From: a virus | DNA: 41,164 bases | IMG/VR virus record: IMGVR_UViG_3300032241_000444 | Coordinates: 1 to 41,164 of that record | Reading direction: 5' to 3' (one strand) | In this document: in pieces, positions 1 to 41,164 of the stretch | Layout: every line of letters begins with the position of its first letter | Position numbering within the stretch: the stretch's first letter is position 1 | Notes under the pieces: model-generated | Database searches by the model: none | What the model was told of the DNA's origin: nothing | The model's input: the letters and a program-made list of their open reading frames with translations, nothing else | Translations under genes and position numbers: made by a program

Positions 1-471
1 ACCAGTGTTGTCGCAGAAGCAGAATTAAACAAAGTGGATTTTCTCAATCCGGTGCCAGCAACAGACCCAACGGAAATTGAACAAAGACTGGGTTATCGTC
101 TTACTTGGGGAGCACTTGATTTATATCTTAAACAACAGAATGATAACTTAACGTCACCCGTTTCTGTCATGGTTGCCAAAAACCAATCTGGCAACATTGT
201 TGGAAGCGCCATGATACAAAATGTTGAGGCAAACGTAGTTATTCATTATCAAGGTTCAATTTACACAAAACAAGGAATTGGTTGTTCTTTGTTGGCTGAA
301 ACATTCAAGCAGGCCGCAAATAATAATTTGGGCGTTGCTTTAAAATCAGAACAACTAGCATCAGGATTTTGGGGAAAAGTAGGTTTTACGCAAACGGGTT
401 TTGACGGGGAGTTTCCTAAATATTCCATAGACAATAAAACGATTACACAAATACTTCAAGGAATCCTTTAA
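1..471 (+). CDS. GNAT-like acetyltransferase, C-terminal part (continues from 40940)
   Basis: This frame is open from base 1. It joins in frame to the gene beginning at 40940, because the window ends repeat, giving a protein of about 190 residues. The window-local start would be the GTG at 34, but that codon is ATG in the copy at 41075, inside the longer gene, so it is probably not the start. Visible GNAT traits are strand-forming NIVGSAMI, a pyrophosphate-loop-like QGIGCSLL followed by a helix, and FWGKVGF, which matches the usual FYxKxGF. GNAT enzymes move acyl groups from acyl-CoA; the acceptor here is unknown. It lies between the collagen-like fibre and the glycine-rich adhesin and overlaps the next gene as TAATG, so it may act on the fibre or simply travel with it. 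Confidence 0.7.
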   Translation, partial: TSVVAEAELNKVDFLNPVPATDPTEIEQRLGYRLTWGALDLYLKQQNDNLTSPVSVMVAKNQSGNIVGSAMIQNVEANVVIHYQGSIYTKQGIGCSLLAETFKQAANNNLGVALKSEQLASGFWGKVGFTQTGFDGEFPKYSIDNKTITQILQGIL

Positions 472-1280
472 TGCCTATTCCTTCTGTGTCAAGCAATAGA
501 CAAACTGGTTCTCATGTTTATACTTCATCAGGAACCTGGGTATGTCCTGCTGGAATTACAAGCGTGTCAGTAATTTGTATTGGCAACGGCAACGGTACTA
601 GCGGCACCACATATTTCAATACAACGGGTACGGTTGGAGCAACGGCTGGCACTACTTCTGCTGGTGGAACTGTCAGCGCAGGAACAGGTTTTGCTGGGGG
701 CGCTCCCGGTGCGTCGGCTTCTAATACTTCTGGTGGTGGTGGTGCTGGCGGTTATTCTTCTGCTGGTGGCAAAGGTGGAGCAGGCGGAACAAACACTACG
801 GGTTCAGCAGGTTCTTCTTCAACTTCCGGTGGTGGCGGTGGTGGTGGTGGTTACACCAGCACAGGTAAAGTAACTACTTACGACGGTGCCGGTGGTGGCG
901 GTGGAACTGGTATTTATGGTTCTGGCTCAGGTGGTTCAGGTGGCGCTGCCGGTACAACCAGCGTTGCTTCTGCGGGCGGCGGCGGTGGTTCGGGTGGAAA
1001 CACAGGTAGCGTCGGTGTCGGTGTTGCGGCTTCAAGCTCGACTGGTGGCAATGGCGGTTTATACGGTGGAGGTAAAGGCGGTGGCACTACCAATGGAAGC
1101 GCATACGGCGGGGGTGCGCTTGCTTACAGCAATGGCATTTCTGTCACGCCGGGAAGTTCCTACACGGTCAATGTGGTTGGAAACGGTGCCGTAAGAATTG
1201 TTTGGGGAACAATTGCTAACTCATCTAGAACTTTTCCCTCAACGCAGGTTTCACAAAAAGTTGATGAACTTACAAACTAG
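471..1280 (+). CDS. Glycine-rich phage tail adhesin
   Basis: The 269-residue protein begins with a small beta domain containing TSSGTWVCPAGITSVSV, typical of phage glycine-rich tail proteins. About 170 residues of Gly/Ser/Thr-rich sequence with many GGGG runs follow. The end carries YTVNVVGNGAVRIVWG and SRTFPST, a C-terminal pattern I know from other phage tail proteins of this class. Such glycine-rich blocks form polyglycine-type packed domains at fibre tips and contact the host surface. Two other frames are also open here only because GGN codons give valine or alanine runs when shifted. It starts at the ATG overlapping the upstream stop and sits in the tail-fibre cassette. The receptor is unknown. 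Confidence 0.8.
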   Translation: MPIPSVSSNRQTGSHVYTSSGTWVCPAGITSVSVICIGNGNGTSGTTYFNTTGTVGATAGTTSAGGTVSAGTGFAGGAPGASASNTSGGGGAGGYSSAGGKGGAGGTNTTGSAGSSSTSGGGGGGGGYTSTGKVTTYDGAGGGGGTGIYGSGSGGSGGAAGTTSVASAGGGGGSGGNTGSVGVGVAASSSTGGNGGLYGGGKGGGTTNGSAYGGGALAYSNGISVTPGSSYTVNVVGNGAVRIVWGTIANSSRTFPSTQVSQKVDELTN

Positions 1281-1288
1281 GATTTATT

Positions 1289-1732
1289 ATGCTTGATGGC
1301 CCTTACTCAGCAAGCGTTTATAGCGCAGACCCACAAGACAACGGCCCGTTCTTTAATTTCACGCCCCCAACAGTCAACGACATCCCGTGGTACGAACCTA
1401 CCGACCACGGCCCGATGGTTTGGCTGTACCGTCACTATCTACCCAAGACTCGTGGAGTAAACGTATTCATTTTGTCCGATGGCACCATCGCTCAGGACAC
1501 GGCTACGCCAGAAAATGCCAACAGTTCTTACCCGTTGCCGTGGATTCTTAACGACCCATCCGGCCCTTACGCTTACACGACTAACTGGGATTTGACCGTA
1601 GAAACAGCTTCGCTTCCGGTATGGATTGAGTATTGTTATTACGGCGGACACACTTACATCATCAATCAATTTGAGGCTAATTATCTGACCAGCACCGTTC
1701 CTGGCTACTCAAGCCTCATCACCCCCGTATAG
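1289..1732 (+). CDS. Unknown protein of the tail-fibre cassette, aromatic-rich
   Basis: The 147-residue protein has no recognised family. It is rich in Pro, Tyr and Trp. The core VNVFILSDGTIAQDT, followed by ILNDPSGPY and a predicted beta-rich end, looks like a small virion-associated domain. No signal peptide or membrane segment is visible. It starts 8 bases after the adhesin gene and is followed, after TATAGGAGCATT, by the next gene. The position among fibre genes suggests a structural or fibre-accessory role, by context only. Confidence 0.75.
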   Translation: MLDGPYSASVYSADPQDNGPFFNFTPPTVNDIPWYEPTDHGPMVWLYRHYLPKTRGVNVFILSDGTIAQDTATPENANSSYPLPWILNDPSGPYAYTTNWDLTVETASLPVWIEYCYYGGHTYIINQFEANYLTSTVPGYSSLITPV

Positions 1733-1739
1733 GAGCATT

Positions 1740-1979
1740 ATGCCTTACCATGAACTAGCCGGTGTGCTGAACCAGCTTGCCGGGACCACAGGATTAGAAG
1801 TCAATGACGCAGCGAATGTCTGGGCTGGCACGACCAACCGTGAATACCTTGGCGCATTGAACGCTAAGAACGGCACCGTTGGGCTTGAACTCAACGATGT
1901 CTGCAACGCTTTGGCAGGCACCACCGGACACGAAGCCATCGGCGCTTTGAACATCCTCGCAGGAAACACGCTTCCATGA
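1740..1979 (+). CDS. Short repeat protein (LAGTTG/LN repeats)
   Basis: The 79-residue protein is built from repeated units of about 17 residues: LNQLAGTTGLEVNDAANVW, LNAKNGTVGLELNDVCNAL, and a related unit ending in LNILAGN. The units alternate LN(A/Q)xAGTTGxE with (D/G)AxN. I remember similar repeats in small phage proteins near tail genes, without an assigned function. AGGAGCATT is a good ribosome site before the ATG. The end overlaps the next start as ATGA. No membrane segment or metal motif is seen. Confidence 0.8.
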   Translation: MPYHELAGVLNQLAGTTGLEVNDAANVWAGTTNREYLGALNAKNGTVGLELNDVCNALAGTTGHEAIGALNILAGNTLP

Positions 1980-2287
1980 AGCCACACGACTGCAAGGGCG
2001 AAGGCTGCTTCGGCTGCAAGATCAAGTCGGTGTCGTTTGCGGCATCTGCCATGCCTACTCGTCACGCCGGAGCAAGTCAAACCAAGACCGCCGAGAAGCA
2101 ATTGATTAAAGACCGTGAGGCTTTCAAAGCCATGCGCGAACAGGGTATCCAACCTGCCAGTCTTAAAGGCGCTGCCGATATGCAAGATCGAGCTACGACT
2201 AAACATGAGATTGAGACAGGCCGTTTAATTCCCAAAAAGATTGCCAACAAAGTTGAGTCAACTGTAAAGGAATTAGCCAAGAAGTGA
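1976..2287 (+). CDS. Conserved actinophage-type protein with N-terminal Cys cluster
   Basis: The 103-residue basic protein opens with Cys6, Cys11 and Cys14 (CKGEGCFGCK), a possible metal site. An alpha-helical segment follows: KQLIKDREAFKAMREQGIQPASLKGAADMQDRATTKHEIETG. From memory, proteins with this opening and the 'D-x-AYKxxRxxGxQP' helix are common in actinophages as hypothetical proteins. A DNA-binding or structural role is possible, but neither is shown. It is coupled at both ends, by ATGA with the upstream gene and GTGA with the downstream glycosyltransferase. Confidence 0.75.
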   Translation: MKPHDCKGEGCFGCKIKSVSFAASAMPTRHAGASQTKTAEKQLIKDREAFKAMREQGIQPASLKGAADMQDRATTKHEIETGRLIPKKIANKVESTVKELAKK

Positions 2288-3486
2288 GAATTCAAGTAGT
2301 CCATGCTCGCAACAATGTCACCGGCTACGGACGGATGGCAACTGAAATTATTGCCGCCCTGAAACGGGCTGGCGCTGACGTTGTGGACTACGAGCCAGAA
2401 GACGAGCCTGCTCATCACGTTTTGTTTATGACCCCACCGCAACGCCCCGAAGGGTGGTTTAAGGGTCAACACGTTTCGCTTTTGACCATGTGGGAATCTA
2501 CTGAACTAGCTCTTGAACACCTTGCTACCGTTCCCCTGTTTGACCAGATATTTGTGCCTTCCAAGCAAAACCTTGAAATGTTTGGCAAAATAAATCCCAA
2601 TACCAAGTACGTTACGCTTGGCATCAACTACGACGAATGGAAATACACCCCTCGAAAAGATGGGGTATTTACCGTCATCACGGGTGGTAAGGGTGGCAGG
2701 CGCAAAGGCATTGATCTAACCATCAAGGTATTCAAACGGTTTCAAGATCAACTTATTAAAAAAGGTTATCCAGAGGCCCGTCTTATTATTAAATCCGATG
2801 TCAAGATGCAAGAGAAGCGTAACGACATCATCATCATTGACGAGTCCATAAACGCCGAAGATGAAGTTAAATTGTACGAACAAGCGCACGTTGGCCTGTT
2901 CTTAAGTCGTGGCGAAGGTTGGGGCATGATCCCCCACCAAACAATCGCACAAGGAATCCCTACCATCTTGACGGATGCTCACGGACACCAGGGCTTTTCT
3001 CATCTTGGCATTGGAGTCAAGTGGAACTATTGCAAAGCAGAAACCGAAATTGTTGGTAGAACTGGTTTCTGGTGGGAAGCAGATCAAGACGATGCTTTTG
3101 AAGCGTTATGGGAATGTTTTAAAAATTACGATGCTTACAAACAAGTAGCAAAACTTGCCGCCGAATCTTGCAAAAAGACTTTGACTTGGGACCACACAGC
3201 TCAACAGATACTTAATGGGCTACCCGAAATAAATGGGGAGATTACTAGCGAATGGATCAAATGCCCCCAAACTACTTTATTACTCCAAGTTATTCAACCC
3301 ATATCGTGTACCATAGGAGGGCGGGAATATGACTTCCGACCCGGCCATGATTATCAAGTTACGGCAGATGTGAAGCGGGTCATTTTTGACGCAGGCTACA
3401 TAGATGAAGCTTGTCTTGACCCATTTGAGAAAGCCAAGTTCCACACCCCAAAGTCGGGGTACATTGACGAAGGACGCGCAGCATGA
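2284..3486 (+). CDS. GT-B glycosyltransferase (GT4-like)
   Basis: The 400-residue protein has the two-domain GT-B layout. The N-terminal half contains NNVTGYGRMATEI, as in glycan-acceptor domains. The C-terminal half begins near residue 130 with VITGGKGGRRKGID, followed by a nucleotide-sugar-binding region VGLFLSRGEGWGMIPHQTIAQGIPTI, equivalent to the conserved SxxEGxGxxxxEAxAxGxP motif. In this motif His-Gln replaces the usual Glu-Ala. The last 80 residues look like a separate small domain. The enzyme should transfer a sugar to an unknown acceptor, perhaps a virion protein, given its place between structural genes. It starts at GTG overlapping the upstream TGA and ends in ATGA with the adaptor gene. 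Confidence 0.8.
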   Translation: MRIQVVHARNNVTGYGRMATEIIAALKRAGADVVDYEPEDEPAHHVLFMTPPQRPEGWFKGQHVSLLTMWESTELALEHLATVPLFDQIFVPSKQNLEMFGKINPNTKYVTLGINYDEWKYTPRKDGVFTVITGGKGGRRKGIDLTIKVFKRFQDQLIKKGYPEARLIIKSDVKMQEKRNDIIIIDESINAEDEVKLYEQAHVGLFLSRGEGWGMIPHQTIAQGIPTILTDAHGHQGFSHLGIGVKWNYCKAETEIVGRTGFWWEADQDDAFEALWECFKNYDAYKQVAKLAAESCKKTLTWDHTAQQILNGLPEINGEITSEWIKCPQTTLLLQVIQPISCTIGGREYDFRPGHDYQVTADVKRVIFDAGYIDEACLDPFEKAKFHTPKSGYIDEGRAA

Positions 3487-4454
3487 GTACCACGGTGACA
3501 TTTAATGACTGGGTAGAAAAGGTCTATCGTCGCACCACGGGAACGTCTGTTGATGTAGCCGTTTACCTGCAAGGAACCTACAACGGCACGACTATTACTG
3601 CTGGTGGTTGTGGTGCTAGTGACACCCAGCTCGCCGTTAGTTCGGCAGATAACGGTATTACTGGCTTGCGAGTTGGCGCTTTGCTTTCGTGTGACTACGA
3701 GTTGATGATGATTACGGCCATCACCACGGTCACGAGTTACACGGTCATTACGGTGGTTCGAGGCTACAACGGATCGGCTGCCGCCACCCACAACCAAAAC
3801 GCTTCGGTATTCATTCAACCTCGCTACACTCGATTTGATATTGGCGTGGCGCTCAACGACGAACTTCGTCGCTTGTCCTCACCCGACAACGGACTGTTCC
3901 AAGTCAAGGAACTAACCATTACCTACAACCCGGTTTACATGGGTTACGACCTCGGCCAAGCCGCCACCGACAACTTCATTGACATCCTGGAAGTTCGCCA
4001 CAAGATTCCTTTCCCGTCTCGGAACTACCCCAAGATCGGCAAGTGGAAGGTTCTGCGCTCCATACCCGACTCCACGATCTTCCCATCAGGGCAAGGCATT
4101 GTGTTCTACGAAGGTGGATATCCGGGCCAGCCGGTCTATGTTCAATACTCGGCACCGTTCACGCCGGTAGACCTAACCAACCCGACAGCGTTCACTACCG
4201 ACATCGGCACCCTGACGGGCATGACGGACACCATGAGCGACATCCCGCCGTTGGGTGTTGAGATTCAACTTACCCTGCCCCGTGAGATTCGCCGTAACTT
4301 CATGGACGTTCAGCCTGACCCACGCAAGGCTCCCGAAGTCCCATCGCTTGCTGTATCCAACTCAGTCCAAGCAATGCAGATCGTCTACAACCAAAGGGTA
4401 TCGGAAGAAGCTGGTCGCCTGTCGCGTCAATACACCCGTACTGAGAGCTGGTAA
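3483..4454 (+). CDS. Probable tail adaptor / head-tail connector with extra N-terminal domain
   Basis: The 323-residue protein has an N-terminal beta domain (about residues 35-115) with GALLSCDYELMMI and VVRGYNGSAAATH. The same RGYxGTTAxxH signature recurs in the fibres at 6611 and 38520. After residue 120 the sequence FDIGVALNDELRRLSS and later LPREIRRNFM resemble helical adaptor proteins that sit under the portal of short-tailed phages. The order adaptor then large tail protein matches gp11-gp12 of T7-like phages, so I infer a connector, but no family signature proves it. It overlaps the upstream gene as ATGA and the downstream gene as TAATG. Confidence 0.6.
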   Translation: MSTTVTFNDWVEKVYRRTTGTSVDVAVYLQGTYNGTTITAGGCGASDTQLAVSSADNGITGLRVGALLSCDYELMMITAITTVTSYTVITVVRGYNGSAAATHNQNASVFIQPRYTRFDIGVALNDELRRLSSPDNGLFQVKELTITYNPVYMGYDLGQAATDNFIDILEVRHKIPFPSRNYPKIGKWKVLRSIPDSTIFPSGQGIVFYEGGYPGQPVYVQYSAPFTPVDLTNPTAFTTDIGTLTGMTDTMSDIPPLGVEIQLTLPREIRRNFMDVQPDPRKAPEVPSLAVSNSVQAMQIVYNQRVSEEAGRLSRQYTRTESW

Positions 4455-6592
4455 TGGGTTACGGTACTTACACCTACCCGTATACCCAACCGGCATACGT
4501 TTACAACACGAACTCCACGCAATTTTCTTTAGCGTCTAACGCCGTCAGTCCGCCCGCCAATGGATTTCCTATTTCCATTAACGGACGCAATTACATGGTG
4601 GACACTTCGTTTGAGCCTTATCGTCGCGAAGCGTTCCGTCACAAGTCCATTCCACCGCAACGTCAGTCGTTGCACTTTACCAACATCCCCGACGATGGCA
4701 CCGTATCCACCGAAGGTCTATGGCGGCGAGAGGCTCGGGATTGGTCGCTTGGTTCTGGTCAGACCTACTTTGACCGCAACAAGTCTGCCAACGAACGTTT
4801 TTATCACTCCAAGGGAATCAACCCTTGGACGCAATGGCAACTTACCCTCCACAACGATGTCACCAAACAATACACGGGAACTGTCGGTTCAGTTAAATCC
4901 ATTCACGTTGGCAAATACATTTACATTGCAGATGGCATAAACACCGCTAGTTCAACGGTTGCCTATCGCACCACTTGGTCAAGCACTCCCACCACGCTTA
5001 CCGGCATGGCATCAGGCACCACGGTTCTTGACCTTTGCACCGATGGTTACTATGTCTACATCCTGACCACCAACGGTGTCTACCAATACGCCGCAGGCAC
5101 CTCTAGTTCGCCCACTCGATTCGTCAAGTCCACCAACTCGTCAGGCACAGATGCGGCTTGGACGGCCAACATCTCAGGCGTTCCCCTGACAGGCATCATT
5201 GCCTACACGGGTGGTCGCTTAATCATGGCGCTGAACAACGTGGCTTCATGGGGTACGGGCGCAAGCGTAGGCGCAAACGTATGGGACTTGTCCTCAAGCA
5301 CTTCGCACGTTTCTGGCAACGCGCTAGCCACCGGAACCCCTGAACATTTGATGACCCACCCCACCTTGACGTGGCGATGGACAGCCATCACATCTGGTTC
5401 GGCCAACGTCTACCTTGCAGGCTACGCATGGGACGGAACGGTAGCAGATCGAGGAAGCGTTTACCGGGCCACCATCAACGCCACGGCAGGCAACCTGACT
5501 TCAAACAACACCGAACTTAACTATCCGGTTCAAGCTTTGCCCATGACCCTTGGCGAATACCCCACGGCCATGCATGGCTACTTAAACTACGTTTTCATCG
5601 GCACCAACAAGGGCATTCGCATGTGCCAACCTTTGAACCAGTACGACCCATCGGGTAACGCTGGCGACCTCAAGGCTGGACCGCTTATCCCTGACATCAC
5701 CGAAATACCTAGCCAACCCGTGACCGCTATTGTTGGTGATGACAGGTACATCTATTGGGCATGGAACAACTACGACGGCGTTTCAACCGGACTTGGCCGT
5801 TTAGACCTCACTACCTTCATTGATCCCCTAGCCCCTGCTTACGCTTCTGATTTGATGATAACGGGACAAGGTTCGGGGCAAGGCGCTTGCACTTGGCTTG
5901 ATTGGGACCCCAACACCAACACCCCGTTAATGTCCATAAACGGTTTAACCGCAAGTGGAACTACGGGTAATTACATTTACACCGGCAATCCCAACTCTTG
6001 CGTAGCATCGGGAACCATTAATTCTGGCTACATTACTTACGGAATCCCTGACAACAAAAACGTTGTTCGACTAGAAACCAACGTAGAAAATAATAACGGA
6101 TCGTCAGTAAGTTTTGGTTTATCAGTAGACAATCAATCAGTTATTTCCATTGGAACATACAGCAACAGTTTGCAACAAGGTTCTTTTGATTTTATTCAAA
6201 ATGGTACTGGTCAAATATTCGGTGAACAATATCGTCTTTACACAACTCTTACGGCAGGTGGAACTTCAGGCAATTACGTTTCTCCGGTTCTTAACCGTTG
6301 GACGCTTAAGGGTCTGCCAGGCATCCCATCGGGTATTCAAATCATGGCAGTTATCTTGCTGTACGAACCGTTGGAGATGGAAGGTCAAATCATCTACCAA
6401 GACCCTTACGTTGAATACGCTTACCTTGAAAACTTACGTCAGAAACAACTTGTGGTTCCTTACGTTGAAGGTCCATTCACGGCAAACGTCACGGTAGATT
6501 TGATTGACTGGCTCCCCGAACGTCGGAGAGATGTCCGATTGGGCGGGTACCATGGAGACATGGTAATTACCCTAAAGACTGTTACAGGATAG
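4454..6592 (+). CDS. Large tail protein, beta-propeller-like (nozzle or hub)
   Basis: The 712-residue protein is almost entirely beta-rich. An N-terminal section (RRREARDWSLGSGQ, then FYHSKGINPWTQWQLTL) is followed by several repeats of a short strand, a turn with DG or GG, and YIYIADG, YVYILTTNGVY, YLNYVFIGTNKGIR or YIYWAWNNYDG, as in propeller blades. The C-terminal 130 residues form another domain ending in a Val-rich strand. No catalytic motif is seen. Length and order are like the nozzle protein of short-tailed phages; a minor tail protein of another tail type is the alternative. It overlaps its upstream partner as TAATG. Confidence 0.65.
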   Translation: MGYGTYTYPYTQPAYVYNTNSTQFSLASNAVSPPANGFPISINGRNYMVDTSFEPYRREAFRHKSIPPQRQSLHFTNIPDDGTVSTEGLWRREARDWSLGSGQTYFDRNKSANERFYHSKGINPWTQWQLTLHNDVTKQYTGTVGSVKSIHVGKYIYIADGINTASSTVAYRTTWSSTPTTLTGMASGTTVLDLCTDGYYVYILTTNGVYQYAAGTSSSPTRFVKSTNSSGTDAAWTANISGVPLTGIIAYTGGRLIMALNNVASWGTGASVGANVWDLSSSTSHVSGNALATGTPEHLMTHPTLTWRWTAITSGSANVYLAGYAWDGTVADRGSVYRATINATAGNLTSNNTELNYPVQALPMTLGEYPTAMHGYLNYVFIGTNKGIRMCQPLNQYDPSGNAGDLKAGPLIPDITEIPSQPVTAIVGDDRYIYWAWNNYDGVSTGLGRLDLTTFIDPLAPAYASDLMITGQGSGQGACTWLDWDPNTNTPLMSINGLTASGTTGNYIYTGNPNSCVASGTINSGYITYGIPDNKNVVRLETNVENNNGSSVSFGLSVDNQSVISIGTYSNSLQQGSFDFIQNGTGQIFGEQYRLYTTLTAGGTSGNYVSPVLNRWTLKGLPGIPSGIQIMAVILLYEPLEMEGQIIYQDPYVEYAYLENLRQKQLVVPYVEGPFTANVTVDLIDWLPERRRDVRLGGYHGDMVITLKTVTG

Positions 6593-6610
6593 ATAAGGTA
6601 AAATATAACA

Positions 6611-7594
6611 ATGGCTCGTTCCCCTTACACTCAGCTTGACTATTCAGGCATCGCAACCGTACAAACAATGACGAATTCTGGCGGTATTAGCGCTGGCTCA
6701 GGAACGTTTAACATATCAAGTTCTGCTACTTGGCTTAACTCAAGTGGTTATTACCTTGGTAACGGCCCGACCAATACTCCTGGCTCGGCTCCGTTTGTGG
6801 TGGCGATTGACTACAACACGGCCAACGAAGAAAAGGTGCTGTGTTCTTCGGTAACGTCTGGTGGTTTGGTCACGGTGCTTCAACGTGGATATGACGGAAC
6901 TACGGCTGTTGCTCACAACTCAACCGTTATCAATTGCGTACCCGTGTTTTCGGCCACCGAAGCAAGAGAAGCTAACGCCGCCGTATCTAACACCGTTGGG
7001 CAAGTAACTGCTGCTGGTGACATTCTTATCGGTACTGGTGCTAACGCAATGAACAAACTTGCCATTGGCGCTCAGGGAACCAACCTTTCAACCAACGGCA
7101 CTACCGCCTCATGGCAACCCGGCTTTCCCTACACTATGGGCGCTCAAGGTGGAGTTCTTTACACCAACGGAACTAACCCCGGTTGGACGGCAGCAGGCAC
7201 AAGCGGTCAGGTTCTTACTTCTGCAGGCACGGGTACTCCCACTTGGACTTCGGTAAAGAACATTGGCTACTATTCAACCCTTGCGTCGTACACCGCAACC
7301 AATACAGCAACCACAATAATTACAACCGCTTCTTTGCCGTTTACATCAATTCTTGTAAACCTTTCATTTATTTGTACCGGAAGTGGAAGCGGTGGAAACG
7401 TCAATATTTCATACACGGGTACTGGTGTTACTAACGGTACTCAAATCAGTCGTGGTACTGCTGTTGCTGGTTATTGTTATTCAGATACTCGAATTATAGG
7501 GATAACTTCTGGCAATGTCCTCAACCTTCAATTAGCAAACCCCGGCACAAACATATTTAACAACTTCCAATTAACCGTTCTTGGCATTTCCTAA
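6611..7594 (+). CDS. Tail fibre or tail-associated protein
   Basis: The 327-residue protein has, near residues 55-110, the domain with VAIDYNTANEEKVLC and LQRGYDGTTAVAHN that is also present in the proteins at 3483 and 38520. A linker follows with repeated TNGTxPxWTxAGTSGQVLTSAGTGTPTW, typical of phage fibre shafts between trimer domains. The last 100 residues are a Ser/Thr/Gly-rich beta domain. I infer a fibre or appendage whose N-terminal domain docks on the virion. It starts 18 bases after the tail gene, with a weak AAGGTA ribosome site. Confidence 0.7.
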   Translation: MARSPYTQLDYSGIATVQTMTNSGGISAGSGTFNISSSATWLNSSGYYLGNGPTNTPGSAPFVVAIDYNTANEEKVLCSSVTSGGLVTVLQRGYDGTTAVAHNSTVINCVPVFSATEAREANAAVSNTVGQVTAAGDILIGTGANAMNKLAIGAQGTNLSTNGTTASWQPGFPYTMGAQGGVLYTNGTNPGWTAAGTSGQVLTSAGTGTPTWTSVKNIGYYSTLASYTATNTATTIITTASLPFTSILVNLSFICTGSGSGGNVNISYTGTGVTNGTQISRGTAVAGYCYSDTRIIGITSGNVLNLQLANPGTNIFNNFQLTVLGIS

Positions 7595-7603
7595 GGAGTC
7601 ATT

Positions 7604-8173
7604 ATGAGATATATGTACGATTCAGTAAACGCCAACAACCTTCCTGTTAACGGCGATTTCTACGCTGGCTACGTTGCTGGCAACTGGCCTAACTTCATTG
7701 AGATTTCCAAGAAGTTCCCCAAGAAGCGGGTTGTATCCATCGCTGTTCAGGCAGACGAGGATGCTCAGGTCTTGGACATTGAACAAGGTGACGCTACGGC
7801 AGATCAAGCTCCGGCTTGGGTAACTCGTATGCGCTTTCACGGACGCAAGCGCCCCACCATTTACACTTCACGCGCCAATGTTCCAGCAGTAATGGCAGCC
7901 TTTGATGCCGCCAAGGTTCTTCACCCCGACTTTTGGGTTGCCGATTGGACTGGCGCAGAACATTCTGTACCGGGCGCTGTTGCTGTTCAATACCTGAGTA
8001 CCCCCGAGTACGACAAGACTTGCATCACCGACCGCTATTGGCCCGACGTTAAGCCTCACCTTTCCATGCGCGTTGTTCACAAAGCGCTCAAGCCTGTCCG
8101 CAAAATTGTCCACAAAATTAAGAAGGTTGTTGTTCTTCGGAAAATTAAGCGGGCAATCCACAAAAAAGCATAA
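7604..8173 (+). CDS. Lysozyme-like glycoside hydrolase (probable endolysin), basic tail
   Basis: The 189-residue protein starts MRYMYDSVNANNLPVNG and has YAGYVAGNW, VLDIEQGDATADQAPAWV, PTIYTSRANVPAVM, FWVADWTG and VAVQYLS. This is the order of strands in the GH25-like (TIM-barrel) lysozyme families I remember from actinophage lysins, with the acidic pair in DIEQGD. The substrate would be the peptidoglycan sugar backbone. The last 40 residues are very basic (KIVHKIKKVVV then RKIKRAIHKKA) and may bind the wall or membrane. No signal peptide is visible, so it would rely on a holin. AAGGAGTCATT gives a strong ribosome site. Confidence 0.8.
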   Translation: MRYMYDSVNANNLPVNGDFYAGYVAGNWPNFIEISKKFPKKRVVSIAVQADEDAQVLDIEQGDATADQAPAWVTRMRFHGRKRPTIYTSRANVPAVMAAFDAAKVLHPDFWVADWTGAEHSVPGAVAVQYLSTPEYDKTCITDRYWPDVKPHLSMRVVHKALKPVRKIVHKIKKVVVLRKIKRAIHKKA

Positions 8174-8175
8174 TC

Positions 8176-8466
8176 ATGCATTGGAATTCGTGGAACACGA
8201 TTCTGTCGGTGCTTGCTTCTGCCGGATTCCTTGTTGGATTTGCCATCGCCGCCCTTCGATGGGGGCATAACGCTATCGTTCGTGGAGTAGAAGAACGTTT
8301 GAACACTATTGACGCTGCGGTTAATCACCGCAAGCCCGGTCAGCCACCACTGATTCAAATGGTTGATCTTATTTGGGAAGAACTACAACGCCAAGGCACG
8401 GAGTTGGACGAAATCAAACAAGACTTTGCTCACCATCTTGGTTTGCATGAGGGCATGGGAAAGTGA
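8176..8466 (+). CDS. Small membrane protein, holin candidate
   Basis: The 96-residue protein has one clear N-terminal membrane segment (about residues 8-28, ILSVLASAGFLVGFAIAAL). A soluble helical tail follows, with EERLNTIDAAV and LIWEELQRQGTELDEIKQDF, likely a coiled coil. It directly follows the endolysin gene and overlaps the next membrane-protein gene, so a holin or membrane-anchor role in lysis is plausible. Three small membrane proteins follow each other here; which one forms the lesion cannot be told from sequence. Confidence 0.7.
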   Translation: MHWNSWNTILSVLASAGFLVGFAIAALRWGHNAIVRGVEERLNTIDAAVNHRKPGQPPLIQMVDLIWEELQRQGTELDEIKQDFAHHLGLHEGMGK

Positions 8467-8852
8467 AGCGCACTTGGGAGCACCCCGTAACAGGTGAACC
8501 AATCGGGCTAGGGCAACACATCTCTTGGAAAATTCAAGTGATGATTCGGCGCTGGCCGTTTATCCTGACACTTACCGCCATCAGCCTTGTTTGTTGGTTT
8601 ATTGGTTGGCGGCACTCATCCGTCTTGGCTTGGTGGAACGCTTGGGCTAGTTACATGGCGTTGTTTATTGAATCGGTAGTGGGCATTTCCATGTTCCAAC
8701 AAACCAAAGCCGATGCTCAAGTAATCCGAAAAATCCTAGCGATGGAAACTGATCAGTTCCAAGAACTTAAAGATTTAATTGGTCAGGTTGAGGAAAGCCT
8801 TGAATTGATTGAGATTATTCACGAGGAAGATCACCCTCAAGAAGATGCGTAG
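8463..8852 (+). CDS. Two-helix membrane protein (lysis cassette)
   Basis: The 129-residue protein begins at GTG overlapping the previous stop. Two membrane segments lie at about residues 31-49 (WPFILTLTAISLVCWFIG) and 57-78. An amphipathic helical tail (DQFQELKDLIGQVEESLELIEI) follows, ending in acidic HEEDHPQEDA. The layout resembles the small proteins often annotated as low-affinity iron permease-like, but in a phage lysis block a holin or antiholin is more likely. It overlaps the following zinc-ribbon gene. Confidence 0.7.
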   Translation: MKRTWEHPVTGEPIGLGQHISWKIQVMIRRWPFILTLTAISLVCWFIGWRHSSVLAWWNAWASYMALFIESVVGISMFQQTKADAQVIRKILAMETDQFQELKDLIGQVEESLELIEIIHEEDHPQEDA

Positions 8853-8994
8853 TTGCTCTCGATGCGGTCTTAAACAAGCTGCCGACCACGAAGTATGGTG
8901 CTGGGACTGCATTTTGCGCTACTGCTGTATTAAATACAAAGACACTAAAAAAGGCCGTTGTCCCAAACATTTTGTAACGGCCAAACATATTTAG
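8845..8994 (+). CDS. Zinc-ribbon mini-protein
   Basis: The chosen start is the ATG at 8845, overlapping the end of the previous gene, giving 49 residues. A longer frame from 8809 would run far into that gene. It carries CSRC, then CWDC, then CC and a later Cys-Pro-Lys-His, so two metal-binding knuckles are likely. Such ribbons bind nucleic acid or protein; no partner is evident. It sits oddly between lysis membrane proteins and is one of several Cys-rich mini-proteins in this genome. Confidence 0.7.
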   Translation: MRSCSRCGLKQAADHEVWCWDCILRYCCIKYKDTKKGRCPKHFVTAKHI

Positions 8995-9001
8995 GAGCAT
9001 T

Positions 9002-9391
9002 ATGTTTTGGTCAATTGTGGGCTATTCGGCGCTGGGCTGTGTCGGTATGGCTATTCAAGACTACGCCGGTACGGTGCTGGTAAAATCTGTTCACGCTGGC
9101 AAGGGCTGGCTGGCTGGCTGTATGGACGCTGTTGGCGACCTGACCAAGATCACCATCCTGTCGGTATCCGGTGTGGCGCTAACTCATACCTACGGTTGGC
9201 TGGGCTGGTTTGGGGTCATCCCCATTATGATTACGGGCTTCTTGGTAACGTGGCACGCCACCCACCTCTCAAAGGCCATAGAGAACGATGAAGAAGAAGC
9301 TGAGGACGATACCCGAGATGATCGTTTGAAAGCCTTAGAAGCGAAATTACAGGCCATACAGACAAGATTAGAGAGTGAGGTCTGGAAGTGA
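9002..9391 (+). CDS. Multi-pass membrane protein, holin candidate
   Basis: The 129-residue protein has an N-terminal hydrophobic segment (FWSIVGYSALGCVGMAI). Two more hydrophobic segments fall around residues 47-65 and 67-86 (WFGVIPIMITGFLVTW). A strongly acidic then coiled tail follows (ENDEEEAEDD, then LKALEAKLQAIQTRLE). Three segments with a charged tail are common in class I holins. The start has TTTAGGAGCATT before ATG, the same ribosome site as the gene at 1740. It couples by GTGA to the NlpC/P60-like hydrolase, which supports a lysis role. Confidence 0.7.
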   Translation: MFWSIVGYSALGCVGMAIQDYAGTVLVKSVHAGKGWLAGCMDAVGDLTKITILSVSGVALTHTYGWLGWFGVIPIMITGFLVTWHATHLSKAIENDEEEAEDDTRDDRLKALEAKLQAIQTRLESEVWK

Positions 9392-9921
9392 TTGCACAAC
9401 CCGGCGACCTAGTTCTAGCTCACGGCAAAGGATTCCTTAGCAAGACCATCCGTTTCGGCCAATGGCTTCGACCCTCGTGGCGACCTTGGAAGTATTGGAA
9501 CCACGCCGCAATTGTCACCCGAGCCTTTGAAAACGGGCGTGTTTTGTGTATACAAATGGGTCGAAAGTGTGAGCAAATCTGGCTTGAGGATGTAGCAGGG
9601 CCGGGCGGTGTGACCAAAATCATGCCAGCCCCCCAAGGCATAGATACTTATGCGGCATTATGCTACGCCCGTAACCTGCTTGGTACAAAATATTCTTACT
9701 CTACCATTGCATCCATTGCAATAAACCTATTAACGCCTAGACTTTTGCATGTGGACTTTAGGCGTTCCGGCGACTCATTGATCTGCTCAGGACTGGTAGC
9801 TCGGTCTTGGGAGCATGGTGGCTGGAATTGTCCTACTGACCCATTCCAGATCACCCCTGCTGAAATGGCAAGGGCGGCAGATAGGGAGGCAGTAAATTGT
9901 CGGATCTCGCAACCCATGTAG
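9388..9921 (+). CDS. Permuted NlpC/P60-like cysteine hydrolase
   Basis: The 177-residue protein begins PGDLVLAHGKGFLSKTIRFGQ, the usual first strand of permuted papain-fold (YiiX/NlpC-P60-like) hydrolases. WNHAAIVT holds the likely catalytic His, and LICSGLVARSWEHGGW holds the likely catalytic Cys; in permuted forms the His comes before the Cys, as here. ITPAEMARA near the end is also typical. Substrates in the family are peptide or lipid amide bonds, so with the adjacent lysozyme-like gene it may cut wall peptides. It starts at GTG overlapping the upstream TGA and overlaps the phosphoesterase start. Confidence 0.75.
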   Translation: MIAQPGDLVLAHGKGFLSKTIRFGQWLRPSWRPWKYWNHAAIVTRAFENGRVLCIQMGRKCEQIWLEDVAGPGGVTKIMPAPQGIDTYAALCYARNLLGTKYSYSTIASIAINLLTPRLLHVDFRRSGDSLICSGLVARSWEHGGWNCPTDPFQITPAEMARAADREAVNCRISQPM

Positions 9922-10736
9922 TTATACCCGATAGTCAAGTAGCGCCTGGCGTTCCCATTGACTATTTGGATTGGATTGGCAGATACATTGTTGAGCAATT
10001 CGCAGGGAAACCAAACATCAAGATTATTCACCTTGGCGACTTTGCCGACATGGAATCACTTTCGTCTTACGACGTAGGTAAAAAAGAGATGGAAGGCCGC
10101 AGGTACAAGCATGACATCGAAGTGGCGAATTACGCATGGCAAGTTCTTAACAAACCTTTGGCCGACTACAACGCTTTACGCAAGCAGTATAAGGAAAAGC
10201 GGTGGAACCCCGAGCGTCATATCCTTTTGGGAAACCACGAAGATCGGATCAACCGGGCAATCTCGTCTGATGCCAAACTCGACGGGACCATCAGCACAGA
10301 CGATCTTGAATACGCTAAAGCCGGGTGGACCGTTCACCCTTTCTTGAACATCCTTGAGCTGGACGGAGTTTGGTACTCGCATTATTTCTACCAGCCGATG
10401 ACAGGCCGACCCTACGGCGGCAACAACGTGGAGACTCGACTGAAACAGATCGGTCACTCGTTCACGATGGGCCACCAGCAGACGCTTCTTTACGGCATCC
10501 GCTATGTCGGCAATCAATCGCAACACGGCTTGGTAGCCGGAGCTTGCTACATGCACGACGAATCGTACAAGGGACCCCAGGGCAACGAACATTGGCGTGG
10601 CATCATCATCAAGCATCAAGTAGAAAACGGAAGTTACGACACGATGTTTGTCAGCCTTGATTATCTTTGTCGCAGGTACACCGGAAAGAGACTTGCGTTT
10701 TACAAACCGAAGGTCTATGCTCCTATACCAGACTGA
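9897..10736 (+). CDS. Calcineurin-like metallophosphoesterase
   Basis: The 279-residue protein shows the metal-binding blocks in order: a first Asp in PDSQ, HLGDFAD, LLGNHEDR, and later YSHYF and MGHQQ. These ligate the two-metal centre that cleaves phosphomonoesters or diesters. A charged insertion lies between the second and third blocks. The start is TTG at 9897, inside the previous gene; no better ATG lies before the first conserved Asp. The natural substrate is unknown; phage versions are suspected to act on nucleotides or DNA ends. A 114-base gap with a folded RNA candidate follows. Confidence 0.8.
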   Translation: MSDLATHVVIPDSQVAPGVPIDYLDWIGRYIVEQFAGKPNIKIIHLGDFADMESLSSYDVGKKEMEGRRYKHDIEVANYAWQVLNKPLADYNALRKQYKEKRWNPERHILLGNHEDRINRAISSDAKLDGTISTDDLEYAKAGWTVHPFLNILELDGVWYSHYFYQPMTGRPYGGNNVETRLKQIGHSFTMGHQQTLLYGIRYVGNQSQHGLVAGACYMHDESYKGPQGNEHWRGIIIKHQVENGSYDTMFVSLDYLCRRYTGKRLAFYKPKVYAPIPD

Positions 10737-10754
10737 TTCTTTGGTTTCGGTTTA

Positions 10755-10824
10755 GGTCAGGGAGGTGGCAGGAATCCGTAAGGACTGCATGGGTCTGGTC
10801 CCCCACTACTCACCTCCCTTGACC
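10755..10824 (+). ncRNA. Three-way-junction structured RNA candidate, leader of 10851 gene
   Basis: Three stems fit together. P1 pairs 10755-10767 with 10811-10824 (13 bp, one bulged T). P2 pairs GCAG (10768-10771) with CTGC (10785-10788), then TCC with GGA closed by a GTAA tetraloop (10778-10781), leaving GAA bulged. P3 pairs TGGG (10790-10793) with CCCA (10802-10805). The junction strand is CTACT. GACC at 10821 could instead pair with GGTC at 10837, close to the GAGAGGG ribosome site, which would open the base of P1 like a switch. A riboswitch, a protein-binding leader or a processing element are possible. It matches no family I can name. Confidence 0.5.
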
Positions 10825-10850
10825 GTCCTACTACGAGGTCGAGAGGGCCA

Positions 10851-12068
10851 ATGATTTCTGTATTTACTCCGTCGCACAATTCTCAATACCTAACCGAGTG
10901 CTACAAATCTTTGAAGGCTCAAAGTTACAAAGATTGGGAATGGATTGTTTATCTGAACGGTGGCGCTAAGTGGCCTGACCCTAAAGACCCACGAGTAAAA
11001 GTAATTGAGATGGCTGAGTCCATCGGTGTCGGGCGAGCGAAAGCAGATGCAGTTTCGTTTTGCGAAGGTGACATTCTTGTAGAGCTTGACCACGACGATC
11101 TACTGACTCCAAAAGCCCTAGACCTTATTGCTTCTGAGTTTCATTTTCATCCGGATGCGTCAATGGTCTACGGTAAGTTTCGCCAGATCAACGCTGACGG
11201 GTCAGACAACCACGACATTTTCAACCCCGATTACGGTTGGCATTACGAAGATGGTGTGCCAAACAACTTCCCCCAAGTGCCGTCTGCCGTGTCGTACATT
11301 TGGTACGCACCTAACCACCCAAGGGCTTTTACTAGGGCCGCATACGACGCTGTAGGGGGCTATGACGCAAACCTAGACATCCTTGACGATCAAGATTTGA
11401 TGTGTCGGCTTTACCAGCGTGGCGAGTTTGTCGAAATTCCGGCTCTGATCTACAAGCAGCGTGTCCATTCCGAGCAAACCCAAGTCCGGCAGGACAAGAA
11501 CGCTCGCATCCAAATTGAAACCGTTGGATTCTATGACCGCTACATTCAGGGCAACGCTTTGGCGTGGGCGAAACGAAACGAACTATGGGCGCTTGACCTT
11601 GGGGGCGCACACAACCCCGCCGATGGCTTCACCACGGTAGACCTACACGATGCCGACCGCCAGGGCGACATCTTTGAAGTGCTGGCTGAGTTTCGTGACA
11701 ACTCGGTAGGAGTGATCCGAGCAATGGATTTCTTGGAACATATCCCCGACAAAGTGCGCCTGATGAACGAGTGCTACAGGGTGCTACACCACGGCGGTAT
11801 GTTGTTGTCCATGACTCCAAGCACCGATGGCCGAGGGGCGTTCCAAGACCCGACACACGTATCTTTTTGGAATGAGAACTCATGGTGGTACTACACCAAG
11901 GCTGAGCTTGCCAAGTACGTCCCTGAGATTGTGTGCCGTTTTCAAGTGAGTAGACTCGCCACCGTGTTCCCTTCCGAATGGCACCGCCAAAACAACATTT
12001 CCTATGTCCTTGCCAATGTCGTAGCCATTAAAGACGGGCCGCGTTTGCCCGGACTACTAGAAATCTGA
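10851..12068 (+). CDS. Fused GT2 glycosyltransferase and SAM-dependent methyltransferase
   Basis: Residues 1-215 form a GT-A family 2 domain: ISVFTPSHNSQYL, a nucleotide-sugar region ending in VELDHDDLLTPKAL (the metal-binding Asp-x-Asp equivalent), and DILDDQDLMCRL, equivalent to the catalytic ED. Residues 240-385 form a class I methyltransferase: LDLGGAHNPADGFTTVDL is the SAM-binding loop, and IRAMDFLEHIPDKVRLMNECYRVLHHGGML is the usual post-I block. The fusion suggests that a sugar is added and then methylated, on an unknown acceptor. The ribosome site is GAGAGGG four bases before ATG. A folded leader lies upstream. Confidence 0.85.
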   Translation: MISVFTPSHNSQYLTECYKSLKAQSYKDWEWIVYLNGGAKWPDPKDPRVKVIEMAESIGVGRAKADAVSFCEGDILVELDHDDLLTPKALDLIASEFHFHPDASMVYGKFRQINADGSDNHDIFNPDYGWHYEDGVPNNFPQVPSAVSYIWYAPNHPRAFTRAAYDAVGGYDANLDILDDQDLMCRLYQRGEFVEIPALIYKQRVHSEQTQVRQDKNARIQIETVGFYDRYIQGNALAWAKRNELWALDLGGAHNPADGFTTVDLHDADRQGDIFEVLAEFRDNSVGVIRAMDFLEHIPDKVRLMNECYRVLHHGGMLLSMTPSTDGRGAFQDPTHVSFWNENSWWYYTKAELAKYVPEIVCRFQVSRLATVFPSEWHRQNNISYVLANVVAIKDGPRLPGLLEI

Positions 12069-12069
12069 G

Positions 12070-12219
12070 ATGACCATGCACCTGACGGTAGAATGTGACC
12101 GATGCCACCAGCGCGTTCGAGTTGGTCAATTGGATAAATTGCCCCAAACCACAAGGCTTATGTCACAGCTTGGTGATATTTATTATACCCATGTTTGCTT
12201 GGTACTTGACAACAGGTAG
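12070..12219 (+). CDS. Cys/His mini-protein (49 residues)
   Basis: The start is the ATG 1 base after the previous stop; an internal ATG at 12076 would remove only two residues. The protein has CDRCH at residues 9-13 and HVC at 43-45, a plausible four-ligand zinc site, with a basic middle. I do not recognise a family. Zinc mini-proteins like this in phages may bind RNA, DNA or host factors. The last bases overlap a candidate promoter for the nuclease gene at 12277. Confidence 0.7.
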   Translation: MTMHLTVECDRCHQRVRVGQLDKLPQTTRLMSQLGDIYYTHVCLVLDNR

Positions 12220-12240
12220 GAAACTGGTAAGAATTACAAC
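12206..12240 (+). promoter_or_regulatory. Candidate promoter before the nuclease operon
   Basis: A perfect TTGACA lies at 12206-12211. A weak TAAGAA or AAGAAT lies 16-17 bases further on, and a TACAAC at 12235-12240 matches the -10 at 21086 but is too far from TTGACA to pair with it. The site falls at the end of the small gene at 12070, followed by about 55 untranslated bases with a small CGG/CCG hairpin, then AGAAAGTAGGA before ATG 12277. Confidence 0.35.
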
Positions 12241-12276
12241 GTTCGGTAGATTGCCGACAGAAAGAAAGTAGGAATT

Positions 12277-13119
12277 ATGGACTATAAGGAACCTCAGATT
12301 CCCGTGTTCACTCACTTGTGGCTTGAGGATCAGATGGCCGATAACGCGGCTAAGGGCAAGAAGCCTCAGGCTTTTGATACCCCGTTCCGTTACAGCGACT
12401 CGGGCAAATGCGCTCGTGCTTTGGCTTATTCGGCGCTTGGCTACGAGGGCGAACCATTTGACGCGGCTGGTACTTTGGTCACGGGTCTTGGGACTTACAT
12501 TCACGAACTGGCGCAGGAAGCAATCCTGAAGCGATATCCCGATGCAAAGTTTGAAATCCCTACGCGGGTCGCTACATCATCGGGACATTGCGATGGCATT
12601 ATCGAAACTGAGGAATACGGGCGCGTCTTGTACGAACTCAAGACCATGAATGGTACGGCCTATCGGCGTTCAATGGGGCTGAACATAAACAGTTGGGCTA
12701 AGAGCGGACCCGAAGGGCCACGAATCAGCACGATCTTGCAGTCTGCGCTCAATGCTCAGGCCAACGATTGCGACACCATCATCATCGGCCACATCGCTTT
12801 GGAAGCGGTAGGTAAGGGCGTGGCAAAACGCCTAGATGTTGATGAATGGAGCCGCATCATTACTGAGTTTGTCATCCCGAAGGAAGTTTGGGAACCGGCG
12901 GCGGATCAGGAAATGAATCGTCAATCAAAGATTATTGAAAAACTAGATGAAGGTAGATTGCCCAAGCCTGTCGCAGTTGATAAAGACTTTGAGCTGGTGG
13001 ACGTAGACCCTCATAACGACAAGTTCTGGCAATGCGGATATTGTTCTTACCGTGACCAGTGTGTAAGCGATGGGCCAGGTGAGCCTGTCTTTATTAGAGA
13101 GGAAATTAATAATGGCTAG
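12277..13119 (+). CDS. Cas4/RecB-like PD-(D/E)xK nuclease with Cys cluster
   Basis: The 280-residue protein has an N-terminal Cys in SGKCARALAY (about residue 45) and three C-terminal Cys in CGYCSYRDQC (about 253, 256, 262). This is the split arrangement that holds an iron-sulphur cluster in Cas4 and AddB nucleases. The nuclease core is visible as GHCDGII (Asp) followed by LYELKTMN (Glu-x-Lys). Such enzymes resect DNA ends. The next gene looks like an annealing protein, so the pair is a likely exonuclease-annealase recombination module. The genes overlap by 8 bases. Confidence 0.85.
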   Translation: MDYKEPQIPVFTHLWLEDQMADNAAKGKKPQAFDTPFRYSDSGKCARALAYSALGYEGEPFDAAGTLVTGLGTYIHELAQEAILKRYPDAKFEIPTRVATSSGHCDGIIETEEYGRVLYELKTMNGTAYRRSMGLNINSWAKSGPEGPRISTILQSALNAQANDCDTIIIGHIALEAVGKGVAKRLDVDEWSRIITEFVIPKEVWEPAADQEMNRQSKIIEKLDEGRLPKPVAVDKDFELVDVDPHNDKFWQCGYCSYRDQCVSDGPGEPVFIREEINNG

Positions 13120-13789
13120 GTTTGATTTAGACAACTACGTTACCGTTGCGGAACGTATCAATCAGTTTTGGTCGCAGAACCCTGATGGTTCAATCGTGAC
13201 TGAGATGGTTCATATCTCCGAGAACGGCAAGCAGGTGGTCATCCACGCCGAGGTTTACAAGAACATCGGTGATGCTCGACCTTGGGCTACCGGATTGGCC
13301 GAGGAACACTACGCCGAGCGTGGTCCGAACGAAACCTCATGGGTAGAGAACGGTGAGTCCTCAGCTATTGGTCGTGCGCTTGCCAACGCAGGCTACGCCA
13401 CTACCGCCGAGGGTCGCCCTAGCCGCGAAGAAATGGCGAAGGTGAATCGTGGTGGTGAGCAGGGCGTACCTCAGCATGTTCGTGATGCCGCCAAGCCTCG
13501 TTCGTCTGCCCCGTCAGGTGACAAGATCCTTGTTAAGCAGGACAAGCGTTGGGGCTGGGTCATCAAGGCCGCCGCAGAAATGCCCGAGGATCACAAGTCC
13601 TACTCGTTCCTGTCGGATGTAGCCGGCAAGGGTGAGAAGTTCGGGTCGTTGTCGGAGAAGCAGATTGGTGCTTGTTTCAAGGCAGCGTGTGAGTTTCTGG
13701 GCAACCCCAAAGAAAGCGATCTAGTCGTACCTACTGCCACGGTGGAAGCAGCGTTCCCCGGCGCAGAGTACGATGATGCTCCGTTTTAA
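13112..13789 (+). CDS. Probable single-strand annealing / ERF-like recombination protein
   Basis: The start is the ATG at 13112 with GAGAGGA 8 bases upstream, giving 225 residues. A longer frame from 13070 lies inside the nuclease gene. The N-terminal half contains a VIHAEVYKN strand and SWVENGESSAIGRALANAGYAT, matching the ExxSAIGRAL block of ERF-type annealing proteins as I remember them. The C-terminal part is basic, and the end is acidic (EYDDAPF) like single-strand DNA-binding proteins. It probably coats or anneals single strands made by the upstream nuclease. An SSB-like protein is the main alternative. Confidence 0.7.
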   Translation: MARFDLDNYVTVAERINQFWSQNPDGSIVTEMVHISENGKQVVIHAEVYKNIGDARPWATGLAEEHYAERGPNETSWVENGESSAIGRALANAGYATTAEGRPSREEMAKVNRGGEQGVPQHVRDAAKPRSSAPSGDKILVKQDKRWGWVIKAAAEMPEDHKSYSFLSDVAGKGEKFGSLSEKQIGACFKAACEFLGNPKESDLVVPTATVEAAFPGAEYDDAPF

Positions 13790-13808
13790 TTAGACCAAAG
13801 GAGGCGTT

Positions 13809-14075
13809 ATGGGATTGATGAAAGAATTGAATCAGCAGATTCAAGAGCTGGGGATGATTAAGTCCAACAGTGATTACTACGTTGAATGGCATGATGACGA
13901 CAAGGATTGTCACATTGTCGTTCACAAAGGAACCACGGTTCTGTGGACGGTTGACTCCGGCGATAGGTGGTGGGAAGGCAAATCGCTGACCCCCTACCAA
14001 GCCATAGACCAAATTAACATTTGCATCAGTGACAATGCGCTCGGTGCAACGATTGGAAACGAGGACCAAGAATGA
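13809..14075 (+). CDS. Unknown 88-residue protein, acidic
   Basis: It starts after a strong AAAGGAGGCGTT ribosome site and overlaps the next gene as ATGA. An N-terminal helix (MKELNQQIQELGMI) is followed by beta-like YYVEWHDDDKDCHIVVHKG and TVLWTVDSGDRWWEGKSL. No motif is recognised. The position between the annealing protein and a run of small genes suggests an accessory of DNA metabolism, by context only. Confidence 0.7.
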   Translation: MGLMKELNQQIQELGMIKSNSDYYVEWHDDDKDCHIVVHKGTTVLWTVDSGDRWWEGKSLTPYQAIDQINICISDNALGATIGNEDQE

Positions 14076-14401
14076 AAGCTACACACCCGTCAAACACTCA
14101 AAAAGGCCGACTTGTCTGCCAAGAAGGTCGAGTTGCTGGCTTTATTGAAGTTAAACGTTATGGAACGCACGCTGTATTGTTTCAGAAAATAGTTGTGGAC
14201 GACATGCTCTACGGTTTGTTCGCTACCTCATGGGTGCGTGGCAAGACGTACCGAAAGTTGCGTACCGAGTTTGAGATTCAAGCCAACGCTTTGCGTACGA
14301 ATGTCGGCATGATGGCATCGTTGATTCGCAAAATTGCCATGGAGACAGAATTGCGGACGCTAACGCAAGTGAACAATCAACTGTCGGAGTTCGTAGCATG
14401 A
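14072..14401 (+). CDS. Unknown 109-residue basic protein
   Basis: There is no recognised family. The N-terminal half is beta-like (RLVCQEGRVAGFIEVKRYG, then AVLFQKIVVDD) and the C-terminal half is helical with a SLIRKIAMETELRTL stretch. No metal site or membrane segment is visible. It is coupled by ATGA on both sides, so it belongs to the same translated block as the winged-helix protein that follows. Confidence 0.7.
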   Translation: MKATHPSNTQKGRLVCQEGRVAGFIEVKRYGTHAVLFQKIVVDDMLYGLFATSWVRGKTYRKLRTEFEIQANALRTNVGMMASLIRKIAMETELRTLTQVNNQLSEFVA

Positions 14402-14727
14402 ACACCAGCGATCAAGCAATGTCAAGCACCCGTAATCAACTGCGGTGGGGTTCGCACCGACACACTTTGCTTCAGGCATACCTTGAGTACGGTGAGATGT
14501 CCGACGCAGACGCAGGGTTGGTGACTGGTTTGTACGATGACCGATCCGCCTACTGGATGCGCTGTTCTCAGCTTCGCAAGGCTGGCTACATCAAAGACAC
14601 CGGCAGAACCAAGGTTGGTTTGGGTGGTACACCCGTCATAATTTGTAAGATCACCACGGCAGGCCGCAAGCACTTGGCGAAGATGAACAAAGCACGAGCG
14701 GAAAAATTACACCATGAGAACCTTTGA
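14398..14727 (+). CDS. Winged-helix DNA-binding protein
   Basis: The 109-residue protein has a helix HTLLQAYLEYGEMSDADA, a recognition-like helix around SAYWMRCSQLRKAGYIKDTG, and a wing ending KITTAGRKHLAKM. These are the features of small winged-helix proteins related to phage transcription or replication factors ('LRKxGYIxxTG...TxxGRxxL'). It may regulate the early operon or load replication proteins. It overlaps both neighbours. Confidence 0.7.
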   Translation: MNTSDQAMSSTRNQLRWGSHRHTLLQAYLEYGEMSDADAGLVTGLYDDRSAYWMRCSQLRKAGYIKDTGRTKVGLGGTPVIICKITTAGRKHLAKMNKARAEKLHHENL

Positions 14728-14842
14728 GTGTCCTCATTGTCACGCCACCGTTAGAGCTTTGGCTAAGGAAATGGCGCACCGTTGTACGATGAACAAAAAT
14801 CGTTGGACTGAGTGGAAGGAAGTGACCGATGAACGCAGTTAG
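14714..14842 (+). CDS. Zinc-finger mini-protein (42 residues)
   Basis: The ATG at 14714 lies inside the previous gene and the stop lies inside the methyltransferase start, a tightly packed overlap. The peptide has CPHC at residues 6-9 and HRC at 22-24, spaced like a small zinc finger, followed by a Trp/Lys-rich tail. The reading frame is distinct from both neighbours and the Cys spacing is good, which supports it as real. The function is not known. Confidence 0.6.
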   Translation: MRTFECPHCHATVRALAKEMAHRCTMNKNRWTEWKEVTDERS

Positions 14843-15692
14843 TTTGTTTGCTGGCGTTGGTGGCTTTGACCTTGCACTAGAGCGAGCCGGCGTACCAGTA
14901 GTGGCCGCCGTTGAGATTGACAAGAACGCGTCAGGAGTGTTGGCGCATCGATTCCCCAACAGCACTTTGTTCGGGGACATTCAGGAGGTAACAGGAAATG
15001 ACTTACTACGAGCCGGGTTTATTCCCGAACGAGGAATCATCACAGGAGGATTCCCTTGCCAAGACCTCAGCGTTGCTGGGAAACGTGCTGGACTTGCCGG
15101 AGGGCGCTCAGGTTTGTTCTGGGAAATCTGCAGGCTGCTTGACGATCTCCATCCCAAATACTTCATCCTTGAAAATGTCCCTGGTTTGTTGTCATCAAAC
15201 GGAGGACGAGACATGGGAACCGTTGTCGGGGCGCTGGCTGAGCTCGGGTATGGGATCGCTTACCGAGTTCTGGACGCTCAAAACTTCGGAGTCCCCCAAC
15301 GTCGCCGTCGAGTGTTCATTGTCGGATGTCTTGGAGACTCAGGGGCCGCACCTGCAGAAATACTTGCTATCAGCGAAGGCTTGTTCGGGGATTCTCAGAC
15401 GAGCCAGCCGAAGGGACAAGAAACTACCGGAGCGGCTGGAACAAGCGTTGCGAGCGGTGAAGTAGCAGAGAGAGAGAGAGAGAGAGAGAGAGGTGATCGG
15501 GACAATAGGCCCGACCTTCGGCTCCAAGAATTACAGCAACCATCAAGAAGTGATGTCGGGCAGTCTCGTTGTTATGGACAAACCGGATTCGCCAAATACA
15601 GCGAGCGAGTGACGACATTGACATCAACGACTTACAAAAGAGCGGAGGACAACCTTGTGGTGGTGCAAGTCACGCCGAGCGCAGAACGATGA
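14829..15692 (+). CDS. DNA cytosine-5 methyltransferase, N-terminal part (motifs I-VIII)
   Basis: This 287-residue frame has motif I (LFAGVGGFDLA), an acidic SAM contact (VEID), motif IV with catalytic Cys (GGFPCQDLS, about residue 77), motif VI (LENVPG) and motif VIII (QRRRRVFIVG). After the (AG)13 run at 15467-15492 the frame reads on through sequence that looks wrong. The +1 frame there gives a better target-recognition segment (TIGPTFGSKNYSNHQ...SLVV), then this frame looks right again (YGQTGFAKYS...DNLVV), and the C-terminal motifs are in the frame of 15655-16194. As written it ends at 15692 without motifs IX-X. It may be phase-variable, split or decayed. Confidence 0.8.
   Translation: MNAVSLFAGVGGFDLALERAGVPVVAAVEIDKNASGVLAHRFPNSTLFGDIQEVTGNDLLRAGFIPERGIITGGFPCQDLSVAGKRAGLAGGRSGLFWEICRLLDDLHPKYFILENVPGLLSSNGGRDMGTVVGALAELGYGIAYRVLDAQNFGVPQRRRRVFIVGCLGDSGAAPAEILAISEGLFGDSQTSQPKGQETTGAAGTSVASGEVAERERERERGDRDNRPDLRLQELQQPSRSDVGQSRCYGQTGFAKYSERVTTLTSTTYKRAEDNLVVVQVTPSAER
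15467..15492 (+). repeat. (AG)13 simple sequence repeat inside methyltransferase gene
   Basis: Thirteen uninterrupted AG units lie just after the catalytic domain and encode alternating Glu-Arg. Gain or loss of one unit changes the downstream frame. One extra AG would bring the TIGPTFGSKNYS segment in frame with the catalytic half. Such tracts are the classical basis of phase variation in bacterial methyltransferases. Confidence 0.95.
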
Positions 15693-16194
15693 AGATTACG
15701 AGACATGGGTTCGGGGGGGGGTTGTGCCTACCTTGAACGTTTTTGATAATGCAACCGAGACAAGAGCTACCGTTGTCATTTTCTACGGCAACCGAGTAGA
15801 CGACATCAGGATTCAAGGTGGAGTCATCAACACCTTGCAAGCAAGAATGGGAACTGGTGGAAACAATATGCCGATGGTTTGCCAACCTATTGCTTTCAGC
15901 CACACACAAGGGCTTGATGCCCAATCAAGTGAAGTTGCAACGCCAACATTGAGAAAGGGAGGTGCTGGCATGGCCACGATGCAAGATCAAGCGGTTCGAC
16001 GTTTGACTCCGGTTGAGTGCGAACGCTTGCAAGGATTCCCTGACAACTGGACAGCTCAACGCATTGACGAGAAAAAGGGCTTGGTGGATCAGGCCGACTC
16101 ATCACGCTACAAGCAAATGGGTAACGCAGTAGCGGTGCCTTGTGTCCAATGGATTATAGAAAGGTTGGTGGAGCATGAAACGAAGCAGGATTAA
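15655..16194 (+). CDS. DNA cytosine-5 methyltransferase, C-terminal part (motifs IX-X)
   Basis: The 179-residue frame overlaps the N-terminal frame by 38 bases. It contains the rest of the target-recognition region (RAQNDEDYETWVRGG, VVPTLNVFDNA), motif IX (RRLTPVECERLQGFPDNW) and motif X (KQMGNAVAVPCVQWI). It could be made separately: a GGAGG lies six bases before a TTG at 15655. Two-chain cytosine-5 enzymes split between motifs VIII and IX are known (M.AquI). Otherwise a single base change near the GTGGTGGTG at 15657 separates it from the first part. Confidence 0.75.
   Translation: MWWCKSRRAQNDEDYETWVRGGVVPTLNVFDNATETRATVVIFYGNRVDDIRIQGGVINTLQARMGTGGNNMPMVCQPIAFSHTQGLDAQSSEVATPTLRKGGAGMATMQDQAVRRLTPVECERLQGFPDNWTAQRIDEKKGLVDQADSSRYKQMGNAVAVPCVQWIIERLVEHETKQD
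15713..15721 (+). repeat. G9 homopolymer in methyltransferase C-terminal frame
   Basis: Nine consecutive G bases encode Arg-Gly-Gly in the C-terminal frame. Frame quality is good on both sides of the run at this length. Runs of this size often vary by slippage, in vivo or during sequencing, so it is a second length-variable site in the same gene. Confidence 0.9.
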
Positions 16195-16477
16195 CCCAAT
16201 ATCCAAGAAGCGTCAGCGCCAGAACGCCGAGCGTAAGGCTGCAATGCTTGAAGTGTTCGGCCCGCGTGAGGGTTGGAAATGCCAATTGCGTGGGAAATAT
16301 CTGGCTTGCTTTGGAGATATCAACGGTCACGAACTGTTGAAGCGAAGCCGGGGCGGTAGCATCACGGACATGACAAACGTGGTGCTGTTGTGTAATGTTC
16401 ACAATAGTTGGGTTGAAGATTACCCCGAACTTGCCTATGATCTAGGGCTAGCCAAACATAGCTGGGAGGACCAATGA
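16175..16477 (+). CDS. HNH-like endonuclease domain protein
   Basis: The 100-residue protein begins with a basic segment (KRSRINPISKKRQRQ). It has Cys in WKCQL and ACFGD, then NGHELLKRSRGGSITDMTNVVLLCNVHNSWV. The GHELxxRSRGG-x5-D-x2-N-xxLLCxxHN pattern is the beta-beta-alpha metal fold of HNH proteins, although the first core residue is not the usual His-His pair. In phages such proteins assist packaging or nick DNA. It lies behind the methyltransferase, so a modification-linked nuclease is also possible. It starts inside the methyltransferase C-terminal gene. Confidence 0.75.
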   Translation: MKRSRINPISKKRQRQNAERKAAMLEVFGPREGWKCQLRGKYLACFGDINGHELLKRSRGGSITDMTNVVLLCNVHNSWVEDYPELAYDLGLAKHSWEDQ

Positions 16478-16620
16478 GTATCACCATCACCATTCCCTAC
16501 GAAATAGCAAAAACGTGGGCGCAATTGGGCGAAGCAGAGTTTATCCAAGAGCGGGTAATCGCTAAGGCTTGTAAAGAAGCGATCCGATTGGCGAAACTTG
16601 AGGAATCAACATGCCTTTGA
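16474..16620 (+). CDS. Unknown 48-residue protein
   Basis: It starts by ATGA overlap with the HNH gene, preceded by GGGAGGA. It is a short amphipathic protein: an ITITIPY strand followed by helices with EFIQERVIAKACKEAIRLAKL. Its end overlaps the start region of the resolvase-like gene. The reading frame and coupling support it; no family is recognised. It may be an antitoxin-like or subunit peptide, but nothing proves this. Confidence 0.6.
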   Translation: MSITITIPYEIAKTWAQLGEAEFIQERVIAKACKEAIRLAKLEESTCL

Positions 16621-16969
16621 GAAGCCAGTGACCACGCCGCAAAAAGCCAAAGGCTCTCAATTTGAGCGAGATGTAGCCAAGTACCTTGCTGAGAACGGCC
16701 ACCCCTACGCCGAACGCAGGTATGGAGCAGGCAACACGCAGGACAAGGGAGACATCAACGGCTTGCCAGGGCTGGTCATTGAGTGCAAGAATCACGGAAC
16801 CCTGAAGTTTAGCGAATGGCTAAAGGAAGCTGAAGTAGAAAAAGGTCACGCTAAAGCAGATTACGGTATCGTTGTCGCCAAACGCCGTGGCAAGAGCGCA
16901 AGCGAAGCCTACGTTGTGATGACGCTGGCAGATTTTTCGAGACTATGGAAGGAACGAGATGGACGTTGA
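16598..16969 (+). CDS. PD-(D/E)xK resolvase-like nuclease
   Basis: It has 123 residues from TTG 16598; GTG 16628 gives 113 residues and keeps the whole domain, and the sequence does not decide between them. Family features are GSQFERDVAKYL (first helix with Glu), YGAGNTQDKGDI (metal Asp), VIECKN (Glu-x-Lys) and later DYGIVVAKRRG. This is the Holliday-junction-resolvase-like (Hjc/VRR) nuclease arrangement. It would cut branched recombination or replication intermediates before packaging, which fits the adjacent Cas4-like and annealing proteins. Confidence 0.8.
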   Translation: MRNQHAFEKPVTTPQKAKGSQFERDVAKYLAENGHPYAERRYGAGNTQDKGDINGLPGLVIECKNHGTLKFSEWLKEAEVEKGHAKADYGIVVAKRRGKSASEAYVVMTLADFSRLWKERDGR

Positions 16970-17240
16970 ACTAGATAGGTGGGGTAATGACGCTAATTGC
17001 CCTCACCCCGATACCGGATGCGGTTGTGCTTACGATCAGGAAGCGGTTATCACCCTTGACCATGATGATGCTTGGGCGCTACTCCAATTTTTAGTCGGAG
17101 ATTGCGAAACGATAGACGTTGAGACTGCGAAGCACTTACTTGAAAAGCTGGGGGAATTGTTTGACGCTCAACACGAATACGACAACTCGCTTGAGCTCCA
17201 AGAACTACTCCGTCAAGCAGCATCAAAGGAGCAAAAGTGA
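16959..17240 (+). CDS. Acidic 93-residue protein with Cys
   Basis: The N-terminus has four potential metal ligands in NCPHPDTGCGC, followed by AVITLDHDDAWALLQFLVGD and a helical acidic C-terminus. I do not recognise it. The ATG overlaps the resolvase end and the stop overlaps the next GTG, so it is co-translated with its neighbours. Confidence 0.65.
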   Translation: MDVELDRWGNDANCPHPDTGCGCAYDQEAVITLDHDDAWALLQFLVGDCETIDVETAKHLLEKLGELFDAQHEYDNSLELQELLRQAASKEQK

Positions 17241-17371
17241 GCGACAAGACCATAACGATTACGATCAGGCGTGACGATGCAGAAATATTTGTTAATGAAG
17301 ATTGGTGGCCCGATGCACCATTTAACAGATTGGTGAAAGCCATGCTCAAAGCCCTGAAGGAGCAAAAATGA
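17237..17371 (+). CDS. Unknown 44-residue protein
   Basis: It runs from GTG (GTGA overlap) to TGA overlapping the next ATG. It contains a KTITITIRRDD strand, then FVNEDWWPDAPFN and a basic helix ending LKEQK. The end (ALKEQK) resembles that of the preceding protein (ASKEQK), and both end with AAGGAGCAAAA before the next start. This may just reflect the shared ribosome site. No function is assigned. Confidence 0.55.
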   Translation: MSDKTITITIRRDDAEIFVNEDWWPDAPFNRLVKAMLKALKEQK

Positions 17372-17538
17372 GCGAATGGAAAGAAGAAGATCAGTGGATC
17401 GGTAGCGAACTGCACACTTTTCGAGTCCGAGTGGATGACGAAGGCAACGCACCCGAACTTACTTGGCGGCAAATGGATCAAAAGATCAAGGATGACCGTT
17501 ACTGGAACTTATCAGGTGGAACGGCAGGGGAACGGTAA
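17368..17538 (+). CDS. Unknown 56-residue protein
   Basis: It is coupled at both ends (ATGA upstream, TAATG downstream) with AAGGAGCAAAA as ribosome site. It is a charged, Trp-rich small protein (EWKEEDQWIGSELHTF, then LTWRQMDQKIKDD). No motif is recognised. The frame is clearly used, given the continuous overlaps from 16175 to 17891. Confidence 0.6.
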   Translation: MSEWKEEDQWIGSELHTFRVRVDDEGNAPELTWRQMDQKIKDDRYWNLSGGTAGER

Positions 17539-17891
17539 TGTTGAGTTACGAGCAGATTGCAGAAGCGATTGGGGCCGAAGGTCGAAGGATCGGAAAACTT
17601 GCTGAGGAATGTGCTGATGTAGCTCAAAACGCAGCAGAAGCAGAAGCAGATTACAAGATGGAGTTTGCCAAGGCTCGGATGCAGATTCGAGATGATGCGG
17701 CAGCCGTTGGCAATAAGGTGACGGTATCTGAGGTGGATGACATGGCGTTGCTAGAAGCCTCTGAGAGCCATCGAACCTATCTAGTGGCATCATCGGCCCT
17801 AACCGCAATTCGGGAGGCTCTGAGGGCATCTCAGGCACGTCTTGACGGACTCAGAACGCTTGCGGCAGGGTATAGACACGCCGGCGGTTAA
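17538..17891 (+). CDS. Coiled-coil protein, last gene of the rightward operon
   Basis: The 117-residue, mostly helical protein has Ala/Glu-rich heptads (IGKLAEECADVAQNAAEAEAD, then SALTAIREALRASQARLDGL). No membrane segment, metal site or enzyme motif is visible. It resembles small phage proteins of unknown function. It overlaps the upstream gene as TAATG and ends just before the noncoding repeat and operator region. Confidence 0.7.
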   Translation: MLSYEQIAEAIGAEGRRIGKLAEECADVAQNAAEAEADYKMEFAKARMQIRDDAAAVGNKVTVSEVDDMALLEASESHRTYLVASSALTAIREALRASQARLDGLRTLAAGYRHAGG

Positions 17892-17935
17892 AACGTGGTC
17901 GTTCTATAAACAATTTTGAGTCAGAAATCATAAGC

Positions 17936-17985
17936 TCAAAACCGTGTGCCACGCTGAAGGTCAAAACCGTGTGCAACGCTGAAAG
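17936..17985. repeat. Tandem 25-bp repeat, two copies
   Basis: TCAAAACCGTGTGC(C/A)ACGCTGAA(G/A)G occurs twice head to tail (17936-17960 and 17961-17985) with two mismatches. It lies in the noncoding stretch after the last rightward gene. It could be an iteron-like protein-binding array or a remnant of slippage; two copies are too few to decide. Confidence 0.85.
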
Positions 17986-18029
17986 TCGGGGCCACGGTCG
18001 GACACGGGCAAAATCCTGGACCATACGAT

Positions 18030-18063
18030 TGTAAAAAATTACAGATAAATGTAATAAATTACA
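18030..18063. promoter_or_regulatory. Paired palindromic operator candidates (TGTAA-N4-TTACA)
   Basis: TGTAAAAAATTACA (18030-18043) and TGTAATAAATTACA (18050-18063) lie exactly 20 bases apart, two helical turns, on the same face of the DNA. A third, perfect copy lies at 20495, so the sites bracket the leftward operon. A dimeric repressor that could loop the operon is a reasonable inference; no repressor gene was identified. Confidence 0.65.
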
Positions 18064-18127
18064 TGATTCGTTCTAAGGCTTTGAGAATTGGCTAGGGGGT
18101 AATGGTACCGGCGGCGCGTTTGCGTGG

Positions 18128-18149
18128 CCCCTGAGGCATCCTAGAGGGG
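18128..18149. terminator. GC-rich hairpin between convergent operons
   Basis: CCCCT pairs with AGGGG and inner AGG pairs with CCT around a CAT loop. The hairpin lies between the ends of the rightward operon (17891) and the leftward operon (18196). That is where a bidirectional terminator is expected. No U-tract follows on either strand, so it would need a factor or may serve another purpose. Confidence 0.4.
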
Positions 18150-18195
18150 TCTAATCGTGCTTTAGGGCGCTACCTCCGACCTCGTTTCTCGTGTT

Positions 18196-18528
18196 TTAAT
18201 TGGTTTGGTTAATTTGAAAATCTCGCAAATCAATCGACCAAATTTGGGGCTGACCGTTCCAAGTTTCATACGGTGAAATTTCAATTTGGATAAAACCATC
18301 GTTTGCGCCGTCGCCGTTATTAAATTTTGCCCAAAATCCGGCAGCAAAATCCCACATAGCTGTTTCTTCTTCCGCAAATTTGGTAATTGATAAATTGTAG
18401 GCTGTAAAATCCGCAATAATTGCCTGCCAATCTGCTTTCTGTTCTAGCAAAACCAAATTTTGCTGTTCGTCGTTCAATTCTTGCCAATCTTCTAGTTCCC
18501 AATTTTTTGGGCAATTCGTAATGTCCAT
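18196..18528 (-). CDS. Unknown 110-residue Trp-rich acidic protein
   Basis: This is the last gene of the leftward operon. It has NCPKNWELEDWQELNDEQQ and then helices with many Trp and acidic residues, and a beta-like end (FIQIEISPYETWNGQPQIWSI). AAAGTAGGA precedes the ATG. The leader carries a 12-base block identical to one upstream of the 20183 remnant. Base composition is AT-richer than its neighbours. It is not recognised; acidity and small size would fit an inhibitor of a host DNA-binding protein, which is speculation. Confidence 0.7.
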   Translation of the reverse strand: MDITNCPKNWELEDWQELNDEQQNLVLLEQKADWQAIIADFTAYNLSITKFAEEETAMWDFAAGFWAKFNNGDGANDGFIQIEISPYETWNGQPQIWSIDLRDFQINQTN

Positions 18529-18537
18529 TTGTCCTAC

Positions 18538-18549
18538 TTTCTACTAGTG
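18538..18549 (-). repeat. Repeated leader block CACTAGTAGAAA (also 20195-20206)
   Basis: The 12 bases CACTAGTAGAAA (minus strand) stand about 10 bases before the start at 18528, and again about 11 bases before the start at 20183. A similar stretch (GTAGGACAA against GTAAGACAA) follows each. The shared leader looks copied with the gene starts, or conserved as a control element. Confidence 0.75.
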
Positions 18550-18562
18550 GCAATTTGCCACA

Positions 18563-18608
18563 GCTCCCCGAGTCGGAATCGAACCGAACACTAGCCGCCA
18601 AGCGGGGA
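18563..18608 (-). other. tRNA-Asn-like fragment (acceptor and T-arm only)
   Basis: On the minus strand TCCCCGC begins the fragment and TCGGGGA followed by GC ends it; six of seven acceptor positions pair. Just inside lies TTCGG-TTCGATT-CCGAC, a T-arm with four of five pairs and a normal seven-base loop. D-arm and anticodon arm are missing: only about 20 bases (with a CCGC/GCGG hairpin) join the halves. Ends and the GGGGAGC tail match actinobacterial tRNA-Asn as I remember it. It could be a deletion remnant, a functional minihelix, or an old attachment site. Confidence 0.55.
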
Positions 18609-18627
18609 CCCAACTTTAAGCCAAAAC

Positions 18628-18816
18628 TTATCTGGCTCTCATGTACCTCATCACCTGCGCGCTCATCACGGCGGCGGCGGTAATCGATCCGACGCTAGCA
18701 ATGAACTCGACCAACTGCATCGGTGGCGCGGTGTTGTTGCCTGACACAAGGAACGCTCCGAGTAACGCAGCGATGCCTCCGGCGCGGGCTGCCTTGTATG
18801 GGTAGAGGCGCGTCAT
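18628..18816 (-). CDS. Small membrane protein of the leftward operon
   Basis: The 62-residue protein has MTRLYPYK at the start and then two hydrophobic segments (GGIAALLGAFLVSG and FIASVGSITAAAVMSAQVM). The start overlaps the stop of the 178-residue gene as ATGA. The first eight codons resemble those of the gene at 20130 (MTRFYSYK), part of the duplicated module described in the findings; beyond that the two proteins differ. The function is unknown. Confidence 0.65.
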   Translation of the reverse strand: MTRLYPYKAARAGGIAALLGAFLVSGNNTAPPMQLVEFIASVGSITAAAVMSAQVMRYMRAR

Positions 18817-19349
18817 TGGATCAAATCCAAGGCTTCAACGGCTTCACGCTTCCAGCGGTCCCCAAGGGTGCGAACTATGAACGCCATCGCTCCGTCGGGG
18901 TTGAAGAAGGCTCCCACGACGTAGGCGCGGGCGCTTCGGGCTTCATCCTCGGACACTCGCAGGTGTTTCGCAAGCATTACGGGAGACCATTCCAGCCCGC
19001 TCTCATCTGTTTCGACGGGATAGCGCCCGTACTCGTCGCGTGGACTCATGGGCCGCCCGTTTCCATAGGTTGAGAGTCCCGCCCAATAGATAGCGTTAGC
19101 GATTGCGTGCATGGGTTCGCCGTTCTCATCAGATAAATGCAACCTTGCCAAGGGTTCCAGCTCCGGCCATACGGCTAAAATTTCGTCGTGGATCGCTCCG
19201 GAGATCCCGCTTCGGTCCCGCTTGCGTGGCTCCCATGTTTCGCCGGTCAGACTGAAATAGGGGCGCTGGTTGCCTTCTCGGCTCAGCGTTGCCACGGCTT
19301 CGATTATTTCGCCGTTAGCGGTCTTACCTCTAAATGTTTTGGTGGTCAT
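18813..19349 (-). CDS. Conserved actinophage-type leftward protein (TTKTFRGKT family)
   Basis: The ATG at 19349 is chosen because AAGGAAGGA stands 10 bases upstream; in-frame ATGs at 19385 and 19409 are possible. The 178-residue protein opens TTKTFRGKTANGEIIEAVATLSREGNQ with PYFSLTGETW, a combination I remember from many actinophage hypothetical proteins. The middle has HDEILAVWPELEPLARLHLSDENGEPMHA with a conserved His, and the end is helical (VMLAKHLRVSEDEARSARAYV). No enzyme motif is clear. An internally deleted copy of this gene lies at 20127-20183. Confidence 0.8.
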   Translation of the reverse strand: MTTKTFRGKTANGEIIEAVATLSREGNQRPYFSLTGETWEPRKRDRSGISGAIHDEILAVWPELEPLARLHLSDENGEPMHAIANAIYWAGLSTYGNGRPMSPRDEYGRYPVETDESGLEWSPVMLAKHLRVSEDEARSARAYVVGAFFNPDGAMAFIVRTLGDRWKREAVEALDLIQ

Positions 19350-19377
19350 GGTTCTAGTTTCCTTCCTTGTTTGATGT

Positions 19378-19488
19378 TTACTCATATTCAACGGCGAACC
19401 TATCGCCACCTAAACGGCTCCCGCAAAATTGGCAGGGGCTCATGGAGAAATACGGCTCCGTATCGGTTAGGTATCTAGTCGTAGGCAT
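19378..19488 (-). CDS. Zinc-knuckle mini-protein (36 residues)
   Basis: The start overlaps the upstream stop as TAATG. The peptide has EPYFSMSPCQFCGSRLGGDR; the P-C-x-x-C-GSxLGGDR pattern is one I remember from short actinophage proteins. One CxxC pair suggests a metal site completed in a dimer or with a partner. The size and unbroken overlaps support a real gene. Confidence 0.65.
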   Translation of the reverse strand: MPTTRYLTDTEPYFSMSPCQFCGSRLGGDRFAVEYE

Positions 19489-19697
19489 TAGTTCCCGCTC
19501 CCGTAGAGGGTGTAGCTACCCTGCTTCGTTACGGCGATACCACCAGCGAACTCAACATCTCCGGCTAGGAAGTGGCGAACGCCTAAGGCGGTCATCCTGT
19601 CGGGGCATTGAAACTCCAGCTCCTCATAGGTTCCTGCCACTGTTACGCTGTCAAACCCTGATTCATGCAGGTAGTCGCTAATTACTTGGGTACTCAT
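19488..19697 (-). CDS. Unknown 69-residue protein of the leftward operon
   Basis: It starts after TAGGAAGTGA, a good ribosome site. The sequence alternates STQVISDYLHESGFDSVTVAGTYEELEFQC strands and helices and ends GGIAVTKQGSYTLYGSGN. It is compact, soluble and acidic. No family is recognised. It is the first of a coupled set of three genes that ends with the TTKTFRGKT protein. Confidence 0.7.
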   Translation of the reverse strand: MSTQVISDYLHESGFDSVTVAGTYEELEFQCPDRMTALGVRHFLAGDVEFAGGIAVTKQGSYTLYGSGN

Positions 19698-19732
19698 CTG
19701 GTCACTTCCTATCTATTTGCTGAGCTCGTCAG

Positions 19733-19750
19733 GCAAGGCACTTACCTTGC
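19733..19750 (-). other. Perfect hairpin in leftward intergenic gap
   Basis: GCAAGG and CCTTGC pair around a six-base loop in the 80-base untranslated gap between the leftward genes at 19778 and 19697. It could slow or terminate transcription or protect the downstream mRNA; no U-tract follows. Confidence 0.5.
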
Positions 19751-19777
19751 TACGCCTCGCGGCGTTTCGCTCTGGCG

Positions 19778-19948
19778 TTAGTTGTACCAGCTCTTAACCT
19801 TACGCCACGGGCCGTCATCAATCGACTCCCATAGATTGCCTCGGTAGACATTGTGCGCAGCTAGATAATTGCCATTGCCACGCATTGCGAACCTGCGACC
19901 GTCGGCATCGGTTCCGGTAAGTTTATAGCTGTACCTCGGCGCAGTCAT
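19778..19948 (-). CDS. Small basic protein, actinophage-type (56 residues)
   Basis: The ATG overlaps the previous stop as ATGA. The sequence YSYKLTGTDADGRRFAMRG, followed by NVYRGNLWE and GPWRKVKSWYN, resembles short actinophage proteins with a LxGTDxxGRRF opening and an xYRGxxW centre. It is probably a small beta-rich fold. The function is unknown. Confidence 0.75.
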   Translation of the reverse strand: MTAPRYSYKLTGTDADGRRFAMRGNGNYLAAHNVYRGNLWESIDDGPWRKVKSWYN

Positions 19949-20130
19949 CGCGTCACGTCCGTCTGGAGCTGTGCGCGCGCAGTAATGGCGAACTGCACCA
20001 TCTCGGCGGCTTCCTCCAACACTCTTAGCGCAGCCTCAAGCGGTAAAGCTTCAACCTGTGCAAGAACTACCTCAAGGCAGTAATCCGGATCGCTGAAATC
20101 CTCATCTTTGTATGAATAGAAGCGCGTCAT
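19945..20130 (-). CDS. Small helical protein (61 residues)
   Basis: The protein starts MTRFYSYKDEDFSDPDYC and continues as a helix (LAQVEALPLEAALRVLEEAAEMVQFAITAR). The start overlaps, as ATGA, the stop of the deleted copy at 20127, and the first codons match those of the gene at 18816. So this gene stands where the membrane protein stands in the other copy of the module. The function is unknown. Confidence 0.7.
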   Translation of the reverse strand: MTRFYSYKDEDFSDPDYCLEVVLAQVEALPLEAALRVLEEAAEMVQFAITARAQLQTDVTR

Positions 20131-20183
20131 TGCATTAAGTCCAAGGCTTCAGCGGTCTTGCCTATGAATGTTTTAGTAATCAT
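20127..20183 (-). pseudogene. Internally deleted copy of the TTKTFRGKT gene (18 codons)
   Basis: The frame reads MITKTFIGKTA followed directly by EALDLMQ and stop. The full gene at 18813-19349 begins MTTKTFRGKTA and ends VEALDLIQ. So the copy keeps the first 11 and last 7 codons and lacks about 160. In both copies the stop overlaps a gene beginning MTR-x-Y-x-YK. The remnant may be translated simply to couple ribosomes into the gene at 20130. Confidence 0.75.
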
Positions 20184-20187
20184 TGTC

Positions 20188-20486
20188 TTACTCGTTTCTA
20201 CTAGTGCGCCTTTGGCGGCGCGTTATCTGGTCACTCGTGAATCTAGGCCATGTCGGGCCAGCTGTCAAGAATCGCCGGCGGTCGATAGCTGCGGGCTTGG
20301 AGCTGTATCCAACTGGGGCGATTCCTGGGCGATTCCTGGAGCTGTAACGGCGGCGGTTCGTAGCTGCGTTAGTGGTGCTGTCGGTTGTCAGTATTTCTAC
20401 GGTCGCTATTTCTTCAATTCTGTTGCTTGCTAGTTCCTTCGTATTCCCCCCAACTTTCTAGCATTCTTAGTAATTCTTGCTACCAT
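20188..20486 (-). pseudogene. Candidate frameshifted gene or leader peptide after the leftward promoter
   Basis: An ATG at 20486 starts MVARITKNARKLGGIRRN and stops (20430). If the run of six G bases on the minus strand (20446-20451) were one base longer, the frame would continue NTKELASNRIEEIATVEIL for 99 residues and stop only five bases before the 20183 start. An internal ATG at 20464 reaches the same frame with one G fewer. The first 35 residues look protein-like; the Arg-rich remainder is less convincing. It may instead be an 18-residue leader peptide on a noncoding leader. Confidence 0.35.
20260..20366. repeat. Cluster of short repeats in the leftward leader
   Basis: AGCTG occurs five times (20260, 20287, 20301, 20340, 20362), twice inside TGGAGCTGTA. 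GGGCGATTCCT is repeated exactly in tandem (20316-20326 and 20327-20337). The stretch is GC-rich and sits between the leftward promoter and the first confident leftward gene. An origin or protein-binding region is possible, but the copies are short. Confidence 0.55.
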
Positions 20487-20508
20487 GTGGTAAATGTAAT
20501 TAATTACA
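20481..20508 (-). promoter_or_regulatory. Leftward promoter with two overlapping operator palindromes
   Basis: On the minus strand a -10-like TACATT (20498-20493) lies six bases before ATG 20486, so transcription would begin at or next to the start codon. The perfect palindrome TGTAATTAATTACA (20495-20508) covers the -10 upstream edge and TACCATGTGGTA (20481-20492) covers the transcription start. Both palindromes have relatives elsewhere in the control region. The -35 is weak (TTGCGT or nearby). Confidence 0.5.
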
Positions 20509-20698
20509 GTCCAACGCAAGAACTTACACCTACGACTGACTCGGAGTGTGCCGAGGCGGGTGCCGTAAATATGCGCAGTTATACCCTTCTCATGGAAATG
20601 TCATTTTGCTGTCAAAGAGGTTGAAAAAGAAAACAAGCAGTAAGAGGGAGCGGTGCTGCACTCCACCAGCTCGTCTACCTCGTCTGCCGCAAGGAGCG

Positions 20699-20830
20699 TC
20701 AGCGACGCGCAGAGCAAGCGAAGCGCGGTAGTTTATTTAGTATTTCCCCGGTCATCACCAACCTTTTGTTTAAAAGGCGCATCCACCCGCCGTGAGAATC
20801 CCCAGTGTTATTGCCGGACATGCAGTTCAT
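20699..20830 (-). CDS. Possible 43-residue leftward ORF with strong ribosome site
   Basis: GGAGGTGAG directly precedes ATG (20830). The peptide starts MNCMSGNNTGDSHGGWMRLL and ends RFACSARR, with no recognised motif. Spacing from GGAGGT is short (three bases), and an internal ATG may be used instead. No promoter is obvious. It is listed because of the ribosome site; the surrounding 20510-20698 holds no convincing gene on either strand. Confidence 0.3.
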   Translation of the reverse strand: MNCMSGNNTGDSHGGWMRLLNKRLVMTGEILNKLPRFACSARR

Positions 20831-21047
20831 CTCACCTCCGCTCGACAATTACTGATCAAGGTAAATGAGCTATGGCCCGGTCCAAGGGCATGAGGACTGT
20901 AACCCTACAACGGGGATCAAACCGGGGATTAGCCGGATCGGAACGCGGGGGCAAAACGCCTAGAAAACTCAACCGCTTGAGCTTTCTTTCCCTTCTGGCT
21001 CAAGACCATTGGGTACAGAATACCACCTTGTTATGACCCGTGTTGTC
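20831..21047. other. Noncoding control region
   Basis: No gene is supported here. Visible elements are CGGGGAT repeated (in ACGGGGATCAAACCGGGGAT, near 20908-20927), a CTCAA-CCGC-TTGAG hairpin followed by CTTTCTTT near 20970 that could be a weak rightward terminator, and a degenerate GACCATTGGGTA (21004-21015) related to the palindrome at 21048. An origin of replication could be here, but there is no AT-rich unwinding block with clear iterons. Confidence 0.4.
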
Positions 21048-21098
21048 TACCATTTGGTAAGTTCACAAAGTATCGTTAAATGTGATACAACAGTCCTA
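21048..21098 (+). promoter_or_regulatory. Rightward promoter, leaderless, with operators
   Basis: TTCACA (21062-21067), an 18-base spacer and TACAAC (21086-21091) form a good promoter whose start point falls on the ATG at 21098, six bases on. No ribosome site precedes that ATG, so a leaderless mRNA is likely. TACCATTTGGTA (21048-21059) lies just upstream, and GTATC (21070) with GATAC (21084) forms an inverted repeat over spacer and -10. The geometry mirrors the leftward promoter. Confidence 0.6.
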
Positions 21099-21349
21099 TG
21101 ACATCTGTTATCGAGATAATCGTTCTGGCAACATTTTTGTCTTTGGTGATATTTGCTGGATTGACGTTATGGCGGTGGCGCAAAGACGATCTTGAGGAAG
21201 AATCAGATGCAATGGAAATTTGGGAGTGCGATCATTGCGGCACTACTATTTCCGCCACCACTATTGAAGCGTTGATTGACGGGTATCGAATTCACGAGCA
21301 AAGCATTTATTGTCCACGCGACGAGGAAGAAGAAGAAGATGGAGAATAA
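21098..21349 (+). CDS. Membrane-anchored zinc-ribbon protein
   Basis: The 83-residue protein has one N-terminal membrane segment (about residues 4-24, IEIIVLATFLSLVIFAGLTLW). WECDHCGTTI and a later IYCPRD then give three Cys for a zinc ribbon with an acidic tail (DEEEEEDGE). Orientation is probably with the ribbon in the cytoplasm, since WRWRK follows the segment. It is the first gene from the rightward promoter and is thus likely expressed early. Superinfection exclusion or host-membrane takeover is possible but unproven. Confidence 0.7.
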   Translation: MTSVIEIIVLATFLSLVIFAGLTLWRWRKDDLEEESDAMEIWECDHCGTTISATTIEALIDGYRIHEQSIYCPRDEEEEEDGE

Positions 21350-21512
21350 AACCGTAACCATTGACGAGGCCGAATACCACGCTTTACAACTGGTAGCGGA
21401 TATGGCCCGCAAACAATATCTGCTAGTCCACAACCCCACTAATAAAACATACCTAGAACAACTGCCTGCCCCGTCTGATTGGGACGCAGCCGTGGAAGCT
21501 CTTGATGCTTAG
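21339..21512 (+). CDS. Unknown 57-residue acidic protein
   Basis: The ATG at 21339 is chosen (purine-rich GAGGAAGAAGAAGAAG upstream); a frame from 21276 would overlap the previous gene by 70 bases. The sequence is NKTVTIDEAEYHALQLVADMARKQYLL with an acidic C-terminal helix. It resembles small phage proteins with a VTIxxxEYxxLxxxA helix. No enzyme or metal motif is visible. Confidence 0.6.
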   Translation: MENKTVTIDEAEYHALQLVADMARKQYLLVHNPTNKTYLEQLPAPSDWDAAVEALDA

Positions 21513-21735
21513 CCCGATCTTTCTTACCCTGCACAATCTTGTTGTTGCCGCAGAGGAAGTGGCTGAAATGTTGGTTGATACCGAGTACGCTACATCGGAA
21601 GAAGTGGACGCGCTTATCAATTCTCTAGTAGCATTGGAGGAAATCAATATGACAATGGCACCCCCGCTAGAAAAAACAATCTTTGCTCCCGAATGGGAAA
21701 TTGAAGAAGATGAGGAAGAAGAATTAGATGACTAA
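21505..21735 (+). CDS. Unknown 76-residue highly acidic protein
   Basis: The start ATG 21505 has GGAAG upstream; a TTG stands just before it. The protein is helical and very acidic, ending IEEDEEEELDD. Such proteins can mimic DNA and block host nucleases or polymerases, but no specific family is recognised. It overlaps both neighbours. Confidence 0.6.
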   Translation: MLSPIFLTLHNLVVAAEEVAEMLVDTEYATSEEVDALINSLVALEEINMTMAPPLEKTIFAPEWEIEEDEEEELDD

Positions 21736-21988
21736 CATTGCAACTACCGCCGCAGCTCAGGCCGAAACCGCAATCAAAGCTGTTAAGACAATTATCAAGC
21801 ACCCGAACACTTGGGTTGCCAACCTAACAACTTTGGCCGCGTCTGTCGTTGCGGTTATTGCTTTGTTCCACCCTGGCTTTAAAGAACCGGTTGCTGTGCA
21901 AACTGCGCTGTCTACGGCTGCTGCTTCTGGCGCAATTCTTACGCAGGTAATTCACTTCGCCACTCGTCGCATAATGGGTAAGCCATGA
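21728..21988 (+). CDS. Small membrane protein, possible second holin
   Basis: The 86-residue protein has an Ala/Lys-rich start, then two hydrophobic segments (WVANLTTLAASVVAVIALF and ALSTAAASGAILTQVI) and a basic end (FATRRIMGKP). This two-segment layout with a short soluble loop is seen in class II holins and in phage proteins of unknown role. It is distant from the lysis block at 7604-9921. It couples by ATGA to a 25-residue membrane peptide. Confidence 0.65.
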   Translation: MTNIATTAAAQAETAIKAVKTIIKHPNTWVANLTTLAASVVAVIALFHPGFKEPVAVQTALSTAAASGAILTQVIHFATRRIMGKP

Positions 21989-22062
21989 TATACGCACTAG
22001 CCGTTGTATGGTTTATCGTATTTTTTGGCGCTTTGATTATCTGGACGCTTAAAAATAAATAG
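21985..22062 (+). CDS. 25-residue single-span membrane peptide
   Basis: The sequence IYALAVVWFIVFFGALIIWTL followed by KNK is a single membrane helix with a basic end. It starts by ATGA overlap and is the last gene before a terminator candidate. Tiny membrane peptides in phages can modulate holins or host membrane proteins. It is short, but translation coupling and the clean hydrophobic pattern support it. Confidence 0.55.
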   Translation: MIYALAVVWFIVFFGALIIWTLKNK

Positions 22063-22090
22063 CACCTTGGTGCGTAAAAATATTTTTTAC
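22062..22090 (+). terminator. Candidate terminator after the early membrane genes
   Basis: GCACC-TT-GGTGC (22062-22073) is followed by GTAAAAATATTTTTTAC, which holds a T6 run (22083-22088) and can itself form an AT-rich hairpin. It lies directly after the 25-residue peptide and before the terminase leader, where transcription of the short early operon would end. Confidence 0.45.
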
Positions 22091-22104
22091 ACCTCACTTG
22101 AGGC

Positions 22105-22165
22105 ATGGGGAGTCCAATCCGGAAAGGAAAACGGAGGACTCAACCCATCCAACAGGAGGCGTTGG
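22105..22165 (+). ncRNA. Folded leader upstream of terminase gene
   Basis: A stacked hairpin pairs ATGGG (22105) with CCCAT (22144), AGTCC (22111) with GGACT (22136), and TCCG (22118) with CGGA (22132) around a purine loop GAAAGGAAAA. A second hairpin pairs CCAAC (22149) with GTTGG (22161) and presents AGGAGG, the ribosome site, in its loop. It could control translation of the leader peptide and terminase, or mark a packaging site at DNA level. Confidence 0.45.
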
Positions 22166-22172
22166 TATTACA

Positions 22173-22199
22173 ATGGTATCACCTAAAGGCGGCAAATGA
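22173..22199 (+). CDS. Leader peptide overlapping terminase start
   Basis: The eight-codon frame MVSPKGGK ends in a TGA that overlaps the terminase ATG (22196) as ATGA. AGGAGG stands 13 bases before its ATG, while the terminase start itself has only GGCGG three bases upstream. Translation of the peptide would therefore deliver ribosomes to terminase. It is very short, and the evidence is position only. Confidence 0.4.
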   Translation: MVSPKGGK

Positions 22200-24082
22200 T
22201 AGATCCTAAGCAAAAGTCTAAATATTGGGCTATGCGTGAATCTGGGTTTAGCCAGAAAGATGCTGCTGCTGCTGCTGGATTTTCTGCTTCGTCTGCTATC
22301 CGTCTTGAACAACGATCCCTTAGAGATGCCAAAGGTCAAGAACGGCAACTTGCCAAAGTGCAAGATGAATTGCCAGACCCCAAAAAACCAAACGAACTTA
22401 GTCCTGAAGCCGCTAGAGCTTTAGAGGATTTTTCCTATTTTCAAGAACGGTACTTTGGTCGTATTCCTATGCCTTGGCAAAGGGAGGCGGCTGAATCTGT
22501 TGCTATGTTGCTTGATACTCCCAACGAAGAATACGTTGTTGTTAATGCCCCTCCGGGTTCGGGTAAGACCGTTACTTTTGTTCACGACATTCCTGCTTGG
22601 CTAACGTGCCGCAATCGAGCCATCCGTGGCATGATCGGTTCGGCCACTATGCAACTGGCTTTGCGGAACACCAACCGTTTGCGCCGATCCCTTGAGCGTG
22701 TAGAACCTGAAAGAGCAAATGCTATTGATATTCGTCGTGGCGATGCTAAAGATGCGTTGGCAACGTTGGCAGGGGATTACGGCAGATTCAAACCTACAGA
22801 TCGAGACATCTGGACTAAAGAAGCGTTTGTAGTAATGCAGGATTCCGACAAAGGTGCTATTTCGGAAAAGGAACCTACTTGGTCTGCTTACGGCATTGAC
22901 ACTTCGTTTATTGGTGGACGTTACGATTTCGTAATGTGGGACGACCTTGTAGACCCTCGCAAGATGCGTACCTCGGAGCAAAAAGAAGCTTTGCAAGATG
23001 TGTACCAAGATGTATGCGAAACTCGACTAGAACCGGGTGGATTGCTAATCTTGCAGGGGCAGCGCATTAGCTCAGATGATTTGTACCGATTTGCGTTAGA
23101 CATGACCGCACCTACTCCGGAGGAAGATGATGATTTCGACTTTGATCCAGGCGAATACACCAAGAGAGTTGGAGAGGGCCGAGAGGCTAAAAAATACCAC
23201 CACCTTATCTTCAAAGCGCATTACGAAGAAAAATGCGATGAGACTGAACACAAGAAGTCGGCAAAGCCCTATCCGGAAGGTTGCCTCCTTGTACCTCGGC
23301 GCATCCCTTGGCAGAAGATTTCAACCCTCATGTCCAACCGGGGCGAACGCTTCACGGTCTTATATCAACAGCAAGACGTTGATCCAGCAGAAGTATTGGT
23401 TCCGAACGCTTGGGTTTACGGACACGATGAATTTGTCGGATGTATTGACAAATGGCGAGACAGGTTGGAAATCCCTGCGGGACTCGACCCTGGCTCTTGC
23501 ATATCTGTCGCTACTGCTGACCCAAGCCCAACAAACTACTGGTCGGTTCAATGGTGGATTTATGACCCCGCTTCTGAAAAGCGATATTTAATTGACCTTC
23601 TTCGCAAAAAAATGGATGCGCCAGATTTTCTTGACTGGTCAGCTCAAGACGGAAAATTTGTTGGCGTTATGGAAGATTGGCAACAAGCTAGCCGAACTTT
23701 AAACTTCCCGATTAGCACTTGGATAGTAGAAGCCAATGCAGCACAACGATTCATGTTACAATATGACCATGTGCGTCGTTGGCGTTCACTAAATAACGTG
23801 GACATCCTTCCACACACTACATCACGAAATAAGAGTGACAAAGACTACGGTGTAGAAACCCTAGCACCCCACTGGCGATTTGGGCGAGTCCGGCTCCCCG
23901 GCAAGGGTGAGGGCAAGGTAATTTCTATGCGCCTTGTAGACGAAGTTACTAAATATCCTCACGGGCGAACGGATGACTGCGTAATGGCTGAATGGTTTTT
24001 TGAGTGGAATCTTCCCAACCTTGATGCTCCCAATGCCGTAACTCCTATGGCATCTTGGCGGCCTTCTTGGATTGCATCGTGA
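22196..24082 (+). CDS. terL: Terminase large subunit with N-terminal HTH
   Basis: The 628-residue protein starts with a helix-turn-helix (WAMRESGFSQKDAAAAAGFS, residues 11-30) like those of small terminase subunits. The ATPase domain has Walker A NAPPGSGKT (about 116-124) and Walker B FVMWDDL (about 244-250). The RNase H-like nuclease domain has TADPSPTNYW (first Asp, about 441), STWIVEANAA (about 509) and HGRTDDCVMAEW (last Asp pair, about 590). It cuts and pumps genome DNA into the prohead through the portal encoded next. No separate small subunit was found, so the N-terminal HTH may do DNA recognition. Confidence 0.9.
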   Translation: MIDPKQKSKYWAMRESGFSQKDAAAAAGFSASSAIRLEQRSLRDAKGQERQLAKVQDELPDPKKPNELSPEAARALEDFSYFQERYFGRIPMPWQREAAESVAMLLDTPNEEYVVVNAPPGSGKTVTFVHDIPAWLTCRNRAIRGMIGSATMQLALRNTNRLRRSLERVEPERANAIDIRRGDAKDALATLAGDYGRFKPTDRDIWTKEAFVVMQDSDKGAISEKEPTWSAYGIDTSFIGGRYDFVMWDDLVDPRKMRTSEQKEALQDVYQDVCETRLEPGGLLILQGQRISSDDLYRFALDMTAPTPEEDDDFDFDPGEYTKRVGEGREAKKYHHLIFKAHYEEKCDETEHKKSAKPYPEGCLLVPRRIPWQKISTLMSNRGERFTVLYQQQDVDPAEVLVPNAWVYGHDEFVGCIDKWRDRLEIPAGLDPGSCISVATADPSPTNYWSVQWWIYDPASEKRYLIDLLRKKMDAPDFLDWSAQDGKFVGVMEDWQQASRTLNFPISTWIVEANAAQRFMLQYDHVRRWRSLNNVDILPHTTSRNKSDKDYGVETLAPHWRFGRVRLPGKGEGKVISMRLVDEVTKYPHGRTDDCVMAEWFFEWNLPNLDAPNAVTPMASWRPSWIAS

Positions 24083-25965
24083 TTAGCGCAGAAGAAATAG
24101 TTCACCTTTATCGAGTGCGTCTTTCTGAACGTGGCGATTACCTCAAGCGCATGGGAGACATTTCCCGTCATTACAACAACGAAGTAACCGTACCACTTCC
24201 TGAACTAGACGCTAACGAAAAGCCTGCCGTAGCCAACCTGCTTGCTCAGGGTATTGATCAATTCTCCCTTCGCGTTGCTTCCGTTATGCCGGACATTCAA
24301 TTTCCAGCTTTGCGTGGGCATATCGAAGGTTCTGTTGAAATGGCCCGTCAACGTCGGCTAGCCACTCTTGGTTGGTTTGATATGAACGACATGAACATGA
24401 AAATGCGTCGCCGCGCTCGTTACCAAGTTGCCTACGCCTCATCTCCTGTTTCTATTTCGCCCGTTAGCCTTAACCCCAACGACAAGCGGGAGATTCCGTT
24501 TTGGCGCGTCCGTAATCCCCTCCACACTTTTCCCGCCGATGTTGTAGATCCAGACAACATGGAACCGGACAACTGCATTTTTGAAGATGCTCGGACTTTG
24601 CGCTGGATGAAGGAAAATTATCCTGATTCAGCCAAAGTGTTGTTTACGGGAAAACAAAACGACAGCGCTTTGTTTACTATTCTTGAATACGTTGATGCCT
24701 ACGAAACCGTGTTGTTGGCTATGGGCGCTAAACGGGAATCTCGCAACTTTATGGCTGGTGAAGTTCAACCAGGGCTTGACCAGATCGTGCTTGCCCGCGT
24801 ACCCAACCGCGCAGAAATCTGCCCTGTAGTTGTACCAACCCGTATTGCTCTTGACAAGGTAATGTCCAAGTTTGAGGCCATGATGGGCATGTTTCATCGT
24901 CAGGCCAAGTTAGATGCTCTGAACACGATTGCTGTTCAGCGTGGCGTATTCCCCGACGAATGGTTGATTCCGCATCCTAACGCCAACGGCTTAGAACCCA
25001 AAATTGTTCAAAATGCCGATGGCAAAATGGGTGTTCGCGGTATTGTTAAGAACGGTCAGATCGTTGCTATGAACCCACAACCGGGTCAGCAAACTGGTCA
25101 AACCCTTGACCGCCTTGAACGTAGCGCTCGACTTAGCGCAGGCATTCCTGCCGAATGGGGTGGCGAGTCAGGTTCCAACATCCGTACTGCTCGCCGTGGC
25201 GATTCCGTTATGTCGGCAGCCGTAGACCCTGACATTCAAGAATCGCAGGAAATCTTTGCGGCTTCAATGGAAGCAGAAATTCGTCGCGGTATTGCTATTC
25301 AAAAAGCATATTACGGAAACAAGCCAACGTTATTTTTGCTTGGCTTAGATAACAAGGTTGGCAAATACCCCGACTACACGCCCAACGATGCTTTTGAAAC
25401 TGATCTAGTCAAAGTCACTTACCCACTTCCCGGCTCAGACGTTAACAACATGGCGGTTATGATTGGGCAAAAGGTTGGCATTGGCGAATTGTCGGTTCGT
25501 TCCGCAATGGAGATGGACCCGCTTATTAAAGACCCCGAAAGCGAAATGGTCCGTATTCAAATGGAAGGAATCCGCAAGGCGCTTCTTTCTGGCTTGGAAC
25601 AACAAGCGGTTCAGGGTCAACTTGATCCGGCCACCATTGCTCGAATTGCTCAGAAGTTGGGCGATGGACGTACTAATCTAGAAACGGCAGTAGCGGCAGT
25701 TCATCAGGAAATGCAAAAGGAGCAAGCTGATAAACAAAATGCACAAGCGCAGCAAGCCCAGCCACAGCCAGGTATGCCCCCGATGGGTGGCGCATTTCAA
25801 GGGCAACCCGAAGCACAACCTGAAGATCAAGCTGGACTTGCCGCAGCAATGGGTGGCGCTGGAACGCCTGAAGGACAGGCACCCATTTCGGCACCACCGC
25901 AAGGCGCAATGAACTTAAAAGACTTGTTGGGAGCATTGCACAACCCAGCTCCGGCGCAAGGATAA
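24079..25965 (+). CDS. Portal protein
   Basis: The start is GTG 24079, overlapping the terminase stop as GTGA, giving 628 residues. RGDYLKRMGDISRHYNNEVTVPLPELDANEKPAVANLLAQGIDQFSLRVASVMPDI is typical of the N-terminal part of actinophage-type portals as I remember them. A long wing and helical stem region follows, and a Gln/Pro/Ala-rich disordered C-terminus. Position directly after TerL supports the call. It forms the dodecameric DNA channel at one capsid vertex. Confidence 0.85.
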   Translation: MISAEEIVHLYRVRLSERGDYLKRMGDISRHYNNEVTVPLPELDANEKPAVANLLAQGIDQFSLRVASVMPDIQFPALRGHIEGSVEMARQRRLATLGWFDMNDMNMKMRRRARYQVAYASSPVSISPVSLNPNDKREIPFWRVRNPLHTFPADVVDPDNMEPDNCIFEDARTLRWMKENYPDSAKVLFTGKQNDSALFTILEYVDAYETVLLAMGAKRESRNFMAGEVQPGLDQIVLARVPNRAEICPVVVPTRIALDKVMSKFEAMMGMFHRQAKLDALNTIAVQRGVFPDEWLIPHPNANGLEPKIVQNADGKMGVRGIVKNGQIVAMNPQPGQQTGQTLDRLERSARLSAGIPAEWGGESGSNIRTARRGDSVMSAAVDPDIQESQEIFAASMEAEIRRGIAIQKAYYGNKPTLFLLGLDNKVGKYPDYTPNDAFETDLVKVTYPLPGSDVNNMAVMIGQKVGIGELSVRSAMEMDPLIKDPESEMVRIQMEGIRKALLSGLEQQAVQGQLDPATIARIAQKLGDGRTNLETAVAAVHQEMQKEQADKQNAQAQQAQPQPGMPPMGGAFQGQPEAQPEDQAGLAAAMGGAGTPEGQAPISAPPQGAMNLKDLLGALHNPAPAQG

Positions 25966-25974
25966 GGAAACTAA

Positions 25975-26427
25975 ATGCCCAGAACTGGTAAAGGTGGCAA
26001 GCGAGAAGGTTCTTCTCAGACTGCCTACGCAAATAGGACAGATTTGAACAACCGTGGGCCTCAGCCCATTACGACTTCGCCCGGTCAACCTTACGGTCAA
26101 TCACAAATGCAGGAGGACGCTCAGAAGGCTGTTCCTATGTCAGGGGTACAAACCCCCGCGCCAGCGCCTAGCGCCCCTCAGAACGCATTACAGGCACCAA
26201 TGACGGCAATGCAGGCATCACCTGGACCGGGAGAAATTGCTTTTGACCATCCCACCAATCGTCCTGATGAACCAATCATGGCCGGTACGGATGCCTACGT
26301 TCAAAACGCAAAAGGAAATCCTAACGCTAATTTGCTTGCCGCTTTAGAACAAGCCGCCTCAATGCCAACTGCTAGTTCACGAGTTAAAATGCTTGCCGAA
26401 ATTGCTAGGACAACTTTAGTTCGATGA
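25975..26427 (+). CDS. Low-complexity protein between portal and giant virion protein
   Basis: The 150-residue protein starts RTGKGGKREGSSQTAYANR and has a long Pro/Gln/Ala/Met-rich disordered part. It ends in a helical segment (NLLAALEQAASMPTASSRVKMLAEIARTTL). No enzyme motif is present. Genes at this position in related phages often encode small virion or assembly proteins. It overlaps the giant gene as ATGA. Confidence 0.7.
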   Translation: MPRTGKGGKREGSSQTAYANRTDLNNRGPQPITTSPGQPYGQSQMQEDAQKAVPMSGVQTPAPAPSAPQNALQAPMTAMQASPGPGEIAFDHPTNRPDEPIMAGTDAYVQNAKGNPNANLLAALEQAASMPTASSRVKMLAEIARTTLVR

Positions 26428-29400
26428 TCCAACGTCCTGATCTTGGTTCAACGCCTGAATTGCCAACGGTGCAACAACCAACACAACCACATCCTGACGC
26501 TCAAGCTGCGGCCAAATTAAATGTTGTATTGGCTGCCGCCCCTCACTTAATTAATCATCCCGACCTTGCTCACGCAGCATCGTTGGCAGATGACCCTGTT
26601 GATGCAGCTCATGGGATTACGGGTCTTGCCGTTATGTCTCATGCTGCTTCTCATCTTTACGAATGGGCGCACGACAAAGCAGAACAATTTAAAACAAGCG
26701 ATCCAGGTGGCGGTGAACTAGCACCACGCACTCCTCAAGATACACCTTCTCCCGTTTCTCAAAACGTAGGCCCAGCTACCGTTGCTGGCGCTGCCGGTGG
26801 GGGATTTTGGGATTGGCTTCATCCGGTAGAAAACGCAGTAAAAGATTATGTTACAGAACTTGGTAGTCCCATTGCTGGCGAATTTGAAGGAATGGGTAAA
26901 TTAGTTTACAACTGGTTTCGCCACCCTGAAACTTTTCCGGGTGCTACTCAATTTGGTAATGCAATTACTAATCCCAATGCTGGACTTAACGCAATGGGTC
27001 CTTTGGCTCCGGCAATTAATACTATTTTAAATAGTAATCCATTATCAAATCCAAAACAAGAATACAATAATGTAAATCAAGAATTGACAAGTTCGTTTGT
27101 CAATCCATTACTCGCTCAATTAAAATTTCCCGACACCCTGCAAAACATTGGAAAATTATACGTACACGCAATAAATACTGGCAACAGCCAAATGTTAGGT
27201 CAAATGACTTTAAAACTTGGTCTTGGTGCTGCTCTTGGCAAAGTTTCTGGCGATATGGGGGCTTTAGGCACAGCATCGGTTGATGCAAACACAATTGATT
27301 CTGCAATTAACGATGTTGCAAATAACGCAGGTAATGTCACTAAAGCCGCCGCAGAAGAATCTAATGCTGCCACTCCTAAAGCAGGTCAAGCTGAACAAGG
27401 CATTAATCAACCCGATCAACAAGCGCAAATAATTCAACGTTGGGGAAATATTAAAAACGCTGTAACTTCAGCCAAGAATCAAGTGTTTGCAGAGTTGGAT
27501 ATTAACAAGGCTGTAGGGCTTCGTAGTTACGCAGGTGAAATTGATACAGAAGCATTAACTCAACAACTTGTATCTCGATTTGAAAAATTAGCGAATGGCG
27601 ATAGCGTTATTGGAGAAATTTCTGCACCGTTGCGTGAAGCAATAGTAAATGAAATGAAAACAAGCGCTGAAAATATGGCAGCCATGAAAGATTCCATAAA
27701 CAGCGTTGCTGTTCGTGGTGCTATGTTTGCTCAAAATCCAGCAATTAAAGCTTTGTTTAAAACAGTTGGTATGCCTTTGCGTATTATGCACGCCGCAACC
27801 GCAAGAGAAGGTTTTGCGGCAAGTTATCTTGGCGGCAATTCCATTAAAGAAGAATATCCCCAACTTTGGGCGCAAATGCAAAAAGAACCTTCGCTTGGTC
27901 AAATGGCATCTGAAACGTTGGGCTTGGGCAAAAATTCCTTTTTGTCTGGTGGTATTGATTTTATTATTTCAATGGTTGAACCACAATTCCTTTTCGGCCG
28001 TTCATTAGCCACTGGCGATAAATTAGCAACTACTGCTGCCGATCTTGATAAAGCTTTATTTTCAAGTCCTCGTTACAACGCGGCATTACTTTTAATGAAA
28101 GGCAAAAGTGCTGTTGAGCTTCAACGCGCATTTAAAAATTTAACTCCCGAAATGGCAGATTACATTGCCAAAAACAATGCCACTACATTTGAAGTACATC
28201 AGGCGTTTAAAGATATGCTTGATGCTCACGGTTTAACAAACGGGTTTCGTATTCCTCGCGTTGGTTTGTATGGCGCACTTAAAGCTTCCAAACTGTCCGA
28301 CAATGCTGCGGCGGATTTCTTTTCAAGATTGTTTCGTCAAATGCCTGTTACCTTTACCAAAGAAGGCGTAATCAGCGCAAGCGTATTTAGTCCTGAAGAT
28401 GACCAGTTTATTAATGGGTTGGGTCAAATGCTTCGTGGACTTGGATTTTCTAACAACGCAACCAACCTTGCTCTTGACGACATCATGGCAGAACTGGCAA
28501 CAGGTAGCCGACGCAAACTAGAAAGCACGTTAAAGAATTCGTTATCTCGTGGTTTGCTTGACATGGTTGACCAGGAATTGCACGGCAACCTTAAGACCAG
28601 TGGCGGCGCTCTTAATTGGCTTGAGTCCGGCAGACAAGCACAAAAATTGATGGATGCCGAAATTGCAATTCAAGTGCGTTCGGCAATTATTCGTAAGGAC
28701 ATGAGGGTAGTTGAGGGCGATGTGGCCATGTTTGGTCCTAAACGCCTTGAGCCTAATCAACCGGGATTTAAAACAGCGCAAACTGAAATTGACAAAATGC
28801 AAAAAGAACTTGATGGGCTTCTTAGCGGAACCATTGAGGCACCTCCCGTTGAAGGCGCTCCCGACCTGTCGCAATTTAATTCCGAACAAATTGATCGAGT
28901 GCAAACTCTTATTGCTAAACGCAATAAAATTGCGGCAGACATTAATAGATTATCTAATGGCAAATTTTTTGATGAAGGTTTGCAAGCTATTCTTGATGAA
29001 GTTGCTAAAGGCACACGGTTGTTCACGGCAGATGAACGCGAACAAATTAATGCTGCATTAAGTCGCATTGAAGATGCGCTAGGCCCTTACAAGGATCGTT
29101 ACGAAGCAACGCGCAAAGCCATTGTTGATTGGGTGGATAAAGCCGTTGGCGGCGTGGGTGGCGGTGACGAAACTGCGGCGTTTGGTAGCGGTGTAGACGG
29201 CGTAAACACTGGACGTAATGCTGGTCTTAACACCACTTCGGCTATATGGTTTAACAACCGAGGCGATTTAAAATTTGTTAATTATCGTGATTTTGCTCAA
29301 GAAGTTCGCGGTTTGGTTAAAGACACTATTACTGGTTTGCGAGAAGATAACGCTCAGCTTGTAGAAAAAGCCAAGAACGATGTTGCGGCTTTGCGAAATC

Positions 29401-32400
29401 AACTTGTCAAAGATCACACTAATCCATTACTTAGAACAGAACTTAAAGAAGCACAACAACGTCTTGTTGAAGCTGAACAAAAACAATGGAGTGGGGTTAC
29501 TCGCGCCAAAGCTGCTACAGCACTTCGATTCTTTCATGCTACCGATGGAATCAACACTTGGATTAACGATAAATGGTTTAAACCCCTTGCTTTGATGACC
29601 CCTGGTTGGGCCATTCGAGTATCAATGTCTGAACTTGGGTTAAACATTTCACGACTTGGCCCAATTAATTTAGTTGCTGGGTACAGTTCGGCCAGCATGG
29701 TTCGCAATATTCGTAGCGCCATGCTTATTTCTTCTGCTGTTAAAGATGAAGAAAATAAAGCACAATTGTATTTGCTAAACAGTCAACTTGACAAATTACG
29801 CAACAGGACAATTGCTCTTACTGATGCCGAAACTCAACGCATGGCAGAAATTAAAAGCGCCATTACGCGGTTGACCAGCAAAGCAACTCCAAGCGAAATT
29901 GAAAATAAATTGTGGCAAGTGCTGGATGATGAATTTCGTTCTTCAGAATTTACACAAAAAACTAAACAAGCTGAACAAGAAGCGGCTCATACTCAACAAC
30001 TTATTTACAAAACCAAAACTGCTGCGGAAGAAGAACTGCGCACTCGTCGTGCCATTGTTAAACGCCAAATGTCGGATGTTATGGAAACAAACCGTTTGGC
30101 AATTGAAAATCAATTGTCGGAAAGTGGATATTTTTCGGTTCCTCACCCGCCACCAGCAATTCGATACAAAGATTCATTTGGCATCATTAGATACAAGCGT
30201 GATGGTGGTGAATGGGATTGGTGGGATTATATTGGTAAAGAAGAACAACGCAGGCTTGTAAAAAATGGTTGGGTAATGCCCGAATACCAACGCGGGTTGG
30301 GGGCAGACGAAGTTTTTAATACTTCCGAATCAGATTCAATTGATAAATGGTTGCAAGCAACTCGAAACCATGACATTGCTCAATACATTAAAAACACTGG
30401 CAAATTGCCATTGACCAAAACCGGCGACCTTATGCCTGCTTATGGTAATGATTTTCTTCCGTTTGTTACCGCAACAAAAGACACCAGTTACGGTGAAATA
30501 GAAAATGAAAATTATGATATTCGCAATTTGTTTGGCAGGCGTGATGAAATTATTAAAAACATTCAAGCTGAACGCACTAATGCCAATCTTCGTGAATACG
30601 CTAATGATTGGGTTGCAGGCACAAAACGTACCCTTGACAACGTTGCAGCCGAACCGTGGCGCATGGACTACGACACTTGGATTGGCCGCGTAGCCGACCT
30701 TGAAACTCAAGTTGAACGTATTAAAGCAGATTTGGCTGAACGTTCTAAGGGTTTAGATACGTTTGATCCTTTGCGCGAATACACGCCCGAAGAAGCAAAG
30801 GTTATTGCCGAGTACCGTGGCTTGTACCCCAACGACATTCCTGGTCACAACGGCGATCTTAACACGCCACTCCTTGAACGCCCGTTTGAAGAATGGGACA
30901 AAACTTACAACGCCATGATTGGCGCTGCTCGTTTGGCTGGTGAGGACACATTCCCATATTACGTTGAACGTACTGGTCCAGATGGATCACCTGTATGGTC
31001 CGGTAGCGAAGTAAAACAACGCGAATTGGACATGATGACACCTAAGGGTGTTGAAAATATTCTTGCGGAGTACGGGTACAAGGGTGTTAAGCCCGGCATC
31101 CTTCGTAGCGTTGCATTGTTTGTAAGAGGCATAATGATCGGCCTAAACATGAACGTGCTTGAAGCTCTTGGCAAAGAAGAATTTATTAAAACTGCCACTC
31201 GATTTGGATTTGAACATGACGGCTGGTTGCCTGATGCTGTCAACTCTAGTAATCATTACCTTGCTGAATCTGAACTTGACGCTTCTCAAAAGGGATACAC
31301 AGTTAAAGATCGCAAATTGGGTAAAGGTCAAAAATACAAGCGAGTTAAGTTTAGTAATGAATTTGGACCTGTCGGTTTTGGTAAAACTGGATTCCACGAA
31401 TCTTGGAAATATCAAGCAAGCACCATTTCCGGAGATGAAATTTTTGGTCGCAAATTAGCAAAAGCGTATCGTGAAATTTCAAATAAATATTTTGACGGCA
31501 TAGTTCCCAAAGAAGGCGCTGACATGGCTATGTTCCGCTTGGAAACGGAAACTGCTGCGCGTAATATTTTGAACAACACGCCCAAGAATTTGCTTGACGA
31601 AATGGATTTGTCGCACAACGTTGGTTACGGCAATAGTCCAGGCACAGACCCATTAGAAAATTATTCCAAAGAAGCAGTACGGGCGCTTGAAGGTGTAGTA
31701 CGCGGTCAAGGTGTAAGCGGCAACGGACTTGATGGTATTTTGCACCAAAAATTATTAGAGGACATAGGACAACAAACGCTTCCAATGGACCTTAAAGGCT
31801 TCATGGATAATTACGCTTACGATACTCGTGACGGCCAACGTAAACTTTGGGACGCTGTTGATGTCGCCGCCTCACACAATGGCCGCTTGCCCGATACCGC
31901 CAATTTTCAATTCATTCAAAAAGCGTCTAACGTTCTGCACGAAAAAGCGCTTGGTCCTATCGTAAACCGTTTAGTTCGTGAACCTGTTTTCTTTTTAGAA
32001 TACATGCAAGTTAGTCAAGCACTAGAACGTCGTGTTGAAGAAGGTCTGATGACCGCCGACCAAGTGCATTTAATTGCCAAAACAGAAGCCGCACAAAACA
32101 TGGTGCGTTATATTCACAATCCGCTTGACAAAATAAAATTTGAAGAAAACATGAGAGTAGTGGCTCCGTTTTACTTTGCTCAAAACCAAGCCTTCCGTCG
32201 AGCTGGTCGTTTGTTTGCGTCCAACCCCGGTGCGTTTATGCAATACGTTGCCATAGAATTAGCCGTAACTAAATGGTTGGCACAAATAACTCATAAAACT
32301 GGCATGGCAATTTTTACGATGCCTCTTGGTGCGTTTGGTTTTGGCATCCCTGGTGCTTCTGGCATCCCCCTGACGGGTTCGCTTTCTACCGTTGCGTCTA

Positions 32401-33854
32401 TTGATCCGTTTGCAAATGTATCTGGACTTGATGGCAACACTTCCACAGGTGGAGCATTAGGATTGTCCAATTTAGTTCAATCAATGTTTGGAATGTTTAA
32501 ACCCAATTTTGGGCCAGTTCTTACTGTTCCTGCTTATTTTATGACTCATTCCATAGGTCTGACACCTCAAAATATTGATGACATGCTCGGAGTTTTTGGA
32601 ATTCACAATCAACAACAAGGATACGACATTAACCGTTGGATTCAAGGTCAGACGCTAGGCCCGATTGCATCGCAAACGCCCTTCTGGGAACAATTTATAC
32701 CCAACACTCTTGTTCGTGAAATTATTGAAACCGCAGCTTTTAAATTTGGCATATACAAATTTGGACTTGACACACAACTTATTCAAGCGCAAAACGAAGC
32801 TTTTGCTTCTTTGATTGGTCAACGCGCCCACGCCTACATGATGAAGTTAATTAAAGATGATCCAAAATGGCATGAACCTTCTCACTGGGCAAGTATTGAA
32901 CAACAAGTAGTTTTTCGCGAATCACAATGGTCCGATCCCGACTATTCAATTAACAGAGATATGTGGGCGCAAGCGCACACGATGGCGTTGGAAACATGGG
33001 CTAAAAAGATTATTCTTGGTTTTGCCTCACCTGTAACTATTGGCATTGGTCGAGCTGGTGGCAACGCTTACAATGAATATCAAAAGTTTGTGACTAAGTA
33101 CGCTACAAAAGCCAACCCGTACAAGGGCATGGATTTGTTTGAATACGAGCATCCTGACCAAATTGCGTATGTTGTTGGACAAAGCCACAGCGCTTTGGGT
33201 AACTATGTACCCGAAACCGCTTCCGTGTTACAAGCAATTGATAACAATACGGCGCTAGTTCAACAGAATCCGCTTGCAGCATGGGCGTACATTGGCGGTG
33301 TTGGAGTTAAGGGCAACTTTAACGAAGGTGCATCACAAGCTTTGCTTGCCAACGGAGTTCGTCAGCGCAATTTGCCAGATGATTTCAACAAAGCAATGCA
33401 ACAATTATTAGGCAATCTTTGGTATTTTGAAACATTTAAACCTACTTACAACAAATACCTTGCCGAAGGCGCAACCAAGAGTCAACTTTATTCTTGGGAA
33501 CAAACGGCCATTAATCAATATGGAACTCAAGACAATCCGGAATGGTTGGGAAACTTCCGCAATTTCTCATCAACAACCACGGCTAGTCGAGCATGGAATC
33601 AACTTGACATAATGTCGCAACAACCTCAATACAACGTCGGGCAATACAAAGCCGTATCTGATGGAGTAAAATGGTTTAAAGCAGAAGTATACCCTGCGCT
33701 TCAACAAGCTTTGACGGAAGTCAACACATCAGGTTCGGGCGCTACTTACGCTGCGGTTAATTCTTGGTGGAAAGATCAAGTAATGCCTTGGGTATTAGAA
33801 AAGCACCCTGAATTGAAGTACGCAGTCGCTTCAATCTTTTCAAACATGGGATAA
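26424..33854 (+). CDS. Giant 2476-residue internal virion / ejection protein candidate
   Basis: One uninterrupted frame covers 18 % of the genome. It has an N-terminal Pro-rich start, a Gly/Ala helical region to about 330, long helical regions with coiled coils near 981-1022 and 1142-1234, and hydrophobic stretches near 1056-1092 and 1939-1990. NMRVVAPFYFAQNQAFRRAGRLFASNPGAF lies about 60 residues before the second. No catalytic site is evident. Its place between portal and capsid and its size fit proteins packed in the head and ejected to form a trans-envelope channel. A polyvalent effector is the alternative. Composition is AT-richer than the neighbours. Confidence 0.7.
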   Translation: MIQRPDLGSTPELPTVQQPTQPHPDAQAAAKLNVVLAAAPHLINHPDLAHAASLADDPVDAAHGITGLAVMSHAASHLYEWAHDKAEQFKTSDPGGGELAPRTPQDTPSPVSQNVGPATVAGAAGGGFWDWLHPVENAVKDYVTELGSPIAGEFEGMGKLVYNWFRHPETFPGATQFGNAITNPNAGLNAMGPLAPAINTILNSNPLSNPKQEYNNVNQELTSSFVNPLLAQLKFPDTLQNIGKLYVHAINTGNSQMLGQMTLKLGLGAALGKVSGDMGALGTASVDANTIDSAINDVANNAGNVTKAAAEESNAATPKAGQAEQGINQPDQQAQIIQRWGNIKNAVTSAKNQVFAELDINKAVGLRSYAGEIDTEALTQQLVSRFEKLANGDSVIGEISAPLREAIVNEMKTSAENMAAMKDSINSVAVRGAMFAQNPAIKALFKTVGMPLRIMHAATAREGFAASYLGGNSIKEEYPQLWAQMQKEPSLGQMASETLGLGKNSFLSGGIDFIISMVEPQFLFGRSLATGDKLATTAADLDKALFSSPRYNAALLLMKGKSAVELQRAFKNLTPEMADYIAKNNATTFEVHQAFKDMLDAHGLTNGFRIPRVGLYGALKASKLSDNAAADFFSRLFRQMPVTFTKEGVISASVFSPEDDQFINGLGQMLRGLGFSNNATNLALDDIMAELATGSRRKLESTLKNSLSRGLLDMVDQELHGNLKTSGGALNWLESGRQAQKLMDAEIAIQVRSAIIRKDMRVVEGDVAMFGPKRLEPNQPGFKTAQTEIDKMQKELDGLLSGTIEAPPVEGAPDLSQFNSEQIDRVQTLIAKRNKIAADINRLSNGKFFDEGLQAILDEVAKGTRLFTADEREQINAALSRIEDALGPYKDRYEATRKAIVDWVDKAVGGVGGGDETAAFGSGVDGVNTGRNAGLNTTSAIWFNNRGDLKFVNYRDFAQEVRGLVKDTITGLREDNAQLVEKAKNDVAALRNQLVKDHTNPLLRTELKEAQQRLVEAEQKQWSGVTRAKAATALRFFHATDGINTWINDKWFKPLALMTPGWAIRVSMSELGLNISRLGPINLVAGYSSASMVRNIRSAMLISSAVKDEENKAQLYLLNSQLDKLRNRTIALTDAETQRMAEIKSAITRLTSKATPSEIENKLWQVLDDEFRSSEFTQKTKQAEQEAAHTQQLIYKTKTAAEEELRTRRAIVKRQMSDVMETNRLAIENQLSESGYFSVPHPPPAIRYKDSFGIIRYKRDGGEWDWWDYIGKEEQRRLVKNGWVMPEYQRGLGADEVFNTSESDSIDKWLQATRNHDIAQYIKNTGKLPLTKTGDLMPAYGNDFLPFVTATKDTSYGEIENENYDIRNLFGRRDEIIKNIQAERTNANLREYANDWVAGTKRTLDNVAAEPWRMDYDTWIGRVADLETQVERIKADLAERSKGLDTFDPLREYTPEEAKVIAEYRGLYPNDIPGHNGDLNTPLLERPFEEWDKTYNAMIGAARLAGEDTFPYYVERTGPDGSPVWSGSEVKQRELDMMTPKGVENILAEYGYKGVKPGILRSVALFVRGIMIGLNMNVLEALGKEEFIKTATRFGFEHDGWLPDAVNSSNHYLAESELDASQKGYTVKDRKLGKGQKYKRVKFSNEFGPVGFGKTGFHESWKYQASTISGDEIFGRKLAKAYREISNKYFDGIVPKEGADMAMFRLETETAARNILNNTPKNLLDEMDLSHNVGYGNSPGTDPLENYSKEAVRALEGVVRGQGVSGNGLDGILHQKLLEDIGQQTLPMDLKGFMDNYAYDTRDGQRKLWDAVDVAASHNGRLPDTANFQFIQKASNVLHEKALGPIVNRLVREPVFFLEYMQVSQALERRVEEGLMTADQVHLIAKTEAAQNMVRYIHNPLDKIKFEENMRVVAPFYFAQNQAFRRAGRLFASNPGAFMQYVAIELAVTKWLAQITHKTGMAIFTMPLGAFGFGIPGASGIPLTGSLSTVASIDPFANVSGLDGNTSTGGALGLSNLVQSMFGMFKPNFGPVLTVPAYFMTHSIGLTPQNIDDMLGVFGIHNQQQGYDINRWIQGQTLGPIASQTPFWEQFIPNTLVREIIETAAFKFGIYKFGLDTQLIQAQNEAFASLIGQRAHAYMMKLIKDDPKWHEPSHWASIEQQVVFRESQWSDPDYSINRDMWAQAHTMALETWAKKIILGFASPVTIGIGRAGGNAYNEYQKFVTKYATKANPYKGMDLFEYEHPDQIAYVVGQSHSALGNYVPETASVLQAIDNNTALVQQNPLAAWAYIGGVGVKGNFNEGASQALLANGVRQRNLPDDFNKAMQQLLGNLWYFETFKPTYNKYLAEGATKSQLYSWEQTAINQYGTQDNPEWLGNFRNFSSTTTASRAWNQLDIMSQQPQYNVGQYKAVSDGVKWFKAEVYPALQQALTEVNTSGSGATYAAVNSWWKDQVMPWVLEKHPELKYAVASIFSNMG

Positions 33855-33857
33855 CCG

Positions 33858-34463
33858 ATGACAGACACAATGACACAACCCGATCAACCAGCGCCGGACG
33901 ATGAGGCTATTGAACCTACGCCGGACGCAGAAACACCCGAAACCGAACCAGCCATGCCAATGTCGGCATCAGGCATCCCTGTTGCGCCAGAAGAAAAAGC
34001 CACAGGCATCAAGGGTGAGATTAAGCAGATCGCAGATGACTATGTGATTCCCATGTCTGACCCTGCCATTAATGAATGGGCCAAGATTCTGAAAGACAAG
34101 AACACCGAGCCATTCAAGAAATACGCCGAGCAGATCGCTATTGGCATGTACCCAACTTTGGCACCGCAGATTCAGATGGGGATTCCTACTCGAATCTTGC
34201 TTGACCCCTACATCCGTAGCGCCGAGCAGGTTCTAGGTCCAATTGCTGAAGAACCCAATTGGTCTGATCCCAAGTGGAGCGCAGCCCTTCAAGGCTCGCA
34301 AGACCCCAAAACTGGCCGACCCACGTTGATGCCCCTTGAGCAATGGCGCAAATTTATCATGCAAGAACCAAGCCACAACTTTGCCTCTAGCCCAATAGCA
34401 AATGACCGCGCTCAGGCTTTTAGCCAAATGCTTCACGGACACTTTAACGGGAGGATGTCGTAA
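33858..34463 (+). CDS. Candidate internal virion protein, 201 residues
   Basis: An acidic, Pro-rich disordered N-terminus (about 45 residues) is followed by a helical domain with KGEIKQIADDYVIPMSDPAINEWAKIL, then PTLAPQIQMGIPTRILLDPY. The pattern of helices with an 'IPTxxLLxPY' turn resembles parts of actinophage internal virion proteins as I remember them. It lies four bases after the giant gene and overlaps the next by TAATG. Confidence 0.65.
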   Translation: MTDTMTQPDQPAPDDEAIEPTPDAETPETEPAMPMSASGIPVAPEEKATGIKGEIKQIADDYVIPMSDPAINEWAKILKDKNTEPFKKYAEQIAIGMYPTLAPQIQMGIPTRILLDPYIRSAEQVLGPIAEEPNWSDPKWSAALQGSQDPKTGRPTLMPLEQWRKFIMQEPSHNFASSPIANDRAQAFSQMLHGHFNGRMS

Positions 34464-35878
34464 TGGTAAAGAAAAATACAACAACGCCAAATACAACAAC
34501 GCCAAATACGGGTGTACCCACCTTTACTCTTGGCGGTACTGGCGGTCCTAGCCTTGGCCCTGCCCCTATTCTTGGGACGTTAGGCATCACAAGGATTACT
34601 GCAACTGATTCCAAAAACTACATGAAACAGTTGTACGCTCAGCTTTTGAAAAAAGCAATGCAAGAAAACAAAGGCGCTACGGAAAAACAAGCATCTGCAA
34701 TTGCCAATGAAAACTTGATCCAGATTGCTCAAGCCATTTCGGGTGACACAAGCATTAACAATGTTGGAAGCACAAAATCATCTAATGGTGCTTTTTATGT
34801 TCTTCAAACAATGCTTAACAAAATACCATCGTATTCCCCCGGTGGCGTTTACGAAAACAACGTTACTTACGACCCAGCCACGGGTACGGCCAAAGTTAAA
34901 GCACAAATAGTTCCCCCCAACACTCCGGGTACTGGCAACGGCGCTGGTCAAGCAGGCGTTACTTCAATGTCGGCTACAGCTCAAGCCAACGCCTACAACA
35001 CCATTTATAACGACCTTGATATGTGGGGTTTAACCAGTCTTGCGGGCGAGGCTTATAATAAAATTACCGCTTTGGGTGACAATATGGATATGAAGGGCAT
35101 AATCAATTGGATTCGCACTACCCCAGAATACGAAACGCGGTTTCCCGGCAACACTATTGTTGATCCTAAGACCAAACAAACTAGTACCAAATTGTCAGAA
35201 AATGCCTACGATACATTGGTAACGGCGTATCGTGGTGCTGCTCAACAATACGGTTTACCTCCTGCCGCCTTAGACGCAAAACATATTGCTAATTTGATAC
35301 AAGGAAACGTTAGCGCAGGAGAATTTGCTTCTCGACTTCAATATGGTTACGACTTGGCTAAGAACGCAGACCCCAATGTTAAGGCGGCTTTGGCTCAAAT
35401 GGGTATCACTCAAAGCAATTTGACGCATTATTTTGTAGACCCCAAGAACGCTTACGACACAATTAACAAACAAATGACCGCAGCCGAAATTATGGGTACT
35501 GGCGTAGATACGGGTTTTGGAGCCATTGACAAAAATACGGCTCAAATGATTGCTTCGCAATATGCGGGCAGTTCTACAACTTTAGACAAGACCGCTATTA
35601 CTTCAGCCTTAAAATCAGCTCTTCCAATGGTTGGGCTTGAACAAGAACAAGTTGGTCAGCGTGGTCAAGCCACTGTGAGCCAAGGTCAGCTTCTTTCTCA
35701 GGCTTTCCCTGGTATGCACTCAACTACTGGCACTTCGGCTGCCGGCGACGCTGCCTCTATTCGCATGGCTCAAGAAGCCCGTGTTGCCGGTTTGTCCGGT
35801 GGTGGTGGTTACGCCACATCCGCTAAAGGCGCTGTCGGAATTGGTCGAGCAGGATCAACTGGCGTAGGTTCTGCATAA
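34463..35878 (+). CDS. Internal virion protein candidate (EYETRFPG/GLPP repeat family)
   Basis: The 471-residue protein has an N-terminal Thr/Pro/Gly linker and helices, then WIRTTPEYETRFPGN, LSENAYDTLVTAYRGAAQQYGLPP, HIANLIQGNVSAGEFASRLQ and ITQSNLTHYFVDPKNAYD. I remember this ordered set (EYxxRFPG, YR-x7-GLPP, LIxxxVSxxExxxRxQ, LTxYFxDP) from virion proteins of many actinophages. The end is Gly/Ser-rich and disordered. With the two preceding genes it probably forms the internal or ejected protein set. Confidence 0.75.
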   Translation: MVKKNTTTPNTTTPNTGVPTFTLGGTGGPSLGPAPILGTLGITRITATDSKNYMKQLYAQLLKKAMQENKGATEKQASAIANENLIQIAQAISGDTSINNVGSTKSSNGAFYVLQTMLNKIPSYSPGGVYENNVTYDPATGTAKVKAQIVPPNTPGTGNGAGQAGVTSMSATAQANAYNTIYNDLDMWGLTSLAGEAYNKITALGDNMDMKGIINWIRTTPEYETRFPGNTIVDPKTKQTSTKLSENAYDTLVTAYRGAAQQYGLPPAALDAKHIANLIQGNVSAGEFASRLQYGYDLAKNADPNVKAALAQMGITQSNLTHYFVDPKNAYDTINKQMTAAEIMGTGVDTGFGAIDKNTAQMIASQYAGSSTTLDKTAITSALKSALPMVGLEQEQVGQRGQATVSQGQLLSQAFPGMHSTTGTSAAGDAASIRMAQEARVAGLSGGGGYATSAKGAVGIGRAGSTGVGSA

Positions 35879-35886
35879 GTACCGTA

Positions 35887-35900
35887 GTATCTGATACAAT
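35887..35900 (+). promoter_or_regulatory. Candidate promoter with GTATC-T-GATAC palindrome
   Basis: A perfect palindrome GTATCTGATAC (35887-35897) overlaps a -10-like TACAAT (35895-35900). The same GATACAA element forms the -10 of the rightward promoter at 21084. The -35 region is weak. A short frame of 11 codons (35901-35936) starts directly after it. It would drive the scaffold and capsid genes. Confidence 0.45.
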
Positions 35901-35916
35901 ATGTCTCAGTGGAGCT

Positions 35917-36017
35917 TTGGCCGGTGTGAACCGTGAGCTAAGGCCGCAACCCGGCAAGGGGATGGCATCCTTGTTGTGTATAGGCCAACCATATAAATAC
36001 TTATCCGTGTTCACACC
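35917..36017 (+). ncRNA. Pseudoknot-like folded leader before scaffold and capsid genes
   Basis: GGTGTGAAC (35923-35931) pairs perfectly with GTTCACACC (36009-36017). Directly before it TTGGCC (35917-35922) pairs with GGCCAA (35983-35988), which gives an A-B-A'-B' pseudoknot order. Between them lie hairpins GCCG-CAACC-CGGC (35943-35955) and GGAT-GGC-ATCC (35960-35970). The 174-base gap to the scaffold gene contains no confident gene. A translational or transcriptional control element for abundant capsid proteins is likely. Confidence 0.45.
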
Positions 36018-36052
36018 TCCGGTGAATATGCGTACCTTTAGGGAGTGCCACA

Positions 36053-36517
36053 ATGTCAGACGAGTACCTCAACGAAGAAGAAGAAGCCACACTCGATCCC
36101 AACATCCGGGCAGAGTTGCGTAACAGCAGGGCTGCGAAGAAGGAAGCAGAACAGGCGAGAGCCGAACTGGAAGACCTGAAGCGCGATCTAGCTTTTACTA
36201 AGGCGGGAATTCCCGAAACTGGAACGGGCGCTTTGCTTCGCAAGGCTTACGATGGAGACACCGATCCTGATGCCATCCGCAAGGCGGCAGCAGAATACGG
36301 AATCCTGAATGAGTCACCGCAGCATAACAACCCAATCCAAGAGGAACTTAACCAACACAGAGCTATTGCAGGAGCCACCGGAACCAATAATTCCGGGCCT
36401 ACGAATGAACAATCATTTATGGCAGGCATAGATCAGGCAAGCAACGTGGAGGAAACATTGGCGGCAATCCGAACAAATGGCCCCGAAACAGGGGTACATA
36501 TTGTGGGGTACCAGTAA
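36053..36517 (+). CDS. Capsid scaffold protein
   Basis: The 154-residue acidic protein opens with EEEEATLDPNIRAELRNSRAAKKEAEQARAELEDL, a charged coiled coil typical of phage scaffolds. The middle AYDGDTDPDAIRKAAAEYGIL is also common in them, and the C-terminus is flexible. It lies directly before the capsid gene, the usual place. It would organise capsid assembly and then leave the head. AGGGAG precedes the ATG. Confidence 0.8.
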   Translation: MSDEYLNEEEEATLDPNIRAELRNSRAAKKEAEQARAELEDLKRDLAFTKAGIPETGTGALLRKAYDGDTDPDAIRKAAAEYGILNESPQHNNPIQEELNQHRAIAGATGTNNSGPTNEQSFMAGIDQASNVEETLAAIRTNGPETGVHIVGYQ

Positions 36518-36552
36518 TCACCGGGTAACTTAACCCAAGGAGTTAGCCAAAA

Positions 36553-37518
36553 ATGGCTTTTACCACCACATCATCCCTTGCGTTGGCGCAGGCGGCGTAT
36601 GACAAGCTCGCCCGCTTTGCCCTTCGCCCTGAACTTTACTTCGACAATGTTGCCGATGTTAAGCCTACCAACCAGTCCATGCCTGGTAGCTCAGTCACGT
36701 TCCCGATCATCTCGGACTTGGCAGTTGCTTCCCTCGCTCTTAACGAGTCCACTGACGTAACCCCCTCGGCTGTTTCCGAGAGCAACGTCACGGTAACGCT
36801 TGCTGAGTACGGTAACTCCGTTCTCACCACGGCTGCCCTTCGTGGCGAGTCCTACGTTGAGATTGACCCCATCGTTGCTAACGTAGTTGGCTACAACGCT
36901 GGTGTTTCAATTGACGAAGTAGCTCGTAACGTATTGGCTGCTGGTACCAACGTGGCTTACACCAACGGCAAGACTTCGCGTGTTGGCGTTGCTAACACGG
37001 ACAACCTGAAGGCTGCTGACATTCGCGCTGCTAAGGCCCGCCTGCGTAGCCAGAACGTCCCCACGTTTGACGGTTTTTACACCGCTTACATCCACCCGAA
37101 CGTTGCTTACGACTTTACGTCTGAAACTGGTTCTCAGGCATGGCGTGACCCGCACACCTACTCACAGCCCGGTGAGATTTGGGCCGGTGAAATGGGTGCC
37201 TTTGAAGGCTTCCGTTTTATTGAGACCCCTCGCGCTCCTGTATTCCAGGGTGCTGGTTCCTCAACGGGTACGGTTGGTGCCAACGTCTACGGCGTTCTTT
37301 GCCTTGGTCGTCAGTCACTTGCTAAGGCTTGGTCAATGGTTGATGGAAACACTGAGACACCTCACGTTGTTCCCGGTCCGATCACTGACTACCTCCGTCG
37401 GTTCGTCCCTTGGGGCTGGTACTGGCTTGGTGGCTACAGCATCTACCGTCAGGCTTCGCTGTACCGCATTGAAACTGGTTCCTCGTTGTCTTACAGCGAC
37501 CCTGCAATTGACCAGTAG
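36553..37518 (+). CDS. Major capsid protein, N4-gp56-like
   Basis: The 321-residue protein contains AEYGNSVLTTAALRGESYVEIDP, then an N-G turn region, YIHPNVAYDF, QAWRDPHTYSQPGEIWAGEMGAFEGFRFIETPRAP and VYGVLCLGRQSLAKAW. These blocks are those of the N4 gp56 family of HK97-fold capsid proteins. It forms the icosahedral shell. AAGGAGTTAGCC is the ribosome site. Codon choice (many C-ending codons) differs from the giant gene and fits high expression. Confidence 0.9.
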   Translation: MAFTTTSSLALAQAAYDKLARFALRPELYFDNVADVKPTNQSMPGSSVTFPIISDLAVASLALNESTDVTPSAVSESNVTVTLAEYGNSVLTTAALRGESYVEIDPIVANVVGYNAGVSIDEVARNVLAAGTNVAYTNGKTSRVGVANTDNLKAADIRAAKARLRSQNVPTFDGFYTAYIHPNVAYDFTSETGSQAWRDPHTYSQPGEIWAGEMGAFEGFRFIETPRAPVFQGAGSSTGTVGANVYGVLCLGRQSLAKAWSMVDGNTETPHVVPGPITDYLRRFVPWGWYWLGGYSIYRQASLYRIETGSSLSYSDPAIDQ

Positions 37519-37541
37519 TAACTAAGTAGGGGAGGGCTATC

Positions 37542-37721
37542 GTGGTCCAACAGTGTGCTCATTGTGGTTCGTTTGATATTATGGCTGGCTTGGATATGTA
37601 CCAATGCTTGCAATGCGGATTTCACACACACGCTGATGGTACTGCGATAGCCCCACCCCCTATTGAAGAACCTGTTACTTGGCCAGGACGCGCCAACATT
37701 GACGCGCCCGCAGATCGTTAG
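37542..37721 (+). CDS. Zinc-ribbon mini-protein behind the capsid gene
   Basis: A GTG start (37542) has AGGGGAGGG upstream, giving 59 residues. CAHCGSFDIM and CLQCGFHTH supply four Cys in two CxxC knuckles, a classic zinc ribbon, followed by a Pro-rich tail. The gene lies between the capsid and small virion genes, so a head-decoration or regulatory role is possible. The function is unknown. Confidence 0.75.
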   Translation: MVQQCAHCGSFDIMAGLDMYQCLQCGFHTHADGTAIAPPPIEEPVTWPGRANIDAPADR

Positions 37722-37729
37722 GAGTCAAT

Positions 37730-38026
37730 ATGGGAGTTAGTTCCCCCACCGGAAACGGTGAAACCCGAGGAATGGAGTACGCCGGTCAACCCGGTAAAGC
37801 TCTGCCTCTCCGTCCCGAAAGGGCAAAGGCTAACAACGCTTCAAGCGTTGGATGGCACGTTACGGGCAACAAGCGCGCTGCTGATGGCATTACGGACATG
37901 CGTGAAAATCTAGGTACTGGTAAGCCAATGGCCGCCACAAACCACGACACTCACAACTCTCGTGCCGCCGATGGCGATCCTTACATGGGATCAAACGTAA
38001 GCATGAAGGGCAAGATGAACCGATGA
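37730..38026 (+). CDS. Small hydrophilic protein, 98 residues
   Basis: TAGGAGTCAAT precedes ATG. The protein is Gly/Asn/Asp-rich (SSPTGNGETRGMEYAGQPGKALP, then HDTHNSRAADGDPYMGSNVSMKG), likely with little stable fold. It is coupled by ATGA with the following gene. By position, a minor head or connector component; no family is recognised. Confidence 0.65.
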   Translation: MGVSSPTGNGETRGMEYAGQPGKALPLRPERAKANNASSVGWHVTGNKRAADGITDMRENLGTGKPMAATNHDTHNSRAADGDPYMGSNVSMKGKMNR

Positions 38027-38301
38027 CGTTTAAAGCTTCTTCTGGCGAAACTCGCCCCATGACAAAGCAAGAAATGTCCGGCGACATGAACGAGGATTAC
38101 ACGCACCCGAACGTAGTGGCTAAGGTCACTGATTCTGGCGCTGTAGTTCGAGGACTTAGCGATTACGCTACCAAGCGTGGCGTTACGGCCCCACTTGTCA
38201 TTACAGACATTTCGGCAGAGCAACATGGATCATGGCTCAATGGGGTATACACCCCCAACGAAGTCCATGGTTTTCCGTACAAGACTAGGCCGGTGGAATA
38301 A
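38023..38301 (+). CDS. Small unknown protein, 92 residues
   Basis: It contains GETRPMTKQEMSGDMNEDY and beta-like NVVAKVTDSGAVVRGLSDYATKRGV, ending with YTPNEVHGFPYKTRP. No motif is recognised. It overlaps its neighbours at both ends (ATGA, TAATG), forming a coupled trio between the capsid and tail-fibre genes. Confidence 0.65.
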   Translation: MTFKASSGETRPMTKQEMSGDMNEDYTHPNVVAKVTDSGAVVRGLSDYATKRGVTAPLVITDISAEQHGSWLNGVYTPNEVHGFPYKTRPVE

Positions 38302-38510
38302 TGGATACGATGGGTTCAGCAATGCGTGATAACCAGACCGATACTTGCCACGGCAATTGCGGTGATGGTTGCGCTGCCTGCTCAAAATCTGTTCAAGTGG
38401 ACTTTCGCCCCCGTGACATTCGTATGATGCGTATGCTCGGCGTTGAAGATCCCAAGCTTGCTGCCGCAGGTGATGACACCTCGCTTGTACGCGACCGCTT
38501 TAACAACTAA
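38301..38510 (+). CDS. Cys-rich mini-protein, 69 residues
   Basis: It starts by TAATG overlap. Four Cys lie in TCHGNCGDGCAACSKSVQ, a dense metal-binding cluster, followed by VDFRPRDIRMMRMLGVEDPKL. From memory, small actinophage proteins with Cys clusters near head genes are common but uncharacterised. It could be a structural zinc protein of the connector. Confidence 0.65.
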   Translation: MDTMGSAMRDNQTDTCHGNCGDGCAACSKSVQVDFRPRDIRMMRMLGVEDPKLAAAGDDTSLVRDRFNN

Positions 38511-38519
38511 GGGGTCTTT

Positions 38520-40940
38520 ATGGCCCGCCTGCGCTTTGATGCGGTTCGTGGTGAATTAAGCGCCACCCTCGCACCAACGGACACCACTATTTCCTCACCC
38601 GGATTGTCTCGACTTGGGACAGTTCAGGGTGGGGATATAGCGTTAATTTGCATTTACTCAACAGATGTCAACGGCAATATCAACGCATCTGAAAACGTTT
38701 ATGTAACAGATCATTTAGCAGGCGCTACTTCCGCCACCATCCAACGTGCTCAAGATGGCACAACTGCCCAAGCATGGTATTTTAATACTTGTTTTTGGTC
38801 ACACGGTTTTGGTGTTGCTGACGTTACCGACATTGAATCTCTCACTACGGCAGAAACGGCACGAGCCGAAGCAGCCGAGGCTACTCTTAACTCTGCTATC
38901 ACAACCGAGCAAAGTGTTCGTGCCGCCGCAATTACTGGCGTTCAAGGTCAGGTAAGCGCTGAGACTACTCGCGCCACCAATGCCGAGGCTACCAAACAGA
39001 CGCTCTTTGCTCGCACCGCAGTTAAGACTGCTAACTACACGGCAACTACATGGGACTTAGTTGCTTGCGACGCTACCGCAGGCACCTTTACTGTCACCCT
39101 GCCCAGCACCGCCCCTGCTGGTTCAATGGTTTCCGTCAAGCTGATTGCCAGTACCGGCAGTAACTATGTTGCTGTAGTTCCCGGCTCCGGCACCGTTCTT
39201 GACAAATTATCTGGCGGCCCGACTTCTTACAACCTTTCTGCTGTTGGCGCAGACGTTACCGTTACTTTTGATGGCACAAGTATTTGGACGCTTCAATCTG
39301 CTATTTCTCAGGGGCTTCAAGGCGCACAAGGTACACAAGGCTACCAAGGCCCACAGGGTAATCAAGGTACGCAGGGTTATCAGGGTCCACAAGGCCCCCA
39401 GGGTTCCATAGGATCGACTGGAAATACTGGTCCGCAGGGTACGCAAGGGTTGACTGGTCCACAAGGCACACAGGGCGTTCAGGGGTCTACTGGTAGCCAA
39501 GGCCCGCAAGGTACTCAAGGTACGCAAGGTACTCAAGGTACGCAAGGTAATCAAGGTCCGACAGGTATTACGGGCAACACCGGCCCACAAGGTAGCCAAG
39601 GACCGCAAGGCGCGTTAGGCAACCAAGGCAACCAAGGCGCTACGGGTAGTCAAGGTCCACAGGGATACCAAGGCAACCAAGGCTTTCAGGGTTATCAGGG
39701 TTATCAAGGTACTCAAGGTACGCAGGGTACTCAAGGTTTTCAAGGTACGCAAGGGTTCCAAGGATCTGCGGGCAGCCAAGGCTACCCAGTCGGCCTGACA
39801 GGTGCAACCTCAGCTACTCGATACGTCGGCGGCACGACCGCAGGCGCACCTACATCTGGCACATTCGCAGTTGGCGATTTCATTGTTGATGACACGGCTA
39901 CCATCTGGATTTGCACCGCAGCAGGAACTCCGGGTATTTGGTCGCCTTCGGTGCAATCAAGCCTTGTCAATCGCTCAGCAACCGCTACTGCAGGCAATGG
40001 CGAACTCACGATCTACGGCACCTCCGGCGCATCAGGCCAGACAATCACTTTGCCTGCCAGCCCACAGAATGGAGCGCTCTATCAGATCAAGAACCTGTCG
40101 GCCTACACCGTAAACATTCTTGGCGGCACAAACTCAATTAGCATTTCTGGAACTATCTATACCGCCTCAACTCCGTACACAATCCCAGTCGGAGCGGCCT
40201 ACACTTTCAACTGGACAGGTGGCGTTTGGTACTGCTTCGTGACCACCGACATGGGCAAAGTTTCTGGATTGCTCCCTATTGCAAACGGAGGAACCGGACT
40301 CAACACCCTCGGTACTGCTGGACAGGCTCTCGTAGTCAACGGTGGAGCTACCGGACTTACCTACACTTCAGTTGTCGGAACGCAGGGAGCGCAGGGTGCT
40401 ACCGGAGCGCAGGGTGTTCAAGGTGCGACAGGCGCACAAGGTTCACCCGGCGCTCAAGGTTCTACAGGCGCACAAGGAACTACTGGCGCTCAGGGTAGTA
40501 CCGGCGCTCAGGGTGCTACAGGCGCACAGGGGCCACAGGGTTTTCAAGGGAACCAAGGAAACCAAGGAACCCAAGGCAATCAGGGCAACCAAGGAACGCA
40601 AGGAGTATCTGGTTGGCAATTTTCTGCCATCAATGCCAAAACTTCTGCTTATACAACGGTGCTTGCGGATGCGACACAATTAATTACCGCAAACTCAAGT
40701 TCAGCATTTACTATATCCATTCCGACAAACTCCAACGTCGCTTACTCTACTGGTACACAATTAAACATTGTAAACATTAATACGGGTGCTATAACCATTT
40801 CTGCCGTTACGCCAGGAACTACCACTATTACTTCAACTGGCGCTACTTCTGCTTCACCAATTCTTAGAACTCAATGGTCTATGGCGACAGCAATAAAAAC
40901 CGCCAACGAGACTTGGATTGTTGTGGGGGATATTGTCTAA
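38520..40940 (+). CDS. Collagen-like tail fibre protein
   Basis: The 806-residue protein begins with the docking domain shared with the proteins at 3483 and 6611 (ENVYVTDHLAGATSATIQRAQDGTTAQ). A coiled coil (ETARAEAAEATLNSAI), a small beta domain, and a first Gly-x-Gln-rich collagen tract (about residues 265-422, around 52 triplets) follow. Then come a beta domain (423-619), a second tract (620-697) and a C-terminal beta domain. Collagen tracts form trimeric shafts. Ribosome site AAGGGGTCTTT. The GNAT-like gene follows by TAATG. It likely binds host surface glycans. Confidence 0.85.
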   Translation: MARLRFDAVRGELSATLAPTDTTISSPGLSRLGTVQGGDIALICIYSTDVNGNINASENVYVTDHLAGATSATIQRAQDGTTAQAWYFNTCFWSHGFGVADVTDIESLTTAETARAEAAEATLNSAITTEQSVRAAAITGVQGQVSAETTRATNAEATKQTLFARTAVKTANYTATTWDLVACDATAGTFTVTLPSTAPAGSMVSVKLIASTGSNYVAVVPGSGTVLDKLSGGPTSYNLSAVGADVTVTFDGTSIWTLQSAISQGLQGAQGTQGYQGPQGNQGTQGYQGPQGPQGSIGSTGNTGPQGTQGLTGPQGTQGVQGSTGSQGPQGTQGTQGTQGTQGNQGPTGITGNTGPQGSQGPQGALGNQGNQGATGSQGPQGYQGNQGFQGYQGYQGTQGTQGTQGFQGTQGFQGSAGSQGYPVGLTGATSATRYVGGTTAGAPTSGTFAVGDFIVDDTATIWICTAAGTPGIWSPSVQSSLVNRSATATAGNGELTIYGTSGASGQTITLPASPQNGALYQIKNLSAYTVNILGGTNSISISGTIYTASTPYTIPVGAAYTFNWTGGVWYCFVTTDMGKVSGLLPIANGGTGLNTLGTAGQALVVNGGATGLTYTSVVGTQGAQGATGAQGVQGATGAQGSPGAQGSTGAQGTTGAQGSTGAQGATGAQGPQGFQGNQGNQGTQGNQGNQGTQGVSGWQFSAINAKTSAYTTVLADATQLITANSSSAFTISIPTNSNVAYSTGTQLNIVNINTGAITISAVTPGTTTITSTGATSASPILRTQWSMATAIKTANETWIVVGDIV

Positions 40941-41164
40941 TGTTGATTTCTGATTTTATTAACAACTACACAAAGATTTTTGCCGACGCTAGCGGAACAA
41001 TTGAATATTTGAGTATTGACTCTGACATCCAACAAGCTCAAACCAGTGTTGTCGCAGAAGCAGAATTGAACAAAATGGATTTTCTTAATCCGGTGCCAGC
41101 AACAGACCCAACGGAAATTGAACAAAGACTGGGTTATCGTCTTACTTGGGGAGCACTTGATTTA
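40940..41164 (+). CDS. GNAT-like acetyltransferase, N-terminal part (continues at base 1)
   Basis: The ATG overlaps the fibre stop (TAATG) and the frame reads ISDFINNYTKIFADASGTIEYLSIDSDIQQAQTSVVAEAELNK, then continues in the same frame from base 1. The first 34 codons are unique to this end; the remaining 41 duplicate the window start. Domain features are described in the entry at 1-471. The two halves together give about 190 residues, normal for a GNAT protein with a short N-terminal extension. Confidence 0.75.
   Translation, partial: MLISDFINNYTKIFADASGTIEYLSIDSDIQQAQTSVVAEAELNKMDFLNPVPATDPTEIEQRLGYRLTWGALDL
41042..41164. repeat. Terminal overlap with bases 1-123 (circular contig)
   Basis: Bases 41042-41164 match 1-123 with three substitutions, at window positions 27, 34 and 45. 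One changes Val to Met and two are silent in the GNAT frame. The rest is identical. This marks a circular or circularly permuted genome with slight strain variation, rather than a biological inverted or long terminal repeat. Confidence 0.9.

Follow-up and report, generated by a model that had tools for sequence, protein, structure and literature searches.

In multispecific cytosine-5 (C5) methyltransferases, such as those of the Bacillus phages SPR and phi3T, the variable region holds several target-recognition units. Genes with poly-G tracts in Campylobacter phages reportedly include those for receptor-binding proteins. Such tracts are described as hypermutable in these phages (Sorensen et al. 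2021, Cell Rep 35:109214, in the lines of PMC10877375 that cite it). Natural C5 methyltransferases made of two polypeptides are represented by M.AquI and M.EcoHK31I (PMC3404938). In bacteria, a poly-G tract in the specificity gene of the NgoAV Type I system of Neisseria gonorrhoeae alters methylation specificity by frame, giving either a truncated HsdS1 or a fused HsdS (PMC9577141), and in the C-terminal phase variation of Helicobacter canadensis a homopolymer late in the gene leads through three frames to different C-termini (PMC2823697).

The stretch of DNA analysed here (the window) is the whole 41,164 bases of the IMG/VR virus record IMGVR_UViG_3300032241_000444. At positions 14829-16194 it encodes a cytosine-5 methyltransferase in two overlapping open reading frames (ORFs), alpha and beta. 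We consider it likely that this is a two-chain phage C5 methyltransferase that is phase-variable, with its recognition cassettes chosen by slipped-strand changes in repeat tracts. With more reserve, we lean towards the view that it represents a contingency locus widespread among phages. Its selector would have three positions (cassette A, cassette B or none), the two cassettes lying in overlapping frames, and together with an ON/OFF tract in beta it would let one phage genotype give progeny with several methylation patterns.

Organisation of the methyltransferase

The features of the locus, all on the plus strand, are as follows.

14829-15692, plus strand: alpha ORF, catalytic half and variable tail as assembled (287 aa; ORF call)
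14829-15413, plus strand: conserved motifs I-VIII, catalytic region (Pfam match over residues 1-195; FPCQ, ENVPG and QRRRR in the translation)
15467-15492, plus strand: (AG)13 tract of alpha, which we propose selects among three frames (at the same place in L143 as (AG)11 and in L121 as (AG)15)
15493-15573, plus strand: cassette A (VIGTIGPTFGSKNYSNHQEVMSGSLVV), frame +1 (frame open until the stop at 15610-15612; needs AG14, AG11 etc.)
15573-15662, plus strand: cassette B (YGQTGFAKYSERVTTLTSTTYKRAEDNLVV), frame 0 (read as assembled, AG13)
15644-15648, plus strand: GGAGG, putative ribosome-binding site of beta (from the sequence; TTG 6 nt downstream)
15655-16194, plus strand: beta ORF, TTG start, +1 frame (179 aa; cassettes and motifs IX-X; 38 nt overlap with alpha)
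15655-15780, plus strand: first beta cassette (MWWCKSRRAQNDEDYETWVRGGVVPTLNVFDNATETRATVVI; present in 250 loci, the window among them, with 176 distinct contexts)
15713-15721, plus strand: in-frame G9 tract of beta, ON state (stops at 15736 or 15746 in the two remaining frames)
15781-15879, plus strand: second beta cassette (FYGNRVDDIRIQGGVINTLQARMGTGGNNMPMV; same cassette in L008, L030, L055 and others)
15892-15981, plus strand: third beta cassette (AFSHTQGLDAQSSEVATPTLRKGGAGMATM; same cassette in L064, L075 and others)
15997-16191, plus strand: motifs IX-X (RRLTPVECERLQGF...NAVAVP; PF00145 and comparison with HhaI/HaeIII and relatives)

A Pfam search matches residues 1-195 of alpha to positions 1-179 of the PF00145 profile (E 5.8e-57), and residues 1-167 also match M.HhaI and M.HaeIII. 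Beta matches the C-terminal part of the same profile (positions 257-323, E 6.3e-13) and PHROG families of its own size class (210-236 aa). Motifs I-VIII and IX-X are thus both present, split over alpha and beta, which places the pair in the PF00145 C5 family. A scan of a genome collection with beta gave mostly bacterial C-terminal motif matches and no clear host; the best full-length match in that scan was 46%, from an uncultured bin.

With the catalytic half in frame 0, cassette A follows the AG tract in frame +1, cassette B is in frame 0 from 15573, and beta continues in frame +1 from 15655, where its initiation is presumably coupled to the alpha stop. This traced path bears out a sequence-only reading of the window, which had located the (AG)13 and G9 tracts at 15467-15492 and 15713-15721, had placed motifs I-VIII and IX-X in different frames (now ORFs 14829-15692 and 15655-16194, the latter +1) and had noted several frame changes between the catalytic half and motif IX. 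Its remark that one extra AG puts the next segment in frame also holds, AG14 and equally AG11 bringing cassette A in frame. The G9 tract, which it had listed together with the AG tract and the frame changes, lies in frame within beta and breaks no frame in the window.

An HNH-endonuclease-like ORF at 16175-16477 (phrog_740, phrog_15522) overlaps the end of beta, and in Omegavirus phages an HNH gene follows beta as well. An endonuclease-like gene lies at 16598-16969 (PDDEXK_15 in Pfam; a 'RusA-like Holliday junction resolvase' PHROG). Elsewhere in the window, a single ORF at 10851-12068 comprises a family 2 glycosyltransferase domain and then a methyltransferase domain, and an 806-aa ORF at 38520-40940, perhaps a collagen-like tail protein, contains CAAGGT-type repeats of period 9 and 18 (39325-40604).

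Conservation of the split and of the cassettes

The same two-ORF split is seen in nearly all of about 150 related viral genes. In nearly all of 80 relatives collected with the catalytic half as the sole query, alpha ends past motif VIII, and motifs IX-X are in an overlapping ORF that is usually in the +1 frame; the offset of beta from alpha is +1 in 124 of the 152 contexts with an identifiable alpha. A start codon is found no more than 11 codons upstream of the beta K-x-[RK]-R-A motif in every context (176/176), and is ATG in 132 of them. Among distinct catalytic halves, 157 are split and 10 fused, and in the single-chain relatives L037 and L271 the first beta cassette is internal and in frame. 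Fused rows require six changes for six rows on the tree, so we make no claim that the split arose only once. Separately started chains that split within the variable region, in an arrangement conserved among relatives, are what characterises the two-chain C5 type of M.AquI, and the conservation of the split indicates that the gene pair is a normal form and not a ruin. It also supports the earlier suggestion of two M.AquI-like subunits, with beta starting from the GGAGG-TTG at 15655.

Between motifs VIII and IX, every gene compared contains rows of 25-45-residue units with a TL-type core, and these units are exchanged among genomes with about 95% identity elsewhere. We read the cassettes as probable target-recognition modules, an assignment made by position, since the variable region between these motifs is what they occupy. 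Several interchangeable units at this place, here in the form of cassette mosaics, are also the mark of multispecific methyltransferases. In AlphaFold models of the single-chain L035 and of the window beta, the variable region was mostly at pLDDT <40 and was uninformative.

Selection of cassettes by the alpha tract

The AG tract of alpha is far beyond chance, even (AG)9 being found in 0 of 100 dinucleotide-preserving shuffles. As assembled, with AG13, no stop is encountered through cassette A into cassette B, and reading continues to 15692. The +1 frame past the tract gives cassette A and then a stop ending at 15612, and AG12 or AG15 (frame +2) gives an immediate stop. Since A and B sit in different frames and the third frame stops, the length of the tract would select A, B or nothing. 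With AG13 and G9, the window represents the state alpha-B, beta-ON.

Substitutions in both cassettes follow the frames assigned to them. Cassette A has homologues in L052 and L073, from which its codon differences (synonymous/nonsynonymous) are 12/8 and 11/8 in its own frame compared with 2/20 and 1/21 in the others, in a test that counts changes on the other lineage too. Cassette B has 21 other distinct homologues among related loci, with differences of 11/9 to 16/5 in frame 0 and 0-2/18-19 in frame 1.

A search of IMG/VR turned up no near-identical record in which the AG tract had a different length. The same design is present with unrelated cassettes in L143 (AG11) and L121 (AG15), where one frame leads to A, one runs free of stops via A into B by the beta start, and the third stops quickly. 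AG tracts at this site are rare, being found in the window, L143, L121 and possibly L164 and L292; most of the 66 contigs from an AG-tract pattern search were unrelated. In about ten other alphas, G tracts do likewise. One frame completes DLGGGSETLLV and then stops, another reads NIVGxLQARDYKGVGNQYVAENKLVV, and different contigs occupy different states, as in L144 versus L086, L155 and L195.

Repeats are concentrated in the methyltransferase gene. In L292, a phage contig from a different lineage, methyltransferase motifs come after an (AG)11 tract and the next cassette is in another frame, apparently OFF, and L033 and L108 have a further G9-G10 run in an 'LGDxGxAPAEIL' loop right after the alpha catalytic motifs. 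Several relatives have GA repeats at a distance of 1.5-3 kb upstream, which we judged not to belong to the methyltransferase gene. L119 has (GA)35 about 2.6 kb upstream of its beta tract, in a stretch with no clear gene, and long GA/AG or CT repeats without a clear gene also lie upstream in L031, L032, L060, L073 and L105.

The G tract of beta

The G9 of the window, taken alone, is not beyond chance (three G7 matches compared with a mean of 4.75 in shuffles), and its weight comes from the conservation of its position in relatives. An uninterrupted repeat at a conserved place, as expected of a phase-variable gene, is therefore established for the AG tract by its improbability and for the beta tract by its position. 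The site is ETWxxGGVVPTLN, and most relatives encode its Gly-Gly as an unbroken G run. An uninterrupted G7-G12 is found in 126 of 176 contexts, constant in position and variable in length, a share biased by the part of the set that was fetched with a G7 pattern; among relatives collected solely with the catalytic half as query it is 28 of 48. GGG GGG codons occupy the site in 53 of 103 contexts, which are not independent sequences, compared with about 4% expected, the background use of GGG being 15-21% of Gly codons.

Beta is out of frame (OFF) in 29 of the 126 uninterrupted contexts and in none of the 50 interrupted ones (Fisher p 2.7e-5, for contexts many of which are related and not independent of each other). 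In 20 of these OFF copies the shifted frame remains intact as far as motif IX. A single G at the tract separates the members of near-identical pairs, which have few further indels or none (L044 G8/L065 G7, L042 G8/L059 G9 and L038 G9/L069 G8), and OFF requires eight changes for eight rows on the tree, which indicates that it arises at the tips.

Tract lengths in cultured mycobacteriophages

The nearest cultured relatives by DNA are the Omegavirus mycobacteriophages. Their gene order is similar to that of the window (RecB/Cas4-like exonuclease, small genes, alpha, beta, HNH), and they are annotated with two DNA methylase genes (two CDS) whose ends are inconsistent. Dove, Beem, Phoebus and JuicyJay have no mismatches over about 2.4 kb, and the sole difference between them there is the alpha G tract. 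G8 in Dove leads to cassette A, ending ...LQGGGTRGYRIDAEAAAGGHLQIQSRP before the stop, G9 in Beem and Phoebus leads to cassette B, ending ...DPVAALTANGVGTCGADDNQAQAGHLIAGIFHCPSRA before the stop, and G10 in JuicyJay gives a truncation that ends in LQGGGAPAAIG. The contrast is repeated between Yeet (G9) and Bombitas (G8). Over 41,124 aligned bases, Beem and JuicyJay differ by 164 mismatches and two single-base indels, one of which is the alpha tract. In these relatives, as in phase-variable genes, tract length thus differs between near-identical genomes and shifts the frame; the lengths in the database are consensus calls of error-prone homopolymers, although for the mycobacteriophages each of the three lengths was read from independent records. 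Cassette A shows eight synonymous and two nonsynonymous differences in its own frame when Porcelain is compared with Beem, both now in the B state.

In the Omegavirus loci L425 and L433-L438, an insert with an HNH gene interrupts the catalytic half of alpha; for one such Omegavirus record, intron boundaries could not be determined.

Alternative explanations

That the locus is decaying, as the sequence-only reading had also considered, or is misassembled in this contig, is highly improbable. Three frame changes within 200 nt in a contig that is a single metagenomic consensus would fit such an origin, but two of the three changes, from A to B and from alpha to beta, are found again in relatives, cultured phages included, each cassette has an excess of synonymous differences in its own frame, and other genes of the window are intact (for example a terminase of 628 aa, a portal of 636 aa and a 2476-aa ORF). 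The relaxed constraint and scattered lesions of a pseudogene are not seen; the split is conserved, OFF copies are mostly intact otherwise, and cassettes in alternative frames differ mainly at synonymous sites. We also regard a stable two-chain enzyme with exchangeable cassettes as distinctly unlikely. On this explanation the repeats would be by-products of Gly-Gly and Arg-Glu linkers and the out-of-frame cassettes recombination scars, with no switching. It would accommodate the strong mosaicism of the cassette region between near-identical genomes, with its breakpoints, and the many relatives that are split yet whose tract is interrupted (50 contexts). Other actinophage methylases are reported to recombine within the gene (PMC9957025). 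It does not readily accommodate isolates that show all three frames with no other difference in the region, the restriction of OFF to uninterrupted tracts, the use of GGG GGG at the beta site far above background (in sequences that are not independent), or the conservation of the silent cassette A in its frame.

Repair at the RNA level also seems unlikely to us. In this case the repeats would provoke slippage during transcription or frameshifting by the ribosome, and one genome would yield a mixture of alpha-A, alpha-B and truncated protein. Slippage is possible on long runs of G or AG, and since lengths differ among relatives the exact length might matter little. Beta-frame start codons are nevertheless conserved beside many different cassettes, which bears on the alpha/beta joint only and points to initiation there rather than frameshifting. 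A ribosomal frameshift at this joint is accordingly disfavoured, and inspection of the joints of relatives revealed no common slippery heptamer.

Phase variation, one of the possibilities raised by the sequence-only reading and in our view to be combined with its two-subunit alternative, gains support from the relatives, above all from cultured phages in which tract length is the sole difference in the region; homologues that were all intact and lacked the repeat would have spoken against it, and the relatives examined do not show this pattern.

Proposed mechanism

In the phase-variable two-chain enzyme that we favour, the repeat tract just past the catalytic part of alpha would specify three alpha proteins by three lengths (A, B or neither), and the poly-G in the first beta cassette would set beta ON or OFF. 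The enzyme would be formed by alpha and beta together. That sister genomes differ in length at the tracts suggests that slipped-strand mispairing at replication alters them, so that progeny may vary in the specificity of methylation or even in its presence, and such mixed progeny could hedge against host restriction or methyl-dependent defences. Translation of beta by coupling may fall when alpha is in state A or truncated, because the stop of such an alpha precedes the beta start. The mismatch repair system of actinobacteria, EndoMS/NucS, leaves indels uncorrected (PMC8228993), and the tracts would therefore stay mutable in mycobacterial hosts. For the window virus itself, we infer a switch from the design of the locus and from its relatives.

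If this is correct, contingency loci that alter the specificity of DNA methylation operate in phages too, and not just in bacterial pathogens, through a compact device for selecting frames. A repeat selector would also explain why these phages have been annotated, puzzlingly, with 'two DNA methylase' genes whose ends are inconsistent. Dove, Beem and JuicyJay form a ready natural allelic series, so that bet-hedging of the phage epigenome against restriction is directly testable in Mycobacterium smegmatis.

Comparison with known systems

Multispecific enzymes of the SPR/phi3T type are a single chain in which all units are used at once, with no repeat-driven choice, unlike the alpha/beta locus. 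A report of the combination described here was not found in the literature searched, which was short of most subscription papers, and the passages searched in PMC9957025, PMC11855218 and PMC3706429 make no mention of tract-length switching of actinophage methylases. The expectation that a phase-variable methyltransferase would be unusual in a phage needs tempering, since poly-G switching has already been reported for Campylobacter phages (Sorensen et al. 2021, as cited in PMC10877375); those systems share phage-borne poly-G switching with the methyltransferase locus but belong to different phages. NgoAV is a bacterial Type I system in which the tract joins two genes, whereas the tract in the phage C5 gene picks one of two overlapping cassettes or none. 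In Helicobacter canadensis mostly a few residues are altered, whereas the methyltransferase locus swaps whole conserved cassettes. Two-chain C5 enzymes, bacterial poly-G switching of specificity, C-terminal switching and phage poly-G tracts are each known separately. M.AquI and M.EcoHK31I are not described as phase-variable and are without alternative cassettes in other frames (PMC3404938), whereas here two repeat tracts would set the make-up of both chains.
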